Part shown: positions 1 to 64,000 of the stretch, piece after piece
Layout of the letters: each line of letters begins with the position of its first letter
Numbering within the stretch: the stretch's first letter is position 1
Origin: Rhizobiaceae bacterium
GTDB lineage: Bacteria > Pseudomonadota > Alphaproteobacteria > Rhizobiales > Rhizobiaceae
Reading direction: 5' to 3'
Length of the DNA: 64,000 nt
NCBI GenBank assembly: GCA_029233925.1
Contig: JARGOX010000009.1
Location: 62,001-126,000 of the forward strand
Notes under the pieces: generated by a model
The model's database searches: none
The model's input: the letters and a program-made list of their open reading frames with translations, nothing else
What the model was told of the DNA's origin: nothing
Made by a program: the position numbers and the translations under genes

Positions 1-786
1 CCCTACTCGATACTCTTCGTCTACAGCTTTTGGGAACAGGTTTATCCGACCTTCCAACCGGCTTTTCAGTTCGGCAATTACCTGCAGATCATCACCGATC
101 CGCAATACTTCAATGTCTTGAGCCGAACGCTGAAAATAGCGCTTTTTGTCTCGCTTGGAGCGATGCTGGTGGCTTTCCCCTACGCCTATTTTCTGGTGTT
201 CAAGGTAAAGAGTTCGGCCCTGCGGCAGGTCCTCTACATGGCGGTTGTGGCACCGCTCTGGGTGTCCTATCTGCTGCGGGCCTACACGTGGAAAACCATT
301 CTCGGTACCACGGGAATATTGAACTCGTTTCTGATGTCGATCGGGGTTCTGTCAGAGCCATCGTCGGTGTTTCTCTATAATCAGACAGCGATGATTGTGA
401 CGCTGATCTATGTCTTCATCCCGTTCATGGTGATGCCGATCTATGCGGTGCTGGAGAAGATCCCGAAGTCATTGACGGAAGCGTCAAACGACCTGGGCGT
501 CGGGCGTTTGCGAACTTTTTTCCTGGTGACGTTGCCCTTGTCGATTCCCGGCATCGTCGCAGGATTTACCATGACGTTTTGCCTGACATTTGGCGATTTC
601 ATCGCGCCATTCCTGGTGGGCGGGCCTGATGGTCTGATGGTGGCAAATGTTATCGCTTCCCAGTTTGGGGCGGCATTGAACTGGCCTTTGGGGGCAGCGC
701 TGGCGCTGGTGATGATGCTGATCGTGTTGACGATCGTCACCATTTCGGATCGGTTCGAGCAGTTGGGCAAGGGGAAATTCGCATGA
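1..786 (+). CDS. ABC transporter permease, spermidine/putrescine (PotB) type, 5'-truncated by window edge
   Basis: Inner-membrane permease of a polyamine-type ABC importer. The frame is open from base 1, so the start lies outside the window; about 261 codons are visible. Hydrophobic segments alternate with short loops, and the EAA coupling motif that docks on the ATPase is present (EASNDLGVGRL, followed by LPLSIPGIVAG). Its stop overlaps the next permease start in an ATGA arrangement, so the two are translationally coupled, as in potB-potC pairs. The ATPase and binding protein are presumably upstream. The substrate cannot be read from the permease; a polyamine or related amine fits the aldehyde dehydrogenase that follows. 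Confidence 0.9.
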   Translation, partial: PYSILFVYSFWEQVYPTFQPAFQFGNYLQIITDPQYFNVLSRTLKIALFVSLGAMLVAFPYAYFLVFKVKSSALRQVLYMAVVAPLWVSYLLRAYTWKTILGTTGILNSFLMSIGVLSEPSSVFLYNQTAMIVTLIYVFIPFMVMPIYAVLEKIPKSLTEASNDLGVGRLRTFFLVTLPLSIPGIVAGFTMTFCLTFGDFIAPFLVGGPDGLMVANVIASQFGAALNWPLGAALALVMMLIVLTIVTISDRFEQLGKGKFA

Positions 787-1622
787 CGACGCAGTTTGCG
801 AAATCCTCCAGAACCGGGCGCAGCAATTGGCTGGGCGGCATTGAACGTTTGTCCTGGATGTTGGGTATCCTGGCGATCCTCGGGTTTCTCTATCTGCCGA
901 TTGCCGTGCTGGTTGCCTATAGTTTCAACGATTCGCGGTCGCTGACCTGGCCGATGTCCGGGCTGACGCTGGACTGGTATCAAAAGCTTTCCCAGAACGA
1001 TCAACTGATCCAGGCCTTTTATAACAGTGTCTATGTCGCGGTAAGCGCCACGAGCCTGACGCTGATTATCGGGATTCCCGCGGCAATTGCCCTCGACCGG
1101 TTCGACTTTCCGGGCAAGGGGCTGTTCCGCAAGTTGATTTTGTTGCCGATCGCCCTGCCGGGAATTATCACCGGTATTTCGATGCTGATCCTGTTTCGAT
1201 CCCTGGGGTTCAACCTCAGCCTGCAAGCGGTGATCGTTGGCCATGCGACGGCGCTGTTGTCCGTGGTGGTGACGCTGGTCTATGCGCGCCTGCAACGTTT
1301 GCCGGCCAGTCTGGCTGAGGCTTCAGCCGATCTTGGTGCATCTGGACTGCAGACGTTCTTTCTGATCACGCTGCCCAATATAAGAACCGCCGTGATCGGG
1401 GCTGGTATGCTGGCTTTCACGCTGTCTTTCGACGAGATCCCCGTCACATTCTTTCTGACGGGCAGAGACAACACTTTACCGATGTATATCTGGTCGACAC
1501 TGCGCCGCGGCCTGACACCGGAAATCAACGCCATCGGCACATTGATCGTGGCGATGTCAATTGTGCTGATCTTCGCATCCGTGCTGCTCTTGCGCGACAA
1601 AACCAAATCCAAAAACGTCTAA
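783..1622 (+). CDS. ABC transporter permease, spermidine/putrescine (PotC) type
   Basis: Second inner-membrane permease of the importer, 279 residues, a normal PotC-family length, with about six membrane segments. The C-terminal half carries the EAA motif EASADLGASGL followed by LITLPNI. It starts inside the stop codon of the preceding permease and ends 15 bases before the aldehyde dehydrogenase, so all three are probably one transcript. Members of this family pair with PotB-type subunits to move putrescine, spermidine or related cations. The exact ligand is inferred from context only. Confidence 0.92.
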   Translation: MTTQFAKSSRTGRSNWLGGIERLSWMLGILAILGFLYLPIAVLVAYSFNDSRSLTWPMSGLTLDWYQKLSQNDQLIQAFYNSVYVAVSATSLTLIIGIPAAIALDRFDFPGKGLFRKLILLPIALPGIITGISMLILFRSLGFNLSLQAVIVGHATALLSVVVTLVYARLQRLPASLAEASADLGASGLQTFFLITLPNIRTAVIGAGMLAFTLSFDEIPVTFFLTGRDNTLPMYIWSTLRRGLTPEINAIGTLIVAMSIVLIFASVLLLRDKTKSKNV

Positions 1623-1637
1623 CACTGGAGGGTAACC

Positions 1638-3128
1638 ATGAACGCTCATGCCAAAATCAATCCCAATTTGACCAAAGGCGCCTTGATTGGCGGCGAATGG
1701 GTCGATGGCTCCGCAGGGACATTTGAAGTGCGCAATCCGCATGACGGGTCCCTGTTGCACAATGTCGGCAAGTGCAACGCGACCGATGTGGAAAAAGCGG
1801 TTGCCAGCGCGCGCGCGGCGCAGCCGGAATGGGCTGCCTTGTCGGTGATCGAACGGGCGCAGATCATGCGGCGGATTCATCAGCTTTTTCTTGAGAATGC
1901 CGAGCAGATTGCGCAGGTGCTGTGCGCCGAGATCGGAAAACCCATCACCGATTCACGCGAAGAGGTGTTTGAATATTCGGCACCCTCATGGGGCAAGGCG
2001 GCTGAAGAGATCCTGCGTCATCGCGGGCTTTCGTTCCCTTCAACCCAGGAGCGCACAACCAACAAGCGCCTGGTGATGAACTACCGTCCGCTGGGTACGG
2101 TGGCGGTGATCACGCCCTACAACTTCCCGACAGATATCGCATCGATTGCATTGGCGCATATCGTGGCGGCGGGCAATACCATCGTGTGGAAGCCATCGGA
2201 ATATGCGGCCGTGTGCTGCGCCATGGTGGCCGATCTGTTCAAGCAGGCAGGCCTGCCGGACGGGGTGATCAATCTGGTGCAAGGCGTTGGCGACGTTGGC
2301 GCGGCATTGGTCGAGGCCAAGGGCGTTGACGGTGTGTTCTTTACGGGATCCACAAAAACCGGACGCGGCATTGCCGAGAAATGTGCCTTGCGCCCGCATC
2401 TGTTGGAACTGGGCGGTGATGGTCCGTTCATCATTCTGGCCGATGCCGACATTGACAAGGCTGTTGATGGCGCGATGAACGGCTGTTTCTATTACACCGG
2501 TCAGGTTTGCACCTCGGCCGAGCGCTTGCTGGTGCATGAAGATGTCTATGACGAATTTCTTGCAAAATTCCGTACCAAGGCCGCGGCTCTTCGTATCGGC
2601 AACCCGGCGTCCGAAGATACGGAGATGGGGCCCTTGTGCAATCCGGCCACCTTGGCGCGGGTAAGGGAACATGTGCAGGATGCAGCGGCAAAGGGCGCTA
2701 AAATTGAACAATTCGGCAAGGAAGAGGGGCTGTATTTTCCTGCAACCATATTGACTGATGTAACCACCGATATGTTGATCGCGCAGCAGGAAACCTTTGG
2801 GCCGGTGGCGCCGATCATCAAGATCAAGAATGCCGAACAGGCCATCGAGATTGCGCATCAGTCCGGTCTTGGTCTGATTGCCTCGCTTTGGACGCAGGAT
2901 CTGGCAACGGCGTGGCGTGTTGGTGAGGCCCTGCCGCATGGTACGGTCAACATCAATGAAACCTCGAACTATTGGGACCAATTGGCACCTTTCGGTGGTA
3001 CAGGCCAGTCCGGTGTTGGTCGCGAATTGTCACAATGGTTCCTTGAAACCTTTACCGAGCGCAAGTTGCTGGTCTTCGATCTGGGGGGTGACAAGAGCTA
3101 TAACCGCCGGGCAGAAGGCGGCTGGTAA
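1638..3128 (+). CDS. NAD(P)-dependent aldehyde dehydrogenase
   Basis: Aldehyde dehydrogenase superfamily protein of 496 residues, the usual length. The catalytic cysteine is C291 in GQVCTS and the general-base glutamate is E257 in LELGGDG. The Rossmann segment contains ITPYNFP and FTGSTKTG, and the C-terminal FGGTGQSGVGRE motif is present. A strong ribosome site (GGAGG) lies 7 bases before the ATG. Placed directly after two polyamine-type permeases, it may oxidise an aminoaldehyde produced from the imported amine; that is inference. Specificity (succinate semialdehyde, gamma-aminobutyraldehyde, betaine aldehyde or other) cannot be assigned from the sequence alone. Confidence 0.9.
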   Translation: MNAHAKINPNLTKGALIGGEWVDGSAGTFEVRNPHDGSLLHNVGKCNATDVEKAVASARAAQPEWAALSVIERAQIMRRIHQLFLENAEQIAQVLCAEIGKPITDSREEVFEYSAPSWGKAAEEILRHRGLSFPSTQERTTNKRLVMNYRPLGTVAVITPYNFPTDIASIALAHIVAAGNTIVWKPSEYAAVCCAMVADLFKQAGLPDGVINLVQGVGDVGAALVEAKGVDGVFFTGSTKTGRGIAEKCALRPHLLELGGDGPFIILADADIDKAVDGAMNGCFYYTGQVCTSAERLLVHEDVYDEFLAKFRTKAAALRIGNPASEDTEMGPLCNPATLARVREHVQDAAAKGAKIEQFGKEEGLYFPATILTDVTTDMLIAQQETFGPVAPIIKIKNAEQAIEIAHQSGLGLIASLWTQDLATAWRVGEALPHGTVNINETSNYWDQLAPFGGTGQSGVGRELSQWFLETFTERKLLVFDLGGDKSYNRRAEGGW

Positions 3129-3135
3129 TCCGGTT

Positions 3136-3158
3136 GCGCCCGCTGTAACGGCGGGCGC
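3136..3158 (+). terminator. Hairpin, probable terminator after aldehyde dehydrogenase
   Basis: A perfect 8-bp GC stem (GCGCCCGC with GCGGGCGC) around a 7-base loop lies 8 bases past the aldehyde dehydrogenase stop. The following sequence is only moderately T-rich, so termination strength is uncertain. Confidence 0.5.
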
Positions 3159-3294
3159 TCCATAGTTGCTGGTCGTTGTTTGTGTGTAATATCGCCGAGA
3201 CGAAGAGCGACAATTGTTGTCGAACATTCCAGCGTGCAATCCTCCACCCGGCAGACGTGCAACCTTCCTGCCATGACAAACCGAAAAATTGTGG

Positions 3295-3310
3295 TTAACA
3301 ATAGGTTTAC
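3295..3310 (+). promoter_or_regulatory. CtrA-box-like site upstream of NCS2 permease
   Basis: TTAACAATAGGTTTAC fits TTAA-N7-TTTA(C), one base from the alphaproteobacterial CtrA consensus TTAA-N7-TTAA(C). It lies 22 bases before the permease ATG. A nearly identical 16-mer occurs at 32403-32418 upstream of another gene. The functional assignment is tentative. Confidence 0.3.
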
Positions 3311-3331
3311 AGGAACAATAGGGAGAACAAA

Positions 3332-4747
3332 ATGGCACATTCGAATTCGGCGCTGGGCACACCTGAGCAACTCAGGGACCCCAATTACACGCCGCCCTTG
3401 ATGTCGGCGATACCGTTGGGCATTCAGCACGTCCTGGCGATGTTTGTCAGCAATATCACCCCTGCCATCATCATAGCCGGAGCTGCCGGTTTTGGCTTCG
3501 GGTCAAATTCTCCGGATTTTCCCAATCTGATCTACATGATCCAGATGGCAATTCTGTTTGCCGGCGTTGCCACGCTGTTTCAGACCATCGGTTTTGGTCC
3601 CGTCGGCGCAAAATTGCCGATCGTGCAGGGAACAAGTTTTGCTTTCATTCCGATCATGATCCCGCTTGTCGCGGGAAAAGGGGTTGATGCAATGGCCGCC
3701 CTGATGGGTGGTGTGATGATTGGTGGCCTGTTCCACGCCTTTCTCGCCCTGTTCATTGGCAAGATCCGCTTTGCGCTGCCGCCGCTGGTGACCGGACTGG
3801 TGGTCACGATGATCGGTCTTGCGCTGGTCAAGGTTGGGATCCAGTATGCCGCCGGTGGCGTACCCGCCATTGGCACGCCGGAATACGGCAGCCTGCAAAG
3901 CTGGTTTGTGGCCCTCGTGGTGATTTTCGTGACGCTCGGGTTCAAGTTTTTCACCCGTGGCATGTGGTCCGTCGCAGCGGTGCTTCTGGGTTTGCTTGTG
4001 GGCTATATTGTTGCCTATTTCATGGGAATGGTCAGCTTCGGCAATATTGGTCGCGCGGCATCCTTTGCCTTGCCAAATCCGTTCCATTTCGGCTTTGAAT
4101 TCAATCTTGCCGCAGTCATCGGATTCTGCCTGATGGCGTTTATTTCGGCGATTGAAACCGTTGGTGATGTCTCCGGTATTACCAAGGGCGGGGCAGGGCG
4201 CGAAGCCACGACAGAGGAAATCACCGGGGCAACCTGGGCCGATGGACTTGGTACGGCTGTTGCAGGGGTTTTTGGTTCATTGCCGAATACCTCTTTTTCG
4301 CAGAATGTCGGACTGATCGCCATGACGGGTGTCATGAGCCGCATGGTTGTCACCATTGGTGCGATTTTCCTGATTATCTGTGGTCTGGTACCGAAGGTCG
4401 GCGCGATCATTTCAACGATACCGATCCAGGTGCTGGGCGGCGGCGTGATTGTCATGTTCGGCATGGTCGTGGCCGCGGGCATCTCTATGCTGTCGGATGT
4501 CGACTGGAACCGTCGCAACATGGTCATATTCGCCATCTCCATTTCCATCGGACTGGGGCTTCAACTGGAGCCGGGCGCGCTCCAGCATCTGCCGTCAACG
4601 GCAAAAATCCTGCTGACTTCAGGTCTGCTGCCCGCCGCATTCATTGCCATCATATTGAATTTGGTGCTGCCGCATGAACTGGCAGATGAGCAGACGGATG
4701 AACTGTCAGGCGGTCTGGCCGGACACAAGCGTGACGACCACGCCTGA
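3332..4747 (+). CDS. NCS2-family nucleobase (xanthine/uric acid/uracil type) permease
   Basis: Polytopic inner-membrane permease of 471 residues in the nucleobase-cation-symporter-2 family, which imports xanthine, uric acid or uracil with a cation. Family marks seen: QH in the first membrane segment (GIQHVLAMFVSN), ETVGDVSGI in the TM8 region, and the TM10 signature GSLPNTSFSQNVGLI. A start ATG preceded by GGGAGAAC fits. It stands alone between two terminators, with a CtrA-like box upstream. Asn in PNTSFSQNVG resembles the UapA/XanQ branch that takes purines, but the substrate call is only suggestive. The C-terminus is short and hydrophilic. Confidence 0.88.
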   Translation: MAHSNSALGTPEQLRDPNYTPPLMSAIPLGIQHVLAMFVSNITPAIIIAGAAGFGFGSNSPDFPNLIYMIQMAILFAGVATLFQTIGFGPVGAKLPIVQGTSFAFIPIMIPLVAGKGVDAMAALMGGVMIGGLFHAFLALFIGKIRFALPPLVTGLVVTMIGLALVKVGIQYAAGGVPAIGTPEYGSLQSWFVALVVIFVTLGFKFFTRGMWSVAAVLLGLLVGYIVAYFMGMVSFGNIGRAASFALPNPFHFGFEFNLAAVIGFCLMAFISAIETVGDVSGITKGGAGREATTEEITGATWADGLGTAVAGVFGSLPNTSFSQNVGLIAMTGVMSRMVVTIGAIFLIICGLVPKVGAIISTIPIQVLGGGVIVMFGMVVAAGISMLSDVDWNRRNMVIFAISISIGLGLQLEPGALQHLPSTAKILLTSGLLPAAFIAIILNLVLPHELADEQTDELSGGLAGHKRDDHA

Positions 4748-4770
4748 GCCATTCCGGTTCACAATCGATC

Positions 4771-4798
4771 AAAGGCCCGGGCGCAATCCCGGGCCTTT
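4771..4798 (+). terminator. Rho-independent terminator after NCS2 permease
   Basis: A perfect 11-bp stem (AAAGGCCCGGG with CCCGGGCCTTT) has a 6-base loop and TTT leading into TTGGTCTTT. It lies 24 bases after the permease stop. Confidence 0.85.
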
Positions 4799-4924
4799 GG
4801 TCTTTGCAGCTGACACAAAGGTTCAGGCCGGGCTTAAGCCTTCCTTAAGCACGATACGCTTCTCGCTTGACATAAGAACGGATATAGAACAAAAAGAATA
4901 CATAACAAGAATTTGGAGAGACAC

Positions 4925-5011
4925 ATGTTTGATTTCGCTAAAGATTGTGCTGCATTCGCCTCAATGATCCTGTTCGTAACAAGCGTGACTGTTGTGCTCA
5001 TGGCGCTCTGA
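4925..5011 (+). CDS. Small single-pass membrane protein, 28 residues
   Basis: A 28-codon frame starting MFDFAKDCAAF, with a hydrophobic stretch (about residues 11 to 28, rich in M, I, L, V, T) to the C-terminus. A good ribosome site (GGAGAG) sits 5 bases before the ATG. The frame is isolated: the NCS2 terminator is upstream and a convergent transporter gene starts 35 bases downstream. A TTGACA at 4867 could be a -35 element, but no well-spaced -10 is evident. An amphipathic start followed by one hydrophobic helix is typical of bacterial small membrane proteins. Function unknown. Confidence 0.5.
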   Translation: MFDFAKDCAAFASMILFVTSVTVVLMAL

Positions 5012-5046
5012 TTTTCACACGCTTCAGGTGTGATGAAACGACAAAT

Positions 5047-6198
5047 TCATGACCTGTCGTGTTTGACCATGTGGTGGAGGCCGAAGATGAAGAGGCCCGC
5101 CACCAGACCCCAAAACGCCGAACCAATTCCAAAAGCCGACATACCCGATGCCGTGACGGTAAATGTCCCGACGGCTGTGAACCGGTCCTTGTCCAGCGTC
5201 ATGCTGGCGCTGAGAGATGCGGCCAGTGGACCGATCAGGGCGATGCCGGCGATCGTTGTGATCAATGCTGCCGGAAAGCTGGCAAACAGAACAACCAGCG
5301 ATGCGCCGAAGAGGGCGAGGACGACGTAGCCTGCCGCGTAGACAGGGCCGCACAACCACCGTTTGGTTTTGTCCGGATGGGCGTCTGGCCCGGCGCAGAT
5401 GGAGGCTGTAATGGCTGCAAGATTGGTGGCATGGGCGCCAGCCCCGGCCGTCAAAAGCGAGGCAAGCCCCGACACTGTCAAGACGGGGCGCGATGGGATG
5501 GAATATCCGGCTGCCTTCAAGACCGCAAAGCCCGGCAGGTTCTGCGATGCCATAGTGACGATATAAAGTGGCAGGGCCATGCCGATCATTGCCTGCACTG
5601 TGAATTGCGGCCTGATCCAGACAAATTGTGAAATATGCAAGGGACCCAGCGGGCTGGTCATTCCAAGCGCGAAAGCCAGTCCTATGCCTGCAAACAGCAC
5701 CGCCAGGACTGCCCATATCGGTGAAAACAGCCTTACAATCACATAGAGGACCAACAGGGGTACCACCAGAGATGGGACCGTCGTTATGTAATCGAAAATT
5801 GCCAGCACGAAACTGAACAGGATACCGGCCAGCATTGCGGATGCAACGCAGGGCGGTATGCGCTCGATCAGCGCATTGAGTGGTTTCACAGCCGCGGTCA
5901 GCAATGTCAGAATTGCAGCAATGATAAAGGCGCCGACAGCTGTTTCCATCGTTTCTCCGGACGAGGAGGCGATCAGGGCCGCACCTGGCGTGGACCAGGC
6001 GGCCACAACGGGAATGCGATAGCGGATGCTCAGGATTGCCGTTGTTGCTGCCGTCGCCAGGCACAGTGCGGCGATCCATGACGATGTTTGCGCCGGGTTT
6101 GCACCCACTGCAGTTGCTGCAGCGAGGATGATGGCAACCGAACTGCCGAAACCGACCAGAACGGCAACCACAGCGGAAATGACAACAGAGGCACGCAT
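5047..6198 (-). CDS. BenE-family (benzoate/H+ symporter-like) transporter
   Basis: Inner-membrane transporter of about 383 residues in the BenE/YdcO family, with some 11 hydrophobic segments. It carries the family motifs AWSTPGAAL and VTMASQNLPGF, plus AITASICAGPDAHPD in the C-terminal half. The start at 6198 (MRASVVISAVVAV) matches the family N-terminus. The frame runs on upstream to 6438, but that part crosses a repeat element and has no transporter character. No strong ribosome site is visible before 6198, so the exact start is uncertain. Family members move benzoate or other small aromatic acids with protons; no benzoate catabolic gene lies nearby, so the substrate is open. Confidence 0.82.
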   Translation of the reverse strand: MRASVVISAVVAVLVGFGSSVAIILAAATAVGANPAQTSSWIAALCLATAATTAILSIRYRIPVVAAWSTPGAALIASSSGETMETAVGAFIIAAILTLLTAAVKPLNALIERIPPCVASAMLAGILFSFVLAIFDYITTVPSLVVPLLVLYVIVRLFSPIWAVLAVLFAGIGLAFALGMTSPLGPLHISQFVWIRPQFTVQAMIGMALPLYIVTMASQNLPGFAVLKAAGYSIPSRPVLTVSGLASLLTAGAGAHATNLAAITASICAGPDAHPDKTKRWLCGPVYAAGYVVLALFGASLVVLFASFPAALITTIAGIALIGPLAASLSASMTLDKDRFTAVGTFTVTASGMSAFGIGSAFWGLVAGLFIFGLHHMVKHDRS

Positions 6199-6268
6199 TG
6201 CGAAGACCAATCTGACCTGAGCTTGTTGAAGATGATCATCCCGTTGGAACGGAACGCTCCATTGCTTA

Positions 6269-6548
6269 GAGCATATCTTGTTTTCATTGAACCACTCTGT
6301 TCGTGATCCAGTGAGTCGATCCGCCAGGAAGGCGGTAAAGAGCGATGCTCTCGCATCGGTCGAGACGCCAGACAAAACGGGTGACGCAGCGGGCGGCCAC
6401 TGGTCGCGAACCCTTCGGGCCAGCTGTTTTTTAGCCACTATCTACGTCGTTTCGCTTGCCCGTACCTTAAGGTACGCGCTTCGCGAACCAACTTGATCCT
6501 GACTAAAAAACAACTGGCAGAGTGAATCAATGAAAACAAGACATGCTC
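6269..6548. mobile_element. MITE-like repeat element with 31-bp terminal inverted repeats
   Basis: Outer arms 6269-6299 and 6518-6548 are imperfect inverted repeats, about 28 of 31 positions matching (GAGCATATCTTGTTTTCATT against its complement). Nested inside the right half is a second inverted pair, 6420-6437 with 6500-6517 (CCAGCTGTTTTTTAGCCA, about 16 of 18), and a perfect 16-bp palindrome CGTACCTTAAGGTACG at 6461-6476. No open frame of protein character is present. The architecture is that of a small non-autonomous palindromic element of the kind found between rhizobial genes. No target-site duplication could be confirmed by eye. Confidence 0.6.
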
Positions 6549-6844
6549 CAGCATGGAATTTGTATTTTTCGGCCAGCGCTAAAGGCGAGGTCCACAGGAT
6601 TGCGATGGACTTTGATCTTGCGAGCGACGACAATCATTCCGATTCCTTGTGGACAATTCGGGGCAGGTGGCGACAAGACACCTTTTGGTGCCGCCTATGT
6701 GCCATGCATGTCCAAACATGGAATGATTGAATGTCGCGAACCTGCTGTTGATGGGCTTGCGACAAAGAAAATGGAATCAGTGTGGCAGGATGCGACCGTT
6801 CAGGCGGTTTTGCGCAGCACCTGAGACAGACCAGCGGGTGAGAC
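6549..6844. other. Intergenic region before dnaE
   Basis: About 300 bases between the repeat element and dnaE. No protein-like frame, RNA gene or clear hairpin was seen. It presumably holds the dnaE promoter. Confidence 0.4.
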
Positions 6845-9800
6845 ATGTCCGATACAGCTGCAGATGTGACCGGTTCGACGCCTGCCGGGCCAGGATTTGT
6901 GAACCTGAGAGTTCATTCCGCCTATTCCCTGCTGGAAAGCGCATTGCCGTTGAAGACGGTGATTTCGATGGCTGTTGCAGACCAGCAACCGGCCATTGGC
7001 ATAGCAGACAGCAACAATCTGTTCGGCGCGCTGGAATTTTCCATCAAGGCGGCGGAACAGGGTCTGCAGCCCATTTTGGGTTGTCAGTTGGATATCGAGA
7101 TGGAAGATGGTGTGGCGCCCGAGCAGCGCAATCATCGCGAAAAGATCGCCGAGCGACCAGCGATCGTGTTGATCGCCACCAATGAGCAAGGCTATGCGCG
7201 TTTGGTCAGTCTTGTCAGCCAATCCTATCTGGATGGGACGGGCAACGACACGGCCCATATAAAATTGTCCTGGCTTGAAGAGAGCGCCGAGGGGCTCATT
7301 TGCCTGACAGGTGGTACTGGCGGACCGGTGGATCAGGCGCTTGCGTCGGATCACCAGCAGATGGCCGAAGAACGCCTTGCCCGACTTGGCGCACTATTCC
7401 CCGGGCGTCTCTATGTGGAGGTGCAGCGTCAGGCCGGATTTGACCAAGCGCATGAAAACATGCTGCTAAAGCTGGCCTATGAAAAGAAAATTCCCATTGT
7501 CGCCACCAATGAAGCGTTTTTCCCGGCACCGGACGATTATGATGCCCATGATGCGCTGATGGCGGTTGCACACAATGCCATGGTCTCGGACGACAGTCGG
7601 TTTCGTCTGACGCCGGATCATTATCTCAAAACCCGCGCAGAAATGTGCGAGCTGTTCAAGGATCTACCAGAAGCCCTTCAAAACACCATAGAAATCGCTC
7701 GTCGCTGTTCCTTTCTTCTGCTGACAACCGCGCCTATTCTGCCGCGTTTTACCGGCGCCTCCGATGACCCGGATGAGGCCGATCGCGCCGAATCTGCTGA
7801 ATTGCGCCGACAGGCAAGTGAAGGTCTGGTCAAACGGCTTGAAACGCTCGGACGTGCTCCCGGATTTGAGGAGAGCGACTATGTGGAACGGCTGAATGTG
7901 GAACTCGACATCATTGAGAATATGCGCTTTCCGGGCTACTTCCTGATTGTTGCCGACTTTATCAAATGGGCAAAAGTAAATGACATTCCGGTCGGTCCAG
8001 GTCGTGGATCGGGTGCGGGATCGCTGGTCGCCTATGCGTTGACGGTGACGGATGTCGATCCCTTGCGGTTCTCGCTGCTGTTTGAACGCTTTCTTAATCC
8101 GGAACGCGTGTCGATGCCCGACTTTGATATCGACTTTTGCCAGGACCGCCGCGACGAGGTCATTCGCTATGTGCAGGAGAAATATGGCCGCGAACAGGTT
8201 GCGCAGATCATCACCTTCGGGTCACTGCAGGCGCGCGCGGCATTGCGCGATGTCGGGCGTGTGCTGGAAATGCCCTATGGGCAGGTAGACCGGATATGCA
8301 AACTCATACCGAACAATCCGGCCGCTCCGACGCCTTTGCACAAGGCGATTGAGGAAGAACCAAAGCTGCGCGAAGAAGCAGAGAAGGAACCTGTCGTCAA
8401 ACGGCTGCTGGACATTGCCCAGAAGCTGGAGGGCCTGTACCGGCATGCGTCCACCCATGCGGCCGGCATCGTGATCGGTGACCGCCCCCTGTCGCAACTG
8501 GTCCCGATGTATCGCGATCCCCGTTCCGATATGCCGGTCACCCAGTTCAACATGAAATGGGTCGAGCAGGCGGGGCTGGTCAAATTCGACTTTCTTGGCC
8601 TTAAAACCCTGACCGTGCTGAAGACCACGGTGGATTTCCTGCGTGAACGGGAAATCGAGATCGACCTTGCCGCCCTGCCATTTGATGATCTGGAGACCTA
8701 CCAGATGCTCTCACGCGGTGAGACGGTCGGGGTGTTTCAGGTGGAAAGTGCCGGTATGCGCAAGGCACTGATCGGCATGCGGCCCGACAGGATTGAAGAT
8801 ATTATTGCGCTTGTGGCCCTGTATCGTCCGGGACCAATGGAAAACATCCCGGTCTACAATGCGCGCAAACATGGTGAGGAGGAATTGGCCTCCGTCCATC
8901 CGAAAATCGATTATCTGCTGGAAGAAACGCAGGGCGTGATCGTCTATCAGGAACAGGTGATGCAGATCGCCCAGGTCCTGTCTGGTTACTCCCTGGGCGA
9001 AGCGGATTTGCTCCGCCGGGCGATGGGTAAAAAGATCCAGGCGGAAATGGACAAGCAGCGCAGCCGTTTCGTGCGCGGTGCGATGGACAATGGTGTTTCC
9101 AAGCCGCAGGCTGACCTGATCTTTGACCTGCTGGCAAAATTCGCCAATTACGGCTTCAACAAATCTCATGCGGCGGCCTATGGGATTGTCTCCTACCAGA
9201 CCGCTTATCTGAAAGCCCATTATCCGGTCGAGTTTCTGGCGGCATCAATGACGCTGGACATGTCCAATACCGACAAGATCAACGACTTCCGCCAGGATGC
9301 CAAACGGTTGGGCATTGAAGTGGTTCAACCCTCGGTGCAGACATCCTTCAGAATATTCAAGACGGGTGAAAAAAAGATCTATTATTCCCTTGCGGCCATC
9401 AAGGGCGTCGGTGAAGCTGCCGTAGACCATATTGTCGAAATTCGCGGTGACCAGCCCTTTGAATCCATCGAGGACTTCTTCCAGCGCGTTGATCCCAAGC
9501 TCGTCAATCGGCGGATGCTGGAGCATCTCATCTGTGCGGGCGCATTTGACTGTTTTGGCCGGGACAGGGCCGAACTGGTGGGCTGCATAGACCGGCTTCT
9601 GGGCTTTTCTCAACGGGCTATGGCAAACCGGGTCAGCGGGCAGTCCGACATGTTCGGCGCTGGTGCGGTGACCGGTCCGGAAGTGATTCAATTTCCCGTT
9701 GTAACACCTTGGATTCCTGCGGAAAAACTTCATCGCGAATATCAGGCTTTAGGCTTTTATCTTTCCGCTCATCCGCTGGATACCTACAAGGAATTGCTGG

Positions 9801-10336
9801 ACAAGATGCGCGTTCAGACTTTCGCGCATTTTTCCAATTCCGTAAAACAGGGATCAACTGCCGGGCGTCTCGCAGGCACGGTTACTTCAAAGCAGGAAAG
9901 ACGCACGCGAACCGGCAACAAGATGGGCATCATCGTCTTTTCGGATTCTTCCGGCCAATTCGAGGCCGTGTTGTTTTCAGAAGGTCTGGCGCTGTACCGC
10001 GACATGCTTGAAGCTGGCAAATCCCTGGTCATTACTGTGGATGCAGAGGAGCGGCCGGAGGGGATCAGTCTGCGAATACAGACGGTGCAATCCCTGGAAG
10101 AAAAGGCGGTACAGACCCAGAAGGCCTTGCGCATTTTTGTCCGCGACAGCACGCCTCTGCCACAGGTCGCAAGCCATTTGAACACCAAGGGTGATGGCCA
10201 GGTGTCTCTCGTCGTGATCAAGGAGGATGGTCGCCGGGAAATCGAAGTGGAATTGCCCCAGCGCTACCGCATATCGCCACAGATTGCTTCCGCCCTGAAA
10301 ACGGCAAGAGGCGTTGTTGACGTCGAACTTGTGTAG
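6845..10336 (+). CDS. dnaE: DNA polymerase III subunit alpha
   Basis: Replicative polymerase of 1163 residues, the standard DnaE1 length. The N-terminal PHP domain opens with VNLRVHSAYSLLES. The palm contains GPGRGSGAGSLVAY and the catalytic aspartates D426 and D428 in PDFDIDF. The fingers/thumb region includes HASTHAAGIVIGD and YGFNKSHAAAYG. Near the C-terminus is an OB-fold segment around residue 1010. It is the catalytic core of the holoenzyme, with epsilon and beta encoded elsewhere. The start is supported by conservation beginning at residue 20; the ribosome site (GGTGAG) is modest. Confidence 0.97.
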   Translation: MSDTAADVTGSTPAGPGFVNLRVHSAYSLLESALPLKTVISMAVADQQPAIGIADSNNLFGALEFSIKAAEQGLQPILGCQLDIEMEDGVAPEQRNHREKIAERPAIVLIATNEQGYARLVSLVSQSYLDGTGNDTAHIKLSWLEESAEGLICLTGGTGGPVDQALASDHQQMAEERLARLGALFPGRLYVEVQRQAGFDQAHENMLLKLAYEKKIPIVATNEAFFPAPDDYDAHDALMAVAHNAMVSDDSRFRLTPDHYLKTRAEMCELFKDLPEALQNTIEIARRCSFLLLTTAPILPRFTGASDDPDEADRAESAELRRQASEGLVKRLETLGRAPGFEESDYVERLNVELDIIENMRFPGYFLIVADFIKWAKVNDIPVGPGRGSGAGSLVAYALTVTDVDPLRFSLLFERFLNPERVSMPDFDIDFCQDRRDEVIRYVQEKYGREQVAQIITFGSLQARAALRDVGRVLEMPYGQVDRICKLIPNNPAAPTPLHKAIEEEPKLREEAEKEPVVKRLLDIAQKLEGLYRHASTHAAGIVIGDRPLSQLVPMYRDPRSDMPVTQFNMKWVEQAGLVKFDFLGLKTLTVLKTTVDFLREREIEIDLAALPFDDLETYQMLSRGETVGVFQVESAGMRKALIGMRPDRIEDIIALVALYRPGPMENIPVYNARKHGEEELASVHPKIDYLLEETQGVIVYQEQVMQIAQVLSGYSLGEADLLRRAMGKKIQAEMDKQRSRFVRGAMDNGVSKPQADLIFDLLAKFANYGFNKSHAAAYGIVSYQTAYLKAHYPVEFLAASMTLDMSNTDKINDFRQDAKRLGIEVVQPSVQTSFRIFKTGEKKIYYSLAAIKGVGEAAVDHIVEIRGDQPFESIEDFFQRVDPKLVNRRMLEHLICAGAFDCFGRDRAELVGCIDRLLGFSQRAMANRVSGQSDMFGAGAVTGPEVIQFPVVTPWIPAEKLHREYQALGFYLSAHPLDTYKELLDKMRVQTFAHFSNSVKQGSTAGRLAGTVTSKQERRTRTGNKMGIIVFSDSSGQFEAVLFSEGLALYRDMLEAGKSLVITVDAEERPEGISLRIQTVQSLEEKAVQTQKALRIFVRDSTPLPQVASHLNTKGDGQVSLVVIKEDGRREIEVELPQRYRISPQIASALKTARGVVDVELV

Positions 10337-10402
10337 AATGTAGTTTTCCAGTCCATTTTCAAAATGGTATCCATTAGAACCGATTTTCAGGGAGAAGACC
10401 CA

Positions 10403-11374
10403 GTGGCCTATACGATCGTAGCAGAGCGCCCCGGTAACAGTGATGTCATACGCAAGCTGGACATTGCCATGCCTGTTCCCAACCAGGGGGAGGTTCTGCT
10501 TCGCCACACGGCAATCGGTGTCAATTTTCTGGACACCTATTTTCGCACCGGGCTCTACCCCTGGTCCGTTGAAAAGAACCTGACACTCGGGTCCGAGGCA
10601 GCCGGTGTCATCGAAGCCATTGGTCCGGGGGTCAGCGGTTTTTCGGTAGGTGAGCGGGTCGCATACACCACGGCAAATGGCGCCTATGCCTCACACCGGG
10701 CCATTGGATCACAGCACCTGATCAAAATTCCCGATGGCGTATCGGATGAGGTCGCCGCGGCCTCTGTTCTGAAGGGCTTGACGGCCCATTATCTGTTGCA
10801 TGACAGTTTTGCAGTCAATGATAGCCATACGGTGCTGTTTCATGCCGCTGCCGGTGGCGTCGGGATGATTGTCGGGCAATGGCTGGCTGCCAAGGGCGTA
10901 CGGGCCATTGGCACGGCAGGAGGGGCTGAAAAATGTGCTCTGGCGCTGCAAAACGGCTTTGGTGACATGATTGATTACCGGTCGGAAAATTTTGTCGAAC
11001 GGCTTCGTGAGCTTGTCCCTGGCGGTGTGGATGTCGTTTATGACTCCGTCGGCAAGGACACCTATCCAGGGTCGCTGCACTGCCTTAAGACGCACGGGAG
11101 CTTGGTCACGTTCGGTCAGGCCTCCGGTCCGGCAACGGATTTCAAACTCTCCGATCTTGCCGCAGGGTCTTTTCACGTGACGCGGCCGGTGTTGTTTCAC
11201 TTCACCGCATTGCCGGGTTGGCTGCAGAAGGCGTCATCGGAACTGTTTTCGCTGATTGCCGACGGTTCAATCAAAATCCACGTCAACCAGACCTACGCCC
11301 TCTCAGACGCCGCGCAGGCGCACGACGCACTTGAAAGCCGCAAGACAACGGGTTGTACGGTTCTGATACCGTAG
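10403..11374 (+). CDS. NADPH:quinone oxidoreductase (zeta-crystallin/QorA-like, MDR superfamily)
   Basis: Zinc-independent medium-chain dehydrogenase/reductase of 323 residues reducing quinones with NADPH. It parallels E. coli QOR throughout: GVNFLDTYFRTGLYP near residue 45, GSEAAGVIEAIGPGVSGFSVGERV, the nucleotide-binding HAAAGGVGMIVGQW, VVYDSVGKDTY and the C-terminal ESRKTTGCTVLIP. Zinc ligands of alcohol dehydrogenases are absent. A GTG start at 10403 is preferred because GGGAGA lies about 9 bases upstream; an in-frame ATG at 10364 has no such site. It follows dnaE by 66 bases and converges on dinB. Confidence 0.85.
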   Translation: MAYTIVAERPGNSDVIRKLDIAMPVPNQGEVLLRHTAIGVNFLDTYFRTGLYPWSVEKNLTLGSEAAGVIEAIGPGVSGFSVGERVAYTTANGAYASHRAIGSQHLIKIPDGVSDEVAAASVLKGLTAHYLLHDSFAVNDSHTVLFHAAAGGVGMIVGQWLAAKGVRAIGTAGGAEKCALALQNGFGDMIDYRSENFVERLRELVPGGVDVVYDSVGKDTYPGSLHCLKTHGSLVTFGQASGPATDFKLSDLAAGSFHVTRPVLFHFTALPGWLQKASSELFSLIADGSIKIHVNQTYALSDAAQAHDALESRKTTGCTVLIP

Positions 11375-11391
11375 GGTCTGAAAAGAGCCCG

Positions 11392-12726
11392 CTAGCGGTT
11401 TTTTTGTGTGTCCGGGGCGGAATCGCGCTGCGGCCGGGCACGTTTGTGTTTGCCGAATGTATAGCCGGTTTCCACCGCGTCGCGTCCGAACCGGTCGCGA
11501 ACCTTGTCGATGGCCTGTTCGGCAACCGCACGTTTTGTAGCATCTGTGTCCACCAGATCCGGCGGATCGGCCAGTTCGGCTTTGGTAAGGTCTGAAACGC
11601 CGATTCCCAGCAAACGGTATCTTGTGCCGTCCAGTTCTCGCTCTAGCAGTGAAAGTCCGGTGCGGAATATGCGGTCGGCAAGACAGGTCGGATCATCGAG
11701 CCGCTTGTTGCGCGTCTTGGACTTGAAATCGGCCCCTTTGAGTTTCAGGGCGATCGTGTGGCCGGCAGTCCCGCTTTTCTTCAGTCGGTGCGCCACTTTT
11801 TCCGACAGGGATCGCAGGACCGGCACCAGGGTTTCGCGGTCTGAATGGTCACTGTTGAAAGTGGTTTCGGAGGAGATGCTCTTGGCGCTGTCGCGGATAT
11901 GGACCTGACGGGTATCCTGACCGCGAGACAAGTGGAAAAGTCGCTGACCGATGGAACCGTAGCGGCGCATCAGCTTGCCCTCATCCATGGTCTGCAACTG
12001 GCCGACTGTTCTGATGCCATCCTTCTCCAGAGTGGCAGCAAAAGCCTTTCCAACGCCCCATATGGTCGTCACCGGCATGTCCTGCAGAAAGGTCATGGCT
12101 TCCGCCCTGCCAATGGCTGTGAAGCCGCGCGGCTTTTCAAAGTCGGATGCGACCTTGGCGAGGAATTTACAGTAGGACAGGCCGACCGACAGGGTAATGC
12201 CGATTTCACTTTCCACCCGGTTTGCAAAGGCTGCCAGAGTGCGGGCAGGGGGATTGCGGTGCAATGCCTGGGTCCCGGCAAGTTCGATGAAGGCCTCGTC
12301 GATGGAGATCGGTTGAACGAGGGGCGACAGTTCTTCCATCATCCGGCGCAACTCGCGCCCCGTGCGGCTGTATTTTTCCATATCCGGTTTGATGACCACT
12401 GCATGGGGGCAGGCCTCCAGTGCCTTGAACATCGGCATGGCCGAGCGTACGCCGTGAATGCGCGCCAGATAACAGGCCGTCGACACCACTCCGCGTTTGC
12501 CGCCTCCGATGATCACCGGCTTGTCGGCCAGTTCCGGATTGTCGCGCTTTTCCACCGTTGCGTAAAATGCATCGCAATCCAGGTGGGCCACGGTCAAATC
12601 ATAGAGTTCATTGTGATGGAGTACCCGCGGGCTGCCGCAATGCGAACATCGCCGTTTCGACTGAACCTGATAGGTCAGACAGTCGCGGCAAAAACCATTG
12701 TCAGGATCCGGCGAGATTGAGGGCAT
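11392..12726 (-). CDS. dinB: DNA polymerase IV with N-terminal zinc-finger extension
   Basis: Y-family translesion polymerase of 444 residues, about 90 longer than E. coli DinB. Residues 10 to 33 carry a Cys4 motif (CRDC, then CSHCG), a feature of many rhizobial DinB proteins. The palm has [12 protein letters not shown] and the catalytic SIDEAFIEL, followed by helix-hairpin-helix DNA contacts around [17 protein letters not shown] and a little-finger domain. The C-terminus is basic (KHKRARPQR). An ATG at 12726 is chosen; a TTG lies 21 bases upstream. No LexA box was recognised. It converges with the quinone oxidoreductase 17 bases away. Confidence 0.92.
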
Positions 12727-12765
12727 TGCGGCACCGATGGGGAACAAAGATTGAACATGTTCGGT

Positions 12766-13437
12766 TTACGCTGCATCGGTCGGCTGATCAAGCGTCACGT
12801 GGGACGTGATGATGCGTTCAATGTCGTGCCAATCCGAAGCCAGGGTCACATCGTCGCCGGGATGCGGTGCCATGGTGCGGAAATGGTCGTTGCTCATGAA
12901 GTGGATGGCTTTCACCGTCGGCGCATGCTCGAGAACCGACAGATGATTATAGGCCATGTCGTCGATAAAGACCAAAGGCTGCGTGCGTTCGGCGTGGAGG
13001 TCCCTGATCAACGGACCTTTGGCCTCCACAGTCGCAATCAACGGATAGGTCAGGCCGTGCCGGTCAAGTAAGGCGCGTCTGGCATCGTAGTGGCGCGGCG
13101 GCATGGCGGTCAGGAACAGGATATCGGCAAGTGCGGAGAGATTGCAAAGAATTTCTCCCACATTATGTGTCGGTGTTTGCCAATCAAGCTGTGTCGCAAA
13201 AAAATCCTCCAGCATGGTGCTGACCCGATCGGCCGAGGCTTCCTGCTGATTTTCCAGAGACACGATATTGCCGGTCAACCGGAAGGAGCGTGGAAGCAGC
13301 TCATGTCCGTTGGCGCGCAGATATTTGCCAAAAGGGGTCAGAAATTCCAGCACCACTTCATCAACATCGCAGACGATCAGCGGCCGGTCGCTCAAAAGGA
13401 TATCCAGATGCCCGACTGTGGTTGCTTCCTCGCTCAT
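12766..13437 (-). CDS. HAD-like protein of unknown substrate
   Basis: A 223-residue protein with haloacid-dehalogenase-fold motifs: motif I as CDVDEVVLEF (about residue 24, DxD with the nucleophile Asp), motif II as LFLTAMPP (about 114) and motif IV as VFIDDMAYNH (about 166). This implies a phosphatase or phosphotransferase, but no specific substrate can be given. Its ATG overlaps the stop of the DUF3572 gene upstream (ATGA), so the two are coupled. Both lie divergent from divK and upstream of dinB on the same strand. Confidence 0.7.
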   Translation of the reverse strand: MSEEATTVGHLDILLSDRPLIVCDVDEVVLEFLTPFGKYLRANGHELLPRSFRLTGNIVSLENQQEASADRVSTMLEDFFATQLDWQTPTHNVGEILCNLSALADILFLTAMPPRHYDARRALLDRHGLTYPLIATVEAKGPLIRDLHAERTQPLVFIDDMAYNHLSVLEHAPTVKAIHFMSNDHFRTMAPHPGDDVTLASDWHDIERIITSHVTLDQPTDAA

Positions 13438-13706
13438 ATGCTTGTCTCAAACGATGATCGGCCACCCAGTTCATGCCACAGGCTTACCACCTGTTCGGGC
13501 GCCACATTGCGCGCCTCGCAATAGGCCAGCAATGTCGGTTCGTGTTCCATCAGGAATCCCACCACTGCCGCCAGAAAGCCGGGTTCGCCTGCCGCCTGGC
13601 GCATATATTGCGGATCGATGCCCGAAAGGGCCAGAAAACGCGACATCAGATCATCATTTTCAGTGATCCACGTCAAAATATCGACGCTTCGGGACTCAGA
13701 ATCCAT
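13434..13706 (-). CDS. DUF3572 family protein
   Basis: A 90-residue acidic protein matching the small DUF3572 family found next to divK in Rhizobiales. The recognisable core is LTWITENDDLMSRFLALSGIDP, then EPGFLAAVVGFLMEHEPTLLAYCE. The start at 13706 (MDSESRSV) puts the core at the usual distance from the N-terminus; a TTG-initiated extension to 13757 is possible. Function unknown. It is coupled by a 4-base overlap to the HAD-like gene and divergent from divK, with about 156 bases between the starts. Confidence 0.7.
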   Translation of the reverse strand: MDSESRSVDILTWITENDDLMSRFLALSGIDPQYMRQAAGEPGFLAAVVGFLMEHEPTLLAYCEARNVAPEQVVSLWHELGGRSSFETSI

Positions 13707-13862
13707 ATAATTTTGGGATTTACTTCGATTTGCAGTCACAAATTTGCTTTTCTTCAACCAAATTGATCTAGTTTTTGATTCGGGATGGTTTGAGATTTTC
13801 TCTCAGCTGCAGCATAGAGCTTGCCGGGGAGAGAGCAAGATCGAAAACAGGTGGAGCCGAAA

Positions 13863-14234
13863 ATGCCGAAGAAGGTCATGATTGTCGAAGACAATGAGCT
13901 GAACATGAAGCTGTTCCGCGACCTCATAGAGGCATCCGGATATGAGACGGTTCAAACACGAAACGGACTTGAAGCGCTGGATCTTGCCCGCAAGCACAAA
14001 CCAGATCTCATACTGATGGATATTCAATTGCCGGAGGTGTCTGGCCTTGAAGTTACCAAATGGCTCAAGGACGATACCGAGTTGTATACAATACCAATTA
14101 TTGCGGTAACGGCTTTTGCAATGAAGGGCGATGAGGAACGGATAAGGCAGGGGGGCTGTGAAGCCTATATGTCGAAACCGATCTCCGTGCCCAAATTCAT
14201 AGAGACCATCAAAAACTATTTGGGCGACAGTTGA
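13863..14234 (+). CDS. divK: Single-domain response regulator DivK
   Basis: A stand-alone receiver domain of 123 residues. The acidic pocket is VEDNE (near residue 9), the phosphorylated aspartate is D53 in LMDIQLP, the Thr switch is in AVTAFAM, and the conserved Lys is in MSKPIS. In alphaproteobacteria DivK is phosphorylated by histidine kinases such as DivJ and dephosphorylated by PleC, and it acts on DivL-CckA to restrain CtrA. The ATG at 13863 has GGTGGAG 5 bases upstream. It lies 17 bases before pleD, the conserved divK-pleD order. Confidence 0.95.
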
Positions 14235-14251
14235 TTTAAAGGAAACCTGAC

Positions 14252-15619
14252 ATGACGGCCCGTATACTTGTTGTCGACGATATTCCGACGAATGTAAAAT
14301 TTCTTGAGGCGCGTCTTCTGGCTGAATATTTTGAGGTTCTGACCGCCGATAACGGTTATGATGCGCTCAACATGTGCCGTGATGGCCAGGTTGATCTGGT
14401 GCTTCTTGATATCATGATGCCGAAGATGGATGGCTTTGAAGTGTGTGAAAAGCTCAAAGCCGACAGGGCAACAATGCATATACCGGTCGTTATGGTAACA
14501 GCGCTTGATCAGCCGGCTGACCGGGTCCGCGGATTGCGGGCAGGGGCCGATGATTTTCTCACCAAACCTGTCAACGATACGCAACTGATGGCAAGGGTGA
14601 AAAGCCTGGCGCGACTGAAAACCCTGACAGATGAGTTGCGCATACGTGCGGAAACGGCGCAGGATATGGGCATTGATGATTTGCTCAATACATCCAATGC
14701 CCTGGTGGAAAAAGGCAAGGTTCTACTTGTCGATGAGCGCGCCAATTCGCGTGACCGGATTACCCAGATATTGCGCAAGAGCGCGGATCTGACGGTGATG
14801 TCTGATCCGCAGACTGCATTGTTTGAAGCTGCCGAAAACGGTTATGAACTGATCATCATCAGTTCCAATTTCGCAAACCACGATCCGCTGCGCCTGTGTT
14901 CGCAATTGCGCTCGCTGGACAGAACGCGGTTCGTGCCCCTGTTGCTGATCTGTGATCAGGGTGAGGAAAGTATCGTCAATCGCGCCATGGAACTGGGCGT
15001 CAATGATTATGTTATTCGCCCCATCGAACCCAATGAGTTCATTGCCCGGTGCAATACGCAGTTTCGCCGCAAGCGCTACAATGATTATCTGCGCTCCAGT
15101 GTGCAGCAAACGATCATGCTGGCGGTGACGGATCCGCTGACCGGTTTGTATAATCGTCGCTACCTCAATTCCCACATGCAATTGCTGATCGAACGCTCCG
15201 TCGCCAGATCCCGACCCTTGTCTGTGCTGGCCATCGACCTTGACCGGTTCAAGCTGGTCAATGACACGCATGGGCACGATGCGGGTGATCGGGTTTTGCG
15301 GGAGTTTTCACAACGGATGCGTCTTGCCATTCGCGGCATTGATCTTGCGTGCCGCCACGGCGGTGAGGAATTCATCATCGTTTTGCCCGACACGGATGCG
15401 GAGACTGCAGAATCAATCGCAGAGCGACTGCGTTGTGGAATTGCAGAGACCCCGTTTGAAATAGATGACAACGGAAATTCAATCGGTGTGACCGCGTCCA
15501 TCGGCATTGCTACGCTTGCCACGGATGAGTCGACTGCGGACCTGTTGAAGCGCGCTGACACGGCGCTCTATGAAGCGAAGGCTCAGGGACGAAACCGTGT
15601 GGTGGCCATGGCGGCCTGA
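14252..15619 (+). CDS. pleD: Response regulator and diguanylate cyclase PleD
   Basis: A 455-residue protein with two receiver domains and a C-terminal GGDEF domain. Receiver 1 has the acceptor aspartate D53 in LLDIMMPKMDG and SKPVN-like Lys in TKPVND. Receiver 2 (about residues 155 to 270) looks degenerate at the acceptor site, as in PleD adaptor domains. The catalytic motif is GGEEF at 370 to 374, with an RGID inhibitory-site sequence just before it (product inhibition by c-di-GMP). It makes cyclic-di-GMP in polar development and cell-cycle control. Co-transcribed with divK. Confidence 0.95.
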   Translation: MTARILVVDDIPTNVKFLEARLLAEYFEVLTADNGYDALNMCRDGQVDLVLLDIMMPKMDGFEVCEKLKADRATMHIPVVMVTALDQPADRVRGLRAGADDFLTKPVNDTQLMARVKSLARLKTLTDELRIRAETAQDMGIDDLLNTSNALVEKGKVLLVDERANSRDRITQILRKSADLTVMSDPQTALFEAAENGYELIIISSNFANHDPLRLCSQLRSLDRTRFVPLLLICDQGEESIVNRAMELGVNDYVIRPIEPNEFIARCNTQFRRKRYNDYLRSSVQQTIMLAVTDPLTGLYNRRYLNSHMQLLIERSVARSRPLSVLAIDLDRFKLVNDTHGHDAGDRVLREFSQRMRLAIRGIDLACRHGGEEFIIVLPDTDAETAESIAERLRCGIAETPFEIDDNGNSIGVTASIGIATLATDESTADLLKRADTALYEAKAQGRNRVVAMAA

Positions 15620-15839
15620 AGTGTTCCTTTGTCCGGATTTGATCCGGGTAAGGAACTCAAGTTCCGGCAGCCCGTAGCAAGGTTGCCGTGCTTGAAAACT
15701 GAGTGCATTTTAAATGTTTGCCTCATTTGACGGCAATGGGCCGCAAAACCGTCGCCGTTTACCATTCCAGCAGTTGATTGTGTCAATCAGTTAAGAAATC
15801 GTTGATTTTTTCTCACCAATAAGCAAATGTTGTGGACAG

Positions 15840-16031
15840 ACAGACGTGCAGAACGAATGGTTCTGTGCGGTAAGCTTTTGATTCAAATACCCCATGTTGC
15901 TCAGGTCCGCCGCATCTCCTGGGTCGTGGGGTCGGCTGGTCGGCGTCGGGAATAGCGGGCTCCTCGTACCGTATCCCGTGCCGACCAGCCCCCAAACGAA
16001 AAAAGCCACTTCGAACCGAAGTGGCTTTTTT
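15840..16031 (+). ncRNA. Candidate small RNA between pleD and rpmG (hypothetical)
   Basis: A chain of hairpins with no protein frame. CAGAAC-GAATG-GTTCTG is at 15849-15865. An AU-rich linker follows. A hairpin closes ACCCCA with TGGGGT (about 15889-15932). A long stem at 15934-15990 pairs GGCTGGTCGGC with GCCGACCAGCC, and CGGGA with TCCCG inside. The 14-bp terminator stem ends at 16031 in T6. Both loops carry CTCCT, an anti-Shine-Dalgarno-like motif seen in several alphaproteobacterial sRNAs. The strand is inferred from the loops; no firm promoter was identified. The structure could instead belong to the rpmG 3' end. Confidence 0.35.
15999..16031. terminator. Bidirectional rho-independent terminator (rpmG / upstream structured region)
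   Basis: A perfect 14-bp stem (AAAAAAGCCACTTC with GAAGTGGCTTTTTT) has a 5-base loop, and a T6 tract results in either direction. It lies 22 bases past the rpmG stop on the minus strand. Confidence 0.9.
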
Positions 16032-16052
16032 CATTTCCAGTCAACCAATCAA

Positions 16053-16220
16053 TTACTTGATTTTGGCTTCCTTGAATTCAACATGCTTTTTGGCAATCGG
16101 GTCGTATTTTGTCTTGACCATTTTTTCGGTCATGGTGCGGCTGTTCTTTTTGGTTACATAAAAGAAACCGGTGTCCGCAGTCGACTGCAGTTTGATCTTG
16201 ATAGTGGTGGCTTTAGCCAT
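16053..16220 (-). CDS. rpmG: 50S ribosomal protein L33
   Basis: Ribosomal protein of 55 residues starting [15 protein letters not shown], with [11 protein letters not shown] and a C-terminus rich in lysine ([12 protein letters not shown]). It is the cysteine-free L33 type, lacking the zinc-binding CxxC pairs. The ribosome site is AGGCAGG about 8 bases upstream of the ATG at 16220. It is a single gene with its own strong terminator, near pleD as in other Rhizobiales. Confidence 0.95.
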
Positions 16221-16307
16221 AATTGTACCTGCCTTGCAAAAACGAAGCCGTGGACAGCATGAAAGCACCCACGGCGGAATTCTGGCCGGAAGTTACAAAT
16301 CGACGCG

Positions 16308-16329
16308 AAAAAGTCAAGCCCTCGGGCTT
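16308..16329 (-). terminator. Weak hairpin, possible terminator of MFS gene
   Basis: On the minus strand AAGCC-CGAG-GGCTT is followed by GACTTTTT, about 100 bases past the MFS stop. The stem is only 5 bp. Confidence 0.35.
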
Positions 16330-16426
16330 AACTGTTTTCATCTGCAGTGATTGTTTCGCCCAAACCAATGGATTTCGGTGCTGCCTGCTGGAAAAATGGC
16401 TGATGAAAACGTTCTGTGGGTATGCG

Positions 16427-17569
16427 CTACCGTGCCGGTCTGTAGGCGAAGCGCCAAATCGTCACCACCACATAGAAGACAAAAAACAAGGAGAGGGCCA
16501 GAGGAAAACCGTTGGCGCCGACAACGTCCATGGCAGCGCCGATTGTCTGCGGACCAACCAGCATGCCCAGGGCATAGCAGAACACGAAGGCAGCGTTGGC
16601 GGATGCCAGGTCTGCATCGCGCAGACGTGAACCCAGATGCGCCAGCCCCACCGTGTAGAGGCCTGCCACAACGGCGCCCCAGACAAAGAGGACGGCTGCC
16701 AGCAGCCACCAGTTTGCGGAGACCAACGGCATAAGTGCGCAGCCGACAAGACCGATGATGGCACACAGAAACAGCAGGGTGCGCCGATCGCTCACGCGAT
16801 CGGAAACAAGACCAATCGGGATCTGCAAAAGCATGTTTCCAAGGCCAATCATGGTCAGCAGCAATGCCCCGTCAGCTTCACCATAACCGAGGCGAATCGC
16901 AAAGATCGGAAACATTGCGAAACCACCCGATTCGACGGCCCCAAACACGAAAACAGCTGCCGTGGCTGTCGGCACCAGAAACAGGAATTTGGCAAAGCTC
17001 CGGCTCGGTGCTCTGGATATGACCGGGCTTTGTCCGCGCGCCAGAAAAATCGGAACGGCCGAGACGATGATGATGAGCGCGCCGACCAGAAACGGAAGAA
17101 TGCCGCTGCTGCCCATCACTGAGAACAGCCACGGCCCGACAGCAAAACCCAATGAAAGGATTGTTGCATAAATGCCCAGAATGAATCCGCGTCTGGTCGG
17201 TGGCGCAGCCGCGTTGATCCAGAACTCGGAAAGAATGAAAAGCAGGGTTATGGCGCCATGAAACGTGATTCTGAGCAGGAACCAGGCCCAATATTGTGAT
17301 GTCGCATAGAAGGCCACCATCGATACGGCTGCAATCATGGTTGCGACCAACATGACGTCGGCGACACCATAGCGCTGGGCTATGCGGGTGGAAAACGGCG
17401 CAATGGCCAGTGAGGCAACGCCGGCCATCGCAGAATTTAGGCCGATCATCGTTGCAGAGGCGCCGCTGTTCGATAAGACGATGCTCAACAACGGAAGGCC
17501 AAGCCCCAGCGCAATGCCGACAGCCGTGATGGCGGCAATGGCGGCAGATAGGGGAAGCCACTTGATCAT
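16427..17569 (-). CDS. MFS transporter (YcaD-like family)
   Basis: Major facilitator protein of 380 residues with about 12 membrane segments. Marks include an N-terminal G/A-rich first helix, RIAQRYGVADV in the loop 2-3 position, and DRVSDRRTLLF in the second-half equivalent. The start at 17569 (MIKWLPLS) is chosen because GGAGG sits 6 bases upstream; the frame continues upstream but there overlaps the NUDIX gene. The overall pattern resembles the YcaD/UMF branch, for which substrates are unknown. It follows the NUDIX gene by 55 bases, so co-transcription is likely. Confidence 0.8.
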   Translation of the reverse strand: MIKWLPLSAAIAAITAVGIALGLGLPLLSIVLSNSGASATMIGLNSAMAGVASLAIAPFSTRIAQRYGVADVMLVATMIAAVSMVAFYATSQYWAWFLLRITFHGAITLLFILSEFWINAAAPPTRRGFILGIYATILSLGFAVGPWLFSVMGSSGILPFLVGALIIIVSAVPIFLARGQSPVISRAPSRSFAKFLFLVPTATAAVFVFGAVESGGFAMFPIFAIRLGYGEADGALLLTMIGLGNMLLQIPIGLVSDRVSDRRTLLFLCAIIGLVGCALMPLVSANWWLLAAVLFVWGAVVAGLYTVGLAHLGSRLRDADLASANAAFVFCYALGMLVGPQTIGAAMDVVGANGFPLALSLFFVFYVVVTIWRFAYRPAR

Positions 17570-17624
17570 GTGGTCCTCCGGCTGCTCCGTGTCGCTGGAT
17601 TGAACGGCCGTGTTCATGGCGCCA

Positions 17625-18377
17625 TTACAGCATTTCGCGGGTAAAACGCCCGTAGCGGGCCTGATAGAACGGGACTGGCTGACCAGGGGCAAGGGAGGGG
17701 TCGTTGTCCAGTTGGTGTTTGAGATCTGCAATGATAACCCGCGTTATGCGCGGCATCTCGACCTTATCCACCTCAGAAAGGCCTACCCAAATGAGATCCA
17801 GAAGTTCATTGCTTGACTCGGCTTCTGCCTGACCGATTTCATCGCGAAAACAGGCGAAAAACCGTGTATCAAACCGGCGTTTTTGACGCGGCGGCGTAAT
17901 GGCCCGCGCGACATAGCGCAGCGGTGACAATCGGGGGGCGAGCTCACGTGCGGCAAAAGCCTTCCAGCTTTGTTGCTGGCAGGTCCGGCCCTTGCCGGCA
18001 ATGAACAGGCCGACTTCTTCGTGCGTCTCGCGAACTGCGGCGATGGCCAGCGCCTGCGCGCGGAACGCGCTGGCGGGATTTGCCATCTTGATCTGCAGTT
18101 TTTTCTCGACCAGCGGGTGAAGCCTGTCGGCCACCGGAACGCGGCCGTCGTCGCGATCGCGTCTGCCACCGGGAAACACATAGGTTTCCGGCATGAAGGC
18201 GTGCGCCTTGTGGCGTTTGCCCATCAGCAATGCAGGCTCACGACCGGATCGGTCTATGAGGATCAGAGTTGACGCGTCTTTGGGGCGCAGCAAGGGGTAA
18301 TCGCCGCTGCGCATCTGAGCTTCCGCATCAAGTTCTTTCGGGGGGTGTCTGCTGTCGGTGCTGCCGATGTCATCCAT
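17625..18377 (-). CDS. NUDIX hydrolase
   Basis: A 250-residue protein with a split NUDIX box: FPGGRRDRDDG near residue 70, then a long insertion and the catalytic helix RETHEEVGLFI about 45 residues later. The insertion is longer than in the canonical 23-residue box, as in the NUDT7/NUDT19-like branch that can act on CoA derivatives. Function therefore remains general: hydrolysis of a nucleoside-diphosphate-linked substrate with Mg2+ held by the glutamates. ATG at 18377 is chosen; a GGAGG lies 14 bases upstream, rather far. It lies 34 bases after DUF983 and upstream of the MFS gene. Confidence 0.82.
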   Translation of the reverse strand: MDDIGSTDSRHPPKELDAEAQMRSGDYPLLRPKDASTLILIDRSGREPALLMGKRHKAHAFMPETYVFPGGRRDRDDGRVPVADRLHPLVEKKLQIKMANPASAFRAQALAIAAVRETHEEVGLFIAGKGRTCQQQSWKAFAARELAPRLSPLRYVARAITPPRQKRRFDTRFFACFRDEIGQAEAESSNELLDLIWVGLSEVDKVEMPRITRVIIADLKHQLDNDPSLAPGQPVPFYQARYGRFTREML

Positions 18378-18411
18378 TCGAATTATTGTTGCCTCCAAGC
18401 ACCGTCAGTCC

Positions 18412-18852
18412 TCACTCAGGGTGAAAGAGTTCGACGGCGTCGTCTTCCTCACCACCGAACCCATGCATGTAATTGGCCCATTGCAGACCAATGACGGCAC
18501 CCTTGATCGGTTGCATCAGCAAGACTGCCATTGCCACCGTGACAGGCGCCCAAAGGGACAGGTGCTGCCAGCTGTTCCAATCAACCATGCGCTCGGCGAT
18601 CAGATAACCACCAACCACAATATGCCCAACGACGAAAATGACAAGGTAGGGTGGCAGGTCATCGGAGCGGTGGTGGTGCATTTCCTCACCGCAGTTGGCA
18701 CATTGGTCAACGGGTTTCATGAAGGCGCCAAACAGCCGTCCGCTGTCACAATGCGGACAGCGGCCCAGAAAGCCGCTTTTGATCGCCTGCCAGACATTGC
18801 GGGCTGGACGTTGTTGTATTGCCGGGTTGGAGTATCCACCAGTCGTTGCCAT
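18412..18852 (-). CDS. DUF983 family membrane protein
   Basis: A 146-residue protein with an N-terminal zinc-ribbon-like set (RCPHCDSGRLF, then CANCGEE, about residues 31 to 56) followed by two hydrophobic helices (YLVIFVVGHIVVGGYL and WAPVTVAMAVLLMQPI). This is the DUF983 pattern, common in alphaproteobacteria and of unknown function. It begins one base after the rnr stop, so it is in the same transcript as rnr and the NUDIX gene. The C-terminus is acidic. Confidence 0.85.
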   Translation of the reverse strand: MATTGGYSNPAIQQRPARNVWQAIKSGFLGRCPHCDSGRLFGAFMKPVDQCANCGEEMHHHRSDDLPPYLVIFVVGHIVVGGYLIAERMVDWNSWQHLSLWAPVTVAMAVLLMQPIKGAVIGLQWANYMHGFGGEEDDAVELFHPE

Positions 18853-18853
18853 T

Positions 18854-21145
18854 TTAATGTCCTTTATGTCGTTTTACGCGGGCACCTTTCTTGATGCGCG
18901 CACCGCGTTTAGACTTGTGAAAGGAACGTGTCGCGGAAGGCAATTTGCGCCCCTCGCTCAACATTTCGAATCTCAAGGATCCGGCCAGCGGAATGGCTTC
19001 TTCCAGCTTGACCCTGACCGTATCGCCCAGACGATAACCCAGGCCGGTTTTCTCACCGACCAGTGCCTGATGCGCTTCGTCATAGATATAGTAGTCCAGA
19101 CCGAGCGTTGAAACGGGTACAAAGCCATCTGCGCCAATATGTTGCAGGGAGACAAACAAGCCGACCTTGGTGACACCCGATACACGCGCGTCAAACTCCT
19201 CGCCGATGCGGTCTGCCAGATAGTGGGCGACCAGCCGGTCGACAGTCTCGCGTTCTGCCGCCATGGCGCGGCGTTCCAATGTTGATATTTGCGCAGCAAT
19301 GGCCTCCAGCGATTCCTCTTCCTGCAGGGTGATGCCGCCTTCGCCAAGTTTGGCTGACGCCACCAGGGCGCGGTGGACGATCAGATCGGCGTACCGTCTG
19401 ATAGGCGATGTGAAATGCGCGTATTTCATCAGGTTCAGGCCAAAATGCCCCAGATTGTCAGGGCTGTAGACCGCCTGGCTCTGGGAGCGCAGGACCATTT
19501 CGCTGACCATGGTTTCATAGGGCTTGCCCTTGGCCTGGCTGAGGATCCCGTTGAAGTTGTTGGCGCGCATATTTCCGCCCTTGGGCAACGATATCTCCAG
19601 AGTCTTGAGAAATTCGCGCAACAGTTCCTGTTTTGCCAATGATGGCGTGTCATGAATTCGATAGATCAAGGGCTGGCGCCGGGTCTCCAGCGTCTCCGCC
19701 GCAGCGACATTGGCCTGAATCATGAACTCTTCGATCAGCCGGTGGGCGTCCAGTCGATCAGGAATGTCGACCCCCGCAATTGTGCCGTCTTCGTTGAGCC
19801 GCAGCTTTCTTTCCGGCAGATCGAGGTCAAGCGGTTGCCTTTTGTCCCGACCACGTCCGAGAATCCTGTAGGCTTCCCAAAGGGGCTTGAGAACCGTTTC
19901 GAGCAGGGGCCCGGTTTGCTCGTCGGGCTTGCCGTCGATTGCGGCCTGTGCCTGCTGATAGGACAGTTTGGCAGCGCTGCGCATGATAATGCGGTGGAAT
20001 GTGTGGCCAATCTTGCGACCCTGGCTTGAAAAGACCATGCGGGCGGCAAGGGCAGGGCGATCAACCCCTTCCTTCAGAGAACACAAATCATTGGAAATGC
20101 GTTCCGGCAACATCGGTACAACCCGGTCGGGGAAATAGACCGAGTTGCCACGTTTGAATGCTTCACGATCAAGCTCTGATCCGGGCCGCACGTAGTATGA
20201 AACATCGGCGATGGCGACATAGGCGATGACGCCGCCCGGGTTTTCCGGATTGCTGTCCGACTCGGCATAAACCGCATCATCGTGATCCTTTGCATCGAAC
20301 GGATCAATGGTGATCAGCGGCAAGGTGCGCCAGTCGTCACGTTTGCCGACCTTGATGGGCTTTGCCGCTTCGGCCTCGGCCAGCACCGCTTCAGGAAAGA
20401 CGTAGGGTATGCCATGGGCATGAATGGCAATCATGGATATGGCTTTTTCGCTGGCGACGGAGCCAACGATTGACAGGATCTTGCCGCGGGGCATGCCCAA
20501 ATGCCCGGTTCGCGCCGTATCGACTTCGACCAGATCACCGTCCTTTGCCTTGTTGACGTCACCCGGATCAACGATCAATTCCTTGCCGCGCCGCTCAATC
20601 GGATCAATGCGACCGCCGCCGCCCGGTGTTGAACGGAATACGCCAAGTGTCGCGCCGGATTGTCTTTCCAGCACTTTCATGATGCGTGCGGTAAAGGCCG
20701 GGCCGGTTTCCCGATTTGACGGGAAAATGCGCGCCAGCACGCGATCGCCGACGCCGGCTGAAGGAGCCTTTGACCGGCCTTTGCCGGATTTGTTGTTGCG
20801 GATGAGTACGGCCGGAGGCACCGTGCCGTCTTCCGGCCATTCTGCCGGTCGCGCGGTCAGAAAACCATCGCCGTCGCGCGCTGTGATATCCAGTACGGTG
20901 ACTGGAGGAAGGGAGCCGGGACGCACGAGCCGTTTTCGCTGGCGATCCAGCAGGCCCTCATCTTCCATGTCCCGGATGATTGCTTTCAGGTGAACGCGAT
21001 CCTGACCGCGAACCCCGAATGCCTTTGCGATGTCGCGTTTGGAGGCTTTGGCCGGATGATCGGCGATGAAACGAAGAATCATGTCGCGATCCGGCAGGTT
21101 GCTCCCGGGTTGGTCCGGATCACCCGAACCGTGTATTTTTTTCAA
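18854..21145 (-). CDS. rnr: Ribonuclease R
   Basis: A 3'-5' exoribonuclease of 763 residues. An N-terminal winged-helix region (SKRDIAKAFGVRG, about 35 to 50) precedes cold-shock-like domains. The RNB catalytic domain carries the metal-binding aspartates in TIDPFDAKDHDDAVYAE (about 278 to 294) and FTSPIRRYADLIVHR. A C-terminal S1 domain (ARVSGVTKVGLFV) leads into a strongly basic tail ending KKGARVKRHKGH, which suits structured-RNA decay. The start is a TTG at 21145 with AAGGAA upstream. It begins 2 bases after topA ends. Confidence 0.95.
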   Translation of the reverse strand: MKKIHGSGDPDQPGSNLPDRDMILRFIADHPAKASKRDIAKAFGVRGQDRVHLKAIIRDMEDEGLLDRQRKRLVRPGSLPPVTVLDITARDGDGFLTARPAEWPEDGTVPPAVLIRNNKSGKGRSKAPSAGVGDRVLARIFPSNRETGPAFTARIMKVLERQSGATLGVFRSTPGGGGRIDPIERRGKELIVDPGDVNKAKDGDLVEVDTARTGHLGMPRGKILSIVGSVASEKAISMIAIHAHGIPYVFPEAVLAEAEAAKPIKVGKRDDWRTLPLITIDPFDAKDHDDAVYAESDSNPENPGGVIAYVAIADVSYYVRPGSELDREAFKRGNSVYFPDRVVPMLPERISNDLCSLKEGVDRPALAARMVFSSQGRKIGHTFHRIIMRSAAKLSYQQAQAAIDGKPDEQTGPLLETVLKPLWEAYRILGRGRDKRQPLDLDLPERKLRLNEDGTIAGVDIPDRLDAHRLIEEFMIQANVAAAETLETRRQPLIYRIHDTPSLAKQELLREFLKTLEISLPKGGNMRANNFNGILSQAKGKPYETMVSEMVLRSQSQAVYSPDNLGHFGLNLMKYAHFTSPIRRYADLIVHRALVASAKLGEGGITLQEEESLEAIAAQISTLERRAMAAERETVDRLVAHYLADRIGEEFDARVSGVTKVGLFVSLQHIGADGFVPVSTLGLDYYIYDEAHQALVGEKTGLGYRLGDTVRVKLEEAIPLAGSLRFEMLSEGRKLPSATRSFHKSKRGARIKKGARVKRHKGH

Positions 21146-21147
21146 TT

Positions 21148-23781
21148 CTATTCCTTAGCTTTGACTGCCTTTTTTGGGGCAGCCTTGGCGGTTTTCTTGG
21201 TTGTTTTGGCTTTTGGTTTTGGTTTGGCTTTTGTCGTTTTCGCGCGAGATGCCTTGGGCTTGCCGCCCTTGGCCGCTTTGGCCGCAATCAACTCCAGTGC
21301 TTTTTCCGAATCTACGGATTGCGGATCAAGCCCCTTGGGAAGCGTTGCATTGATTTTGCCCCAATTGACATAGGGCCCGTAGCGGCCATCGCGCACGGTA
21401 ATCGGGCCGCCATCGGGGTGCTCGCCAAGTTCCTTGAGTGCAGCCGGCTTGGCACCGCGACCCGGACCCTTGGCGACCTTTTCGGCCAGCACAGTCACGG
21501 CACGGTTCAGACCGACCGTGAAGACATCTTCGATGCTCTCAAGATTGGCGTAGGTGCCGTCATGCAGCAAAAATGGCCCGTAACGTCCAAGGCCGGCCGA
21601 AATCATCTTGGTCGTTTCGGGGTGAGCGCCCACATCGCGCGGCAGTGACAGAAGAGCCAGCGCCTTTTCATAATCAATGTCTTCGGGTTTCCAGTTTTTC
21701 GGCAGGCTGGACCGCTTGGATTCCTTGCCCTCGCCACGTTGAACATAGGGGCCGAAACGCCCGGTTCGCAGGGTGATGGGCTCATCCGTCAGCGGATCAT
21801 TGCCCAGCTCCTGCGGTTCATTGGACCCATTGGCGCTATCGGCGGATGAATCGGCGGATAGCTGGCGCGTGTATCCACAATCGGGATAGTTCGAGCAGCC
21901 TACAAAGGCGCCGTAACGGCTGAGTTTGAGCGACAGATTGCCCGTTCCGCATTTGGGACAGATGCGAGGATCCGAACCGTCTTCTCTGGTCGGGAAGACC
22001 AGCGGTGCCAATTGCTCATTGAGTGCATCGAGCACATTGGTGATGCGCAATTCCTTGGTGCCATCGATATAGACCATGAAATCTGTCCAGAATTCCCGCA
22101 GGACGTCCTTCCAGGCGAGTTCACCGGCAGATATCTTGTCGAGTTTTTCTTCCAGGCTGGCGGTGAAATCATATTCCACATATCGATCAAAGAAATTTTC
22201 CAGAAATGCGGTGACCAGACGGCCTTTGGCTTCCGGGATCAGCTTGCGCTTTTCGATCACGACATATTCGCGGTCGCGCAGGGTCGTCAGGGTTGACGCA
22301 TAGGTAGACGGGCGGCCAATGCCGAGTTCTTCCATCTTCTTGATGAGTGTTGCTTCCGAATAGCGCGGCGGCGGTTCGGTGAAATGCTGGGTAGCAGCAA
22401 TTTTTTCCCGGGCGAGGTCTTCGCGGTCATTGATGGGCGGCAATTGCTTTCCATCATCTCCATCAGACTGTTCACCATCTTCTTTCTGATCGGTATAGGC
22501 AGCAATAAATCCATCGAACCGGACGACGGATCCATTGGCCCTGAGGCCGGCCTGCTCCGAACCCTTGCGGGCGATGATATCGACGACGGTGCGCTCGATC
22601 TCCGCCGAGGCCATCTGGCTGGCAATGGCGCGTTTCCAGATCAGATCATAAAGACGGTACTGGTCACTATCCAGATGGGCCTTCATCTTGTCCGGCGTGC
22701 GATTGAAATCCGTCGGCCGGATGGCTTCATGGGCTTCCTGGGCGTTCTTGGCCTTGGTTTCATAATTGCGCGGTTTGTCCGGGCGGTAACGATCGCCAAA
22801 TTGCGCTGCAATAGCCACGCGTGCGCCATCAATCGCCTCGACGGCCATCTGCACGCCATCGGTACGCATATAGGTGATCAGACCGACGGTTTCACCGCCC
22901 AGGTCCAGACCTTCATAGAGCCGCTGGGCCACCTGCATGGTGCGCGACGCGTCGAAACCGAGTTTCGAGGACGCGGCCTGCTGCAGCGTTGAGGTGGTGA
23001 AGGGTGGTGACGGGTTGCGCCTGGTGGGTTTGGCTTCAACGGAGTTCACGACAAAATCGGCACCCTCGAGCAGGGCTTTCAGCCGATTGGCATGTTCCTC
23101 GTTGCCGATTGACAATTTTTGCAGTTTCTGACCATCGGCCATCACCAGTCGGGCTTCGAAACTGTCTCCGCGCGGGGTCTGCAACTGGGCCACCAATTGC
23201 CAATATTCATCGCTGATGAAACGCTCGATTTCGCCTTCGCGATCACATACCAACCGCAGGGCAACCGATTGAACACGTCCGGCAGAGCGGGCGCCGGGCA
23301 ACTTGCGCCACAGCACGGGCGACAGGTTGAAACCAACAAGATAATCCAGAGCGCGGCGCGCCAGATAGGCATCGACCAAGGGCTCATCAATATCGCGCGG
23401 GTTGGCCATCGCATCGAGAACAGCTTTTTTGGTGATGGCGTTGAAAACCACCCTTTGAACCGGCTTGTCGCCCAGCACACCGCGTTTTTTGCGCAACACT
23501 TCCAGAACATGCCAGGAAATGGCTTCACCTTCGCGGTCAGGGTCTGTCGCCAGAATCAGACCGTCGGAGGCTTTGACGGCATCGGATATATCCTTGAGCC
23601 GTTTGTTTGAAGCCGTATCGGTCTGCCAGATCATTTCAAAGTCTTCGTCAGGTTTGACCGAGCCGTCCTTTGCCGGCAGATCGCGCACATGTCCGAAGGA
23701 TGCCAGAACCTTGTAGTCTGAACCCAGATATTTATTGATTGTCTTTGCTTTGGCAGGTGACTCGACGACTACAAGTTTCAT
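21148..23781 (-). CDS. topA: DNA topoisomerase I
   Basis: Type IA topoisomerase of 877 residues relaxing negative supercoils. The TOPRIM domain starts MKLVVVESPAKAKTI and contains DPDREGEAISWH. The active-site tyrosine lies in LITYMRTDG. One Cys4 zinc finger follows (CPKCGTGNLSL ... CSNYPDCGYTR), and then repeated C-terminal modules (GRFGPYVQRG, GRYGPFLLHD, GRYGPYVNWG). The tail is low-complexity, Lys/Ala-rich (KPKPKAKTTKKTAKAAPKK), as in many alphaproteobacterial TopA. The ATG at 23781 matches the family N-terminus; no strong ribosome site is visible. Confidence 0.96.
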   Translation of the reverse strand: MKLVVVESPAKAKTINKYLGSDYKVLASFGHVRDLPAKDGSVKPDEDFEMIWQTDTASNKRLKDISDAVKASDGLILATDPDREGEAISWHVLEVLRKKRGVLGDKPVQRVVFNAITKKAVLDAMANPRDIDEPLVDAYLARRALDYLVGFNLSPVLWRKLPGARSAGRVQSVALRLVCDREGEIERFISDEYWQLVAQLQTPRGDSFEARLVMADGQKLQKLSIGNEEHANRLKALLEGADFVVNSVEAKPTRRNPSPPFTTSTLQQAASSKLGFDASRTMQVAQRLYEGLDLGGETVGLITYMRTDGVQMAVEAIDGARVAIAAQFGDRYRPDKPRNYETKAKNAQEAHEAIRPTDFNRTPDKMKAHLDSDQYRLYDLIWKRAIASQMASAEIERTVVDIIARKGSEQAGLRANGSVVRFDGFIAAYTDQKEDGEQSDGDDGKQLPPINDREDLAREKIAATQHFTEPPPRYSEATLIKKMEELGIGRPSTYASTLTTLRDREYVVIEKRKLIPEAKGRLVTAFLENFFDRYVEYDFTASLEEKLDKISAGELAWKDVLREFWTDFMVYIDGTKELRITNVLDALNEQLAPLVFPTREDGSDPRICPKCGTGNLSLKLSRYGAFVGCSNYPDCGYTRQLSADSSADSANGSNEPQELGNDPLTDEPITLRTGRFGPYVQRGEGKESKRSSLPKNWKPEDIDYEKALALLSLPRDVGAHPETTKMISAGLGRYGPFLLHDGTYANLESIEDVFTVGLNRAVTVLAEKVAKGPGRGAKPAALKELGEHPDGGPITVRDGRYGPYVNWGKINATLPKGLDPQSVDSEKALELIAAKAAKGGKPKASRAKTTKAKPKPKAKTTKKTAKAAPKKAVKAKE

Positions 23782-24558
23782 GAAACAACTCTGAAATAAT
23801 GCCCTGGGGCGATTCATTATGCGTGGTTTTGATCCGACCCAGCAAACACAGGCTCCGAAATGAACACCGAATTGCCTCTGGTCAAGGGCTGAAACCGGAT
23901 TTATTCGACAAACGTCCCGATTGTCACTCCGATCGCCACACTGTGACGACCTGATGTTTCAACGCTTATTTGCGGGGCTTGAAGGCTGTCTGTTGTCGGC
24001 AACAACGTCAAGCCTTATTTTCAAGGCCGGGTTGAGCGTGGCCATTTCGGGCCATTGGGGGGAGGCGTTTGGCAGGTTCGGTAGCCCAGGTTCGTGGATC
24101 TGGTTCTGTCGCGTGCAGACCACATGCATGGCGGGAAAACGAGAGCGCCCGATGCAACCCGGAGCGAACACAATATGTTTCAGCCATTGGTGATCGGTGA
24201 AACATTGGCCCTGTTGCCTGCATGATGTAAAGCAGCAAACCGCATGATGGCGAAACGAATCAAACAGCTTCTGCAGTTCGAAACGCGCTGGTCCATGCGG
24301 CTCCATCCGAATTAATTGCGGATATGGGACGGACGCTGGCGGCAAATTGTTTGTGGTGTGATAAAGGGATTTGAAGTTCCCATGGCAGTGTGCGGTCGTT
24401 ATGAGGGCAACACGGAAGCTGCCGATTTGGCTCTGTTTACGGCGGACAGGCGAGGGCGCTGGTTGATTGAATAAGGGGCCGGTGGCAGGCCCGGATTGTT
24501 AAATATTCTGCTTCGCCCCGAAGGGGTGGCATGAAGCTCATCTTGGAAAGGACGTATC
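23782..24558. other. Long intergenic region between topA and the SDR gene
   Basis: About 780 bases between divergent genes. Short frames exist on both strands but none has protein character or a ribosome site, and no RNA gene was recognised. It may hold a decayed gene. In related genomes topA usually adjoins dprA, so this gap and the SDR gene may be an insertion. Confidence 0.4.
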
Positions 24559-25311
24559 ATGGTTGATCTCAAGGGCAAGACCGCGCTCATCACGGGTGCA
24601 AGTCGCGGCATAGGCGAGGCAACGGCCAGAGTGCTGGCCAATTGCGGTGCAAATGTTGTGCTGACGGCCCGTTCCGAGGCCGATATCCGTCGCATTGCTG
24701 ACGATATCGGCTCCACAGCCCTGGCCATTGCCTGTGATGTTGCAGATTATGCGCAAGTCAGGCGGGCAACCCTGCAGGCAGCGAAGCATTTCGGCGGGCT
24801 GGACATCCTTGTCAACAATGCTGGCCTGATTGACCCGATTGCGCGCATTGACGCATCCGATCCGGCAGCCTGGGGCAGTGTGGTCGATGTCAATGTGAAA
24901 GGTGTCTATCACGGCATGCATGCGGCCTATCCGTATCTGAAGCGCTCTGGCGGCGTGATCATCAACATTTCGTCAGGTGCTGCCACCGGTGCGCTGGAAG
25001 GCTGGAGCCATTATTGTGCAACAAAGGCGGCCGTTCTTTCACTGACCCGCTGCGGGCACAAGGAATGGGCAGAAGAAGGCGTTCGTGTCGTCGGACTGTC
25101 TCCGGGCACGGTTGCAACCGATATGCAAAAGGCGATCAAGGCTTCGGGTGTCAATCCGGTCAGTGAACTGGACTGGTCAGCCCATATTTCACCCGAATGG
25201 GTCGGCAGGGCGATAGCCTGGCTGACGACAGAAGAGGCACGGCCCTATGACGGTGAGGATTTTGCATTGCGTTCGGATGAGGCGCGCCGTCTGGTCGGGC
25301 TGATTGATTAG
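24559..25311 (+). CDS. Short-chain dehydrogenase/reductase
   Basis: Classical SDR of 250 residues. The cofactor motif TGASRGIGEAT is at residues 13 to 23, NNAG is near 91, and the catalytic set is S139 (ISSG), Y152 and K156 (YCATK). An Asn in VNVKGVYHG completes the tetrad. It reduces or oxidises a hydroxyl/carbonyl with NAD(P); the substrate is not deducible. A ribosome site (GAAAGGA) precedes the ATG. It is oriented against its neighbours topA and dprA, suggesting a later insertion. Confidence 0.9.
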   Translation: MVDLKGKTALITGASRGIGEATARVLANCGANVVLTARSEADIRRIADDIGSTALAIACDVADYAQVRRATLQAAKHFGGLDILVNNAGLIDPIARIDASDPAAWGSVVDVNVKGVYHGMHAAYPYLKRSGGVIINISSGAATGALEGWSHYCATKAAVLSLTRCGHKEWAEEGVRVVGLSPGTVATDMQKAIKASGVNPVSELDWSAHISPEWVGRAIAWLTTEEARPYDGEDFALRSDEARRLVGLID

Positions 25312-25319
25312 TCACGCTT

Positions 25320-25371
25320 GCCTTGTCACGATTATGAAGAGGGCCTTGTCACGATTGTGAAGTGGAATGCA
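25320..25371. repeat. Short tandem repeat at the 3' end of dprA
   Basis: Two adjacent near-identical units, CCTTGTCACGATTATGAAG and CCTTGTCACGATTGTGAAG, lie between the SDR stop and the last dprA codons. The second unit contains the dprA stop, so the duplication supplied or copied the present end of the gene. Confidence 0.6.
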
Positions 25372-26512
25372 TGGAGACCATGCCGCCCGGGTGGCGTTCC
25401 AGCCGCCCGGCAAGATCCAGTTCCAGCAAGACCATATAGACGTCGGCGGGAGGCAGGCCGATGTGCCGAACCAGATCGTCGATCTCAACCGGCGTCGGGC
25501 CCAGTGCCTCTATCAGGCGTTGCCGGTTGGGCTGGGTCGGCAGGGTGCCCATCGCTTCGCGGTGGGGTTCTTCATCAAGACCCAGCGGCAATTGCCCAAG
25601 CGGTCGCGCTGGTCCGGCCAATGGCGCCAGCGCGGTGATCACGTCATCAGCTTCGCTGGTCAGGATGGCGCCATCCTTGATCAGATCATTGGTGCCTTTG
25701 GCGCGGGGGTCCATGGGCGACCCGGGCACGGCGAAGACCAGCCGCCCGAGTTCTCCGGCCATGCGGGCGGAAATCAGTGAGCCTGACTTTTTTGCGGCTT
25801 CCACGACAACAAGTCCAAGGCCAATGCCGGCAATGATCCGGTTACGGCGCGGGAAGTCACGGGCCCGTGGTTCCCAGCCCAGTGGCATCTCGCTGACGGC
25901 CACGCCATGGCCGCTGGTGCATATCTGCTTGAGCAAAGGCACGTTCTGCGGCGGGTAGGGCCTGTCCAGACCGCCGGCCAAAACGGCAATTGTGCCCGTT
26001 GGCAAAGCGGCTTCATGGGCCGCTGCGTCAATGCCGCGGGCAAGGCCGGACGTGATGGTGTAGCCGGCACGGGCAATACCGACGGCAAGGCTGCGGGCGA
26101 TCTTGTTGCCGATCACGGAGGCGTTGCGTGAACCGACAATGGATACGGAAGGACGCGTCAGGGCAGCCGGATTGCCCATGACCGTCAGCAGTGGCGGGGC
26201 GCTGTCGGCCATGCGCAGTGCCTCCGGGTAGTCCGGCTCGCACAGGCCAATCATTCGGCATCCAAGGCGTCCAGCCCTTTCCAGCTCCCGTTCGGCATCG
26301 GCAGCAGTGCAGATCTTCAAGGGTTTTGCCGAGCCACCCATGCGCGACAATTCAGGCAGCATTTCCAGCGCAGTCTGTGCATCGCCATAACGCTGCAGCA
26401 GTTTCTGGAAGGTGACGGGCCCGACATTGTCGGTGCGCGTCAGGCGGAGCCAGGAAAGGCGCTGTTGGTCTGTGAGAGACGTTTTATTGCCTTCATCACC
26501 AACGTCCTGCAT
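25349..26512 (-). CDS. dprA: DNA-processing protein DprA
   Basis: A 387-residue protein with the DprA/Smf Rossmann-like core: VSIVGSRNASVIG, YTITSGLARGIDAAAHEAAL, AVLAGGLDRPYPPQN and RDFPRRNRIIAGIG. An N-terminal helix-hairpin-helix-like region and a C-terminal winged-helix (GPTPVEIDDLVRHIGLPPADVYMVLLEL) frame it. DprA loads RecA on incoming single-stranded DNA during transformation. Its ATG overlaps the plsY stop (TGATG), so the two are coupled. The 3' end lies in a 22-base near-perfect tandem repeat. Confidence 0.94.
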   Translation of the reverse strand: MQDVGDEGNKTSLTDQQRLSWLRLTRTDNVGPVTFQKLLQRYGDAQTALEMLPELSRMGGSAKPLKICTAADAERELERAGRLGCRMIGLCEPDYPEALRMADSAPPLLTVMGNPAALTRPSVSIVGSRNASVIGNKIARSLAVGIARAGYTITSGLARGIDAAAHEAALPTGTIAVLAGGLDRPYPPQNVPLLKQICTSGHGVAVSEMPLGWEPRARDFPRRNRIIAGIGLGLVVVEAAKKSGSLISARMAGELGRLVFAVPGSPMDPRAKGTNDLIKDGAILTSEADDVITALAPLAGPARPLGQLPLGLDEEPHREAMGTLPTQPNRQRLIEALGPTPVEIDDLVRHIGLPPADVYMVLLELDLAGRLERHPGGMVSMHSTSQS

Positions 26513-27174
26513 CAGCCCTTGTCTCCGATTCGGCTTTCCTGACCGGACATGAGCCGGGCAATATTGGCGCGATGCTTGATGATGGTCAGAGCACTCATGG
26601 CTGTGAACAGCTCTGCAACCTGAATGTAACCAAGCAGAAAAATGGCGACGGGCACGACAATGGCTGAAATCAGGGCTGCCAATGATGAATAGCGGGTCAG
26701 GAAGGCCATCAGTAGCCAGACAACGGCAAAAATCAGAAATCCGAAGGGCACCAGGGCCAGCAACACACCCAGATAAGTGGCGACACCTTTGCCGCCCTTG
26801 AATTTGAGCCAGACGGGAAACAGGTGACCGAGAAATGCGCCAAAACCGGCTATGATGGCCAGGTCCGGGCCGTATCTGGCACCAATCAGCACAGCAGCGG
26901 CCCCTTTCAGGGCATCAAGCAGAAGCGTTGCAGCGGCCAGAAACTTATTGCCGGTGCGCAAGACATTGGTTGCGCCGATGTTGCCCGAACCTATGGAACG
27001 GATATCGCCAAGGCCGGCAAACCGCGTGATCAGCAATCCGAAGGGAATGGAACCAAGCAGATAGCCAAAGACCAGGGCTGCGGTGAAATAGGGCAGACTG
27101 AGCTGCCAGTTGATCGGGTCCGGCAAAATATTGTCCCACTTTTTTGGTCCTCCCGGCAATCGGGGAGTAAACAC
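26512..27174 (-). CDS. plsY: Glycerol-3-phosphate acyltransferase PlsY
   Basis: Inner-membrane acyl-phosphate:glycerol-3-phosphate acyltransferase, first step of phospholipid synthesis. Motifs: [13 protein letters not shown], the active-site [32 protein letters not shown], and five or so membrane helices. The GTG at 27174 gives 220 residues; an in-frame TTG at 27126 would give 204 and put the first helix nearer the family position. Neither has a convincing ribosome site, so the start is uncertain. It is followed directly by dprA in an overlapping pair. Confidence 0.92.
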
Positions 27175-27225
27175 AGATTAACCCAAGCCAGACCGACATC
27201 CAAATCAGTCTGATGCACAAGACTC

Positions 27226-28506
27226 TCAAGGGTCGCCGAAAACGAATTTTCCGGCGACCATTGTGTGCGTCACCCGACCCTGAAAACGCGCATCTTCAAA
27301 GGGCGTGTTTTTTGAGCGGGAACGAATGTCATCTTTCGACATCAACCAGGGCTCTTCCAGGTCAACAATGGCAAGATCAGCCGGGCTGCCCGGTTTCAAT
27401 GTGCCGGCATCCAGTCCGAATATCTGCGCGGGCCGGGTGGAGGCCGCTTCGATCAGGCGGGACAGGGAGACATCGCCGCTATGATAGAGTCTGAGCGCTG
27501 CGGCCAATAATGTTTCCAGGCCGATGGCCCCATCGGCGGCATCAGCGAAAGGCAGGCGCTTCGTGTCAACATCCTGCGGATCATGGGAAGAAACGATGAT
27601 GTCTATATCGCCGTTTTCCAAGGCGGCAATCATGGCGCGCCGGTCATCCTCACTGCGCAGCGGCGGTGACAGGCGGAAGAATGTCCGGTATTCACCGATG
27701 TCATTTTCATTCAAAGACAGATGATTGATCGAGATGCCGCAGGTGACCTTGGCACCGCGTGCACGGGCACTGCGAATGGCATCGATGGATTTTGCGGTCG
27801 AGATCTTGGCGGCATGATAGTTGGCGCCGGTGAGTTCGGCGATGCGCAGGTCACGTTCAAGCGGTATGATTTCGGCTTCCAGCGGAATGCCCTCCAGACC
27901 CAGCCAACTGGCAAACAGGCCTTCGTTCATGACCCCCTGGGCCTCCAGATAGGCGTCCTGTGTCTCGCAGGCGACAACCAGGCCGAAATCCCGCGCATAG
28001 GTCATGGCCCGGCGCAGCACCAATGTATTGGCGATGGTTTTGCGGCCATTGGTCAGCATGATGGCGCCGGCTTCCCGCAAAAGGCCGTATTCGGTCAGCT
28101 CCGTGCCTTGCAGTCCCTTTGTCATGGCGGCTGACGGATAGATGTTGACGCAGGCCTGTTCTCTTGCGGCGCGCCGGACAAATTCCACCAGGGCTACATC
28201 ATCGATGACGGGACTGGTATCAGGCATCATGATGAGGGAGGTGACACCGCCAGCTGCTGCAGCCTGGCTGACCGAAGCGATGGTTTCGCGGTGTTCGGCA
28301 CCGGGCTCACCGACAAAAACCCGCGCATCGACCAGACCGGGAATGAGCATTTTGCCGCCGCAGTCGATTTGCCGGGCAGCCTGCGGTGCGTCTATTTTTC
28401 CGCCGCATTCAACGATGCAGTCATCGTCTATGCGCATGTCCCCGATGGCGTCGATTTTTTGCGACGGGTCGACGATCCGGGCATTCTTCAGGATGACGGT
28501 ACTCAC
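27226..28506 (-). CDS. Dihydroorotase-like protein without metal ligands (PyrC'/PyrX type)
   Basis: A 426-residue homologue of class I dihydroorotase, but the zinc-binding and catalytic residues are replaced. The DxHxH motif reads DARVF at residues 60 to 64. The later conserved His site reads [10 protein letters not shown], and YHxxHxST reads YHAAKIST. The catalytic Asp motif TDHAPH reads SSHDPQ. Scaffold motifs such as [10 protein letters not shown] are kept. It is coupled to pyrB by an ATGA overlap. In Pseudomonas, an equally inactive PyrC' is structurally required for aspartate transcarbamoylase; the same role is inferred here, with an active PyrC expected elsewhere. Confidence 0.88.
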
Positions 28507-29441
28507 AGTTCCGGCCCTCCATTGGCTGAGAGCATCAGGGTTTCCATCACCGCCATGCGCACCGCGACCCCCATTTCGACTTGGGATTCAATGACGCTTT
28601 GCGGGCCGTCGGCAATTTCCGAGGCAATTTCAACACCTCTGTTCATTGGTCCTGGATGCATCACCATCGCATCGGGCTTTGCATGGGCGAGTTTTTCCGC
28701 ATCAAGACCGAAATATCGGAAGTACTCGCGAATCGATGGCACAAATGAGCCGGTCATGCGTTCGCGCTGCAATCGCAGCATCATCACGACATCGGCGTCG
28801 CGAAGGCCCTCCTTCATATCATGGAAGACTTCGACACCCATTTGTTCGATGCCCGTCGGCAGAAGGGTGGAGGGCGCCACCACGCGCACCCGCGCCCCCA
28901 GAGCGTTGAGCAGTATGATGTTGGAACGGGCGACACGGCTGTGCAGCACATCCCCGCAGATTGCGACGATCTGCCGGGCAATTTTTCCCTTGCAACGGCG
29001 TATGGTCAAGGCATCCAGCAATGCCTGCGTGGGATGCTCGTGGGCACCGTCGCCCGCATTGACGACCGAACATCCGACCTTTTGCGCCAGCAATGCCGCC
29101 GCGCCTGCCGACGAATGGCGCACCACCAGAATGTCTGGGTGCATGGCATTGAGCGTCATGGCCGTATCGATCAGTGTTTCACCCTTCTTGACCGATGAAT
29201 TGCCGACAGCCATATTCATGACGTCAGCTCCCAGGCGTTTGCCTGCAAGTTCAAAGGATGCCTGTGTCCGGGTGGATGATTCGAAAAAGAGGTTGATTTG
29301 GGTCAAGCCGCGCAGGCTGTTGGTTTTTTTCTCGCGCTGCCGGCTGAGCTTGACAGCAAGGTCTGCCTTGTCGAGAAGAAACGAGATATCCAATTCTGAA
29401 AGCCCGTTTATGCCAAGCAGATGGCGGTGGGGAAAAACCAT
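28503..29441 (-). CDS. pyrB: Aspartate carbamoyltransferase catalytic subunit
   Basis: A 312-residue enzyme condensing carbamoyl phosphate with aspartate in pyrimidine synthesis. The carbamoyl-phosphate site is [13 protein letters not shown], and further marks are [22 protein letters not shown] and the aspartate-loop region MRLQRERM, with [11 protein letters not shown] near the C-terminus. ATG at 29441 ([11 protein letters not shown]) agrees with rhizobial PyrB N-termini; a TTG lies 15 bases upstream. No PyrI gene adjoins. The overlap with the pseudo-dihydroorotase suggests a PyrB-PyrC' complex. Confidence 0.95.
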
Positions 29442-29570
29442 GGATAATACTCGCAAATTTTGTCGATTGGCGCTTCTATAGGCGTCATATGATATTTGAG
29501 CAAGAATGACACGTGCATGAGTCGTTGATCCGTGTCGATTTGAATGAAATCCGAACCGGGGTATGGTTCC

Positions 29571-29604
29571 AACAGGAATGTGACCGCCCCAACAGGAATG
29601 TAAC
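29571..29604. repeat. Tandem 15-16-base repeat before aidB
   Basis: CCAACAGGAATGTGACC is followed closely by CCAACAGGAATGTAACC, just upstream of the acyl-CoA dehydrogenase start. Each unit contains AGGA, so one may act as the ribosome site. Confidence 0.5.
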
Positions 29605-29608
29605 CTCT

Positions 29609-31261
29609 ATGTCAAAAATGCCCGTGAACCGTAAAACGCATGAGGTTCTGAACCAGCCCAAGCCCTATTCGGGCGTCAATGCCTATCAGTCGGATCCGAT
29701 GCTTTGCGAGGTTGCCAATTCCATGCCGAAGGCATTGCGCGACGAGTTTTCGGCCATTGGACGATTCGTCACGACGCCGGAAGCTCAGGAACTTGCGCGC
29801 ATCGCCAACCGCTCGACGCCGGAACTGAAAACCTACGACCCCTCCGGGCACCGGATCGACCAGGTGGATTTTCATCCGGCCTATCACGCGCTTATGCGCC
29901 GGGCGTTCAGCAATGGGCTGCACAGTTCGATCTGGGAAAACAAACCGCTGGAAAAAGGCATTGCCCATCAGGCGCGCGGGATCCGGTTTTTTCTGACCGC
30001 CGGTCTTGAATCGGGTCATCTGTGTCCGATCACCATGACCAACGCATCCATTGCTTCCATCAAGGCAAACCCCTCCGTCGCTCGGATATGGGGACCCAAG
30101 ATTTTGTCTCGGAATTATGATTCTTCGCATCGTCCGGTGGCCAAGAAGAATGGTGCGACGATCGGCATGGGTATGACCGAGAAACAGGGTGGCACCGATG
30201 TGCAAGCCAATACCAGCACTGCCGAAAAGGCCGGCGAAACAGTCTACCGGCTGAGCGGGCACAAGTGGTTCATGTCGGCGCCGATGAGCGATGCTTTTCT
30301 CATGCTGGCGCAGGCAAATGAGGGGCTGAGTTGCTTTTTCGTTCCACGTATCCTTGAGGACGGCACAACCAACGGGCTTGAGTTCCAGCGGCTGAAGGAC
30401 AAGCTGGGCAACCGTTCCAATGCCTCCAGTGAAGTGGAATTCTCCAATTCCTACGGCTACCTTCTGGGTGAGCCCGGCAAGGGCGTGCGCACGATCCTTG
30501 AGATGGTCACGCTGACCCGTCTTGATTGCGCGCTGGCGTCTGCCGGTATCATGCGTGCAGCACTGGCCGAAGCCGTGCATCATTGCCGCCAGAGGAAAGC
30601 ATTCGGCAAACCACTGATTGACCAGCCATTGATGATCCGTGTCATGGCCGACATGGCCTTGGACGTGGCGGCGGCAACGGCGCTGGTGCTGCGGCTTGCC
30701 CGGGCGTTCGACAACGCACCGAACGACCCGAAGGAAGCTGCCTTTGCCCGGGTGATGACACCGGTGGTCAAATATTGGGTATGCAAAATGGCGCCAGCGT
30801 TGATTTACGAGGCAATGGAATGCCTTGGCGGCAACGGCTATATTGAGGACCGCCCATTGGCCCGCCATTATCGCGAGGCGCCCGTCAACGCGATCTGGGA
30901 AGGCTCCGGCAATGTCATGGCGCTGGATCTGGTGCGCGTATTGGGCCATGAACCGGCGCTGGTCGAGGTTGTGATCACATCCATCGCCAGCGACCTTGGC
31001 GGTTTTGCCAAACGAACCGTTGATGTTCTGACGGCGGCGGCCGGGCTGTGTCAGCGCGATGAAAGCGCAGCGCGGATCCTTGCCGAGCAATTGGCCTTTT
31101 CAGCGGCGGCAGCCGAACTCAACCGGATGGGGGCAGGGCGTATTGCCGATGCTTTTGCCGAGTCGCGGCTGGCGGGAGCATGGCGAACAAGCTACGGCAT
31201 GCTTGATCTGCGCTTTGATGCGGCCCAGATCGTCGAATTGCTTTACCCTGAAGCGATATAG
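29609..31261 (+). CDS. aidB: AidB-type acyl-CoA dehydrogenase
   Basis: A flavoprotein of 550 residues matching the AidB branch of acyl-CoA dehydrogenases rather than the shorter ~390-residue beta-oxidation enzymes. Shared marks include GMGMTEKQGGTDVQANT, HKWFMSAPMSDAFLMLAQ, LKDKLGNRSNASSEVEF, and AMECLGGNGYIEDRPLAR followed by VNAIWEGSGN. In E. coli AidB binds DNA and is induced by alkylation stress; its enzymatic role is weak and debated. ATG at 29609 is chosen because homology begins just after it. The last 19 bases overlap the convergent carrier gene. Confidence 0.88.
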   Translation: MSKMPVNRKTHEVLNQPKPYSGVNAYQSDPMLCEVANSMPKALRDEFSAIGRFVTTPEAQELARIANRSTPELKTYDPSGHRIDQVDFHPAYHALMRRAFSNGLHSSIWENKPLEKGIAHQARGIRFFLTAGLESGHLCPITMTNASIASIKANPSVARIWGPKILSRNYDSSHRPVAKKNGATIGMGMTEKQGGTDVQANTSTAEKAGETVYRLSGHKWFMSAPMSDAFLMLAQANEGLSCFFVPRILEDGTTNGLEFQRLKDKLGNRSNASSEVEFSNSYGYLLGEPGKGVRTILEMVTLTRLDCALASAGIMRAALAEAVHHCRQRKAFGKPLIDQPLMIRVMADMALDVAAATALVLRLARAFDNAPNDPKEAAFARVMTPVVKYWVCKMAPALIYEAMECLGGNGYIEDRPLARHYREAPVNAIWEGSGNVMALDLVRVLGHEPALVEVVITSIASDLGGFAKRTVDVLTAAAGLCQRDESAARILAEQLAFSAAAAELNRMGAGRIADAFAESRLAGAWRTSYGMLDLRFDAAQIVELLYPEAI

Positions 31262-32178
31262 GTGGCGACGTAGATGACCAGTGGGATGGTGAAAAACGAC
31301 GCTGCTGTCTGCAGCGTTGCGATGGTCGCATAGAGCGGCGCATCCCCACCCATCTGGCGCGCCAGCAGATAACCGTTCATGGCTGTCGGCACGGAACCGC
31401 ACATGGCCAGTATGATCAGAGATTCGCCGCGCACACCCAACATCCAGCAAATTGCAGTCAGCAGGGCCGGGTAGAACAGCAGTTTGAAAAAGACCGGGAT
31501 TATTGCGGTCAGCCCGGGTTTCAGCGTATCGCGTATGCGAAGGCCGGCACCGACCATGATCATTCCCATGCCAAGCGCCGCACTGGCGACGAGATCAAGG
31601 GATTGTTCCAGCGGCGGATAGATTTCCACCTGCAGAAAACGCAGTCCCAGTCCGGCAAGGCTCGACATGATCAGCGGATTGGTCAAGGTGCGACGAAACA
31701 GGGAGCTCATGCCCCGTTCCGGACTGGCAAACCAGATCAGCATGGCAATATTGACGATGTTCATCGGAATGATGACGAGTGCCATGAGCAGCACGGTCAG
31801 CGCCAGTCCCGGGCCGCCGAATAATCTGTCGGCGATGGCCAGGGCCACAAAACCGTTCCACCGCGTTGATGTTTGAAAGACGCTTGAGTAGATCGCCCCC
31901 GAAACCTTGTAACGTCGAAAAACTGGCCAGGCTGCAAGCAGCAGACCGAAGGTCAGGGCGACCGTCGTCAACACGCCAATGCTGATCGCGGTCAGTTCCA
32001 GGCCGCCGAAATCCGCCCGGTATAGCGTGAGAAAAAGCAAGGCTGGAAACAGGACGTAGTAACCAACCTCCTCAAGGCCATGCCAGACCGAACGGTCGAC
32101 AAGCGGCACCCGCTTGAGCACGACACCCAGCAAGACAATCAGAAATATGGGAAGAATGCTCTCGAAAATCGGTAACAT
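31243..32178 (-). CDS. AEC-family (auxin efflux carrier-like) transporter
   Basis: A 311-residue membrane protein with about 10 helices, opening LPIFESILPIFLIVLLGVVLKR as in bacterial AEC carriers. It has the mid-chain SVFQTSTRWNGFVALAIAD segment, analogous to the conserved crossover region, and a C-terminal CGSVPTAMNGYLLARQMGGD. Bacterial members export or exchange malate, malonate or other metabolites; the substrate here is unknown. Its 3' end overlaps aidB tail to tail. No ribosome site is obvious before the ATG. Confidence 0.82.
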   Translation of the reverse strand: MLPIFESILPIFLIVLLGVVLKRVPLVDRSVWHGLEEVGYYVLFPALLFLTLYRADFGGLELTAISIGVLTTVALTFGLLLAAWPVFRRYKVSGAIYSSVFQTSTRWNGFVALAIADRLFGGPGLALTVLLMALVIIPMNIVNIAMLIWFASPERGMSSLFRRTLTNPLIMSSLAGLGLRFLQVEIYPPLEQSLDLVASAALGMGMIMVGAGLRIRDTLKPGLTAIIPVFFKLLFYPALLTAICWMLGVRGESLIILAMCGSVPTAMNGYLLARQMGGDAPLYATIATLQTAASFFTIPLVIYVATYIASG

Positions 32179-32545
32179 TGCACCAGCCGTTGGTTTGAAG
32201 AATGTCCCGGGTCATAGAGCGCTTAGGTGAAAGTGTGAAGCTGTTTTCCTTCGGCAAGGCCGGATAACAAGACGGCTGCGATCTCCCGGCGGAAACTGAC
32301 ATCGGAAATGTTCCGGCTTCCTGCCGCAAGGGTGCCCACGCCACCCGGCCTGTTTTTCTCTCGCAAAGATTTTTGAAAGGAGAAATTTATTTAATATTAA
32401 CCTTAACAAATGGTTTACATTGCGTTCATGTCCCCAACAGACCACTCTTGAAACACGATGATGGGGAAAGCACAGGGGAGGCCATCTTGACGGACACGCC
32501 TAAATGGAATGTGTTGTCACGGCCTGCGAACAGGGGAATAATCGT
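32179..32545. other. Intergenic promoter region
   Basis: About 370 bases between divergent genes. The right half is AT-rich and contains the CtrA-like site at 32403-32418, with TTTGAAAGGAG-like and TTAATATTAA sequence before it. No other gene was seen. Confidence 0.45.
32403..32418 (+). promoter_or_regulatory. CtrA-box-like site
   Basis: TTAACAAATGGTTTAC fits TTAA-N7-TTTA(C) and shares 14 of 16 bases with the site at 3295-3310. It lies 128 bases before the downstream ATG in an AT-rich promoter-like stretch. Confidence 0.35.
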
Positions 32546-32875
32546 ATGAAGTGGTTCTTGATATTATGGATCGTGCCGGTTTGTCTGTTGGGCGCGTGGT
32601 ACGGACTGTCATACTACGACATGCATTTCGGCATCTTCATGCTGACCCGGCAGGTTCATGACCTGGTTTTCCAGATTTATGGCAATATTCTCGGTGTTCC
32701 GCCTGAAGACCTGCCACGCATGGTCTTCAAGGCCGTTGCGGTCGACAGCCTGATTGTCCTGGGTATTGTCCTGTTTCGCTACCGCAAGGGGCTTATCAAA
32801 TGGGCAAGGGCAAGACGGGCGTCTCAGGACGACCTGTCCGTTGATGCAGAGGAAAGCCTGTCCAGAGCGCCTTGA
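32546..32875 (+). CDS. Small two-helix membrane protein (DUF6105-like)
   Basis: A 109-residue protein with an N-terminal helix ([21 protein letters not shown]) and a second hydrophobic segment ([16 protein letters not shown]) followed by a basic stretch. The middle reads [28 protein letters not shown]. This resembles the DUF6105 family of Rhizobiales, recalled without a search. Function unknown. AGGGGA lies 8 bases before the ATG at 32546, which decides against the upstream ATG at 32504. The last 52 bases overlap ruvX on the opposite strand. Confidence 0.65.
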
Positions 32876-33306
32876 AGAATGAATGCCGCGGCTGCGGAAT
32901 CGATGCGTTCAGCGCGTTTCTTGCGGGACACATCCATTTCCAGCAGTGCCCGTTCCGCCGCAACGGTGGACAGGCGCTCATCCCATAGAGCAAATCCGAT
33001 GTCGGTTTTCATCGAGATGTTGCGCACAAAAGCCCGGCTTGCCTGGGCTCTTGGACCTTCTGATCCGTCCATATTCACCGGCAGACCAATCACACAGCCT
33101 CCGACCCGTTCGCGCTCGAGCATGGCCAGAAGGATTTCTGCATCCCTGGTGAATTTTGTGCGGCGGATGACCTGCCTTGGTGTGGCCAGTGTCAGCCCCA
33201 GATCACTGATGGCAATGCCGATTGTCTTTGTACCGAGATCCAGGCCGGCCAGAACCTTTCCACGCGGCAGGGAATGAAGCAGTTCTTCCAGAGTGAAGAG
33301 ACTCAT
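32824..33306 (-). CDS. ruvX: Holliday junction resolvase-like RuvX (YqgF)
   Basis: A 160-residue RNase H-fold protein. Motifs: [17 protein letters not shown] at residues 19 to 35 with the catalytic first Asp, [35 protein letters not shown] with a Glu, and a C-terminal [15 protein letters not shown] with the last acidic residue. Homologues act in pre-16S rRNA 5'-end processing. The start at 33306 ([10 protein letters not shown]) fits rhizobial homologues. Convergent overlap with the small membrane protein gene; upstream of and divergent from the hydrolase gene. Confidence 0.92.
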
Positions 33307-33417
33307 GATCAAATTTTCCGTAAACAATTGCGATTTTGCCGCTTTTCAGACGTTGAGGCGTTTCATAAGGTGTTTGTCTGTTAAAAGCGACTGATCTTGC
33401 AGCACTGGAGCGAACTG

Positions 33418-34125
33418 ATGAAAATTCAATGGATGGGGCACTCGGCGTTCCAGATAAAAACCGCAAAAGCCAATATTCTGATTGATCCTTTTCTCACCGG
33501 AAATCCGGGCTTTGACGGGCGTGACGTGAAAGAGGTGACCCGGGATGTGACGCATATCGTTCTGACCCATGGCCATGCTGATCATATCGGCGACACGGTG
33601 GCGATCGCTCGCGAGACCGGTGCCACGATCATCGGCAATTTCGACCTTTGCCAGTGGCTGGGAAACCACAATGGTCTGGATCAGTTCGATCCCGCCAATA
33701 CCGGTGGAACGGTCCATCATGACGGTTTTTCCGTGACCTATGTCAATGCCCTGCATTCCTCTGCGCAGCTCACCGAAGACGGTGTTTCTCATTCCCTGGG
33801 CAATCCCAATGGGGTGGTGCTGCATTTTGATGATGCGCCGACGCTGCTGCATATGGGCGACACGGATATTTTCTCCGATATGGCACTGATCAATGAATTG
33901 CATCAGCCCAAAATCGGTCTTGTGCCGATCGGTGACCGCTTTACCATGGGTGGAGCGGTGGCGGCACTGGCCTGCCGACGCTATTTTGACTTCTCGACCA
34001 TCGTGCCCTGTCACTATGCGTCCTTCGGTGTGCTCGACCAGACGGCCGAAAAATTCCTTGCAGCCATGGAGGAGGATGCATCGCGTGTGAAAATACCGGC
34101 TGCGGGCGAGTGGCTCACCTTTTGA
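33418..34125 (+). CDS. UPF0173 metallo-beta-lactamase-fold hydrolase
   Basis: A 235-residue metal-dependent hydrolase. Metal ligands are seen in [12 protein letters not shown] (HxHxDH, about residues 46 to 54), [16 protein letters not shown] (the bridging Asp) and the final VPCHYASF (His). The N-terminus [15 protein letters not shown] is typical of UPF0173 (YtkL-like). The physiological substrate is unknown. A GGAG site lies upstream of the ATG. Located between ruvX and gatC as in other Rhizobiales. Confidence 0.9.
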
Positions 34126-34221
34126 TGAAAAAGCGCAGGATGCCCGGCTTGCCCTTGCCCAATGGGGGTGGCAAGGCTATAGGCTGCACACAACCAATCC
34201 ATCACCCGGAGCCTGAACCAG

Positions 34222-34509
34222 ATGTCTGTTGATCTTGCCACAGTCAAGCGCGTTGCACGACTTGCCAGAATTGCCGTTACCGACGAGGAAGCGGTGAAGA
34301 TGGAAGGTGAATTGAACACCATTTTGGGGTTTGTCGACCAGCTCAACGAAGTTGACGTGAGCGGCGTCGAGCCGATGACGTCTGTCATGCCGATGGATAT
34401 GAAAAAACGGCCGGATATTGTGACCGATGGCGGCAAGGCGGCCGACATTGTGGCCAATGCCCCGGCAACGGAAGAAAATTACTTTCTCGTACCGAAAGTT
34501 GTTGAGTAA
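34222..34509 (+). CDS. gatC: Aspartyl/glutamyl-tRNA amidotransferase subunit C
   Basis: A 95-residue subunit, the normal GatC length, beginning [19 protein letters not shown] and ending with the [13 protein letters not shown] tail that wraps around GatA. The middle reads [23 protein letters not shown]. It stabilises GatA in the GatCAB complex that converts Glu-tRNA(Gln) and Asp-tRNA(Asn). CCGGAG lies upstream of the ATG. gatA follows after 142 bases with no clear terminator; gatB is not in the window after gatA. Confidence 0.95.
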
Positions 34510-34651
34510 ACCGTTCGGCGGGTGTTTTCCTTTCGCCGCAGGCGCGTGACCGACATGCGGTCTGTCTGTTGAAAACATGCCCGACCGGCCCATCGCCTGA
34601 ACCTGCCCATACAATGATACCGATTGTTGCCTGAAAAGTGATCCCGATACG

Positions 34652-36133
34652 ATGAGTGTTCTGACCAGCCTGACCATAGCCCAAGCCCGTGAAAAGCTGC
34701 AGAAGAAGGAAATTACTTCAGCAGAACTGACCGACGCCTATCTTGGCGCCATCATGGCGGCCAATCAAACGCTCAATGCCTATGTCGCAGTGACGGCGGA
34801 TATCGCACAGGAAGGCGCCCGCAGGTCGGATGAGAAACTGGCAAAGGGCGAGGGTGGCGCGCTTGAGGGCATTCCACTCGGCATCAAGGATCTGTTTGGG
34901 ACAGAGGACGTGCACACACAGGCCTGCAGCCATATTCTCGATGGTTTCAAGCCGCGCTATGAATCCACCGTAACAGCCAATCTGTGGGCTGACGGTGCGG
35001 TGATGCTCGGCAAGCTCAACATGGACGAATTCGCCATGGGATCGTCCAATGAGACGTCCTATTATGGCGCCGTGACCAACCCCTGGCGTGCAAAGAACGA
35101 TGACAAGCCTCTGGTGCCTGGCGGCTCCTCCGGTGGATCCGCCACGGCGGTGGCAGCCCATCTTTGCGCAGGTGCAACCGCGACGGATACCGGCGGCTCC
35201 ATTCGCCAGCCAGCAGCCTTTACCGGCACGGTCGGTATCAAGCCGACCTATGGCCGCTGTTCGCGCTGGGGCGTTGTGGCCTTTGCCTCGTCGCTTGATC
35301 AGGCCGGTCCCATCACCCGGGACGTGCGCGACGCGGCGATCATGCTGAAATCCATGGCGTCTGTTGATCCGAAAGACACGACATCGGTTGATCTGCCCGT
35401 TCCCAACTATGAGGCGGCAATCGGTCAGTCGGTCAAGGGCATGAAAATCGGCATTCCGAAAGAATATCGGATGGAAGGCATGTCGGCGGAGATTGAAGCG
35501 CTCTGGGACAAGGGCATTGCCTGGCTGAAGGACGCAGGCGCAGAGATCGTCGAAATCTCGCTGCCGCATACCCATTATGCATTGCCTGCCTATTATATCG
35601 TCGCACCTGCCGAAGCCTCTTCCAATCTGGCGCGTTATGACGGCGTACGTTACGGGCTGCGGGTGCCTGGCCGCGATATCACCGACATGTATGAAAAGAC
35701 CCGCGCTGCCGGCTTCGGCGCCGAGGTCAAAAGGCGCATCATGATTGGCACCTATGTGCTGTCATCGGGCTATTACGATGCCTATTACCTGCGTGCCCAG
35801 AAAGTGCGCACCCTGATCAAGCGTGATTTCGAAAACGTGTTCCATGCGGGTGTGGATGCAATCCTGACCCCGGCAACACCCTCGGCCGCCTTCGGCATCA
35901 ACGATCAGGAAATGGCCGCTGATCCGGTAAAAATGTATCTCAATGATATTTTCACCGTGACGGTCAACATGGCCGGTCTGCCCGGCATTGCCGTTCCAGC
36001 CGGTCTGGACAGCAATGGCCTGCCATTGGGCCTGCAGCTGATCGGCAAGCCCTTTGACGAAGAAACCCTGTTTCGTGCAGGCCACGTCATCGAACAGGCC
36101 GCAGGACGCTTCCAGCCCGACCACTGGTGGTGA
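34652..36133 (+). CDS. gatA: Aspartyl/glutamyl-tRNA amidotransferase subunit A
   Basis: Amidase-signature enzyme of 493 residues releasing ammonia from glutamine in the GatCAB complex. The catalytic triad is visible: K79 in GIKDLF, cis-Ser S159 in GGSSGGSA, and nucleophile S183 in [11 protein letters not shown]. Other GatA marks are [17 protein letters not shown] and the C-terminal [21 protein letters not shown]. It is preceded by gatC. A second, distinct amidase lies at 56898 in this window. Confidence 0.96.
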
Positions 36134-36459
36134 TCGGCTGAAGGTCTAAGGGGCCGCCCTTAATTAGATAAAGGTGGTCCGTCGGCAGCATTGCGCTGCT
36201 TGTACGATACATCACATTTCATGTGCCAAGCTCCCTTGCGCCAAGAGCCCGGTAAGGGGAAGCGGGGCAGGGTGCGACTGTCTTCCCTATCCGATTTGTT
36301 CCTATTGCCATCCGACTGGTGAACCTCCAGTTGTGAGCGCCATAACCCGTGTCTGTGAGATACAGGGCGAACCCATTTTACCAAATATTTTTGAATTGAC
36401 GGACGTTCATGGCGTCATGTATGTATTTTGTATTACAAGAAGTACAATGAGGCCGAAAA
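36134..36459. other. Intergenic region between gatA and the aminotransferase
   Basis: 326 bases. The left part shows no gene. The right part is AT-rich, with TTGACG (36396) and TATGTA (36420) spaced by 18 bases as a possible promoter, then a TTGTATTACAA palindrome. Confidence 0.45.
36396..36438 (+). promoter_or_regulatory. Promoter with TTGTA-T-TACAA operator upstream of aminotransferase
   Basis: TTGACG and TATGTA with an 18-base spacer resemble -35/-10 boxes. Directly downstream, at 36428-36438, is the perfect palindrome TTGTA-T-TACAA, placed where a repressor would block initiation. Related TACAAG/TTTGTA elements lie in the divergent promoter region at 39033-39087. Confidence 0.45.
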
Positions 36460-37830
36460 ATGAATCATCAGACCGACAACTCCTGGGAGAAGAAAGACAT
36501 GGCCAATGTCTTTCATGGCTTCACTGATCTGGGGACCTTGAATTCGAACGGGCCGGTTGTCCTGACGCATGGCGAGGGTATCCATGTGTTCGACGTGCAC
36601 GGCAAAAGATATATGGATGCCAATTCCGGGTTGTGGAACAACGTCGCCGGTTTCAATCATCAGGGTTTGATTAATGCGATTTGCGACCAGGCCCGCAAAT
36701 TTCCGGGTTACCATTCATTTTTCGGTCGTATTGCAGACACCACTGTCGCCCTGTCGGAAAAGCTGGTGGCGATTTCGCCTTTTGAAGAGGGCAAGGTCTT
36801 TTACACGAATTCCGGGTCCGAAGCCAATGACACGATGGTCAAGATGCTGTGGATGCTGCACCGTCGCAACGGCCAGCCGCAGCGTCGCAAGATCATCTCA
36901 CGGGTGAATGCCTACCACGGCGTGACTGTGGCGACAGCATCCATGACGGGCAAAGCCTACAACGAGGAGTTCGGCCTTCCTCTGCCCGGGTTTCTGCATG
37001 CGGATTGCCCGCATTTCTGGCGGTACGGAAAGAAAGGCGAGAGCGAAAAGGCGTTCTCCCAGCGCATGGCCCGCAATCTGGAAGAGATGATCATCAAGGA
37101 AGGGCCCGACACCATCGCCGGCATGTGGGCGGAGCCGGTGATGGGCGCCGGTGGTGTCATTGTACCTTCCGAAGGCTATTTCGAAGCCATCCGGCCGATC
37201 CTGCGCAAATATGGCATACCGCTGATTGCCGACGAGGTGATCTGTGGCTTTGGACGCACCGGAGCCATGTGGGGAAGCGTCAAATACAATATGGAGCCTG
37301 ATGCCATTATCGCTTCGAAATGTATCACCGCAGGCTATTTCCCCATGGGCGCAATCATCCTCGGCAAGGATCTGAGTGACGAACTGACCCGTGTTTCAGA
37401 AACAGCCGAGGAGTTTCCACACGGTTTTACCGCCGGAGGGAACCCGCTGGGCAGCGCAGTTGCGCTGAAGGCGCTCGACGTGCTGGAGGAAGACGGGCTG
37501 CTTGAGAACGTGAACCGTGTCAGTCCGCGGTTCCTTGAGCGACTGCAAAGGCTGGGCGCACACAAATACGCCGGGGAGGTGCGGGGTGTCGGGTTGATGG
37601 GCGCTGTGGAGCTGGTGGCCGACAAGACAACCAAGCAAGCGCTGCCTGGTGATCTGCAGGTGTCTGAACGGATCGCCAACAAGGCATTGGAAAAGGGATT
37701 GATCTGCCGTCCATTGGGCGCCGCAATCGTTCTGGGGCCGCCATTCATCATAACCGAAGCGCAAATTGACGAAATGTTCGACATTCTCGAAGAGACGATG
37801 ACGGATGTATTTGCCGATGTCGGGCTTTGA
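36460..37830 (+). CDS. Class III aminotransferase (omega-amino acid/polyamine:pyruvate type)
   Basis: PLP enzyme of 456 residues. The Schiff-base lysine is K287 in IIASKCITAGYFPMG. PLP-contact motifs are NSGSEANDTMVKM, NAYHGVTVATASMTG and IADEVICGFGRTG. The N-terminal segment LNSNGPVVLTHGEGIHVFD is typical of omega-amine:pyruvate transaminases such as SpuC-like or taurine/beta-alanine enzymes. GAGG precedes the ATG. It stands on its own promoter but sits against the polyamine-type ABC/amidohydrolase cluster and shares an operator-like palindrome with it, suggesting that it removes the amino group of the imported or released amine (inference). Confidence 0.88.
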   Translation: MNHQTDNSWEKKDMANVFHGFTDLGTLNSNGPVVLTHGEGIHVFDVHGKRYMDANSGLWNNVAGFNHQGLINAICDQARKFPGYHSFFGRIADTTVALSEKLVAISPFEEGKVFYTNSGSEANDTMVKMLWMLHRRNGQPQRRKIISRVNAYHGVTVATASMTGKAYNEEFGLPLPGFLHADCPHFWRYGKKGESEKAFSQRMARNLEEMIIKEGPDTIAGMWAEPVMGAGGVIVPSEGYFEAIRPILRKYGIPLIADEVICGFGRTGAMWGSVKYNMEPDAIIASKCITAGYFPMGAIILGKDLSDELTRVSETAEEFPHGFTAGGNPLGSAVALKALDVLEEDGLLENVNRVSPRFLERLQRLGAHKYAGEVRGVGLMGAVELVADKTTKQALPGDLQVSERIANKALEKGLICRPLGAAIVLGPPFIITEAQIDEMFDILEETMTDVFADVGL

Positions 37831-37852
37831 CCGGAATGCACATTAACTGATT

Positions 37853-37876
37853 GGCTGTCTCCCGGTGGAGACAGCC
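37853..37876. terminator. Bidirectional hairpin between convergent genes
   Basis: A perfect 10-bp stem (GGCTGTCTCC with GGAGACAGCC) with a CGGT tetraloop fills the 47-base gap between the aminotransferase and the S58 peptidase stops. T-tracts are short. Confidence 0.55.
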
Positions 37877-37877
37877 A

Positions 37878-38987
37878 TCAATGGCATTTACCCACGGCGC
37901 GTAACATTGTGGCAAGCGCGTCTGCGTCAATGGATCTGCAGGTCAGCCCTTGTGGCTTGAATGTCGGCGTGTCCTCGGCCGCCAGCAGGGCGTTCAAGAT
38001 ACTTTCGTCGATTGCCTCAACCACAGCCTGATAGACAGAATCGAGTACTTCATCGTTCAGATGAACCATGGATTGATGGGCGGTGTCGTGTTGTGGCAGA
38101 CCGCGCGCATTGGCAGTGCTGAATGCGAGGAAAATGTCACCTGAATTATTGCCCCCCGGCGTGCCGGATCGGCCTATTCCTATGGAGCCGCGTTTGGCCA
38201 CGCGGTGAAGCTGATCGGGGCGCAACGGTGCATCTGTCGCGATCACGACGATGATTGATCCGCTTTCCTTGTCAAACAGCAGGTCGTTGCGCATGGCGCG
38301 CCCCACCGGTTCGCCCAGCACGGTCAACCAGTCACGCGTGCCGTGATTGGCCTGCACCAATGCGCCTATTGTGTAGCGTGCGCCGTCTATTTCAATGATA
38401 CGCGAGGAAGAGCCGGTGCCGCCCTTGTACTCATAGCAGATCATGCCGGCGCCACCGCCCGTATTGCCTTCGGCGATTGGGCCGGAACTGGCCGATGTCA
38501 GCGCATCAAGCACATGCTGCTCGCTGATATGCTGCCCGTTGATATCATTCAGCACGCCATCATAGGTTTCGGCAACAACAGGCATGGCCCATAGATGGCC
38601 TTTGTGGAAGGCGTCGTTGTATTGTGTGATCATCCATTTGGTCGCAGCATGGTGGGTGATGCCCACGCTATGGGTATTGGTCAGGCACACCGGCCCCAGA
38701 AAATATCCCGCATCGCGTATCCAGTGCGATCCGGTCATCTCGCCGTTTCCATTGAGAGCAAACATACCCGCCTGGGCAATCCTCGGCTCGGCATCGTATC
38801 CGAAGGGCAATATGGCGGTAACACCGGTTCTGATTTGCGGCAGCGCCGGGTTCGCGTTCTGCGCAAAACCATTGTCCAGCGTCGTTTGACCGATCAAAAC
38901 ACCAGGCACGTCCGTGATGGCATTGAACTGTCCGGGGGTCCCCTGAAAGCGAAGCCCCAGTTCGCGGCCACGTAATTTGTTTGCCAT
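37878..38987 (-). CDS. S58 (P1/DmpA-type) aminopeptidase
   Basis: A 369-residue Ntn-type self-processing hydrolase resembling DmpA, the L-aminopeptidase/D-amidase/esterase of Ochrobactrum. Marks: NAITDVPGVLIGQTTLD, VCLTNTHSVGITHHA, EGNTGGGAGMICYEYKGG and VGALVQANHGTRD-like sequence (IGALVQANHGTRD). Autocleavage is expected before the serine of SGSIIVVIATDAPL, which would become the beta-chain N-terminal nucleophile. The ATG at 38987 has GAGGGAG upstream. Divergent from the ABC operon and probably co-regulated, it may trim an N-acylated or peptide-like amine; that role is inferred. Confidence 0.87.
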   Translation of the reverse strand: MANKLRGRELGLRFQGTPGQFNAITDVPGVLIGQTTLDNGFAQNANPALPQIRTGVTAILPFGYDAEPRIAQAGMFALNGNGEMTGSHWIRDAGYFLGPVCLTNTHSVGITHHAATKWMITQYNDAFHKGHLWAMPVVAETYDGVLNDINGQHISEQHVLDALTSASSGPIAEGNTGGGAGMICYEYKGGTGSSSRIIEIDGARYTIGALVQANHGTRDWLTVLGEPVGRAMRNDLLFDKESGSIIVVIATDAPLRPDQLHRVAKRGSIGIGRSGTPGGNNSGDIFLAFSTANARGLPQHDTAHQSMVHLNDEVLDSVYQAVVEAIDESILNALLAAEDTPTFKPQGLTCRSIDADALATMLRAVGKCH

Positions 38988-39032
38988 ATGGCTCTCCCTC
39001 TTTTTCGGATTATTGGACGATGCATGCTCTAG

Positions 39033-39087
39033 ATACAAGTTGACATATTGTTTTTGAACATCCTACAAATACAAGTGCAATTTGTAA
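39033..39087. promoter_or_regulatory. Divergent promoter/operator region of peptidase and ABC operon
   Basis: The region contains TTGACA (39040-39045) and TACAAA (39064-39069), 18 bases apart, for the rightward operon. The -10 box lies in an inverted repeat TACAAAT-N9-ATTTGTA (39064-39086). ATACAAG occurs twice (39033 and 39068 regions). The TACAA/TTGTA half-sites match the palindrome before the aminotransferase, so one regulator may control all three promoters. Confidence 0.45.
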
Positions 39088-39129
39088 GTTAAAAAAACAG
39101 ACGCGGGCGATGCGCAGAAACATCAGACG

Positions 39130-40233
39130 ATGAGCTTCCTGAAAATCACATCTGCTCACAAGGCCTACCGTACGCCGGAAGGCGCCATGGTGCATGCGCT
39201 GAACGATGTATCCCTGGATATTCGCAACAATGAATTTCTGACACTTCTGGGACCTTCGGGCTGCGGCAAGACCACCTTGTTGAAATGCATTTCGGGATTT
39301 GAGGATATTGATTCGGGTGAGATCTCCCTGGAGGGCAAAGACCTCAAGGGTGTGCCTGCGCACCGCCGACCTTTCAATACGGTGTTCCAGAACTACGCCC
39401 TGTTTCCCCATTTGAACATTGCCGACAATGTCGGATACGGGCTTGATGTCGCCAAGGTGGCGAAGAAAAAGCGAAACATCCGGGTTGAAGAAGCGCTGGA
39501 ACTGGTGGGATTAAGCGGCTTCGGCAGCCGTGAACCCAATCAACTTTCGGGCGGGCAACAGCAACGTGTCGCTCTGGCACGCTCGCTTATCCTCAGGCCA
39601 CGCGTGCTTCTTCTGGATGAGCCTTTATCGGCGCTGGATCGCAAGATGCGCGAGAATATGCAGATCGAGTTGAAATTGCTGCAGGATTCGGTCGGCATTA
39701 CGTTCGTCTTTGTGACACACGACCAGGAAGAGGCCTTGGCGATGTCGGACCGGATCGCCGTCATCTCCGATGGCAAGGTGCAGCAAGTGGCTTCGCCGAC
39801 AGAAGTCTATGATGAACCGGCAAATGAATTTGTCGCCAATTTCGTCGGAACCAGCAATATCTTCACCGGCAGGATATTTGAAAAGCAGGGCAATATCGTA
39901 ACCATCGAGACAGCCAACCAGCGCAAGGTTCAGGCGGAATCGGATCGGTTCGGCATCGGTGATCACGTTCAACTCATCCTGCGGCCTGAGCACCTGAAGT
40001 TTACACCCGGTGGAAATGGCATACCGGACAATTGTATCGAAGGTGTCGTGGAAACCTGCATTTTTGTGGGTTCTGACCTTCATCTGCATGTGGATGTGGG
40101 CAAGGGGCGCAAGGCCGTCGTCCACCACCGCCATGACCGTGGCAATGCCGACGAAAAAATTGAGGCGGGCAGCCAGGTAACACTCTATTATTCGCCGCGT
40201 GCCGCTCATCTGATCAAAGCAATGGCCAACTGA
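39130..40233 (+). CDS. ABC transporter ATP-binding protein, PotA type
   Basis: Cytoplasmic ATPase of 367 residues. Walker A is GPSGCGKTT (residues 41 to 49), the signature is LSGGQQQRVALARSL (about 141), Walker B is VLLLDEPLSALD, and the H-loop is VTHDQEEAL. A C-terminal TOBE-like regulatory region (about 280 to 367) follows, as in PotA/PotG. It begins the four-gene transport operon and ends one base before the first permease start. The polyamine-like family is clear; the actual cargo is not. Confidence 0.93.
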   Translation: MSFLKITSAHKAYRTPEGAMVHALNDVSLDIRNNEFLTLLGPSGCGKTTLLKCISGFEDIDSGEISLEGKDLKGVPAHRRPFNTVFQNYALFPHLNIADNVGYGLDVAKVAKKKRNIRVEEALELVGLSGFGSREPNQLSGGQQQRVALARSLILRPRVLLLDEPLSALDRKMRENMQIELKLLQDSVGITFVFVTHDQEEALAMSDRIAVISDGKVQQVASPTEVYDEPANEFVANFVGTSNIFTGRIFEKQGNIVTIETANQRKVQAESDRFGIGDHVQLILRPEHLKFTPGGNGIPDNCIEGVVETCIFVGSDLHLHVDVGKGRKAVVHHRHDRGNADEKIEAGSQVTLYYSPRAAHLIKAMAN

Positions 40234-40234
40234 C

Positions 40235-41140
40235 ATGGCGGGCTCGGGAGCAATATTAGCGCGCAAACGTCGAACGCTGATCCTGCTGCTGGCGCCGCTG
40301 ACATTGATGTTGTCAGTGTTCTTCCTGATCCCGCTGTCCATCATGGTGATCTACAGTTTCCTCGAACCGGGCCTTTACGGCGGCGTTGAATGGAACTGGT
40401 ATCCCTACAATTACGGACGGATCCTCGGCTGGCCGCTGAATGACTTCGAAACATTCGAAGTGATCTATCTGAAAATCTTCCTGAACTCGGCGCAGATCGC
40501 CGTCATGACGGTGATCGTGACCTTTCTGCTGTCCTATCCGGCAGCCTTCTGGGTAAGCCGAATGACGGGAGCCAGGAAAAACATGGCGCTGTTTCTCATC
40601 ACGCTGCCATTTTTTGCCAACATGCTGGTGCGCATCTACGCTTGGCTTCTGCTGTTGCGACCCACAGGGTTTTTCAACACGATCCTGCAAAGCACAGGAC
40701 TGATCGCGGAACCGTTGAACCTGCTCTTTACCAATTTCTCGGTCATCATCGGGATGGTCTACATCCTCACGCCATTCATGTTTCTGCCGATCTATGCCAG
40801 TGTCGAGAAGCTGGATTATTCGCTGGTACGGGCCTCGCAGGATCTGGGTGCAAATCCGATCCAGACCTTTCGTCGCGTGATCCTTCCGCTGACAGCGCCG
40901 GGCATCATCGGTGGCTCCGTCATCGTGTTCATTCCGGCGCTCGGCAACTTCATCGTGCCGGCCTTCCTCGGTGGATCGAAAGTCCAGATGACCGGCAATC
41001 TGATCGAGCGATCATTCCTGCAGTCCCGCGACTGGCCTTTCGGAGCGGCATTGGCACTGCTGATCATGGCCTTCGTGGTCATATTGGTGATGTTCCAGAT
41101 CAGCCGTCAGAACCGGGCTGCCGAAAGAGGGATCGCCTGA
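40235..41140 (+). CDS. ABC transporter permease, PotB type
   Basis: A 301-residue inner-membrane permease with six main helices. The coupling EAA motif is RASQDLGANPIQTF followed by LPLTAPGIIGG. The N-terminal helix reads LLAPLTLMLSVFFLIPLSIM. The stop overlaps the start of the next permease (TGATG), so translation is coupled. A paralogue of the truncated permease at 1-786. Confidence 0.93.
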   Translation: MAGSGAILARKRRTLILLLAPLTLMLSVFFLIPLSIMVIYSFLEPGLYGGVEWNWYPYNYGRILGWPLNDFETFEVIYLKIFLNSAQIAVMTVIVTFLLSYPAAFWVSRMTGARKNMALFLITLPFFANMLVRIYAWLLLLRPTGFFNTILQSTGLIAEPLNLLFTNFSVIIGMVYILTPFMFLPIYASVEKLDYSLVRASQDLGANPIQTFRRVILPLTAPGIIGGSVIVFIPALGNFIVPAFLGGSKVQMTGNLIERSFLQSRDWPFGAALALLIMAFVVILVMFQISRQNRAAERGIA

Positions 41141-41982
41141 TGCTGGACAAGATCCTCAATTCCCGGTTCTGGTCGTGGCTCTTCAAGGGATACGGGTTTG
41201 TCTTTCTGACATTTCTTTACCTGCCGCTGGGCTTGATCTTTGTCTATTCGTTCAATGCCAATTCCATCAATATGGCCGTCTGGACGGATTTTACCTTTGA
41301 CTGGTACCTGACGATCTTTGGCGGTGCGAATTCGCAGTCCGAATTTGATGCGGCCTTTACTGAATCGCCGGAGCGGATATTCGAAGTGGTCAGGAACAGC
41401 GCTGTTGTCGCGCTGTGTGCCAGCACGATTTCGACCGTCATCGGCACGGCCACGGCGATTGCTTTGCAACGCTACAATTTCGCGGGAAAGAAATTCTACC
41501 AGGCGCTGTTGATCCTGCCGATGATCGTACCGGACATCGTGCTGGGCATCGCGCTTCTGATTTTTTTCGTGGGCGCCGGATTCGAACTCAGTTTGCTGAC
41601 GATCATCATCGGGCATACGACCTTTCTGGCGAGTTATGTTTTCATTGTGGTGAGTGCGCGGCTGGCCGGCATGGACACCACACTGGAGCAGGCTTCCGCC
41701 GATCTGGGGGCCGGGCCCCTGACCACCTTCCGCCGCGTGACCCTGCCGCAGATCATGCCGGGCGTCGTCGGCGGCTTCCTGCTGGCCTTCATCATCTCGC
41801 TTGATGACGTGGTCATCACCTATTTCATCGCCGGGGTTGGATCGCAAACATTGCCGATTTTCATCCTGGCCATGATGCGCCGTGGGCTTCGCCCGCAAAT
41901 CAACGCTCTGGCAGTCCTGCTGCTGGCGTTCTCGTTCGTCGTCGCGGCCATTGGTCTCTACCTGAGAAGCCGAAAGACCTGA
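41140..41982 (+). CDS. ABC transporter permease, PotC type
   Basis: A 280-residue permease. The start at 41140 (MLDKILNSRFW) overlaps the preceding stop and has AGAGGGA upstream; the open frame extends further left but only as antisense-like sequence inside the previous gene. The EAA motif is QASADLGAGPLTTF followed by LPQIMPGVVGG. It completes the heterodimeric channel with the preceding subunit. Confidence 0.93.
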   Translation: MLDKILNSRFWSWLFKGYGFVFLTFLYLPLGLIFVYSFNANSINMAVWTDFTFDWYLTIFGGANSQSEFDAAFTESPERIFEVVRNSAVVALCASTISTVIGTATAIALQRYNFAGKKFYQALLILPMIVPDIVLGIALLIFFVGAGFELSLLTIIIGHTTFLASYVFIVVSARLAGMDTTLEQASADLGAGPLTTFRRVTLPQIMPGVVGGFLLAFIISLDDVVITYFIAGVGSQTLPIFILAMMRRGLRPQINALAVLLLAFSFVVAAIGLYLRSRKT

Positions 41983-42015
41983 TCCAATCAACCAGTTCAA
42001 CAAAGGGGAATGAAG

Positions 42016-43056
42016 ATGAATATGATCAAATACTTGAAGAGCGGTGTCGCCATCGCCGCGAGCGTCATGGCGATGACATCCATTGCCTCCGCCGAGGGCA
42101 GTCTGAACCTCTACAACTGGGGGGAGTATATCAACCCGGAAATCATCGAGGACTTCAGCAAGGAATTTGACGTCGATGTGACGCTTGATACCTATTCGAC
42201 CAATGAGGAAATGCTGGCGCGCATTCAGGCGGGCGCAACCGGTTATGACCTTGTCTGGCCATCGGTCCACATGCACGACATCATGCAGAAACTGAATCTG
42301 CTGCAGCCGACAAACGTCAATCAGATGCCGGGTTTTGAAAACATCGATCCGGGCGCGCTGCGCTCCAAAGAAGATCCCAAAGCCGAATATTGCCTGCCCT
42401 ATGCCTGGGGCGCGGTTGGCATTTTCTACAACAAGGACATGATACCCGAGCTGACCTCATGGCAGCAGTTCTTTGATTATGCCGCAGCCAATCCAGGTAA
42501 AGTCACCATGCTGGATGACCTCAGAGAAACGCTCGGCGTCGGCCTGATCTTGAACGGCGCTTCGGTCAATACGTCGGACAAGGACGAAATAACGGCAGCG
42601 GAGGAGTTCATTCTGAAGCAAAAGCCCAACATTGGCGCCTTCCGTTATGACATCATTCCTTTGGTGACAGCAGGCGATATGGCGGCGTCTCACTACTATG
42701 TTGGTGCCGTTCTTAACGCCAACCAGAGCCCCGATAAATTGGGCTTTGTCATTCCCGAAGAAGGCGCGACCATGTATCAGGAAGATATATGCATGCTGAA
42801 GACTGCCCCGAACACGGCAAATGCGCTGAAGTTCCTGGAATTCATGATGCGCCCCGATGTCTCCGCCAAGAACACCGAGCGCCTGACCAATGGTTCGGTC
42901 AATACGGCGGCGATCGCGTTGCTGCCGGATGAATTGAAAAACCACCCGGCCGTCAATCCACCGGCCGAGATGCGCGCCAAGCTGCAAATCTTTGATGATC
43001 TCGGCAAATCCCTGCGCCTCTATACCCGCGCCTGGGATCGGGTGAAAACCAACTAA
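42016..43056 (+). CDS. Polyamine-type extracellular substrate-binding protein (PotD/PotF family)
   Basis: A periplasmic binding protein of 346 residues. A signal peptide (MNMIKYLKSGVAIAAS ... ASA) precedes mature EGSLNLYNWGEYINPEII, the PotD/PotF hallmark. DLVWPSVHMHDIM and YAWGAVGIFYNKDMI are further family marks. The start at 42016 is preferred because AAGGGG is then at normal spacing; ATGs at 42010 and 42022 are alternatives. The pocket residues cannot be assigned to putrescine, spermidine or another amine by eye. A GC hairpin follows, which may let this gene be expressed above the downstream genes. Confidence 0.92.
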   Translation: MNMIKYLKSGVAIAASVMAMTSIASAEGSLNLYNWGEYINPEIIEDFSKEFDVDVTLDTYSTNEEMLARIQAGATGYDLVWPSVHMHDIMQKLNLLQPTNVNQMPGFENIDPGALRSKEDPKAEYCLPYAWGAVGIFYNKDMIPELTSWQQFFDYAAANPGKVTMLDDLRETLGVGLILNGASVNTSDKDEITAAEEFILKQKPNIGAFRYDIIPLVTAGDMAASHYYVGAVLNANQSPDKLGFVIPEEGATMYQEDICMLKTAPNTANALKFLEFMMRPDVSAKNTERLTNGSVNTAAIALLPDELKNHPAVNPPAEMRAKLQIFDDLGKSLRLYTRAWDRVKTN

Positions 43057-43071
43057 GACCACGACCAAGAG

Positions 43072-43101
43072 GGGGGCGCTCTTCGCAGCGCCCCCGATTT
43101 T
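43072..43101 (+). terminator. Attenuator/terminator hairpin after binding-protein gene
   Basis: A perfect 9-bp stem GGGGGCGCT/AGCGCCCCC with a 6-base loop and GATTTT after it. It lies between the binding-protein gene and the dimethylformamidase-like pair, where partial read-through would supply the enzymes. Confidence 0.7.
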
Positions 43102-43117
43102 CAGGTTCGAGACACAC

Positions 43118-43444
43118 ATGGCCCGCTATCAGATCACCGAAGAAGACCTTGCCTATGCGCAAGAGTTCATGGAAACACCGATCGGTTATCACAGCCCCGG
43201 GCTGCAACGCGTCCTGAACCGGATGCGCGGGGCGGACTGGACCAGAAGATATGTTCTGGTGATCGAGGAACGTTATCGCCTTTGGCGCCTGGCACAGCTG
43301 CCCGTCGGGCGTGGCGCGCAAGTCGAGATCATCGAGGGCGTGGTCTATACCGATCTTGTCGAGGCCGAACGCGATATCTTCCGGCGCCGCTGGAAGGATC
43401 TGACCGGGCAGGATCTCGATACCGCGCTGCCCCAAACCACTTGA
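43118..43444 (+). CDS. Dimethylformamidase small-subunit-like protein
   Basis: A 108-residue protein that reads like the small (alpha) subunit of N,N-dimethylformamidase. The segment GYHSPGLQRVLNRMR (about residues 23 to 37) parallels the PSPYLQRV-HNYFR region of the Paracoccus/Alcaligenes subunit as recalled. It is followed by YVLVIEERYRLWRLAQLP and a late EAERDIFRRRWKDL helix. It has no catalytic residues of its own; in the known enzyme the small subunit packs on the large one. The stop is 12 bases before the large-subunit gene, so co-translation and complex formation are likely. The family assignment rests on alignment from memory. Confidence 0.65.
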   Translation: MARYQITEEDLAYAQEFMETPIGYHSPGLQRVLNRMRGADWTRRYVLVIEERYRLWRLAQLPVGRGAQVEIIEGVVYTDLVEAERDIFRRRWKDLTGQDLDTALPQTT

Positions 43445-43456
43445 ACAGGTAAAGCG

Positions 43457-45694
43457 ATGCTGCCGATTGTCGGATATACAAACAAGCTGACTGCGGAGCC
43501 GGGCGAAACCGTCGATGTGATGGTCAGTTCGTTCGGCGCCAAGACCTATAGCGCAGACCTTCGCCAGATTATCCAGGGCGATACGAACCCGGAGGGGCCG
43601 GGATACAAGGATCATTTGATCACGCTTGATCTGGGTGGGACGCGCACTGCCATTTCAAAACCCTTCAACCCGGGCTCTTGCGTGATTGTACCCGGACTTG
43701 GCGCTTTGCCCGCAATCCAAGATTTCACGCTTGCAGCCGTGGTAAGGCCGACGCTGCTTGACGGACGTCGCCGCAGCATCGTGGCTCTGCCCGGCCTTGC
43801 GGAGATCGCCATTGACGGCGATGGCCATTTGACAGGGCAGGCGGGCGATATCGCACTTGTCAGTTCCGTCAAACTCTCGACAAAACATTGGCATGTTGTC
43901 TCGCTGAGCTATGACGCGCGCAAGGAGCTTCTGTCACTGGCGATTGCACGGGACCGCGATGAGGCCAGCACGCCGCCGCGGGCGCATATCGTGTCGACAA
44001 AGGCCTTGCTGGCGGCCCGCGTGCCGAGCGAGTGTATCATTGCGGCAACGCGCGGAGCCGACGGTGAACTGACCGCCTTCCTGGATGGCAAGGTCGATCG
44101 ACCCGCGCTGTTCGATACATGTCTGGAGCCTGACACGATACGCACGCTTTTGACGGATTTCGCCTTGCTGCGAAGGCAACGGTCGCTGCTGGCAGCCTGG
44201 GATTTCTCGCGTCGGATGACAAGCCGGACGATCTGCGATATCTCGCCGTTCCAGATGCATGGACATATTCACAATGCGCCTGCACGCGCCATGACGGGGT
44301 GGCTCTGGAAGGGGCAGGAATTGGATTGGAAGCTGCGCCCCGATCTTTATTCCGCAATCCATTTCCATTCGACGGACATGTATGACGCCGGCTGGGATGT
44401 CGATTTCTCACTGACCATCCCGAACGACCTCAAGAGCGGTGTCTACGCAGTACGGCTGGTTCCTGACGGCGACGAAGACAGCGCCTATTTTTGTGTGTTT
44501 GCGGTACGGCCTCCGCGCGACAGACCGTCCGGCAACACAGTCGCCTTTCTGTTTCCAACCTGCAGCTACATGGCCTATGCCAACCATCGACTGGGCATGG
44601 ATGTGCCGGGGACCGAGATCGGCATGGGACGCGCGGTGGAATTGGACCGGCATCACATGTTTCTTCAAAACAATCCCGGAATCGGCTTTTCGGTCTATGA
44701 GACCCATGACGACGAGTCGGGTGTGTTCCACACCTCCCGCCTAAGGCCAATCGTGGACATGCAGCCCAAGGTGAAATCCTTTCTGGGCGGATTTGGTTCG
44801 AATATCTGGCAGTTCAATGCGGACACCCATATTCTTGGCTGGCTTGATGCCATTGGCCAGGATCACGATGTCATCACCGATGAAGACATGCACGCGGATG
44901 GGCTGACCCTGCTGCAGTGTTACAACGTCGTGATAACCGGCACCCATCCGGAATATTACACGCGCAACATGATCGAGGCGTTGCAGGGATTCACGGATCG
45001 CGGCGGCCGGCTGATGTATCTGGGCGGCAACGGGTTCTATTGGGTGGTCAGCTTCAATGAAGATATGCCCGGCATCATGGAATGTCGGCGCTCGGAAGCC
45101 GGCATCCGGCCCTGGGAGCCGGGGCATGGGCAGTTCTATCATGGTTTTACCGGAGAATATGGCGGGCTGTGGCGACGCAATGACCATCCGCCCAATCATC
45201 TCTGCGGCGTTGGCATGACGTCGCAGGGTTTCGATGTGTCCGAGCCCTACGTTCTCAGCGATAATGCCACGGATCCGCGTGCGGCGTTTATCTTTGACGG
45301 GATCAGCGGCCCGGGTATCGGCAATTTTGGCCTGGCCGGTGGCGGGGCTGCCGGGTTGGAGGTGGACCGTGCCGATCCGGCGCAGGGAACGCCTGACCAT
45401 GCGCTGGTGCTGGCGTCTTCCGTGCGACATACCGATATCTACCTGATGACGCCGGAAGACCTGTTGGATCCGACACCGGATTGGAGCGGCACTCAGGCGG
45501 ACATCATCCGGGCTGATCTGACCTTCTTCGAAACGGAGGGCGGCGGGGCGGTTTTTTCCACCGGTTCGATTGCCTGGGCAGGGGCCATGGCATGGAACAA
45601 TTACGACAATGAGGTGGCGCGCATGACCCATAATGTTCTTCGCCGGTTCAATGAGGAAACACCCTTTGACTTTCCCGGTGGGCAGGGCTGGTAA
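43457..45694 (+). CDS. Dimethylformamidase large-subunit-like amidohydrolase
   Basis: A 745-residue protein with the layout of the N,N-dimethylformamidase large (beta) subunit: an N-terminal beta-rich region, a LamG-like section (about 85 to 260, DFTLAAVVRPTLL), then the C-terminal catalytic domain. That domain contains FLFPTCSYMAYANHR, GTHPEYY (Y500, Y501), LMYLGGNGFYW (Y528) and HGFTGEYGGLWRR (H562, E567), Tyr/Glu-rich motifs where the known enzyme holds a mononuclear iron. Exact ligands need an alignment. It would hydrolyse an N-substituted amide. Partner small subunit just upstream; GntR gene 49 bases downstream. Confidence 0.75.
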   Translation: MLPIVGYTNKLTAEPGETVDVMVSSFGAKTYSADLRQIIQGDTNPEGPGYKDHLITLDLGGTRTAISKPFNPGSCVIVPGLGALPAIQDFTLAAVVRPTLLDGRRRSIVALPGLAEIAIDGDGHLTGQAGDIALVSSVKLSTKHWHVVSLSYDARKELLSLAIARDRDEASTPPRAHIVSTKALLAARVPSECIIAATRGADGELTAFLDGKVDRPALFDTCLEPDTIRTLLTDFALLRRQRSLLAAWDFSRRMTSRTICDISPFQMHGHIHNAPARAMTGWLWKGQELDWKLRPDLYSAIHFHSTDMYDAGWDVDFSLTIPNDLKSGVYAVRLVPDGDEDSAYFCVFAVRPPRDRPSGNTVAFLFPTCSYMAYANHRLGMDVPGTEIGMGRAVELDRHHMFLQNNPGIGFSVYETHDDESGVFHTSRLRPIVDMQPKVKSFLGGFGSNIWQFNADTHILGWLDAIGQDHDVITDEDMHADGLTLLQCYNVVITGTHPEYYTRNMIEALQGFTDRGGRLMYLGGNGFYWVVSFNEDMPGIMECRRSEAGIRPWEPGHGQFYHGFTGEYGGLWRRNDHPPNHLCGVGMTSQGFDVSEPYVLSDNATDPRAAFIFDGISGPGIGNFGLAGGGAAGLEVDRADPAQGTPDHALVLASSVRHTDIYLMTPEDLLDPTPDWSGTQADIIRADLTFFETEGGGAVFSTGSIAWAGAMAWNNYDNEVARMTHNVLRRFNEETPFDFPGGQGW

Positions 45695-45743
45695 CGCAGA
45701 AACGGATTGTGTAATCAGGTGTGGACATGCAATTGGAAACAAG

Positions 45744-46643
45744 ATGAACGCGGAATTCTCCAAAAGCGATCTGCAGGTTCGGCTTGCCGGCAAGCTTCTG
45801 AAAATGATCGCTGATGGCGAGAAAAAGCCGGGTGATCATCTGCGTGAAGTCGAGCTTTCGGAAACCTTCGGCGTTTCCAGAACACCGATCCGGGCAACGC
45901 TCAATTACCTGAAGGAAATCGGCGCCCTCGGCAAACAGACCAACAAGGGTTTCCATGTCCTGGTGAACGCTGCAGGTTCCCTGAAGCTGATTGCGCAATT
46001 GCCAAAGGAAGACGAACAGAAGATCAAGGAAAAAATTGCCGGGGACTGGTTCAACGGCAGACTTCCAAAAGAGATGTCGGAAAGTGAAATCCGCCTCCGT
46101 TACAATCTCGGCAAGATGACGGCTTCCCGCGTTCTTGGGGCGCTGGCCGAAGATGGGATTGTATCGCGCATGCCCGGCTATGGCTGGCATTTCGAGCCGA
46201 CCCTGAACTCCGCATCGGCGCATGACCAAAGCTACGATTTACGTTTGATTCTTGAGCCGTCATCGATTTTGAGCGCCGAGTTCAAATTTGATGCGGAAAA
46301 GGCGCAATTGCTCCGGCACCGTCATGAAGAGGCCTTGAGCGGCCGACGGAAATCCCAGCTGGCTGAAATCGTCAGGCTTGATGAGGAATTTCATGCCTTC
46401 ATCGCGGAATGCTCAGGCAACCGCTTTATCATGCAAGCCATCGCCCATCAGAACCGCCTGCGACGATTGATGGAATATCAGTCGCTGGTCAATGCCGGTC
46501 GGTTGATGGAGTCCTGTCAGGAACACATCGCAATCCTGAACCAGTTGGAGTGCGGGGATCGGAAAAAAGCAGCGGCGATCATGCGTCAGCATCTCCAGAA
46601 GGCAAAGGATTCGGGGCCGGATTTCCCTGAAAGGCAGGCATGA
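45744..46643 (+). CDS. GntR-family regulator with two winged helices
   Basis: A 299-residue regulator. The first winged helix is ELSETFGVSRTPIRATLNYLKEIG with wing NKGFHVLV (residues about 15 to 75). A second winged-helix-like unit follows (EIRLRYNLGKMTASRVLGALAEDG then PGYGWHFEP, about 85 to 150). The C-terminal part (RLILEPSSILSAEF ... LDEEFHAFIAE ... HIAILNQLECGDRKKAAAIMRQHL) is an FCD-like ligand domain. ATG at 45744 has GGAAAC upstream. Placed last in the amidase/ABC operon, it is the natural candidate for the regulator of the TTGTA/TACAA sites. Confidence 0.82.
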   Translation: MNAEFSKSDLQVRLAGKLLKMIADGEKKPGDHLREVELSETFGVSRTPIRATLNYLKEIGALGKQTNKGFHVLVNAAGSLKLIAQLPKEDEQKIKEKIAGDWFNGRLPKEMSESEIRLRYNLGKMTASRVLGALAEDGIVSRMPGYGWHFEPTLNSASAHDQSYDLRLILEPSSILSAEFKFDAEKAQLLRHRHEEALSGRRKSQLAEIVRLDEEFHAFIAECSGNRFIMQAIAHQNRLRRLMEYQSLVNAGRLMESCQEHIAILNQLECGDRKKAAAIMRQHLQKAKDSGPDFPERQA

Positions 46644-46680
46644 GAGCGTTTCAACGGCCATAGCCGAAGACACGCTCTCA
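46641..46680. terminator. Hairpin between GntR and MATE genes
   Basis: TGAGAGCGT pairs with ACGCTCTCA (9 bp) around a 22-base loop with a small inner GGC-CATA-GCC stem. The stem includes the GntR stop codon. It could terminate either convergent transcript, but T-tracts are weak. Confidence 0.4.
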
Positions 46681-46712
46681 AGGTTCTTCTTACCGGGTGT
46701 GATTGCCCGCCA

Positions 46713-48152
46713 TTACAGGGCTATCTCGCTGGACACAGGTGCTGATGCTTGGGGTTGTTCCCATAGGCCCCAGGATTGACCGCCGTGCCGCATGCGGCGA
46801 TTGAGAACCGCAATTGTCAGCGTCAGGACAAGCAGTTCCGCAACGATCCCGGCATACCAGATTCCCATCTCTCCAAAGACAAAGGGCAGGAGGAATGTCA
46901 GCGGCAATGCGAAGAGGTATGTGCGGGAAAGCCCCAGAATGGCGGCGCGCGCCGCATCGCCGATTGCCTGAAAATAGGTGCCGATGATCATCAAGGGGCC
47001 AAACAGGAACATCAGCATGACCGCATAGGGCATGATGCGCGAAAGTTCTGACGCAATGGCGTGATCGTCCACGAAGACGAATCCGATCTCTGCCCGGCTG
47101 AAGATGAATGCCGTTTCCACCAGGGCGCAATAGACAAACGCCATGACCAGGGCCAGTTTCAAGGCACCGTTGGAACGCGACCACTTCTTCGCCCCGTAAT
47201 TGTTTCCGACAATGGTCTGGAAAGCCATGCTCAGCCCGAGCAATGGCAGAAACGTGAACGTCATGAGACGGGTGAGGATGCCGAAGGCGCCCGCCGTCGC
47301 CTCATAGGTCTGCGCCGTCCACAGTTGCAGGCAGTAGAGCGTCAGGCCAGCCGAAAGCGATAGGCCGATATAACCCAGGCTGGACGGTGCACCCAGGGCA
47401 ATCAGTTCGCCCCAGTGATTCCAGCCGAACTTGGCAAGAGGGCCGAACTTTGTAAGGGGCGTGTGCGCACGGCTTTGTCTGGACGATTTCAAGCGATAGA
47501 TGACGATGGCCAGCATGGAGCAGACCTGAGCCAGCACGGTGCCGTAAGCGGACCCGGCCACGCCCCAGCCGAATTGGGCGATGAACAGATAATCGAATGC
47601 AATGTTCAGCAGAGCCGACATCAAGGTGATTGCCGCCATCGCCGGCAACAGGCCTTCACAGCGCAGAGCATCAACATTGATCGCCAGCAGGAAGACCAGC
47701 GGCGAACAATAAATGAGGATGGAGATATAGGTGTATCCCATGCCTGTCAGGTTTTGAGACCCGTTGGCAATCGCCAGGGTCAGCCTGTCTCCGCCGAGCC
47801 AGAACAGTGTAATCAAGACTGCACAGACAATCAGCGACAATTGAATGGCCTGTCCGAAGACCAAACGGGCCATCAAACCGTCGTTGGCGCCCAACAAACG
47901 GGCGAAAACACTTGAAAAGCCGCTCGAAACCAGGGTCGAGAGCGCGACCAAAAGCATGTAGAGCGGGAACATGAGGGTGACGGCCGTGAGCGCGTCGCCA
48001 CCGACATAGGCGCCCAGAAAATAGGCGTCCACCAAAGTGAAAAGTCCATTTACCGCCATCACCAGGACAATGGGTGTCGCCGTTTTTGCGAAAAGGACCG
48101 GCAGGGAACCGGAGAGATAAAAGTTATTGTCAGTCGAAGATGATCCACTCAT
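46713..48152 (-). CDS. MATE-family multidrug/cation exporter
   Basis: A 479-residue membrane protein with about 12 helices. The N-terminal VNGLFTLVDAYFLGAYVGGDALTAV and VFARLLGANDG fit MATE/NorM carriers, as do the second-half ARAAILGLSRTYLFALPL and a low-complexity C-terminus. MATE proteins export drugs or organic cations in exchange for H+ or Na+. ATG at 48152 has AGAGG 6 bases upstream; a GTG immediately before it is the alternative. Convergent with the GntR gene; no local regulator. Confidence 0.88.
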   Translation of the reverse strand: MSGSSSTDNNFYLSGSLPVLFAKTATPIVLVMAVNGLFTLVDAYFLGAYVGGDALTAVTLMFPLYMLLVALSTLVSSGFSSVFARLLGANDGLMARLVFGQAIQLSLIVCAVLITLFWLGGDRLTLAIANGSQNLTGMGYTYISILIYCSPLVFLLAINVDALRCEGLLPAMAAITLMSALLNIAFDYLFIAQFGWGVAGSAYGTVLAQVCSMLAIVIYRLKSSRQSRAHTPLTKFGPLAKFGWNHWGELIALGAPSSLGYIGLSLSAGLTLYCLQLWTAQTYEATAGAFGILTRLMTFTFLPLLGLSMAFQTIVGNNYGAKKWSRSNGALKLALVMAFVYCALVETAFIFSRAEIGFVFVDDHAIASELSRIMPYAVMLMFLFGPLMIIGTYFQAIGDAARAAILGLSRTYLFALPLTFLLPFVFGEMGIWYAGIVAELLVLTLTIAVLNRRMRHGGQSWGLWEQPQASAPVSSEIAL

Positions 48153-48531
48153 CACAAACCTCTTTCAGTGTTTGGATGCGGAAAAAGACTGGTGCTCGCG
48201 TTGCCATCAAACCGCACAAACTGAATTGGTTGGATGAGATCAAAAAGGCTTCACCGTGGACAGGCCAGCGAGCGGCAGGGGCCTTTACCCTAGCGCTTTC
48301 ATATGGGGCGATGGCAAGTTCGTCAAACAGATTTTTGGGCGCGCCTTTCTAAATCGATAAACCCGCGCCGCTGAAAGTCATAATTCGGGACGGGGTCGAC
48401 AGGCCGCGTTCCACCTCCCGCAGATGCGGACGCGCCGATGTCAAGAAATCCGGCGGAGCCCGGGTAGGGTGGTCCTTGGTGACAAAACCTGCACGTCGGG
48501 TTTTGAGACCAATAGCCTGATTGCAAATTGA
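48153..48531. other. Intergenic region between MATE and macrodomain genes
   Basis: About 380 bases between two genes on the same strand. On the minus strand two short frames, ending near 48330 and continuing in another frame to about 48180, could be pieces of a decayed gene, but no family was recognised. Confidence 0.3.
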
Positions 48532-49041
48532 TCAGTGCATCAGAGATTGGTAAATCTGAAAACTCTCATCATCGAAACAGACGAAAATCACCTGATCGAT
48601 GGCATTTCCATGGTCAAAGCCTTTGACGGTTGTCAGTGCAATCTGTGCTGCCTGCTTTTTGGGAAACCCATATACGCCCGTGCTGATGCAGGGAAATGCG
48701 ATGCTGCGGCAATCATGTTTGACACAGAGCTCGAGGCAAGCCTGATAACAATTGGCAAGCTTCTGTCGCTCGTCTTCATTGCCGCCGTTCCACACGGGAC
48801 CAACCGTATGTATCACGTATTTTGCGGGTAGATTGCCAGCGGTTGTTATGACAGCTGAACCGGTTTTGCACGGACCCTGTCGGTTTCGGATCTGCTGGCA
48901 TTCCTCCAAAATCCCTGGCCCGCCTTTTCGATGAATAGCTCCGTCCACACCGCCGCCGCCCAGCAGAGACGCGTTCGCTGCATTCACAATGATATCCACC
49001 GAAACAGCTGTTATGTCTGCTTTCAGAACTGAGATTTCCAC
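48532..49041 (-). CDS. Macrodomain protein (YmdB/O-acetyl-ADP-ribose deacetylase type)
   Basis: A single macrodomain of 169 residues. ADP-ribose-binding motifs are IIVNAANASLLGGGGVDGAIH (VNAAN and the GGGGVDGAIH loop, about residues 18 to 38), TTAGNLPAKYVIHTVGP, and the phosphate loop PCISTGVYGFP. The general sequence fits hydrolases of O-acetyl-ADP-ribose or mono-ADP-ribosyl groups. The GTG at 49041 is chosen since AAAGGAG lies 9 bases upstream; the frame extends further left without such a site. It follows the aldo/keto reductase by 79 bases. No ART/DarT toxin gene was seen beside it. Confidence 0.9.
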   Translation of the reverse strand: MEISVLKADITAVSVDIIVNAANASLLGGGGVDGAIHRKGGPGILEECQQIRNRQGPCKTGSAVITTAGNLPAKYVIHTVGPVWNGGNEDERQKLANCYQACLELCVKHDCRSIAFPCISTGVYGFPKKQAAQIALTTVKGFDHGNAIDQVIFVCFDDESFQIYQSLMH

Positions 49042-49120
49042 GATCTTCCGCTCCTTTTCGGATCGATCAATCTGTATATGGAGGCGGTCAGGATTTCGAT
49101 CCACGCCTCCAATTCTTGCC

Positions 49121-49951
49121 TTAGTCGGCCCCGAAAACCAGCGGGTCCGGGCCCGTGCGAAAACCTTCGTCGAGTGTGGCGATCGCGGCCATTTCGTCCT
49201 TGGTCAGTTCAAAGTCAAATATGTTGAGATTGTCTGCTTGCCGGTCCGGGTTTGCCGAGCGCGGAATGGTGGCGTTGCCGAGCTGCATGTGCCAACGCAG
49301 GATCACTTGTCCGGGGCTCTTGCCGGTGCGCGCAGCCGCGGCCCTGATTGGCGCGGAGTCAAAGCTCCTGCCCTTGCCAAAGGGAGTCCAGGCCTGAACC
49401 ACAAAACCCCGCGCTGTGCAGGCGGCGCGTAGTGCATTTTGCTGCAGGGCCGGGTTGATTTCGATCTGGTTGATTACCGGAACTTCGCCGGTCTCATTGA
49501 TGATGCGCTCGAGATGGTCCGCATTGAAGTTCGACACGCCGATGGAGCGGATAAGCCCTTCCTTTTTCAAGGCGATCAGGGTCTGCCAGGTTTCAACATA
49601 GAGATCGTTCATGGGCGCCGGCCAGTGGATCAAGACGAGATTGAGCTGGTCGACGCCGATGGACTTCAGGCTTCGCTCAACCGAGGCGCGCGTTTTGGTG
49701 CGCCCATGATCGGAATTCCAGACCTTGGTTGTGAGGAAAACGTCATCGCGCTTGATGCCCGAGGCGCGCAGTGCTTCGCCCATTTGTGCTTCGTTGCCAT
49801 ACATGAAGGCGCCGTCAATCAGCCGATAACCCGCCTCAAGCGCACTCAGGATGACTGTTGTTGTCTCATCCTGACTGAAACTCCAGCAACCAAAACCAAG
49901 TTGCGGCATCGTCTGGCCGTCATTCAGGGTCACGTAAGGGACAGAGCGCAT
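49121..49951 (-). CDS. Aldo/keto reductase (2,5-diketo-gluconate reductase-like)
   Basis: A 276-residue NADPH-dependent TIM-barrel reductase. The catalytic tetrad is visible: Asp in LIDGAFMYGNE, Tyr in the same motif, Lys in LTTKVW, His in LVLIHWPAP. SIGVSNFNADHL and the cofactor segment IPRSANPDRQADNL complete the family picture; it resembles DkgA/DkgB. AAAGGAG lies upstream of the ATG. The substrate, a small aldehyde or ketone, is not determinable. Confidence 0.9.
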   Translation of the reverse strand: MRSVPYVTLNDGQTMPQLGFGCWSFSQDETTTVILSALEAGYRLIDGAFMYGNEAQMGEALRASGIKRDDVFLTTKVWNSDHGRTKTRASVERSLKSIGVDQLNLVLIHWPAPMNDLYVETWQTLIALKKEGLIRSIGVSNFNADHLERIINETGEVPVINQIEINPALQQNALRAACTARGFVVQAWTPFGKGRSFDSAPIRAAAARTGKSPGQVILRWHMQLGNATIPRSANPDRQADNLNIFDFELTKDEMAAIATLDEGFRTGPDPLVFGAD

Positions 49952-50139
49952 CGCGATCTCCTTTGAAAATGTTGGTTTGTTGTCTGGTGTGGTTGTCCTC
50001 TTTAGACGTTTGCCCTGTGTGAGACAACGCGCAGGCGATGGTGCATTTCAATCCGGTCATCTGATATTGGCAAGAGACCAACCCAAAAACCAGTCACATG
50101 CGCTATCCGGCAGGCTTTGCTGAAGACGATGCAGCCATA

Positions 50140-50859
50140 TCAGGAGGCGCCTAAAATGCTTGCCAGGTCATCCAGAGGTGGTTTGCGGGCATCCATATCC
50201 AGGCCGTTGCGGATATGATCAAGGTGCAGAATCAATCGCTTTTCGGCGCGCTTTGGATCGCGTTGCTGTATCGCGTCGAGGATCGCAGCGTGTTCGCCAT
50301 CCGGACAGCTCGAGTTGCTTGAGCGACCGAACAGGCCGACGATCAGGGAGGTGCGGGTTACCAGTTCGCGCATCATGCGGGAGATCACCTTGTTGCCGGC
50401 AGCCTGTGCGAGCTTGACATGGAACTCTCCTGACAGACGGATCACCTCGATGCGTTGATTCTTGTTGCGCGCTGCATCTTCGAGCGCAATATGGTCCGAC
50501 AGCAGTCTGAGACTTGTCTCATTGGGGGCTGCGGCCAATTTGCGCACCAATGGCGGTTCGATCAGAAGGCGTGCTTCAAACACATCATTGGCCTCGGATT
50601 CATCCGGGCAGGACACATAGGCACCACGATTGGATTGGAGGTTGACGATTCCCTGACTGGACAGCAGTAAAAGGGCGCGACGCACGCGCATTCTGCCGAC
50701 ACCAAAAGCCTCGCACAAGCGTGCCTCGCTGAGCTTGGTATTTGGCGCAAGACGCTGTTCCATAACGGCCTTGTAGATTCGCTCGACGATCATCCTCTCA
50801 TCCGGATCGGATGAAAAAACCGTTTCATTTTCAGAACCTATTTGTATCCCGCTATCCAA
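50140..50859 (-). CDS. GntR-family (FadR/FCD type) transcriptional regulator
   Basis: A 239-residue repressor-like protein. The winged helix is LSEARLCEAFGVGRMRVRRALLLLSSQG followed by wing NRGAYVS (about residues 40 to 80). The FCD domain contains FEARLLIEPPLVRKLA, LSGEFHVKLAQAAGN (the metal/ligand Asp/His positions read E and H) and HAAILDAIQQRDPKRAEK. The TTG start at 50859 has GAAAGGG at good spacing; ATG at 50901 is an alternative without it. Divergent from the importer operon, it probably binds the palindrome in their shared promoter. Confidence 0.85.
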   Translation of the reverse strand: MDSGIQIGSENETVFSSDPDERMIVERIYKAVMEQRLAPNTKLSEARLCEAFGVGRMRVRRALLLLSSQGIVNLQSNRGAYVSCPDESEANDVFEARLLIEPPLVRKLAAAPNETSLRLLSDHIALEDAARNKNQRIEVIRLSGEFHVKLAQAAGNKVISRMMRELVTRTSLIVGLFGRSSNSSCPDGEHAAILDAIQQRDPKRAEKRLILHLDHIRNGLDMDARKPPLDDLASILGAS

Positions 50860-50975
50860 AACAGACCCTTTCAGAATTGTCCCGCTTGCAAACCTATACA
50901 TCGACTGAAAACGCGTTGACCGCAAGCATCTGAATGGGTGATCGTCAATTTTGTCGATGAAATGCGTTAAAGATG

Positions 50976-51004
50976 TTGACAAAAATTGTTAACAATAATG
51001 TATT
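50976..51004 (+). promoter_or_regulatory. Promoter and ATTGTTAACAAT operator of amide importer operon
   Basis: TTGACA at 50976-50981 is followed by the perfect 12-bp palindrome ATTGTTAACAAT at 50985-50996 and TAATGT/TATT sequence as a poor -10. A palindrome between -35 and -10 is the usual place for a repressor, here most likely the divergent GntR protein. Confidence 0.5.
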
Positions 51005-51093
51005 GGCATTGCGGCGAAAATGGAATTCCCATTAATTTGTCGGCCAATGAGAGCGCAAAAGCGTCCGAATCAACATCAAAGGGAGTTTAAGGA

Positions 51094-52281
51094 ATGCAAA
51101 GAAGAGCACTCATGAAGGCGGCGATGATCGCGATGTCGATGACCGCGCTCCAGACCACCACCGCATTGGCGGAAAATCCAGTTCTGAAGATCGGATTTGT
51201 CGGCGTGACCAGCGGCCCAGCTGCCTCCTGGGGTATCTCGAATCAACGTTCGATGGAAACCCGGGCAGCCTGGATCAACGAGACAGGCGGTTACAAAATA
51301 GGGGATACGACCTACGACATCGAAATCGTCTCATTCGATGACCAGAAGGATCCCAAGCGTGCAATCGCCGGCATGGAAAAAATGGCCCAGGAGGGCATCC
51401 ATTACGTGGTTGGACCCAATGTCGATGACGGCGCGGCAGCTGTACGTCCCGTGGCCGAAGCCAATGGCATCATGTATTTCCCCTACGCCTTTCCCAAATC
51501 GCTTTATACCAAACCCGCTTCGAACGCCATATTGGGAATGGTGGCCAACTACCAGTCGGGACCGGCCATCTACAAATATCTGATGAAGGAAAAAGGCGTT
51601 AAGACAGTCGCCTTTATCGCGGCCAATGAATCCGACCCGCTCAGCCAGCGTGACAGCGGCGTCGCAGCTGCAAAGGCGCTTGGCCTGGATGTTGTCTCTG
51701 ACAATGTAACCTATCAGGTCGATACCACTGATTTCACACCTGTTCTGACACCCATTATGCGTGAACGCCCTGATCTGCTCGTGCTGTCTGGCGTATCGCC
51801 TGCAAATGCACCTCAGCTGATCCGTTCGGCACGTGAATTGGGTTTCCAGGGTGTGATTTCGACGGAAACGGCTCAGGATGCGGGTGTACTCACAGAGGGC
51901 GCTGGTGACCTGGCCAATGGCTTCATCTCCGTCGGTGGTGCGTCGACGCCCGAACTTGCATCGCCGATGATGATTGAATTCGTAGATCGCTACACAAAAA
52001 TGTTTGGCGAATACAATGATGAGTCCAACACAAAGGTCTATGCGCTGGAATACATTCTTGAAACACTCAAAGCCGATCCGGCCGCGATAACGGATGTGAC
52101 GGCGTTTCAGACCACAATGGATCGTTTCGAGGCGCCGAACCCTTACATGAAAGGCGATGCCAAGCTGCGTTATGTGGGCATGTCTTCTTTCGGTCAGCGC
52201 CGTCAGGTTGCGGTGCCGCTTGTTGTAAATGTCTTTCAGGACGGGGCGTTCGAAACGCTGTTTGTCGCTGAAGTTGACTAG
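51094..52281 (+). CDS. Branched-chain amino acid/amide ABC transporter substrate-binding protein
   Basis: A periplasmic type I binding protein of 395 residues. The signal peptide MQRRALMKAAMIAMSMTALQ ends at about residue 27 (ALA, then ENPVLKIGFVG). The two-lobed fold shows GFVGVTSGPAASWG, VVGPNVDDGAAAVRPVAEA, VLSGVSPANAPQLIRSARELGF and TKVYALEYI. The LivJ/AmiC/UrtA-like family takes leucine-type amino acids, amides or urea; the racemase and amidase downstream favour a hydantoin- or amide-like ligand. It is the first gene of the operon, and a hairpin follows it. Confidence 0.88.
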   Translation: MQRRALMKAAMIAMSMTALQTTTALAENPVLKIGFVGVTSGPAASWGISNQRSMETRAAWINETGGYKIGDTTYDIEIVSFDDQKDPKRAIAGMEKMAQEGIHYVVGPNVDDGAAAVRPVAEANGIMYFPYAFPKSLYTKPASNAILGMVANYQSGPAIYKYLMKEKGVKTVAFIAANESDPLSQRDSGVAAAKALGLDVVSDNVTYQVDTTDFTPVLTPIMRERPDLLVLSGVSPANAPQLIRSARELGFQGVISTETAQDAGVLTEGAGDLANGFISVGGASTPELASPMMIEFVDRYTKMFGEYNDESNTKVYALEYILETLKADPAAITDVTAFQTTMDRFEAPNPYMKGDAKLRYVGMSSFGQRRQVAVPLVVNVFQDGAFETLFVAEVD

Positions 52282-52323
52282 GGCGTTGCGTCCGTTCTCT
52301 ATTCCATTTTGAGTTATAGTCTT

Positions 52324-52342
52324 CCGGGCCGCCATGGCCCGG
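52324..52342 (+). promoter_or_regulatory. Hairpin between binding-protein and LivH genes
   Basis: CCGGGCC-GCCAT-GGCCCGG forms a 7-bp GC stem without a T-tract. It could protect the binding-protein mRNA 3' end rather than terminate transcription. Confidence 0.45.
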
Positions 52343-52368
52343 GACCACCCTTCCGAAAGCAGGAATCA

Positions 52369-53238
52369 ATGGAACAGATACTGGCCAATGGTGTCTATCT
52401 GGGGTCCCAATATGCGATGATCGCACTTGGTTTGACCCTGATTTTCGCCCTGATGAACGTGTTGAACTTTGCCCATGGGCAGATGTACGTCATCGGCGGA
52501 TTTGTCACCTATACATTCTACGGACAACTCGGTGTGCCTTTCGTTCTGGCTCTCTTGATGTCCTGCATATCATTGGCGATCCTTGGGGCGCTGATTGAAA
52601 AATTCCTGTTTGCGCCCGTTATCAAAGGCTCCAAGCGCGAAGAAAGCACGATGCTGCTGGCGGCGGGTATCGCGTTCCTGCTGGACGCACTCATCCTGCT
52701 GATCTTTGGTGAAAAACAGCGCGGCGTGCCCAAGATCATCGACGGTGTGTTCAATTGGGATTTCCGCGTGATCATGCCCTATGACCGCATCTTGATCTGT
52801 GTTCTGGCAATCCTGTCCATCATTTGCTTCATCTGCTTCATGCAATATTCCAAAACCGGTCGTGCTCTTCGTGCGCTGGCGCAGGACCGGACTGCTGCTC
52901 AACTCATGGGTGTCAATGTCGACCGTTATTCGATGATCGGGTTTGCCCTGGGTGCCATGCTGGCCGGTCTTGTCGGCGGTCTTCTGGTGACCATTACCGG
53001 GATCAATCTGGGTATGGGCGGCCCCACATCAATCAAGGCTTTCATGATGGTGATGATCGGCGGTGCCGGGGTGATCTCGGGCGCCATTGCCGGTGGAATC
53101 ATTCTGGGTTTCATGGAGGCCATAGGATTGGCTGTACTGTCCCAATATGGCGATATCACCTATCTGTTGATTTTCGTCTCGCTGATGATTTTCCTCGCAA
53201 TCCGGCCGCAGGGTCTGATGGGCAAGCCTTGGGGTTGA
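52369..53238 (+). CDS. ABC transporter permease, LivH type
   Basis: A 289-residue permease. MEQILANGVYLGSQYAMIALGLTLIFALMNVLNFAHGQMYVIGGFV is the LivH hallmark start (G-L-x-L-I-F-x-L-x-N-x-x-x-F-A-H-G-x), followed by GRALRALAQDRTAAQLMGVN, the coupling loop. The start at 52369 has AGGAA upstream; the frame is open further left without homology. The stop is 4 bases before LivM. Confidence 0.92.
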   Translation: MEQILANGVYLGSQYAMIALGLTLIFALMNVLNFAHGQMYVIGGFVTYTFYGQLGVPFVLALLMSCISLAILGALIEKFLFAPVIKGSKREESTMLLAAGIAFLLDALILLIFGEKQRGVPKIIDGVFNWDFRVIMPYDRILICVLAILSIICFICFMQYSKTGRALRALAQDRTAAQLMGVNVDRYSMIGFALGAMLAGLVGGLLVTITGINLGMGGPTSIKAFMMVMIGGAGVISGAIAGGIILGFMEAIGLAVLSQYGDITYLLIFVSLMIFLAIRPQGLMGKPWG

Positions 53239-53242
53239 GAGT

Positions 53243-54223
53243 ATGGAAAACATAACAAAGAGGCAATTGTTCAACGTCGGGCTGTTCCTGTTTTCGATTT
53301 TCATTGCCGTTCCGTTGATCATCAGTGCGACGGGCCGTTGGGATTTCTATTTCACCCTGACATCGGTCGCCCTTCTGGCCATCGCCAGCGCGGGGGTCTG
53401 GCTGACCTTCTACATCGGCCGGATTAACATCGGGCAGGGTGCCTTTGCGCTGATCGGGGCCTATGTATCTGCCATTCTGGTGGTCAAAGGTGGCATTTCC
53501 TTCTGGATATCGCTACCTGCCGCTGGAATTTTCGCGGCCATCGTCGCCATCTTTATAGGCATGCTGGTTTTGCGGTTGCGGGGCGTCTATTTCGCCATGA
53601 TCACCCTGGTTTTGACGCAGGTTGTCACGCTGACAGCCCTGGCACTGCCGATCACAAACGGCGCGAAGGGCATTTCCTCAATCCCGCTGCCGTCAGGTGT
53701 GTCGCTCTTCGGCATTCCAATCCTCCCCGATTTTGCAACCATGGCCAATACCAAGCTTGCCTTCTACTATACCGCCTGCATCCTGATGGTGCTGACCTAT
53801 GCGGCCCTGTATCGGCTGGTCAATTCGCGCCTCGGGCATCTGTGCCGGTCCATGCAGCAAAATGAAGAGCTCGCCAGTTCCATCGGTGTCAATATCGCGC
53901 ATATACGCATTGTGATCTTTGCCATTTCATCTTTCTTCGGCGGCATTGGGGGGGCGATGTTCGGCTCGATTGCGCAATCGGTCTATCCTTCCAGCTTTCA
54001 GGTGGCCGATTCGGTCAATTTCATGCTGAACTGCTTTCTCGGCGGCCTGGGCTATGTCTTCGGGCCGATGCTGGGCACGCTTGTGCTTTATTTCGGATGG
54101 GACCTGCTGTTTGAACTCGGCAAGTATCAGATGCTTGTCTATTCGATCATCCTGATCGCTGTGATCCGTTTTCTGCCCAATGGTTTACTGAGCCTGCAAT
54201 TTGGCAAAGGAGCGCGTAAATGA
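53243..54223 (+). CDS. ABC transporter permease, LivM type
   Basis: A 326-residue permease partnering LivH. It has a hydrophobic N-terminus, GRINIGQGAFALIGAYVSA, LRGVYFAMITLVLTQV, and the coupling loop SRLGHLCRSMQQNEELASSIGVN. GGLGYVFGPMLGT near the C-terminus is typical of LivM. The stop overlaps the ATPase start by 4 bases. Confidence 0.92.
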   Translation: MENITKRQLFNVGLFLFSIFIAVPLIISATGRWDFYFTLTSVALLAIASAGVWLTFYIGRINIGQGAFALIGAYVSAILVVKGGISFWISLPAAGIFAAIVAIFIGMLVLRLRGVYFAMITLVLTQVVTLTALALPITNGAKGISSIPLPSGVSLFGIPILPDFATMANTKLAFYYTACILMVLTYAALYRLVNSRLGHLCRSMQQNEELASSIGVNIAHIRIVIFAISSFFGGIGGAMFGSIAQSVYPSSFQVADSVNFMLNCFLGGLGYVFGPMLGTLVLYFGWDLLFELGKYQMLVYSIILIAVIRFLPNGLLSLQFGKGARK

Positions 54224-55002
54224 GCCCGCTTCTGCAGGTCAAGAACGTCACCAAGAGATATGGTGGTCTGACGGCAAACAATAACATCAGTTTTGACGTG
54301 GCTGAAAATGAGATCCTGTCGGTGATCGGCCCGAACGGTGCCGGAAAATCGACGCTTTTCAAGATGATTTCCTCCTTTGTGCCGACCACTTCGGGCGAGG
54401 TGCTGTATCGCGGCGAACGCATCTCGAACAACAAGCCACATATCGTGGCGCGCAAGGGCATCGTCAGAACATTCCAGGAAACGACGATCTTCAAAAGCAT
54501 GACCGTTCGTGAAAGCGTCATCGTGGCACAGCATTTGCGCGCCAAGGCGTCGCTTGCCGGATATTTCTGGGGATCAAGGGCTGCGAAAGCCGATGTCGCC
54601 GCCTTTGGGCAATATGCTGACGAACTGCTGGAATTTCTGGGCATGTCCGAAATCAGCAGCGAGCTTGCCAGCAATCTGCCGCAGGGCAATCTGCGGGCGC
54701 TTGGCATCGCCATTGGTCTGGCAACAGACCCGAAGGTATTGCTGCTGGATGAGCCCTTTGCAGGCATGAACCATGACGAGACCATGCGGATGGTCGATCT
54801 GGTGCGCTCTGTGCGCGATGAGCGCGGCGTGACCGTCCTGTTGGTTGAACACGATATGCCCGCTGTCATGACCATATCGGATCGGATCCTGGTGCTGAAC
54901 TTTGGCGAGAAGATTGCCGAAGGGACACCTTCTGAAATCCAGAACAACGACAAAGTCATCGAAGCCTATCTGGGCAGCTCCGACGATGAGATCGGGATGT
55001 AA
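54220..55002 (+). CDS. ABC transporter ATP-binding protein, LivG type
   Basis: A 260-residue ATPase. Walker A is GPNGAGKST, Walker B VLLLDEPFAGM and the H-loop LVEHDMPAVM. The signature region reads LPQGNLRALGIAIGLA rather than the usual LPYGQQRRLEIARAL, a loss of the Gln-Gln-Arg pattern that is unusual for LivG. The C-terminus ends with the LivG-type AYLGSSDDE. It follows LivM with an overlap and precedes LivF by 3 bases. Confidence 0.9.
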   Translation: MSPLLQVKNVTKRYGGLTANNNISFDVAENEILSVIGPNGAGKSTLFKMISSFVPTTSGEVLYRGERISNNKPHIVARKGIVRTFQETTIFKSMTVRESVIVAQHLRAKASLAGYFWGSRAAKADVAAFGQYADELLEFLGMSEISSELASNLPQGNLRALGIAIGLATDPKVLLLDEPFAGMNHDETMRMVDLVRSVRDERGVTVLLVEHDMPAVMTISDRILVLNFGEKIAEGTPSEIQNNDKVIEAYLGSSDDEIGM

Positions 55003-55005
55003 GCC

Positions 55006-55728
55006 ATGACAAGCATGTTGGATTTCAAGGACATCGAGCTTTATTACGATCACCTTCATGCGCTCAAAGGCGTCTCGTTGAGCCTTGATAAGGGGGAAAC
55101 GGTGGCTTTGATCGGGGCCAATGGTGCGGGCAAATCGTCAATCCTGCGCGCCATAACCGGCCTGGCGAAGCCAGTCAAAGGGTCGATTACCTTTGAAGGC
55201 GAGCGTATTGATGGCACGGATGCCTCCGATATCGTCGGGCGCGGGATTGCCATGGTGCCGGAAGGCCGCCGGGTATTTCCTTATATGTCCGTCAAGGACA
55301 ATCTGATGATGGGGGCGTTTACCCGCAGCAACAAGGCCGAGATTCAGTCGACGCTGGACAGCATCCTGACCCGCTTTCCACGTCTGAAAGAGCGGTTTAC
55401 TCAGGCGGCGGGCACATTGTCAGGAGGTGAACAGCAGATGATGGTGATCGGCCGGGCGCTGATGGCCAAGCCCAAGCTGCTGCTGCTTGATGAACCCAGC
55501 CTGGGAATAGCGCCCAAACTGGTTCAGGACATCGCGCGCTCGATTGTCGCGATCAACCGGGACGAGGGGGTGTCCGTCCTGCTGGTCGAACAGAATTCGC
55601 GCATGGCTCTGAGCATCTCTCATCGCGCCTATGCCATGGCCACAGGCAATGTGGTGATCGAGGGCAACTCAAAGGAATTGCTCCACGATGACAGGATCAA
55701 GGCCGCGTATCTTGGCGGCGAGGTTTGA
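55006..55728 (+). CDS. ABC transporter ATP-binding protein, LivF type
   Basis: A 240-residue ATPase. Walker A is GANGAGKSS, the signature LSGGEQQMMVIGRALM, Walker B LLLLDEPSLGI, and the H-loop reads LVEQNSRMALS with Gln in place of His, as is common in LivF. The C-terminus ends AAYLGGEV. It pairs with the LivG-type ATPase. The racemase ATG lies 9 bases after the stop. Confidence 0.93.
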   Translation: MTSMLDFKDIELYYDHLHALKGVSLSLDKGETVALIGANGAGKSSILRAITGLAKPVKGSITFEGERIDGTDASDIVGRGIAMVPEGRRVFPYMSVKDNLMMGAFTRSNKAEIQSTLDSILTRFPRLKERFTQAAGTLSGGEQQMMVIGRALMAKPKLLLLDEPSLGIAPKLVQDIARSIVAINRDEGVSVLLVEQNSRMALSISHRAYAMATGNVVIEGNSKELLHDDRIKAAYLGGEV

Positions 55729-55736
55729 GTGAAAGC

Positions 55737-56420
55737 ATGAAAATCCTCATCATCAACCCCAATACGACCACCTCCATGACTCGCAAGATTGCCGCGGCCG
55801 CCTGTGCCGTCGCGCGCCCTGATACGCAGATCGTGGCCGCCAATTCGCAAAATGGACCGGCCAGCATTCAAGGCTATCTTGACGTGGCAACTTGCATCCC
55901 CGGTCTGTTGGAAGAGATCAAGCGCCACCAGGATTTTGATGCCATTGTCATCGCCTGTTTCGACGACACGGGCCTGGATGCCGTGCGTTGCATGGTATCG
56001 GTGCCGGTTCTTGGTATCGGCGAGGCGGCCTATCATTTTGCCAGCATGATCGCCACCAGGTTCAGTGTTGTCACCACGCTGTCACGGTCCGTTTCCGGGC
56101 TGGAGAACAATCTGCAGCGCTATGGTCTGGCGCAAAAATGCGCCCGGGTAAGGGCGACGGATATTCCTGTTCTCAAGCTTGAAGAAGGTGACCCGGCTTC
56201 CATGGAAAAAATTCGTGCTGAAATCCGCAATGCTATTTCGCAGGACCGTGCCGAGGCTATCGTCCTGGGGTGCGCGGGCATGGCTGATCTGGCGGCGCAA
56301 TTGAGCGATGAATTCGGATTGCCGGTGATTGATGGCGTTGTCGCAGGTATCACCCTTGCCGAATCCCTGGTGAACAGCGGCCTGAAAACATCCAGGATCG
56401 GTGCTTATTCATCCGTATGA
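55737..56420 (+). CDS. Hydantoin racemase-like protein (Asp/Glu racemase family)
   Basis: A 227-residue cofactor-independent racemase-type protein. The two catalytic-type cysteines are C74 in IACFDDTG and C179 in LGCAGMAD, at the positions of hydantoin racemase thiols. The start reads MKILIINPNTTTSMT, typical of the HyuA-racemase group. The ATG at 55737 is preferred; a TTG 12 bases upstream overlaps the LivF stop. In this operon it may interconvert isomers of a 5-substituted hydantoin or related amide before hydrolysis; no hydantoinase gene lies next to it, so that reading is tentative. Confidence 0.85.
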   Translation: MKILIINPNTTTSMTRKIAAAACAVARPDTQIVAANSQNGPASIQGYLDVATCIPGLLEEIKRHQDFDAIVIACFDDTGLDAVRCMVSVPVLGIGEAAYHFASMIATRFSVVTTLSRSVSGLENNLQRYGLAQKCARVRATDIPVLKLEEGDPASMEKIRAEIRNAISQDRAEAIVLGCAGMADLAAQLSDEFGLPVIDGVVAGITLAESLVNSGLKTSRIGAYSSV

Positions 56421-56897
56421 AGATACCGTAATACACCAGCGTCTGGCGTTTGAGTGGAGTGCGACAAGGGCAGCCTTGATGCCTGCCGGTAGGCGCGGCG
56501 ATGGCTGATCCGAATGCGGCGCTTCCGTGGCGCCGGTTGAAGACTCTTTGTAATCAATTGGGCGATTGCAAGACATCTCGCATGTCTCTCATCTCGCATT
56601 TCATGCGCATGCAATGGGCTTAAGGGACATTCCCGGCAGATATGCAAGTCGACGAAGATGGCGTCTGTAGGCTAACCCGGCCGATTCGGGAGATCAGGGA
56701 AGCACATGCCTGATGCCGTGCGCAATGACGGGTCGACGGAAAGAGCAAGACTGCCGCGGACCAGATCAAAGTCCGTGTATGGCAATCAATGAAGCGCTCC
56801 AGCTTCAAACCGGTGTTATTTTACGGCAATCCCCTGTAAGCCAAACTGGCCCGCCAAACACACGTTGGAATGCCTTTTACGCAAGGAATAGAAAATC
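56421..56897. other. Intergenic region between racemase and amidase
   Basis: 477 bases with no credible gene. Short frames lack ribosome sites and family character. AAGGAAT close to the end is the amidase ribosome site. The gap is long for an operon, so the amidase may have its own promoter here. Confidence 0.4.
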
Positions 56898-58352
56898 ATG
56901 TCTGCTACGAAACACCCAGATTTCACCGGCTCCGACCTGTCACGCCTGCAGGCATTTGAAGTGGTTGATCTGCTCAAGCGAAAAGAGGTTTCCCCCAAAG
57001 ACCTGCTGGATGTGAGTTTTGCGCGGATTGAAGCGGTCGGCCCGGCGATTAATGCAACCCCGACCGTGTGCCGCGAGCGGGCCTATGAGGCGGCAAAAGC
57101 TGTACATGCCTCCCATGTGGTTCATTGTGGCTGGCTGGCCGGATTGCCGATTGGTATCAAGGACCTGACACCTGTTGCGGGCGTGCGGACAACCTATGGC
57201 ACGATGGGCTTCAGCGACCATATACCGGCGGAAAGCGACCTGCTTGTCGAGCGGCTCGAAGCGCGCGGCGGGCTGGTTGTGGGGAAAACCAATACGCCGG
57301 AATTCGGGGCCGGGGCCAATACGTTCAATGATGTATTCGGTCCAACGCGCAACCCATGGGATACAAGTCTCAATGCCGGCGGGTCATCAGGCGGCGCAGC
57401 CGCTTCGCTTGTGACAGGCGAGACATGGCTGAGCCATGGGTCCGATCACGGTGGGAGCCTGCGAACACCCGCGGCATTCTGCGGTATCGTCGGCTTGCGA
57501 CCAAGCCCTGGCCGTGTCAGCGGCGGTTCGCGCGACAATGCCTTCATGATCGAAGGGGCCCAGGGGCCGATGGCGCGTTCGGTGCGCGATTGTGCTCTGT
57601 TTCTGGACGCAATGGCGGGATTTGATCCGCGTTTTCCGACATCCTTTCCGGCGCCGGACGTATCGTTTCAGGACGCGGTTCATCGTGCTCACGGCAAGTT
57701 GCGGATCGCCTTCACCGCCGATTTGAATGGCTTCGCACCGGTGGATGGTGAGGTTGAGGATCACCTGCGCGGCGTTCTGGCCTTGATGGAAGGTCAGGGA
57801 GCCGTCGTTGAACAGCATTGTCCGGATATGACCGGGCTGGATGCGACCTATCGCACGCTCAGAGGCTTGATGTGGGCGACAATGGCGCGCGGCATCGAGC
57901 CAAAGGTGCGGGCGCATTTCAAAGACGTTCTGGAAGAGAATTTCGCCAGCGGCGAAGCTTTGACTGTTCATGAGATCACGGGCGCGAACCTTGGCAGGTC
58001 AGCGCTCTATGCCAATATGGTGCAGATGTTTGATAGATTCGATGTGCTGGCATGCCCGACGGTCGGATGCCTGCCGCATCCGCAAAGCGAAGAATGGGTG
58101 CAAACCATCGGAGGGCAGAGTTTCCCGGATTATCTGGGATGGCTGCGGTTCGCCTATCTCGCGACGGTCACGGGATTGCCGGCGATTTCTGTGCCCGTTG
58201 GCCTCGGACCGCGCGGCTTGCCTGTTGGGCTGCAACTGATCGGAAAACCCCGCGGCGAAGCAGCCCTACTGGCGGCGGCCCGCGCGGTCGAGATTGCTGT
58301 AGGCGGTCCGCTGGGGCCGATTGATCCCGTCGTGACGCATGGTGACCGCTAG
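56898..58352 (+). CDS. Amidase-signature hydrolase
   Basis: A 484-residue amidase. The triad is visible: K88 in IGIKDLTP, cis-Ser S163 in GGSSGGAA, nucleophile S187 in SDHGGSLRTPAAF. The C-terminal [24 protein letters not shown] is typical. It is distinct from GatA (different N-terminus and no GatC coupling) and stands at the end of the amide importer operon, so a small amide, carbamoyl amino acid or similar substrate is likely; the specificity is unknown. The ATG is preceded by AAGGAAT. Confidence 0.88.
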   Translation: MSATKHPDFTGSDLSRLQAFEVVDLLKRKEVSPKDLLDVSFARIEAVGPAINATPTVCRERAYEAAKAVHASHVVHCGWLAGLPIGIKDLTPVAGVRTTYGTMGFSDHIPAESDLLVERLEARGGLVVGKTNTPEFGAGANTFNDVFGPTRNPWDTSLNAGGSSGGAAASLVTGETWLSHGSDHGGSLRTPAAFCGIVGLRPSPGRVSGGSRDNAFMIEGAQGPMARSVRDCALFLDAMAGFDPRFPTSFPAPDVSFQDAVHRAHGKLRIAFTADLNGFAPVDGEVEDHLRGVLALMEGQGAVVEQHCPDMTGLDATYRTLRGLMWATMARGIEPKVRAHFKDVLEENFASGEALTVHEITGANLGRSALYANMVQMFDRFDVLACPTVGCLPHPQSEEWVQTIGGQSFPDYLGWLRFAYLATVTGLPAISVPVGLGPRGLPVGLQLIGKPRGEAALLAAARAVEIAVGGPLGPIDPVVTHGDR

Positions 58353-58691
58353 AAACAGAAAAGGATACCATTTCGATGATGAGGCCATCCTCGCATCGGA
58401 CGTAGTGGAGCCAAATAGATGCCATAGCCTTGGCTGGCCCCAGTGGGGGGCTGTGTGTCTGCGGCAAAGAGACCACGAAAATTGGCACCTTCGATAGTCC
58501 GGACACGCTCGGTATTGCTAAGTGCGGTCGCTTTGTGATGCTGGGCATGGACGGGTCGCGCACCCATGCTCCTGAGGTGGGGAGTTTCGTGATATTAGTT
58601 AGGTGAAATATTTGATCAATTAGAATTTTTGCTCTTTGAAGGACCATTCTTCTTCATTGTGTTGAAGGTTTTTTGGGGTTGATAATTGGCG
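58353..58691. other. Transition region into the AT-rich islet
   Basis: 339 bases. The left half has normal composition and no real gene; a 160-codon minus-strand frame across it overlaps the amidase antisense and looks like a shadow. From about 58590 the sequence becomes clearly AT-rich. It might hold a remnant of a mobile element, but nothing was recognised. Confidence 0.35.
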
Positions 58692-59990
58692 CTACGATAA
58701 CGAAACTTCATTTGCAATGATTGGCGGAATGAAACAATTCTCTGGCCTTTTCCTCTTATCAGTAAGCATCCCCATTTTGCCAAATTTTATCTCGATCACT
58801 TGCTTTGATACCTCAAAATATGACGACAACATCGATAGTAATTGATTGTATATTCCATAATTGTAAGGTTGATCGTCGACATATATGTAACCAAAACCTC
58901 TATTTTTAATATTCAGCCTTTCTCTATATTTCGCAGTTACGATTGAGAATATATTTTCAGGTAGAATTAGATTTGAAGCAAACGTGTTTGCTTGAAATTC
59001 AAGCCGCTCGTAATTAAAGCTACTCGATTTCGGGTCGTTTAGTATTAGGTCGCTTTCTAGGATTGATTCTGAACGTAAATACCGAGCATGATTCAGGCAA
59101 AAATGACCGATTTCATGCCCAATAGTGAATCGTTCTCTTTTCTTGTCATCATGGGAATTAATCAAGATGGATTTTCGATCGAAATTTGCCGAACCTAATA
59201 TAAAATTGCCGTCACCGTCCTGAACTGCTTGGTTCGTGAATTTCAAATCTATGGATAGCACCGAGCAAATTTTTTTCAGATCAACCGGACCGGTCTCGTA
59301 TTCGATTTTTGTTAAAATATTTTGGGCGGAGACTTTAATATTTTCAACCGAGACGTACGGGACAGATACACCAACGCTGTCATTTGCACTATCGCCATCA
59401 ACAGATCTATTTGAAGCGAAACCTCTCAACAACTGATCGACTGAACCATAAAACTTACCATCGTGATATGCAGAGAATTTCAAAGATTTTACAGAGCCTA
59501 CATTTTCAAAAATTTGTTTTCTTAAAAATTTTTTCTCCGCGCATGTGCCAGTCTTGCGTTCAGCGCTGATTTCGAATCCGTATTGATCGTACTTTACAAT
59601 CCCTATCCTGCTGTTTCGGGCGACTTTGTCCGCACCTGATTGCAAACGAGAAGACACAACGATGACCCCCTTGGCACCGTGTTTGAAAATTCGGTCAAGT
59701 TTTGCTGAGAAATCGTTGATTTCCTTTTCTTTTATTGGGCTTTTTTGGTTTTTGCATTCAAAAACAACGATCAAATGGGGTGACGGTCTGCCTTTGCGGT
59801 AAAGTTCAATGACAACGTCAAATTCGACTTTTGCATCGCGCACTTGACAGAAATATTTCTTTTTTTTGTAAATTCTGCAAAGCTGTGGTGGGTATGCTCC
59901 ATAAACTAGGTCACCCTGACTTTGTTGATCAAGAAGATATTGGTGGAATTTATTCTCAAGTTCATCGCCCTTTTCCACGGTGCTTACCAT
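58692..59990 (-). CDS. Restriction-endonuclease-like / ImmA-IrrE metallopeptidase fusion protein
   Basis: A 432-residue fusion. The N-terminal part (about 5 to 140) has a PD-(D/E)xK nuclease pattern: D58 in VEFDVVIELY, then E78-x-K80 in VVFECKNQK, a helix, and GAKGVIVVSSRLQSGA, similar to Mrr-like restriction nucleases. The C-terminal part (about 225 to 430) is an ImmA/IrrE metallopeptidase, with zinc motif HEIGH at 292 to 296 and the second motif ERLEFQANTFASNLILPE near 328 to 345. The start at 59990 has GAGGG 5 bases upstream; ATG at 60029 is an alternative without it. Low GC and odd codon use suggest transfer. Possible defence or mobile-element regulator. Confidence 0.82.
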   Translation of the reverse strand: MVSTVEKGDELENKFHQYLLDQQSQGDLVYGAYPPQLCRIYKKKKYFCQVRDAKVEFDVVIELYRKGRPSPHLIVVFECKNQKSPIKEKEINDFSAKLDRIFKHGAKGVIVVSSRLQSGADKVARNSRIGIVKYDQYGFEISAERKTGTCAEKKFLRKQIFENVGSVKSLKFSAYHDGKFYGSVDQLLRGFASNRSVDGDSANDSVGVSVPYVSVENIKVSAQNILTKIEYETGPVDLKKICSVLSIDLKFTNQAVQDGDGNFILGSANFDRKSILINSHDDKKRERFTIGHEIGHFCLNHARYLRSESILESDLILNDPKSSSFNYERLEFQANTFASNLILPENIFSIVTAKYRERLNIKNRGFGYIYVDDQPYNYGIYNQLLSMLSSYFEVSKQVIEIKFGKMGMLTDKRKRPENCFIPPIIANEVSLS

Positions 59991-60224
59991 CAGACCCTCG
60001 AGTTTTGAGTAACCATTAAGAACGGCCATTCTATATTTTCGTCAAAATTTCCATTGGTGAAAATGGTTGCGACTTACGTGGGAATTGCAAACGTTCCCTT
60101 TCAATAAGAGAGAAGAAGTTGATCAATATTATTTCACCATTGGCCATATTAGGATGTAAATACGTTATAATAATCGGACGCTTGGTTCATTCTTGAGCCG
60201 TGCAACATATCCCTCATAACAACA
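59991..60224. other. AT-rich leader of the fusion gene
   Basis: Low-GC sequence with an inverted repeat: CCATTGGTGAAA at 60051-60062 and TTTCACCATTGG at 60132-60143 (11 of 12 pairs). It is a plausible operator or terminal repeat. No other gene. Confidence 0.4.
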
Positions 60225-60259
60225 AAAAACCGCCCAATCGTTTCCGATGGGCGGGTTTT
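60225..60259. terminator. Rho-independent terminator of nrdJ
   Basis: CCGCCCAATCG and CGATGGGCGG form a 10-bp stem with one bulge and TTTC loop. On the minus strand it runs into TTTTTTGTTG, a strong T-tract, 76 bases past the nrdJ stop. It can also stop rightward transcripts. Confidence 0.8.
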
Positions 60260-60335
60260 AGTATTCAGTGCTTCAGGCGCCGAGCCAGGGCTGCGTCATT
60301 CCAGCATTTGCAATCCCAACGCCAACTATTGCCCA

Positions 60336-63300
60336 TCAGCTGCAACCACTTGTACTTCCGCAGGTGTCGCATTTCAGGCAGGTGCCGTTGCGCACCATGG
60401 TGAAATTAGAGCATTCCGAGCAGATGTCGCCCGTATAGCCCTGCATGATCGCCTTGGCGCGGCGGTTGGCCTCGAGCCTTGCGGCTTCGGCTTTTGCCTG
60501 TGCGACGGCATTGTCATCGAACAGATCATCACCCAGAGCCTCTTCGACCACGACTTCCTGGCTGAGCTGCAGGGCCCGCTCTTCGTAGTCGCGCTTGAAG
60601 GCGGTTGCTTCTGCGGCATCGAGTGCTGCAACGGCTGTCGCCAGAGCGGTGCCGCCGGAAATGGCCGTGACATTGCTATTGGCCACGGGCAGGGCGCCGA
60701 GGGGGGCACCGCCGGGGGCGACCAGTTCCAGTTTGTGTCCGCGGGTCAGACCCTTGGATACAGCGGCTGCCTTGCCTTCCTGCAGGCCTCTGCCGAGCGC
60801 CGTATTGCTGAAGTCCGATGTGTCCACATGGGCCAGATCATGGCGATCGAGATAGGAGACGGCCAATTCGCGGAAGATGTAATCCAGAATGGACGTCGCA
60901 TTCTTGATGGCGTCATTGCCCTGAACCATGCCGGCAGGCTCAAATTTGGTAAAGGTGAAAGCCTCGACAAATTCATCCAGCGGCACGCCATATTGCAGGC
61001 CGAGCGATATGGAGATGGCAAAATTGTTCATCATCGCACGGAAGGCGGCGCCTTCCTTGTGCATGTCGATGAAGATCTCGCCAATGCGCCCATCGTCGAA
61101 TTCGCCGGTACGCAGATAGACCTTGTGCCCGCCAACGACGGCCTTCTGGGTGTAGCCCTTGCGCCGGTTCGGCAGTTTTTCCCGTTCGCGCGTCACCCTT
61201 TCGATGATCCGCTCAACGATCTTTTCCGTCACCGTCACGGCTTTTGCCGCAGCGGGCGCTTCCATCAGTTCTTCCAGCGCATCCTCGTCCTCGTCATCCT
61301 CGATGATCGAGGAGTTCAAAGGCTGTGACAGCTTGGAGCCGTCGCGATAGAGTGCATTGGCTTTCAGCGCCAGTTTCCAGGACATCATATAGGCTGACTT
61401 GCAGTCTTCGATATCGGCGTCATTGGGCATGTTGATTGTCTTGGAGATGGCACCCGAGATGAACGGCTGGGCTGCGGCCATCATCTTGATATGGCTTTCG
61501 GCCGAAAGATAACGCTTGCCGACCTTTCCGCAAGGGTTGGCGCAATCGAAGACGGGCAGGTGCTCGTCTTTCAGGGCCGGTGCGCCTTCCAGGGTCATGG
61601 CGCCGCAGATATGGATATTGGCGGCCTCGATTTCCTTTCTGGAAAAGCCCAGGTGCTCCAGCATGTTGAACTCAATGTCATTGAGCTGTTCGTCGCTGAT
61701 GCCCAGCGTGTCGCGGCAGAAGTCGGCGCCGAGAGTCCACTGATTGAAGACGAATTTGATATCGAAGGCGGCGGTCAGCGCTGCGTTGATAATGTCGATC
61801 TTGTCCTCGGTGAAGCCCTTGGCCTTGAGGAAGCCGGGATTGACAGAAGGCGCCTGGTTGAGATTGCCATGGCCCACGGCATAGGCTTCAATCTCGGCAA
61901 TCTGGCTTTCCGTATAGCCCAGCGTGCGCAAGGCGGCCGGAACGGCCCGGTTGATGATCTTGAAATAGCCGCCGCCGGCCAGTTTCTTGAACTTGACCAA
62001 TGCAAAATCCGGTTCGATACCGGTGGTGTCGCAGTCCATGACCAGACCGATGGTTCCGGTTGGCGCGATGACAGTTGCCTGGGCGTTGCGATAACCGTGT
62101 TTCTCGCCCAGCTCGACGGCCTTGTCCCAGGCAGCCTTCGCGTGGTCGATCAGGTCATGATCGGGGCAATGATCGTGGATCAGGGCAACCGGCTTGGTGG
62201 AAAGGTCTTCATAGCCCGATGCCTCGCCATAGGCAGCGCGGCGGTGGTTGCGCATGACCCGCAGCATATTGTCCCTGTTGGGCTCAAAGCCTTCGAAGGG
62301 ACCCAGTTCACCGGCCATTTCAGCCGAGGTTGCATAGGCAACGCCGGTCATGACAGCGGTGATCGCGCCACAGATGGCACGGCCTGAATCGGAGTCGTAA
62401 GGAATGCCGGATGTCATCAGAAGGCCGCCGATATTGGCATAGCCAAGGCCGAGCGTGCGGTATTTGTAGGACCGTTCGGCAATCTGCCTTGACGGGAACT
62501 GGGCCATCATGACCGAGACTTCCAGCACGATGGTCCAAAGACGAACGGAATGTTCGAATTCGTCGATGCGGAAAGCATTGGTCTTGTTTTCAGTGAACTG
62601 AAGCAGGTTCAGCGATGCAAGATTGCAGGCCGTGTCGTCCAGGAACATATATTCCGAGCAGGGGTTGGAGGCCCGGATGGGGCCGGCTGCCGGGCAGGTG
62701 TGCCAATCGTTCATGGTGGTGTTGAAATGCAGGCCGGGATCGGCTGATGCCCAGGCTGCATGTCCGATGCTGTCCCAAAGGTCGGTCGCTTTCAGCGTTT
62801 TTAAAACTTTGCCATCCTTGCGACCGATCAGGTCCCAGTCACCATCGCTCTCGACGGCCTTGAGGAAGTCATCCTTGATCGATACGGAATTGTTGGAGTT
62901 CTGTCCGGAGACGGTCAGATAGGCCTCTGAATCCCAATCGGTGTCATAGGTGGCGAATTCGATATCCTTGTGGCCCTGACGGGCGAACTGGATCACGCGT
63001 TTGACATAGTTTTCCGGAACCTGTGACTTCTTGGCGGCGCGGACTTCGCGCTTGAGAGCCGGGTTCTTGTTCGGATCGAAGCAATCGCCATCGGGACCTT
63101 CACAATTAACGCAGGCCTTCATGATGGCCTTCAGGTGGTCGGCAACAACCTTCGAGCCGGTGACCAGCGCGGCCACTTTCTGCTCTTCCTTGACCTTCCA
63201 GTTGATATAGGCCTCGATATCGGGATGGTCGATGTCGACCACGACCATCTTGGCCGCGCGGCGGGTCGTGCCGCCGGATTTGATCGCACCGGCAGCGCGG

Positions 63301-64000
63301 TCACCGATTTTCAGAAAGGACATGAGGCCGGAGGAACGGCCGCCGCCGGAAAGGGTTTCGCCTTCACCGCGCAGATAGGAGAAATTGGAGCCGGTTCCCG
63401 AGCCGTATTTGAACAGCCGGGCTTCACGCACCCAAAGGTCCATGATGCCGTTTTCATTGACGAGATCGTCTTCAACCGACTGAATGAAACAGGCATGCGG
63501 CTGTGGATGCTCGTAGGAGGATTTTGATTTGACGAGTTTGGTCGTGAACGGATCGACGTAGAAATGGCCCTGGCCGGGACCATCTATGCCATAGGCCCAG
63601 TAAAGGCCGGTGTTGAACCATTGCGGGCTATTGGGTGCGACGCGCTGTGTGGCGAGCATATAGGCAAGTTCATCGAAGAAGGCGAGGGCGTCTTCCTCGG
63701 TGTCGAAATAGCCGCCTTTCCAACCCCAATAGGTCCAGGTACCCGCCAGGCGGGAGAAGACCTGCCGTGCATCGATTTCCGATCCATATCGTTCATCTTC
63801 GGGCAATTTTTCGAGGGCTTTGGTATCTGCAGCTGAACGCCAGAGCCATGAGGGAACGTCATTTTCTTCAACCTTGCGCAGGCTGGCCGGAATGCCCGCC
63901 TTGCGAAAATATTTCTGCGCCAGAATATCGCTGGCAACCTGTGAGAACTGGGCGGGTACGTCAATATTTTCCAGGCGGAAAACGATCGAACCGTCGGGAT
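60336..64000 (-). CDS. nrdJ: Vitamin B12-dependent ribonucleoside-diphosphate reductase (class II), start outside window
   Basis: A single-chain class II ribonucleotide reductase. The frame is open from the right edge (reading [18 protein letters not shown]) through to the stop at 60336, about 1221 codons visible. Marks include the substrate-site SPQWFNTGL, the radical-site region [20 protein letters not shown] with a redox cysteine, [21 protein letters not shown] and [18 protein letters not shown]-terminal zinc-ribbon tail [22 protein letters not shown] carries the shuttle cysteines. It makes deoxyribonucleotides with adenosylcobalamin, aerobically or not. Followed by a strong terminator. 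Confidence 0.96.

Follow-up and report, generated by a model that had tools for sequence, protein, structure and literature searches.

A PD-(D/E)xK nuclease fused to an M78 peptidase in an AT-rich islet beside nrdJ: a candidate single-gene defence protein

We find that a single polypeptide encoded in a 64,000-nucleotide stretch of Rhizobiaceae DNA (hereafter the window) combines a complete PD-(D/E)xK nuclease site with a complete M78 (ImmA/IrrE) metallopeptidase site, the two being separated by a poorly ordered linker. Nuclease and peptidase sites are both under purifying selection. The gene is usually solitary and occupies variable places, including prophages and, in the window, a hypervariable site. 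From sequence comparison and predicted structures we put at about one half the probability that the gene moves horizontally and encodes, by itself, a defence against phage or other mobile DNA. Both domains are already known, and their fusion appears to be an undescribed combination: among the matches listed from the open-access literature searched, none describes a nuclease-M78 fusion.

Two active sites in one polypeptide

The minus-strand open reading frame at 60029-58692 of the window reads as 445 aa from its first ATG. In several homologues (for example L010, L011 and L013) the first possible start is equivalent to residue 14-15 of that frame, and a Shine-Dalgarno-like GAGGG precedes the ATG at 59990. 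For these two reasons we take the latter as the likely translation start, giving 432 aa (Table 1). The residues listed in the initial annotation (D58, E78-x-K80, HEIGH at 292-296 and ERLEFQANTFA with its E331) are correct in this numbering.

Table 1. Coordinates in the window of the fusion gene, its parts and the adjoining nrdJ features
Feature	Position	Strand	Basis and remarks
Fusion gene	58692..59990	-	432 aa from ATG 59990; 445 aa with upstream ATG 60029; stop codon 58692-58694
Shine-Dalgarno-like GAGGG	59995..59999	-	precedes ATG 59990; identical GAGGG in L016
PD-(D/E)xK nuclease domain, residues ~1-135	59586..59990	-	Pfam Mrr_cat, AlphaFold topology, Foldseek; E12, D58, E78 and K80 invariant, Q117 in 26/28
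Linker, residues ~136-209	59364..59585	-	low pLDDT in two models
Linker motif K168-SLKFSAYHD-G178	59457..59489	-	no variation at L170, K171, F172, S173 and G178 among 17 homologues (alphaproteobacterial or prophage)
M78 (ImmA/IrrE) peptidase domain and C-terminal helical segment, residues ~210-415	58746..59363	-	Pfam PF06114, PADLOC capP, Foldseek
HEIGH zinc-binding motif, residues 292-296	59103..59117	-	sequence; H292, E293 and H296 kept in 28/28
E331 in ERLEFQANTFA, presumed third metal ligand	58998..59000	-	28/28
Inverted repeat followed by T run in nrdJ direction	60222..60262	-	after nrdJ stop codon; most likely nrdJ terminator
nrdJ (ribonucleotide reductase)	60336..64000, runs past window end	-	named from translation and initial annotation; 3' side is the variable insertion site

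The N-terminal half of the window protein passes the Pfam Mrr_cat model (PF04471) marginally (E=1.3e-4; 22.5 bits for a cut-off of 21), and 18 of 22 homologue N-terminal halves match the same model at E<=0.01. In the AlphaFold model this half follows the topology alpha-beta-beta-beta-alpha-beta-alpha-beta, which is the order of the PD-(D/E)xK core. Foldseek matches were assigned to the halves by fold names and alignment lengths; those of the N-terminal half are AF1548, at 3.2e-4 and 3.6e-4, and more weakly (E above 0.001) MspJI, Can2/Card1/Cdn1 and NucS. Whether this region has a nuclease fold had been set out beforehand as a point to check, and its predicted models do match PD-(D/E)xK nucleases. 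The catalytic D...E-x-K and the core topology are present throughout (28/28 sequences for the former, both models for the latter), and we infer that the domain may cleave DNA.

Mrr type IV restriction enzymes are defined by an N-terminal winged-helix recognition domain, Mrr_N. The fusion differs from Mrr proper in this respect: Pfam at E<=1 finds neither Mrr_N nor SRA in the window protein, whose nuclease core begins at the N terminus. It shares the core (D58, E78-x-K80) with Mrr/Mrr_cat nucleases, AF1548 (1y88), MspJI, Can2/Card1/Cdn1 and NucS, though its score places it at the margin of the Mrr_cat family, and we know of no M78 peptidase in any of these proteins.

The C-terminal half matches Pfam Peptidase_M78 (PF06114) at E=1.6e-16, with 60.7 bits against a cut-off of 22. 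The M78 signature, an HExxH followed by a downstream Glu (H292, E293, H296, E331), is complete in 28/28 homologues; we take E331 to be a metal ligand from what is known of the family. The best PADLOC match is capP (1.6e-21), covering part of the peptidase half only, with RmrA and PDC-M69B as further matches. By sequence, CapP is also the closest PDB entry (7t5t; 0.034 for a single-sequence search and 2.8e-07 for a profile), while the closest folds by Foldseek are IrrE/PprI and PrpR, IrrE/PprI being the top match of both models. Pfam detects no HTH domain in the window protein and, in a general scan, no GAF domain; 27 residues follow the last predicted helix. The protein as a whole is covered by no model in PADLOC, PHROGs, NCBIfam or Pfam. 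Matches in PADLOC and PHROGs are confined to the peptidase half, and no PADLOC defence system matches at full length.

The model of the window protein, built on an alignment of 20 homologues, has a mean pLDDT of 68; its C-terminal half takes an M78 fold, and residues 136-209 are poorly ordered. The same two-domain layout recurs in a model of a homologue from Acinetobacter (28% identity with the window protein; mean pLDDT 66). Over the six closest pairs, drawn from four sequences, dN/dS is about 0.07-0.14 in the nuclease, 0.07-0.15 in the peptidase and 0.12-0.32 in the linker.

A rare gene in variable surroundings

Scanning viral contigs, genome contigs, plasmids, phages and whole genomes, we found the same architecture in 28 intact full-length proteins, near-duplicates counted (the window with L016, L013 with L015, and L033 with L034). 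E12, D58, E78, K80, H292, E293, H296 and E331 are invariant in all 28, down to 22-24% identity. The conservation of both active sites in every member argues that the fusion is not a chance event and, together with the Pfam matches on both halves, confirms the nuclease-ImmA/IrrE fusion proposed in the initial annotation. Left out of the 28 were copies with a broken frame (L028, L031, L146/L156), one at a contig end (L149), one that ends after the linker on a short contig (L148), one missing its 5' part with a transposase gene upstream (L012), and duplicates (H10 and L011/L036/L038).

Hosts of the fusion include Rhizobiales, Rhodobacterales and Acinetobacter as well as the Cytophagales Spirosoma and Rudanella. 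L154, L155 and L157 come from further members of the same phylum as the window, at a guess Gammaproteobacteria. The family tree is mostly unresolved; its nearest rows suggest that the fusion may have been transferred between orders.

The N-terminal 215 residues, compared with 398 genomes of the phylum, gave 11 matches at E<=1e-6, of which 7 (the window's own included) lie below 1e-20. In 5 of these 7 the M78 domain is in the same open reading frame, one of them cut by a contig end; of the other two, one has a frame break between the halves and in the other the frame ends after the linker. The remaining 4 of the 11 are generic nucleases with no HExxH in the frame. This type of nuclease thus goes together with the peptidase.

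Full-length copies are rare. Scoring few first-look candidates per genome, so that the frequencies are lower bounds, we found them in at least 2 of 8 genomes at genus level, each time beside nrdJ, in at least 2 of 385 at class level and in at least 1 of 397 at order level, this one being the window's own. Peptidase domains of the M78 type that lack the nuclease are much more frequent, with some match in 79 of the 385 class genomes. Of 72,556 plasmid records, 2 contain a match spanning 80% or more of the protein, and one of these is a 4.09-Mb record resembling a chromosome.

In the window, GC content is 38.4% over 58601-60225 compared with 55.6% over 36134-58600 and 57.5% over 60336-64000, which bears out the AT-rich islet noted initially. 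Among 1-kb windows along the 64 kb, the six poorest in GC each overlap the islet, and nowhere is the whole window more AT-rich than over the fusion gene and the region upstream of it. The gene does lie, as first described, between an amidase gene (56898-58352, plus strand) and nrdJ, both named from their translations. A sigma-70 promoter scan gave 4 sites against 4.3 in shuffled sequence, that is, no excess.

We considered and ruled out a large phage or integrative island at this locus: the 22 kb before the gene (36134-58600) have host-like GC, and their genes, read by eye, serve transport and metabolism. The fusion gene therefore looks like a separate small insertion. Within the same 22 kb, ARAGORN calls a tRNA-Ser (gga) at 41033-41127 inside an ABC-permease-like reading frame, which is probably a false call, and a small minus-strand frame at 48532-49104, macro-domain-like by eye, adjoins an aldo/keto reductase-like frame. 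The interval from gatA to nrdJ measures about 24 kb in the window (36134-60335) and about 0.9 kb in the relative G001 (L081).

Low GC is general in the family: the gene lies below its flanks in 28/28 loci, and by at least 5 points in 25 of them. The possibility of a fixed core position with normal composition, raised in advance, does not hold on either count, as the surroundings also differ in most genomes. We clustered neighbours over 28 loci (L003 and L012-L038, a set that includes duplicates and broken copies and overlaps with, but is not identical to, the 28 proteins). The 25 largest clusters reach two loci at most, apart from that of the fusion and those of the shared Acinetobacter locus. 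Clusters with two loci stem from one genome represented twice, from nrdJ (present in two loci) or from generic families, for example response regulators, LysR regulators and recombinases. No recurring partner gene emerges from these clusters, the shared Acinetobacter locus aside.

Individual neighbourhoods are varied. In L018, L036 and L037 the fusion has phage genes for structure or lysis nearby, and in L019 a phage-type DNA methyltransferase. Of the other neighbours tested, two in L026, one in L022 and a second one in L019 match no PHROG. In L023 the fusion gene is a lone gene flanked by what read as fabA and fabB. The L015 record, named as an Acinetobacter phage MD-2021a contig, looks like bacterial chromosome at this stretch because nuoABC, nrdAB and metE surround the gene. 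Low GC, variable surroundings, rarity and nearby phage genes all count for mobility, and islet and gene alike look horizontally acquired.

A defence island around the homologues was rejected as a general rule. With PADLOC at E<=1e-10, 117 of the 118 listed neighbours at 25 loci (a very long RTX-like frame in L013 being left out) yielded 19 families: 10 methyltransferase, 4 IetA and 1 mad3 models, with single matches to PDC-S73, PD-Lambda-5_B, PDC-M51A and PycC. The expectation that defence genes would be enriched around homologues was accordingly disappointed, 15 of the 19 families being methyltransferase, IetA or mad3 models, and no CBASS family is present among the 117 neighbours at that threshold. 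Two large neighbours may be recorded separately: L014:7364-9697 matches the candidate defence family PDC-S73 at 1.5e-28, and L033:3987-7835 matches PDC-S01 only weakly, at 7.4e-4.

The hypervariable 3' side of nrdJ

The 3' side of nrdJ in this bacterial family (60030-60336 of the window; L077-L142) is a hypervariable insertion site with defence-type genes. Among relatives in the genus, the sequence downstream of nrdJ varies from species to species. AbiU occupies the site in one sister species (3.8e-120). A second has an HNH protein similar to a type IV restriction enzyme (6.6e-08), and a third an HD protein with a weak match to a dGTPase model (1.2e-07) together with a DarG-like protein (4.2e-13). 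Yet another has a gene unrelated to defence at this place, for a multicopper oxidase, and in L082, from a further species, a protein beside nrdJ has no Pfam match. In Microvirga (L017) a fusion 57% identical to that of the window also lies beside nrdJ, in the opposite orientation relative to it, and a small separate M78 protein (L017:9421-10056; capP 3.5e-09) is encoded between the two.

The inverted repeat at 60222-60262, initially taken as a leader belonging to the fusion gene, is most likely the nrdJ terminator. We read it so because it follows the nrdJ stop codon and because sister species share a hairpin at that place: 9 to 15 pairs after the stop in 6/6 of them, followed in 3 of the 6 by at least four T in the next 8 bases. 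The notion of a leader of the fusion gene's own is therefore rejected.

The two sides of nrdJ were compared across the family. An nrdJ match was present in 77 of 81 genomes; 60 were taken by match score and distance from contig ends, hence non-randomly, and nrdJ was recognised in 56 of the 60, which were clustered. Frames within 3 kb fell into 170 clusters from 186 proteins on the 3' side compared with 87 from 164 on the 5' side; they were called by a simple longest-ORF rule, which includes spurious frames on both sides.

After three genomes with short 3' flanks had been dropped, frames of at least 180 aa were searched with PADLOC at E<=1e-10; they made up 119 of the 122 frames 3' of nrdJ and 110 of the 117 frames 5' of it. 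The search gave 52 families from 119 proteins on the 3' side versus 5 from 110 on the 5' side, figures that count families, so that fewer proteins stand behind them where one protein matches several. The 3' families, of which the best 25 of the 52 are listed, include CBASS cyclase, E1-E2 and effector models, ThsB, PD-T7-4 and PD-Lambda-2_B; those on the 5' side are mad2 and MotB-like ZorB models. Many of the 3' neighbours of nrdJ are ordinary metabolic genes. The open-access literature that we found on integration hotspots or defence islands makes no mention of nrdJ, and the site offers a ready place to seek further single-gene defence candidates in this bacterial family.

What the fusion may do

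M78 peptidases are known as triggers: they act by cleaving the repressors of genes for defence, stress responses or mobile elements. CapP, the best PADLOC and PDB match of the C-terminal half, is described in PMC10904395 as acting together with CapH and CBASS, whereas the window fusion has no HTH partner and no adjacent CBASS (its neighbours are the amidase gene and nrdJ) and carries a nuclease. The same paper presents PprI and CapP as ssDNA-activated proteases and PprI as cleaving DdrO. The fusion shares the HExxH motif with Deinococcus IrrE/PprI, but PprI has a GAF-like domain at its C terminus (PMC10904395), while the fusion ends soon after its helical segment and has the nuclease at its N terminus. 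The ImmA-ImmR pair of ICEBs1 and the COG2856-Xre pairs involve the same peptidase family on mobile elements; COG2856 proteins are often paired with Xre repressors according to PMC2701414, which also groups M78 proteins with toxin-antitoxin systems and in whose main text the word "Mrr" does not occur. The window fusion differs in lacking an adjacent or fused Xre repressor (no HTH in Pfam; flanks as above). ImmA/IrrE peptidase is among the new defence domains listed in PMC9519451, where a fused peptidase forms part of the tested phage-defence system PD-lambda-2; that system has three genes (HigB-like, Xre-peptidase fusion and a third component), and the partner in the fusion is Xre rather than a nuclease.

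On the economical reading, the fusion would be a defence protein complete in itself, its peptidase either gating a DNase or working beside it. The peptidase would be the trigger, set off by some mark of infection; in view of its relatives PprI and CapP, that mark could be ssDNA or damaged DNA. Once active, it might cleave the protein's own linker or a partner protein, which would confine DNA cutting to infection. The direction of control between the halves and the target of the peptidase are guesses. The defence reading draws mainly on the hotspot 3' of nrdJ and on the roles of M78 peptidases elsewhere. Against it we count the few defence-type genes around homologues, the failure to find the usual M78 substrate (an adjacent or fused Xre-type repressor), the PADLOC and PHROGs matches confined to the peptidase half, and, at the hotspot, the metabolic neighbours, the multicopper oxidase and the counting by families. 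The modest mean pLDDT of the two models also weighs against the explanation as a whole.

Other readings of the same protein have to be weighed. It is conceivable, although we consider it improbable, that the fusion is a regulatory protease, its M78 domain cleaving a repressor encoded elsewhere in host or prophage while the PD-(D/E)xK domain serves chiefly to recognise damage or ends in DNA, so that the whole acts like IrrE/PprI or an anti-repressor. Its closest C-terminal folds are indeed IrrE/PprI and PrpR, copies occur in prophages, and both the activation of PprI by ssDNA with cleavage of DdrO (PMC10904395) and the frequent company of COG2856 proteins with Xre repressors (PMC2701414) fit such a role. 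A nuclease triad invariant in 28/28 is more than a pure sensor needs, however; no neighbour, and hence no repressor, recurs beside the gene among the 25 largest clusters, and a wandering, solitary location is ill-suited to a fixed regulon.

Rather doubtful is a stand-alone type IV-like restriction enzyme that cuts modified or foreign DNA constitutively, with the M78 part as a secondary module for folding, binding or removing anti-restriction proteins. The Mrr_cat match, the weak Foldseek match to MspJI, a modification-dependent enzyme, and the HNH type IV-like protein at the same site in a sister species speak for it, but the catalytic residues of the peptidase are as invariant as those of the nuclease, and a DNA-recognition domain such as Mrr_N or SRA is absent at the Pfam threshold given above. 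That a solitary and mobile gene could instead be a toxin-antitoxin-like addiction gene in one polypeptide, a DNase toxin checked by its own peptidase half and serving mainly selfish persistence, accords with the grouping of M78 proteins with toxin-antitoxin systems in PMC2701414. We hold this to be very unlikely, given that the gene has no partner and is rare on plasmids, one of the two matching records being chromosome-like.

Returning to the defence reading, a trigger fused to a likely effector, with both sites fixed across two phyla, would make the link between trigger and effector testable in one protein. A more specific version, which we regard as unlikely, is an immune switch in one gene: the M78 domain would sense, for example, ssDNA, cut its own linker, possibly near KSLKFSAYxDG, and free an armed DNase. 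If true, the fusion would be a nuclease unlocked by proteolysis, independent of any repressor, partner gene or second messenger and passed between bacteria as a single gene. The KSLKFSAYxDG motif matches no known module that we could assign, and its F172 is kept in 25 of the 28 proteins of the wider homologue set.
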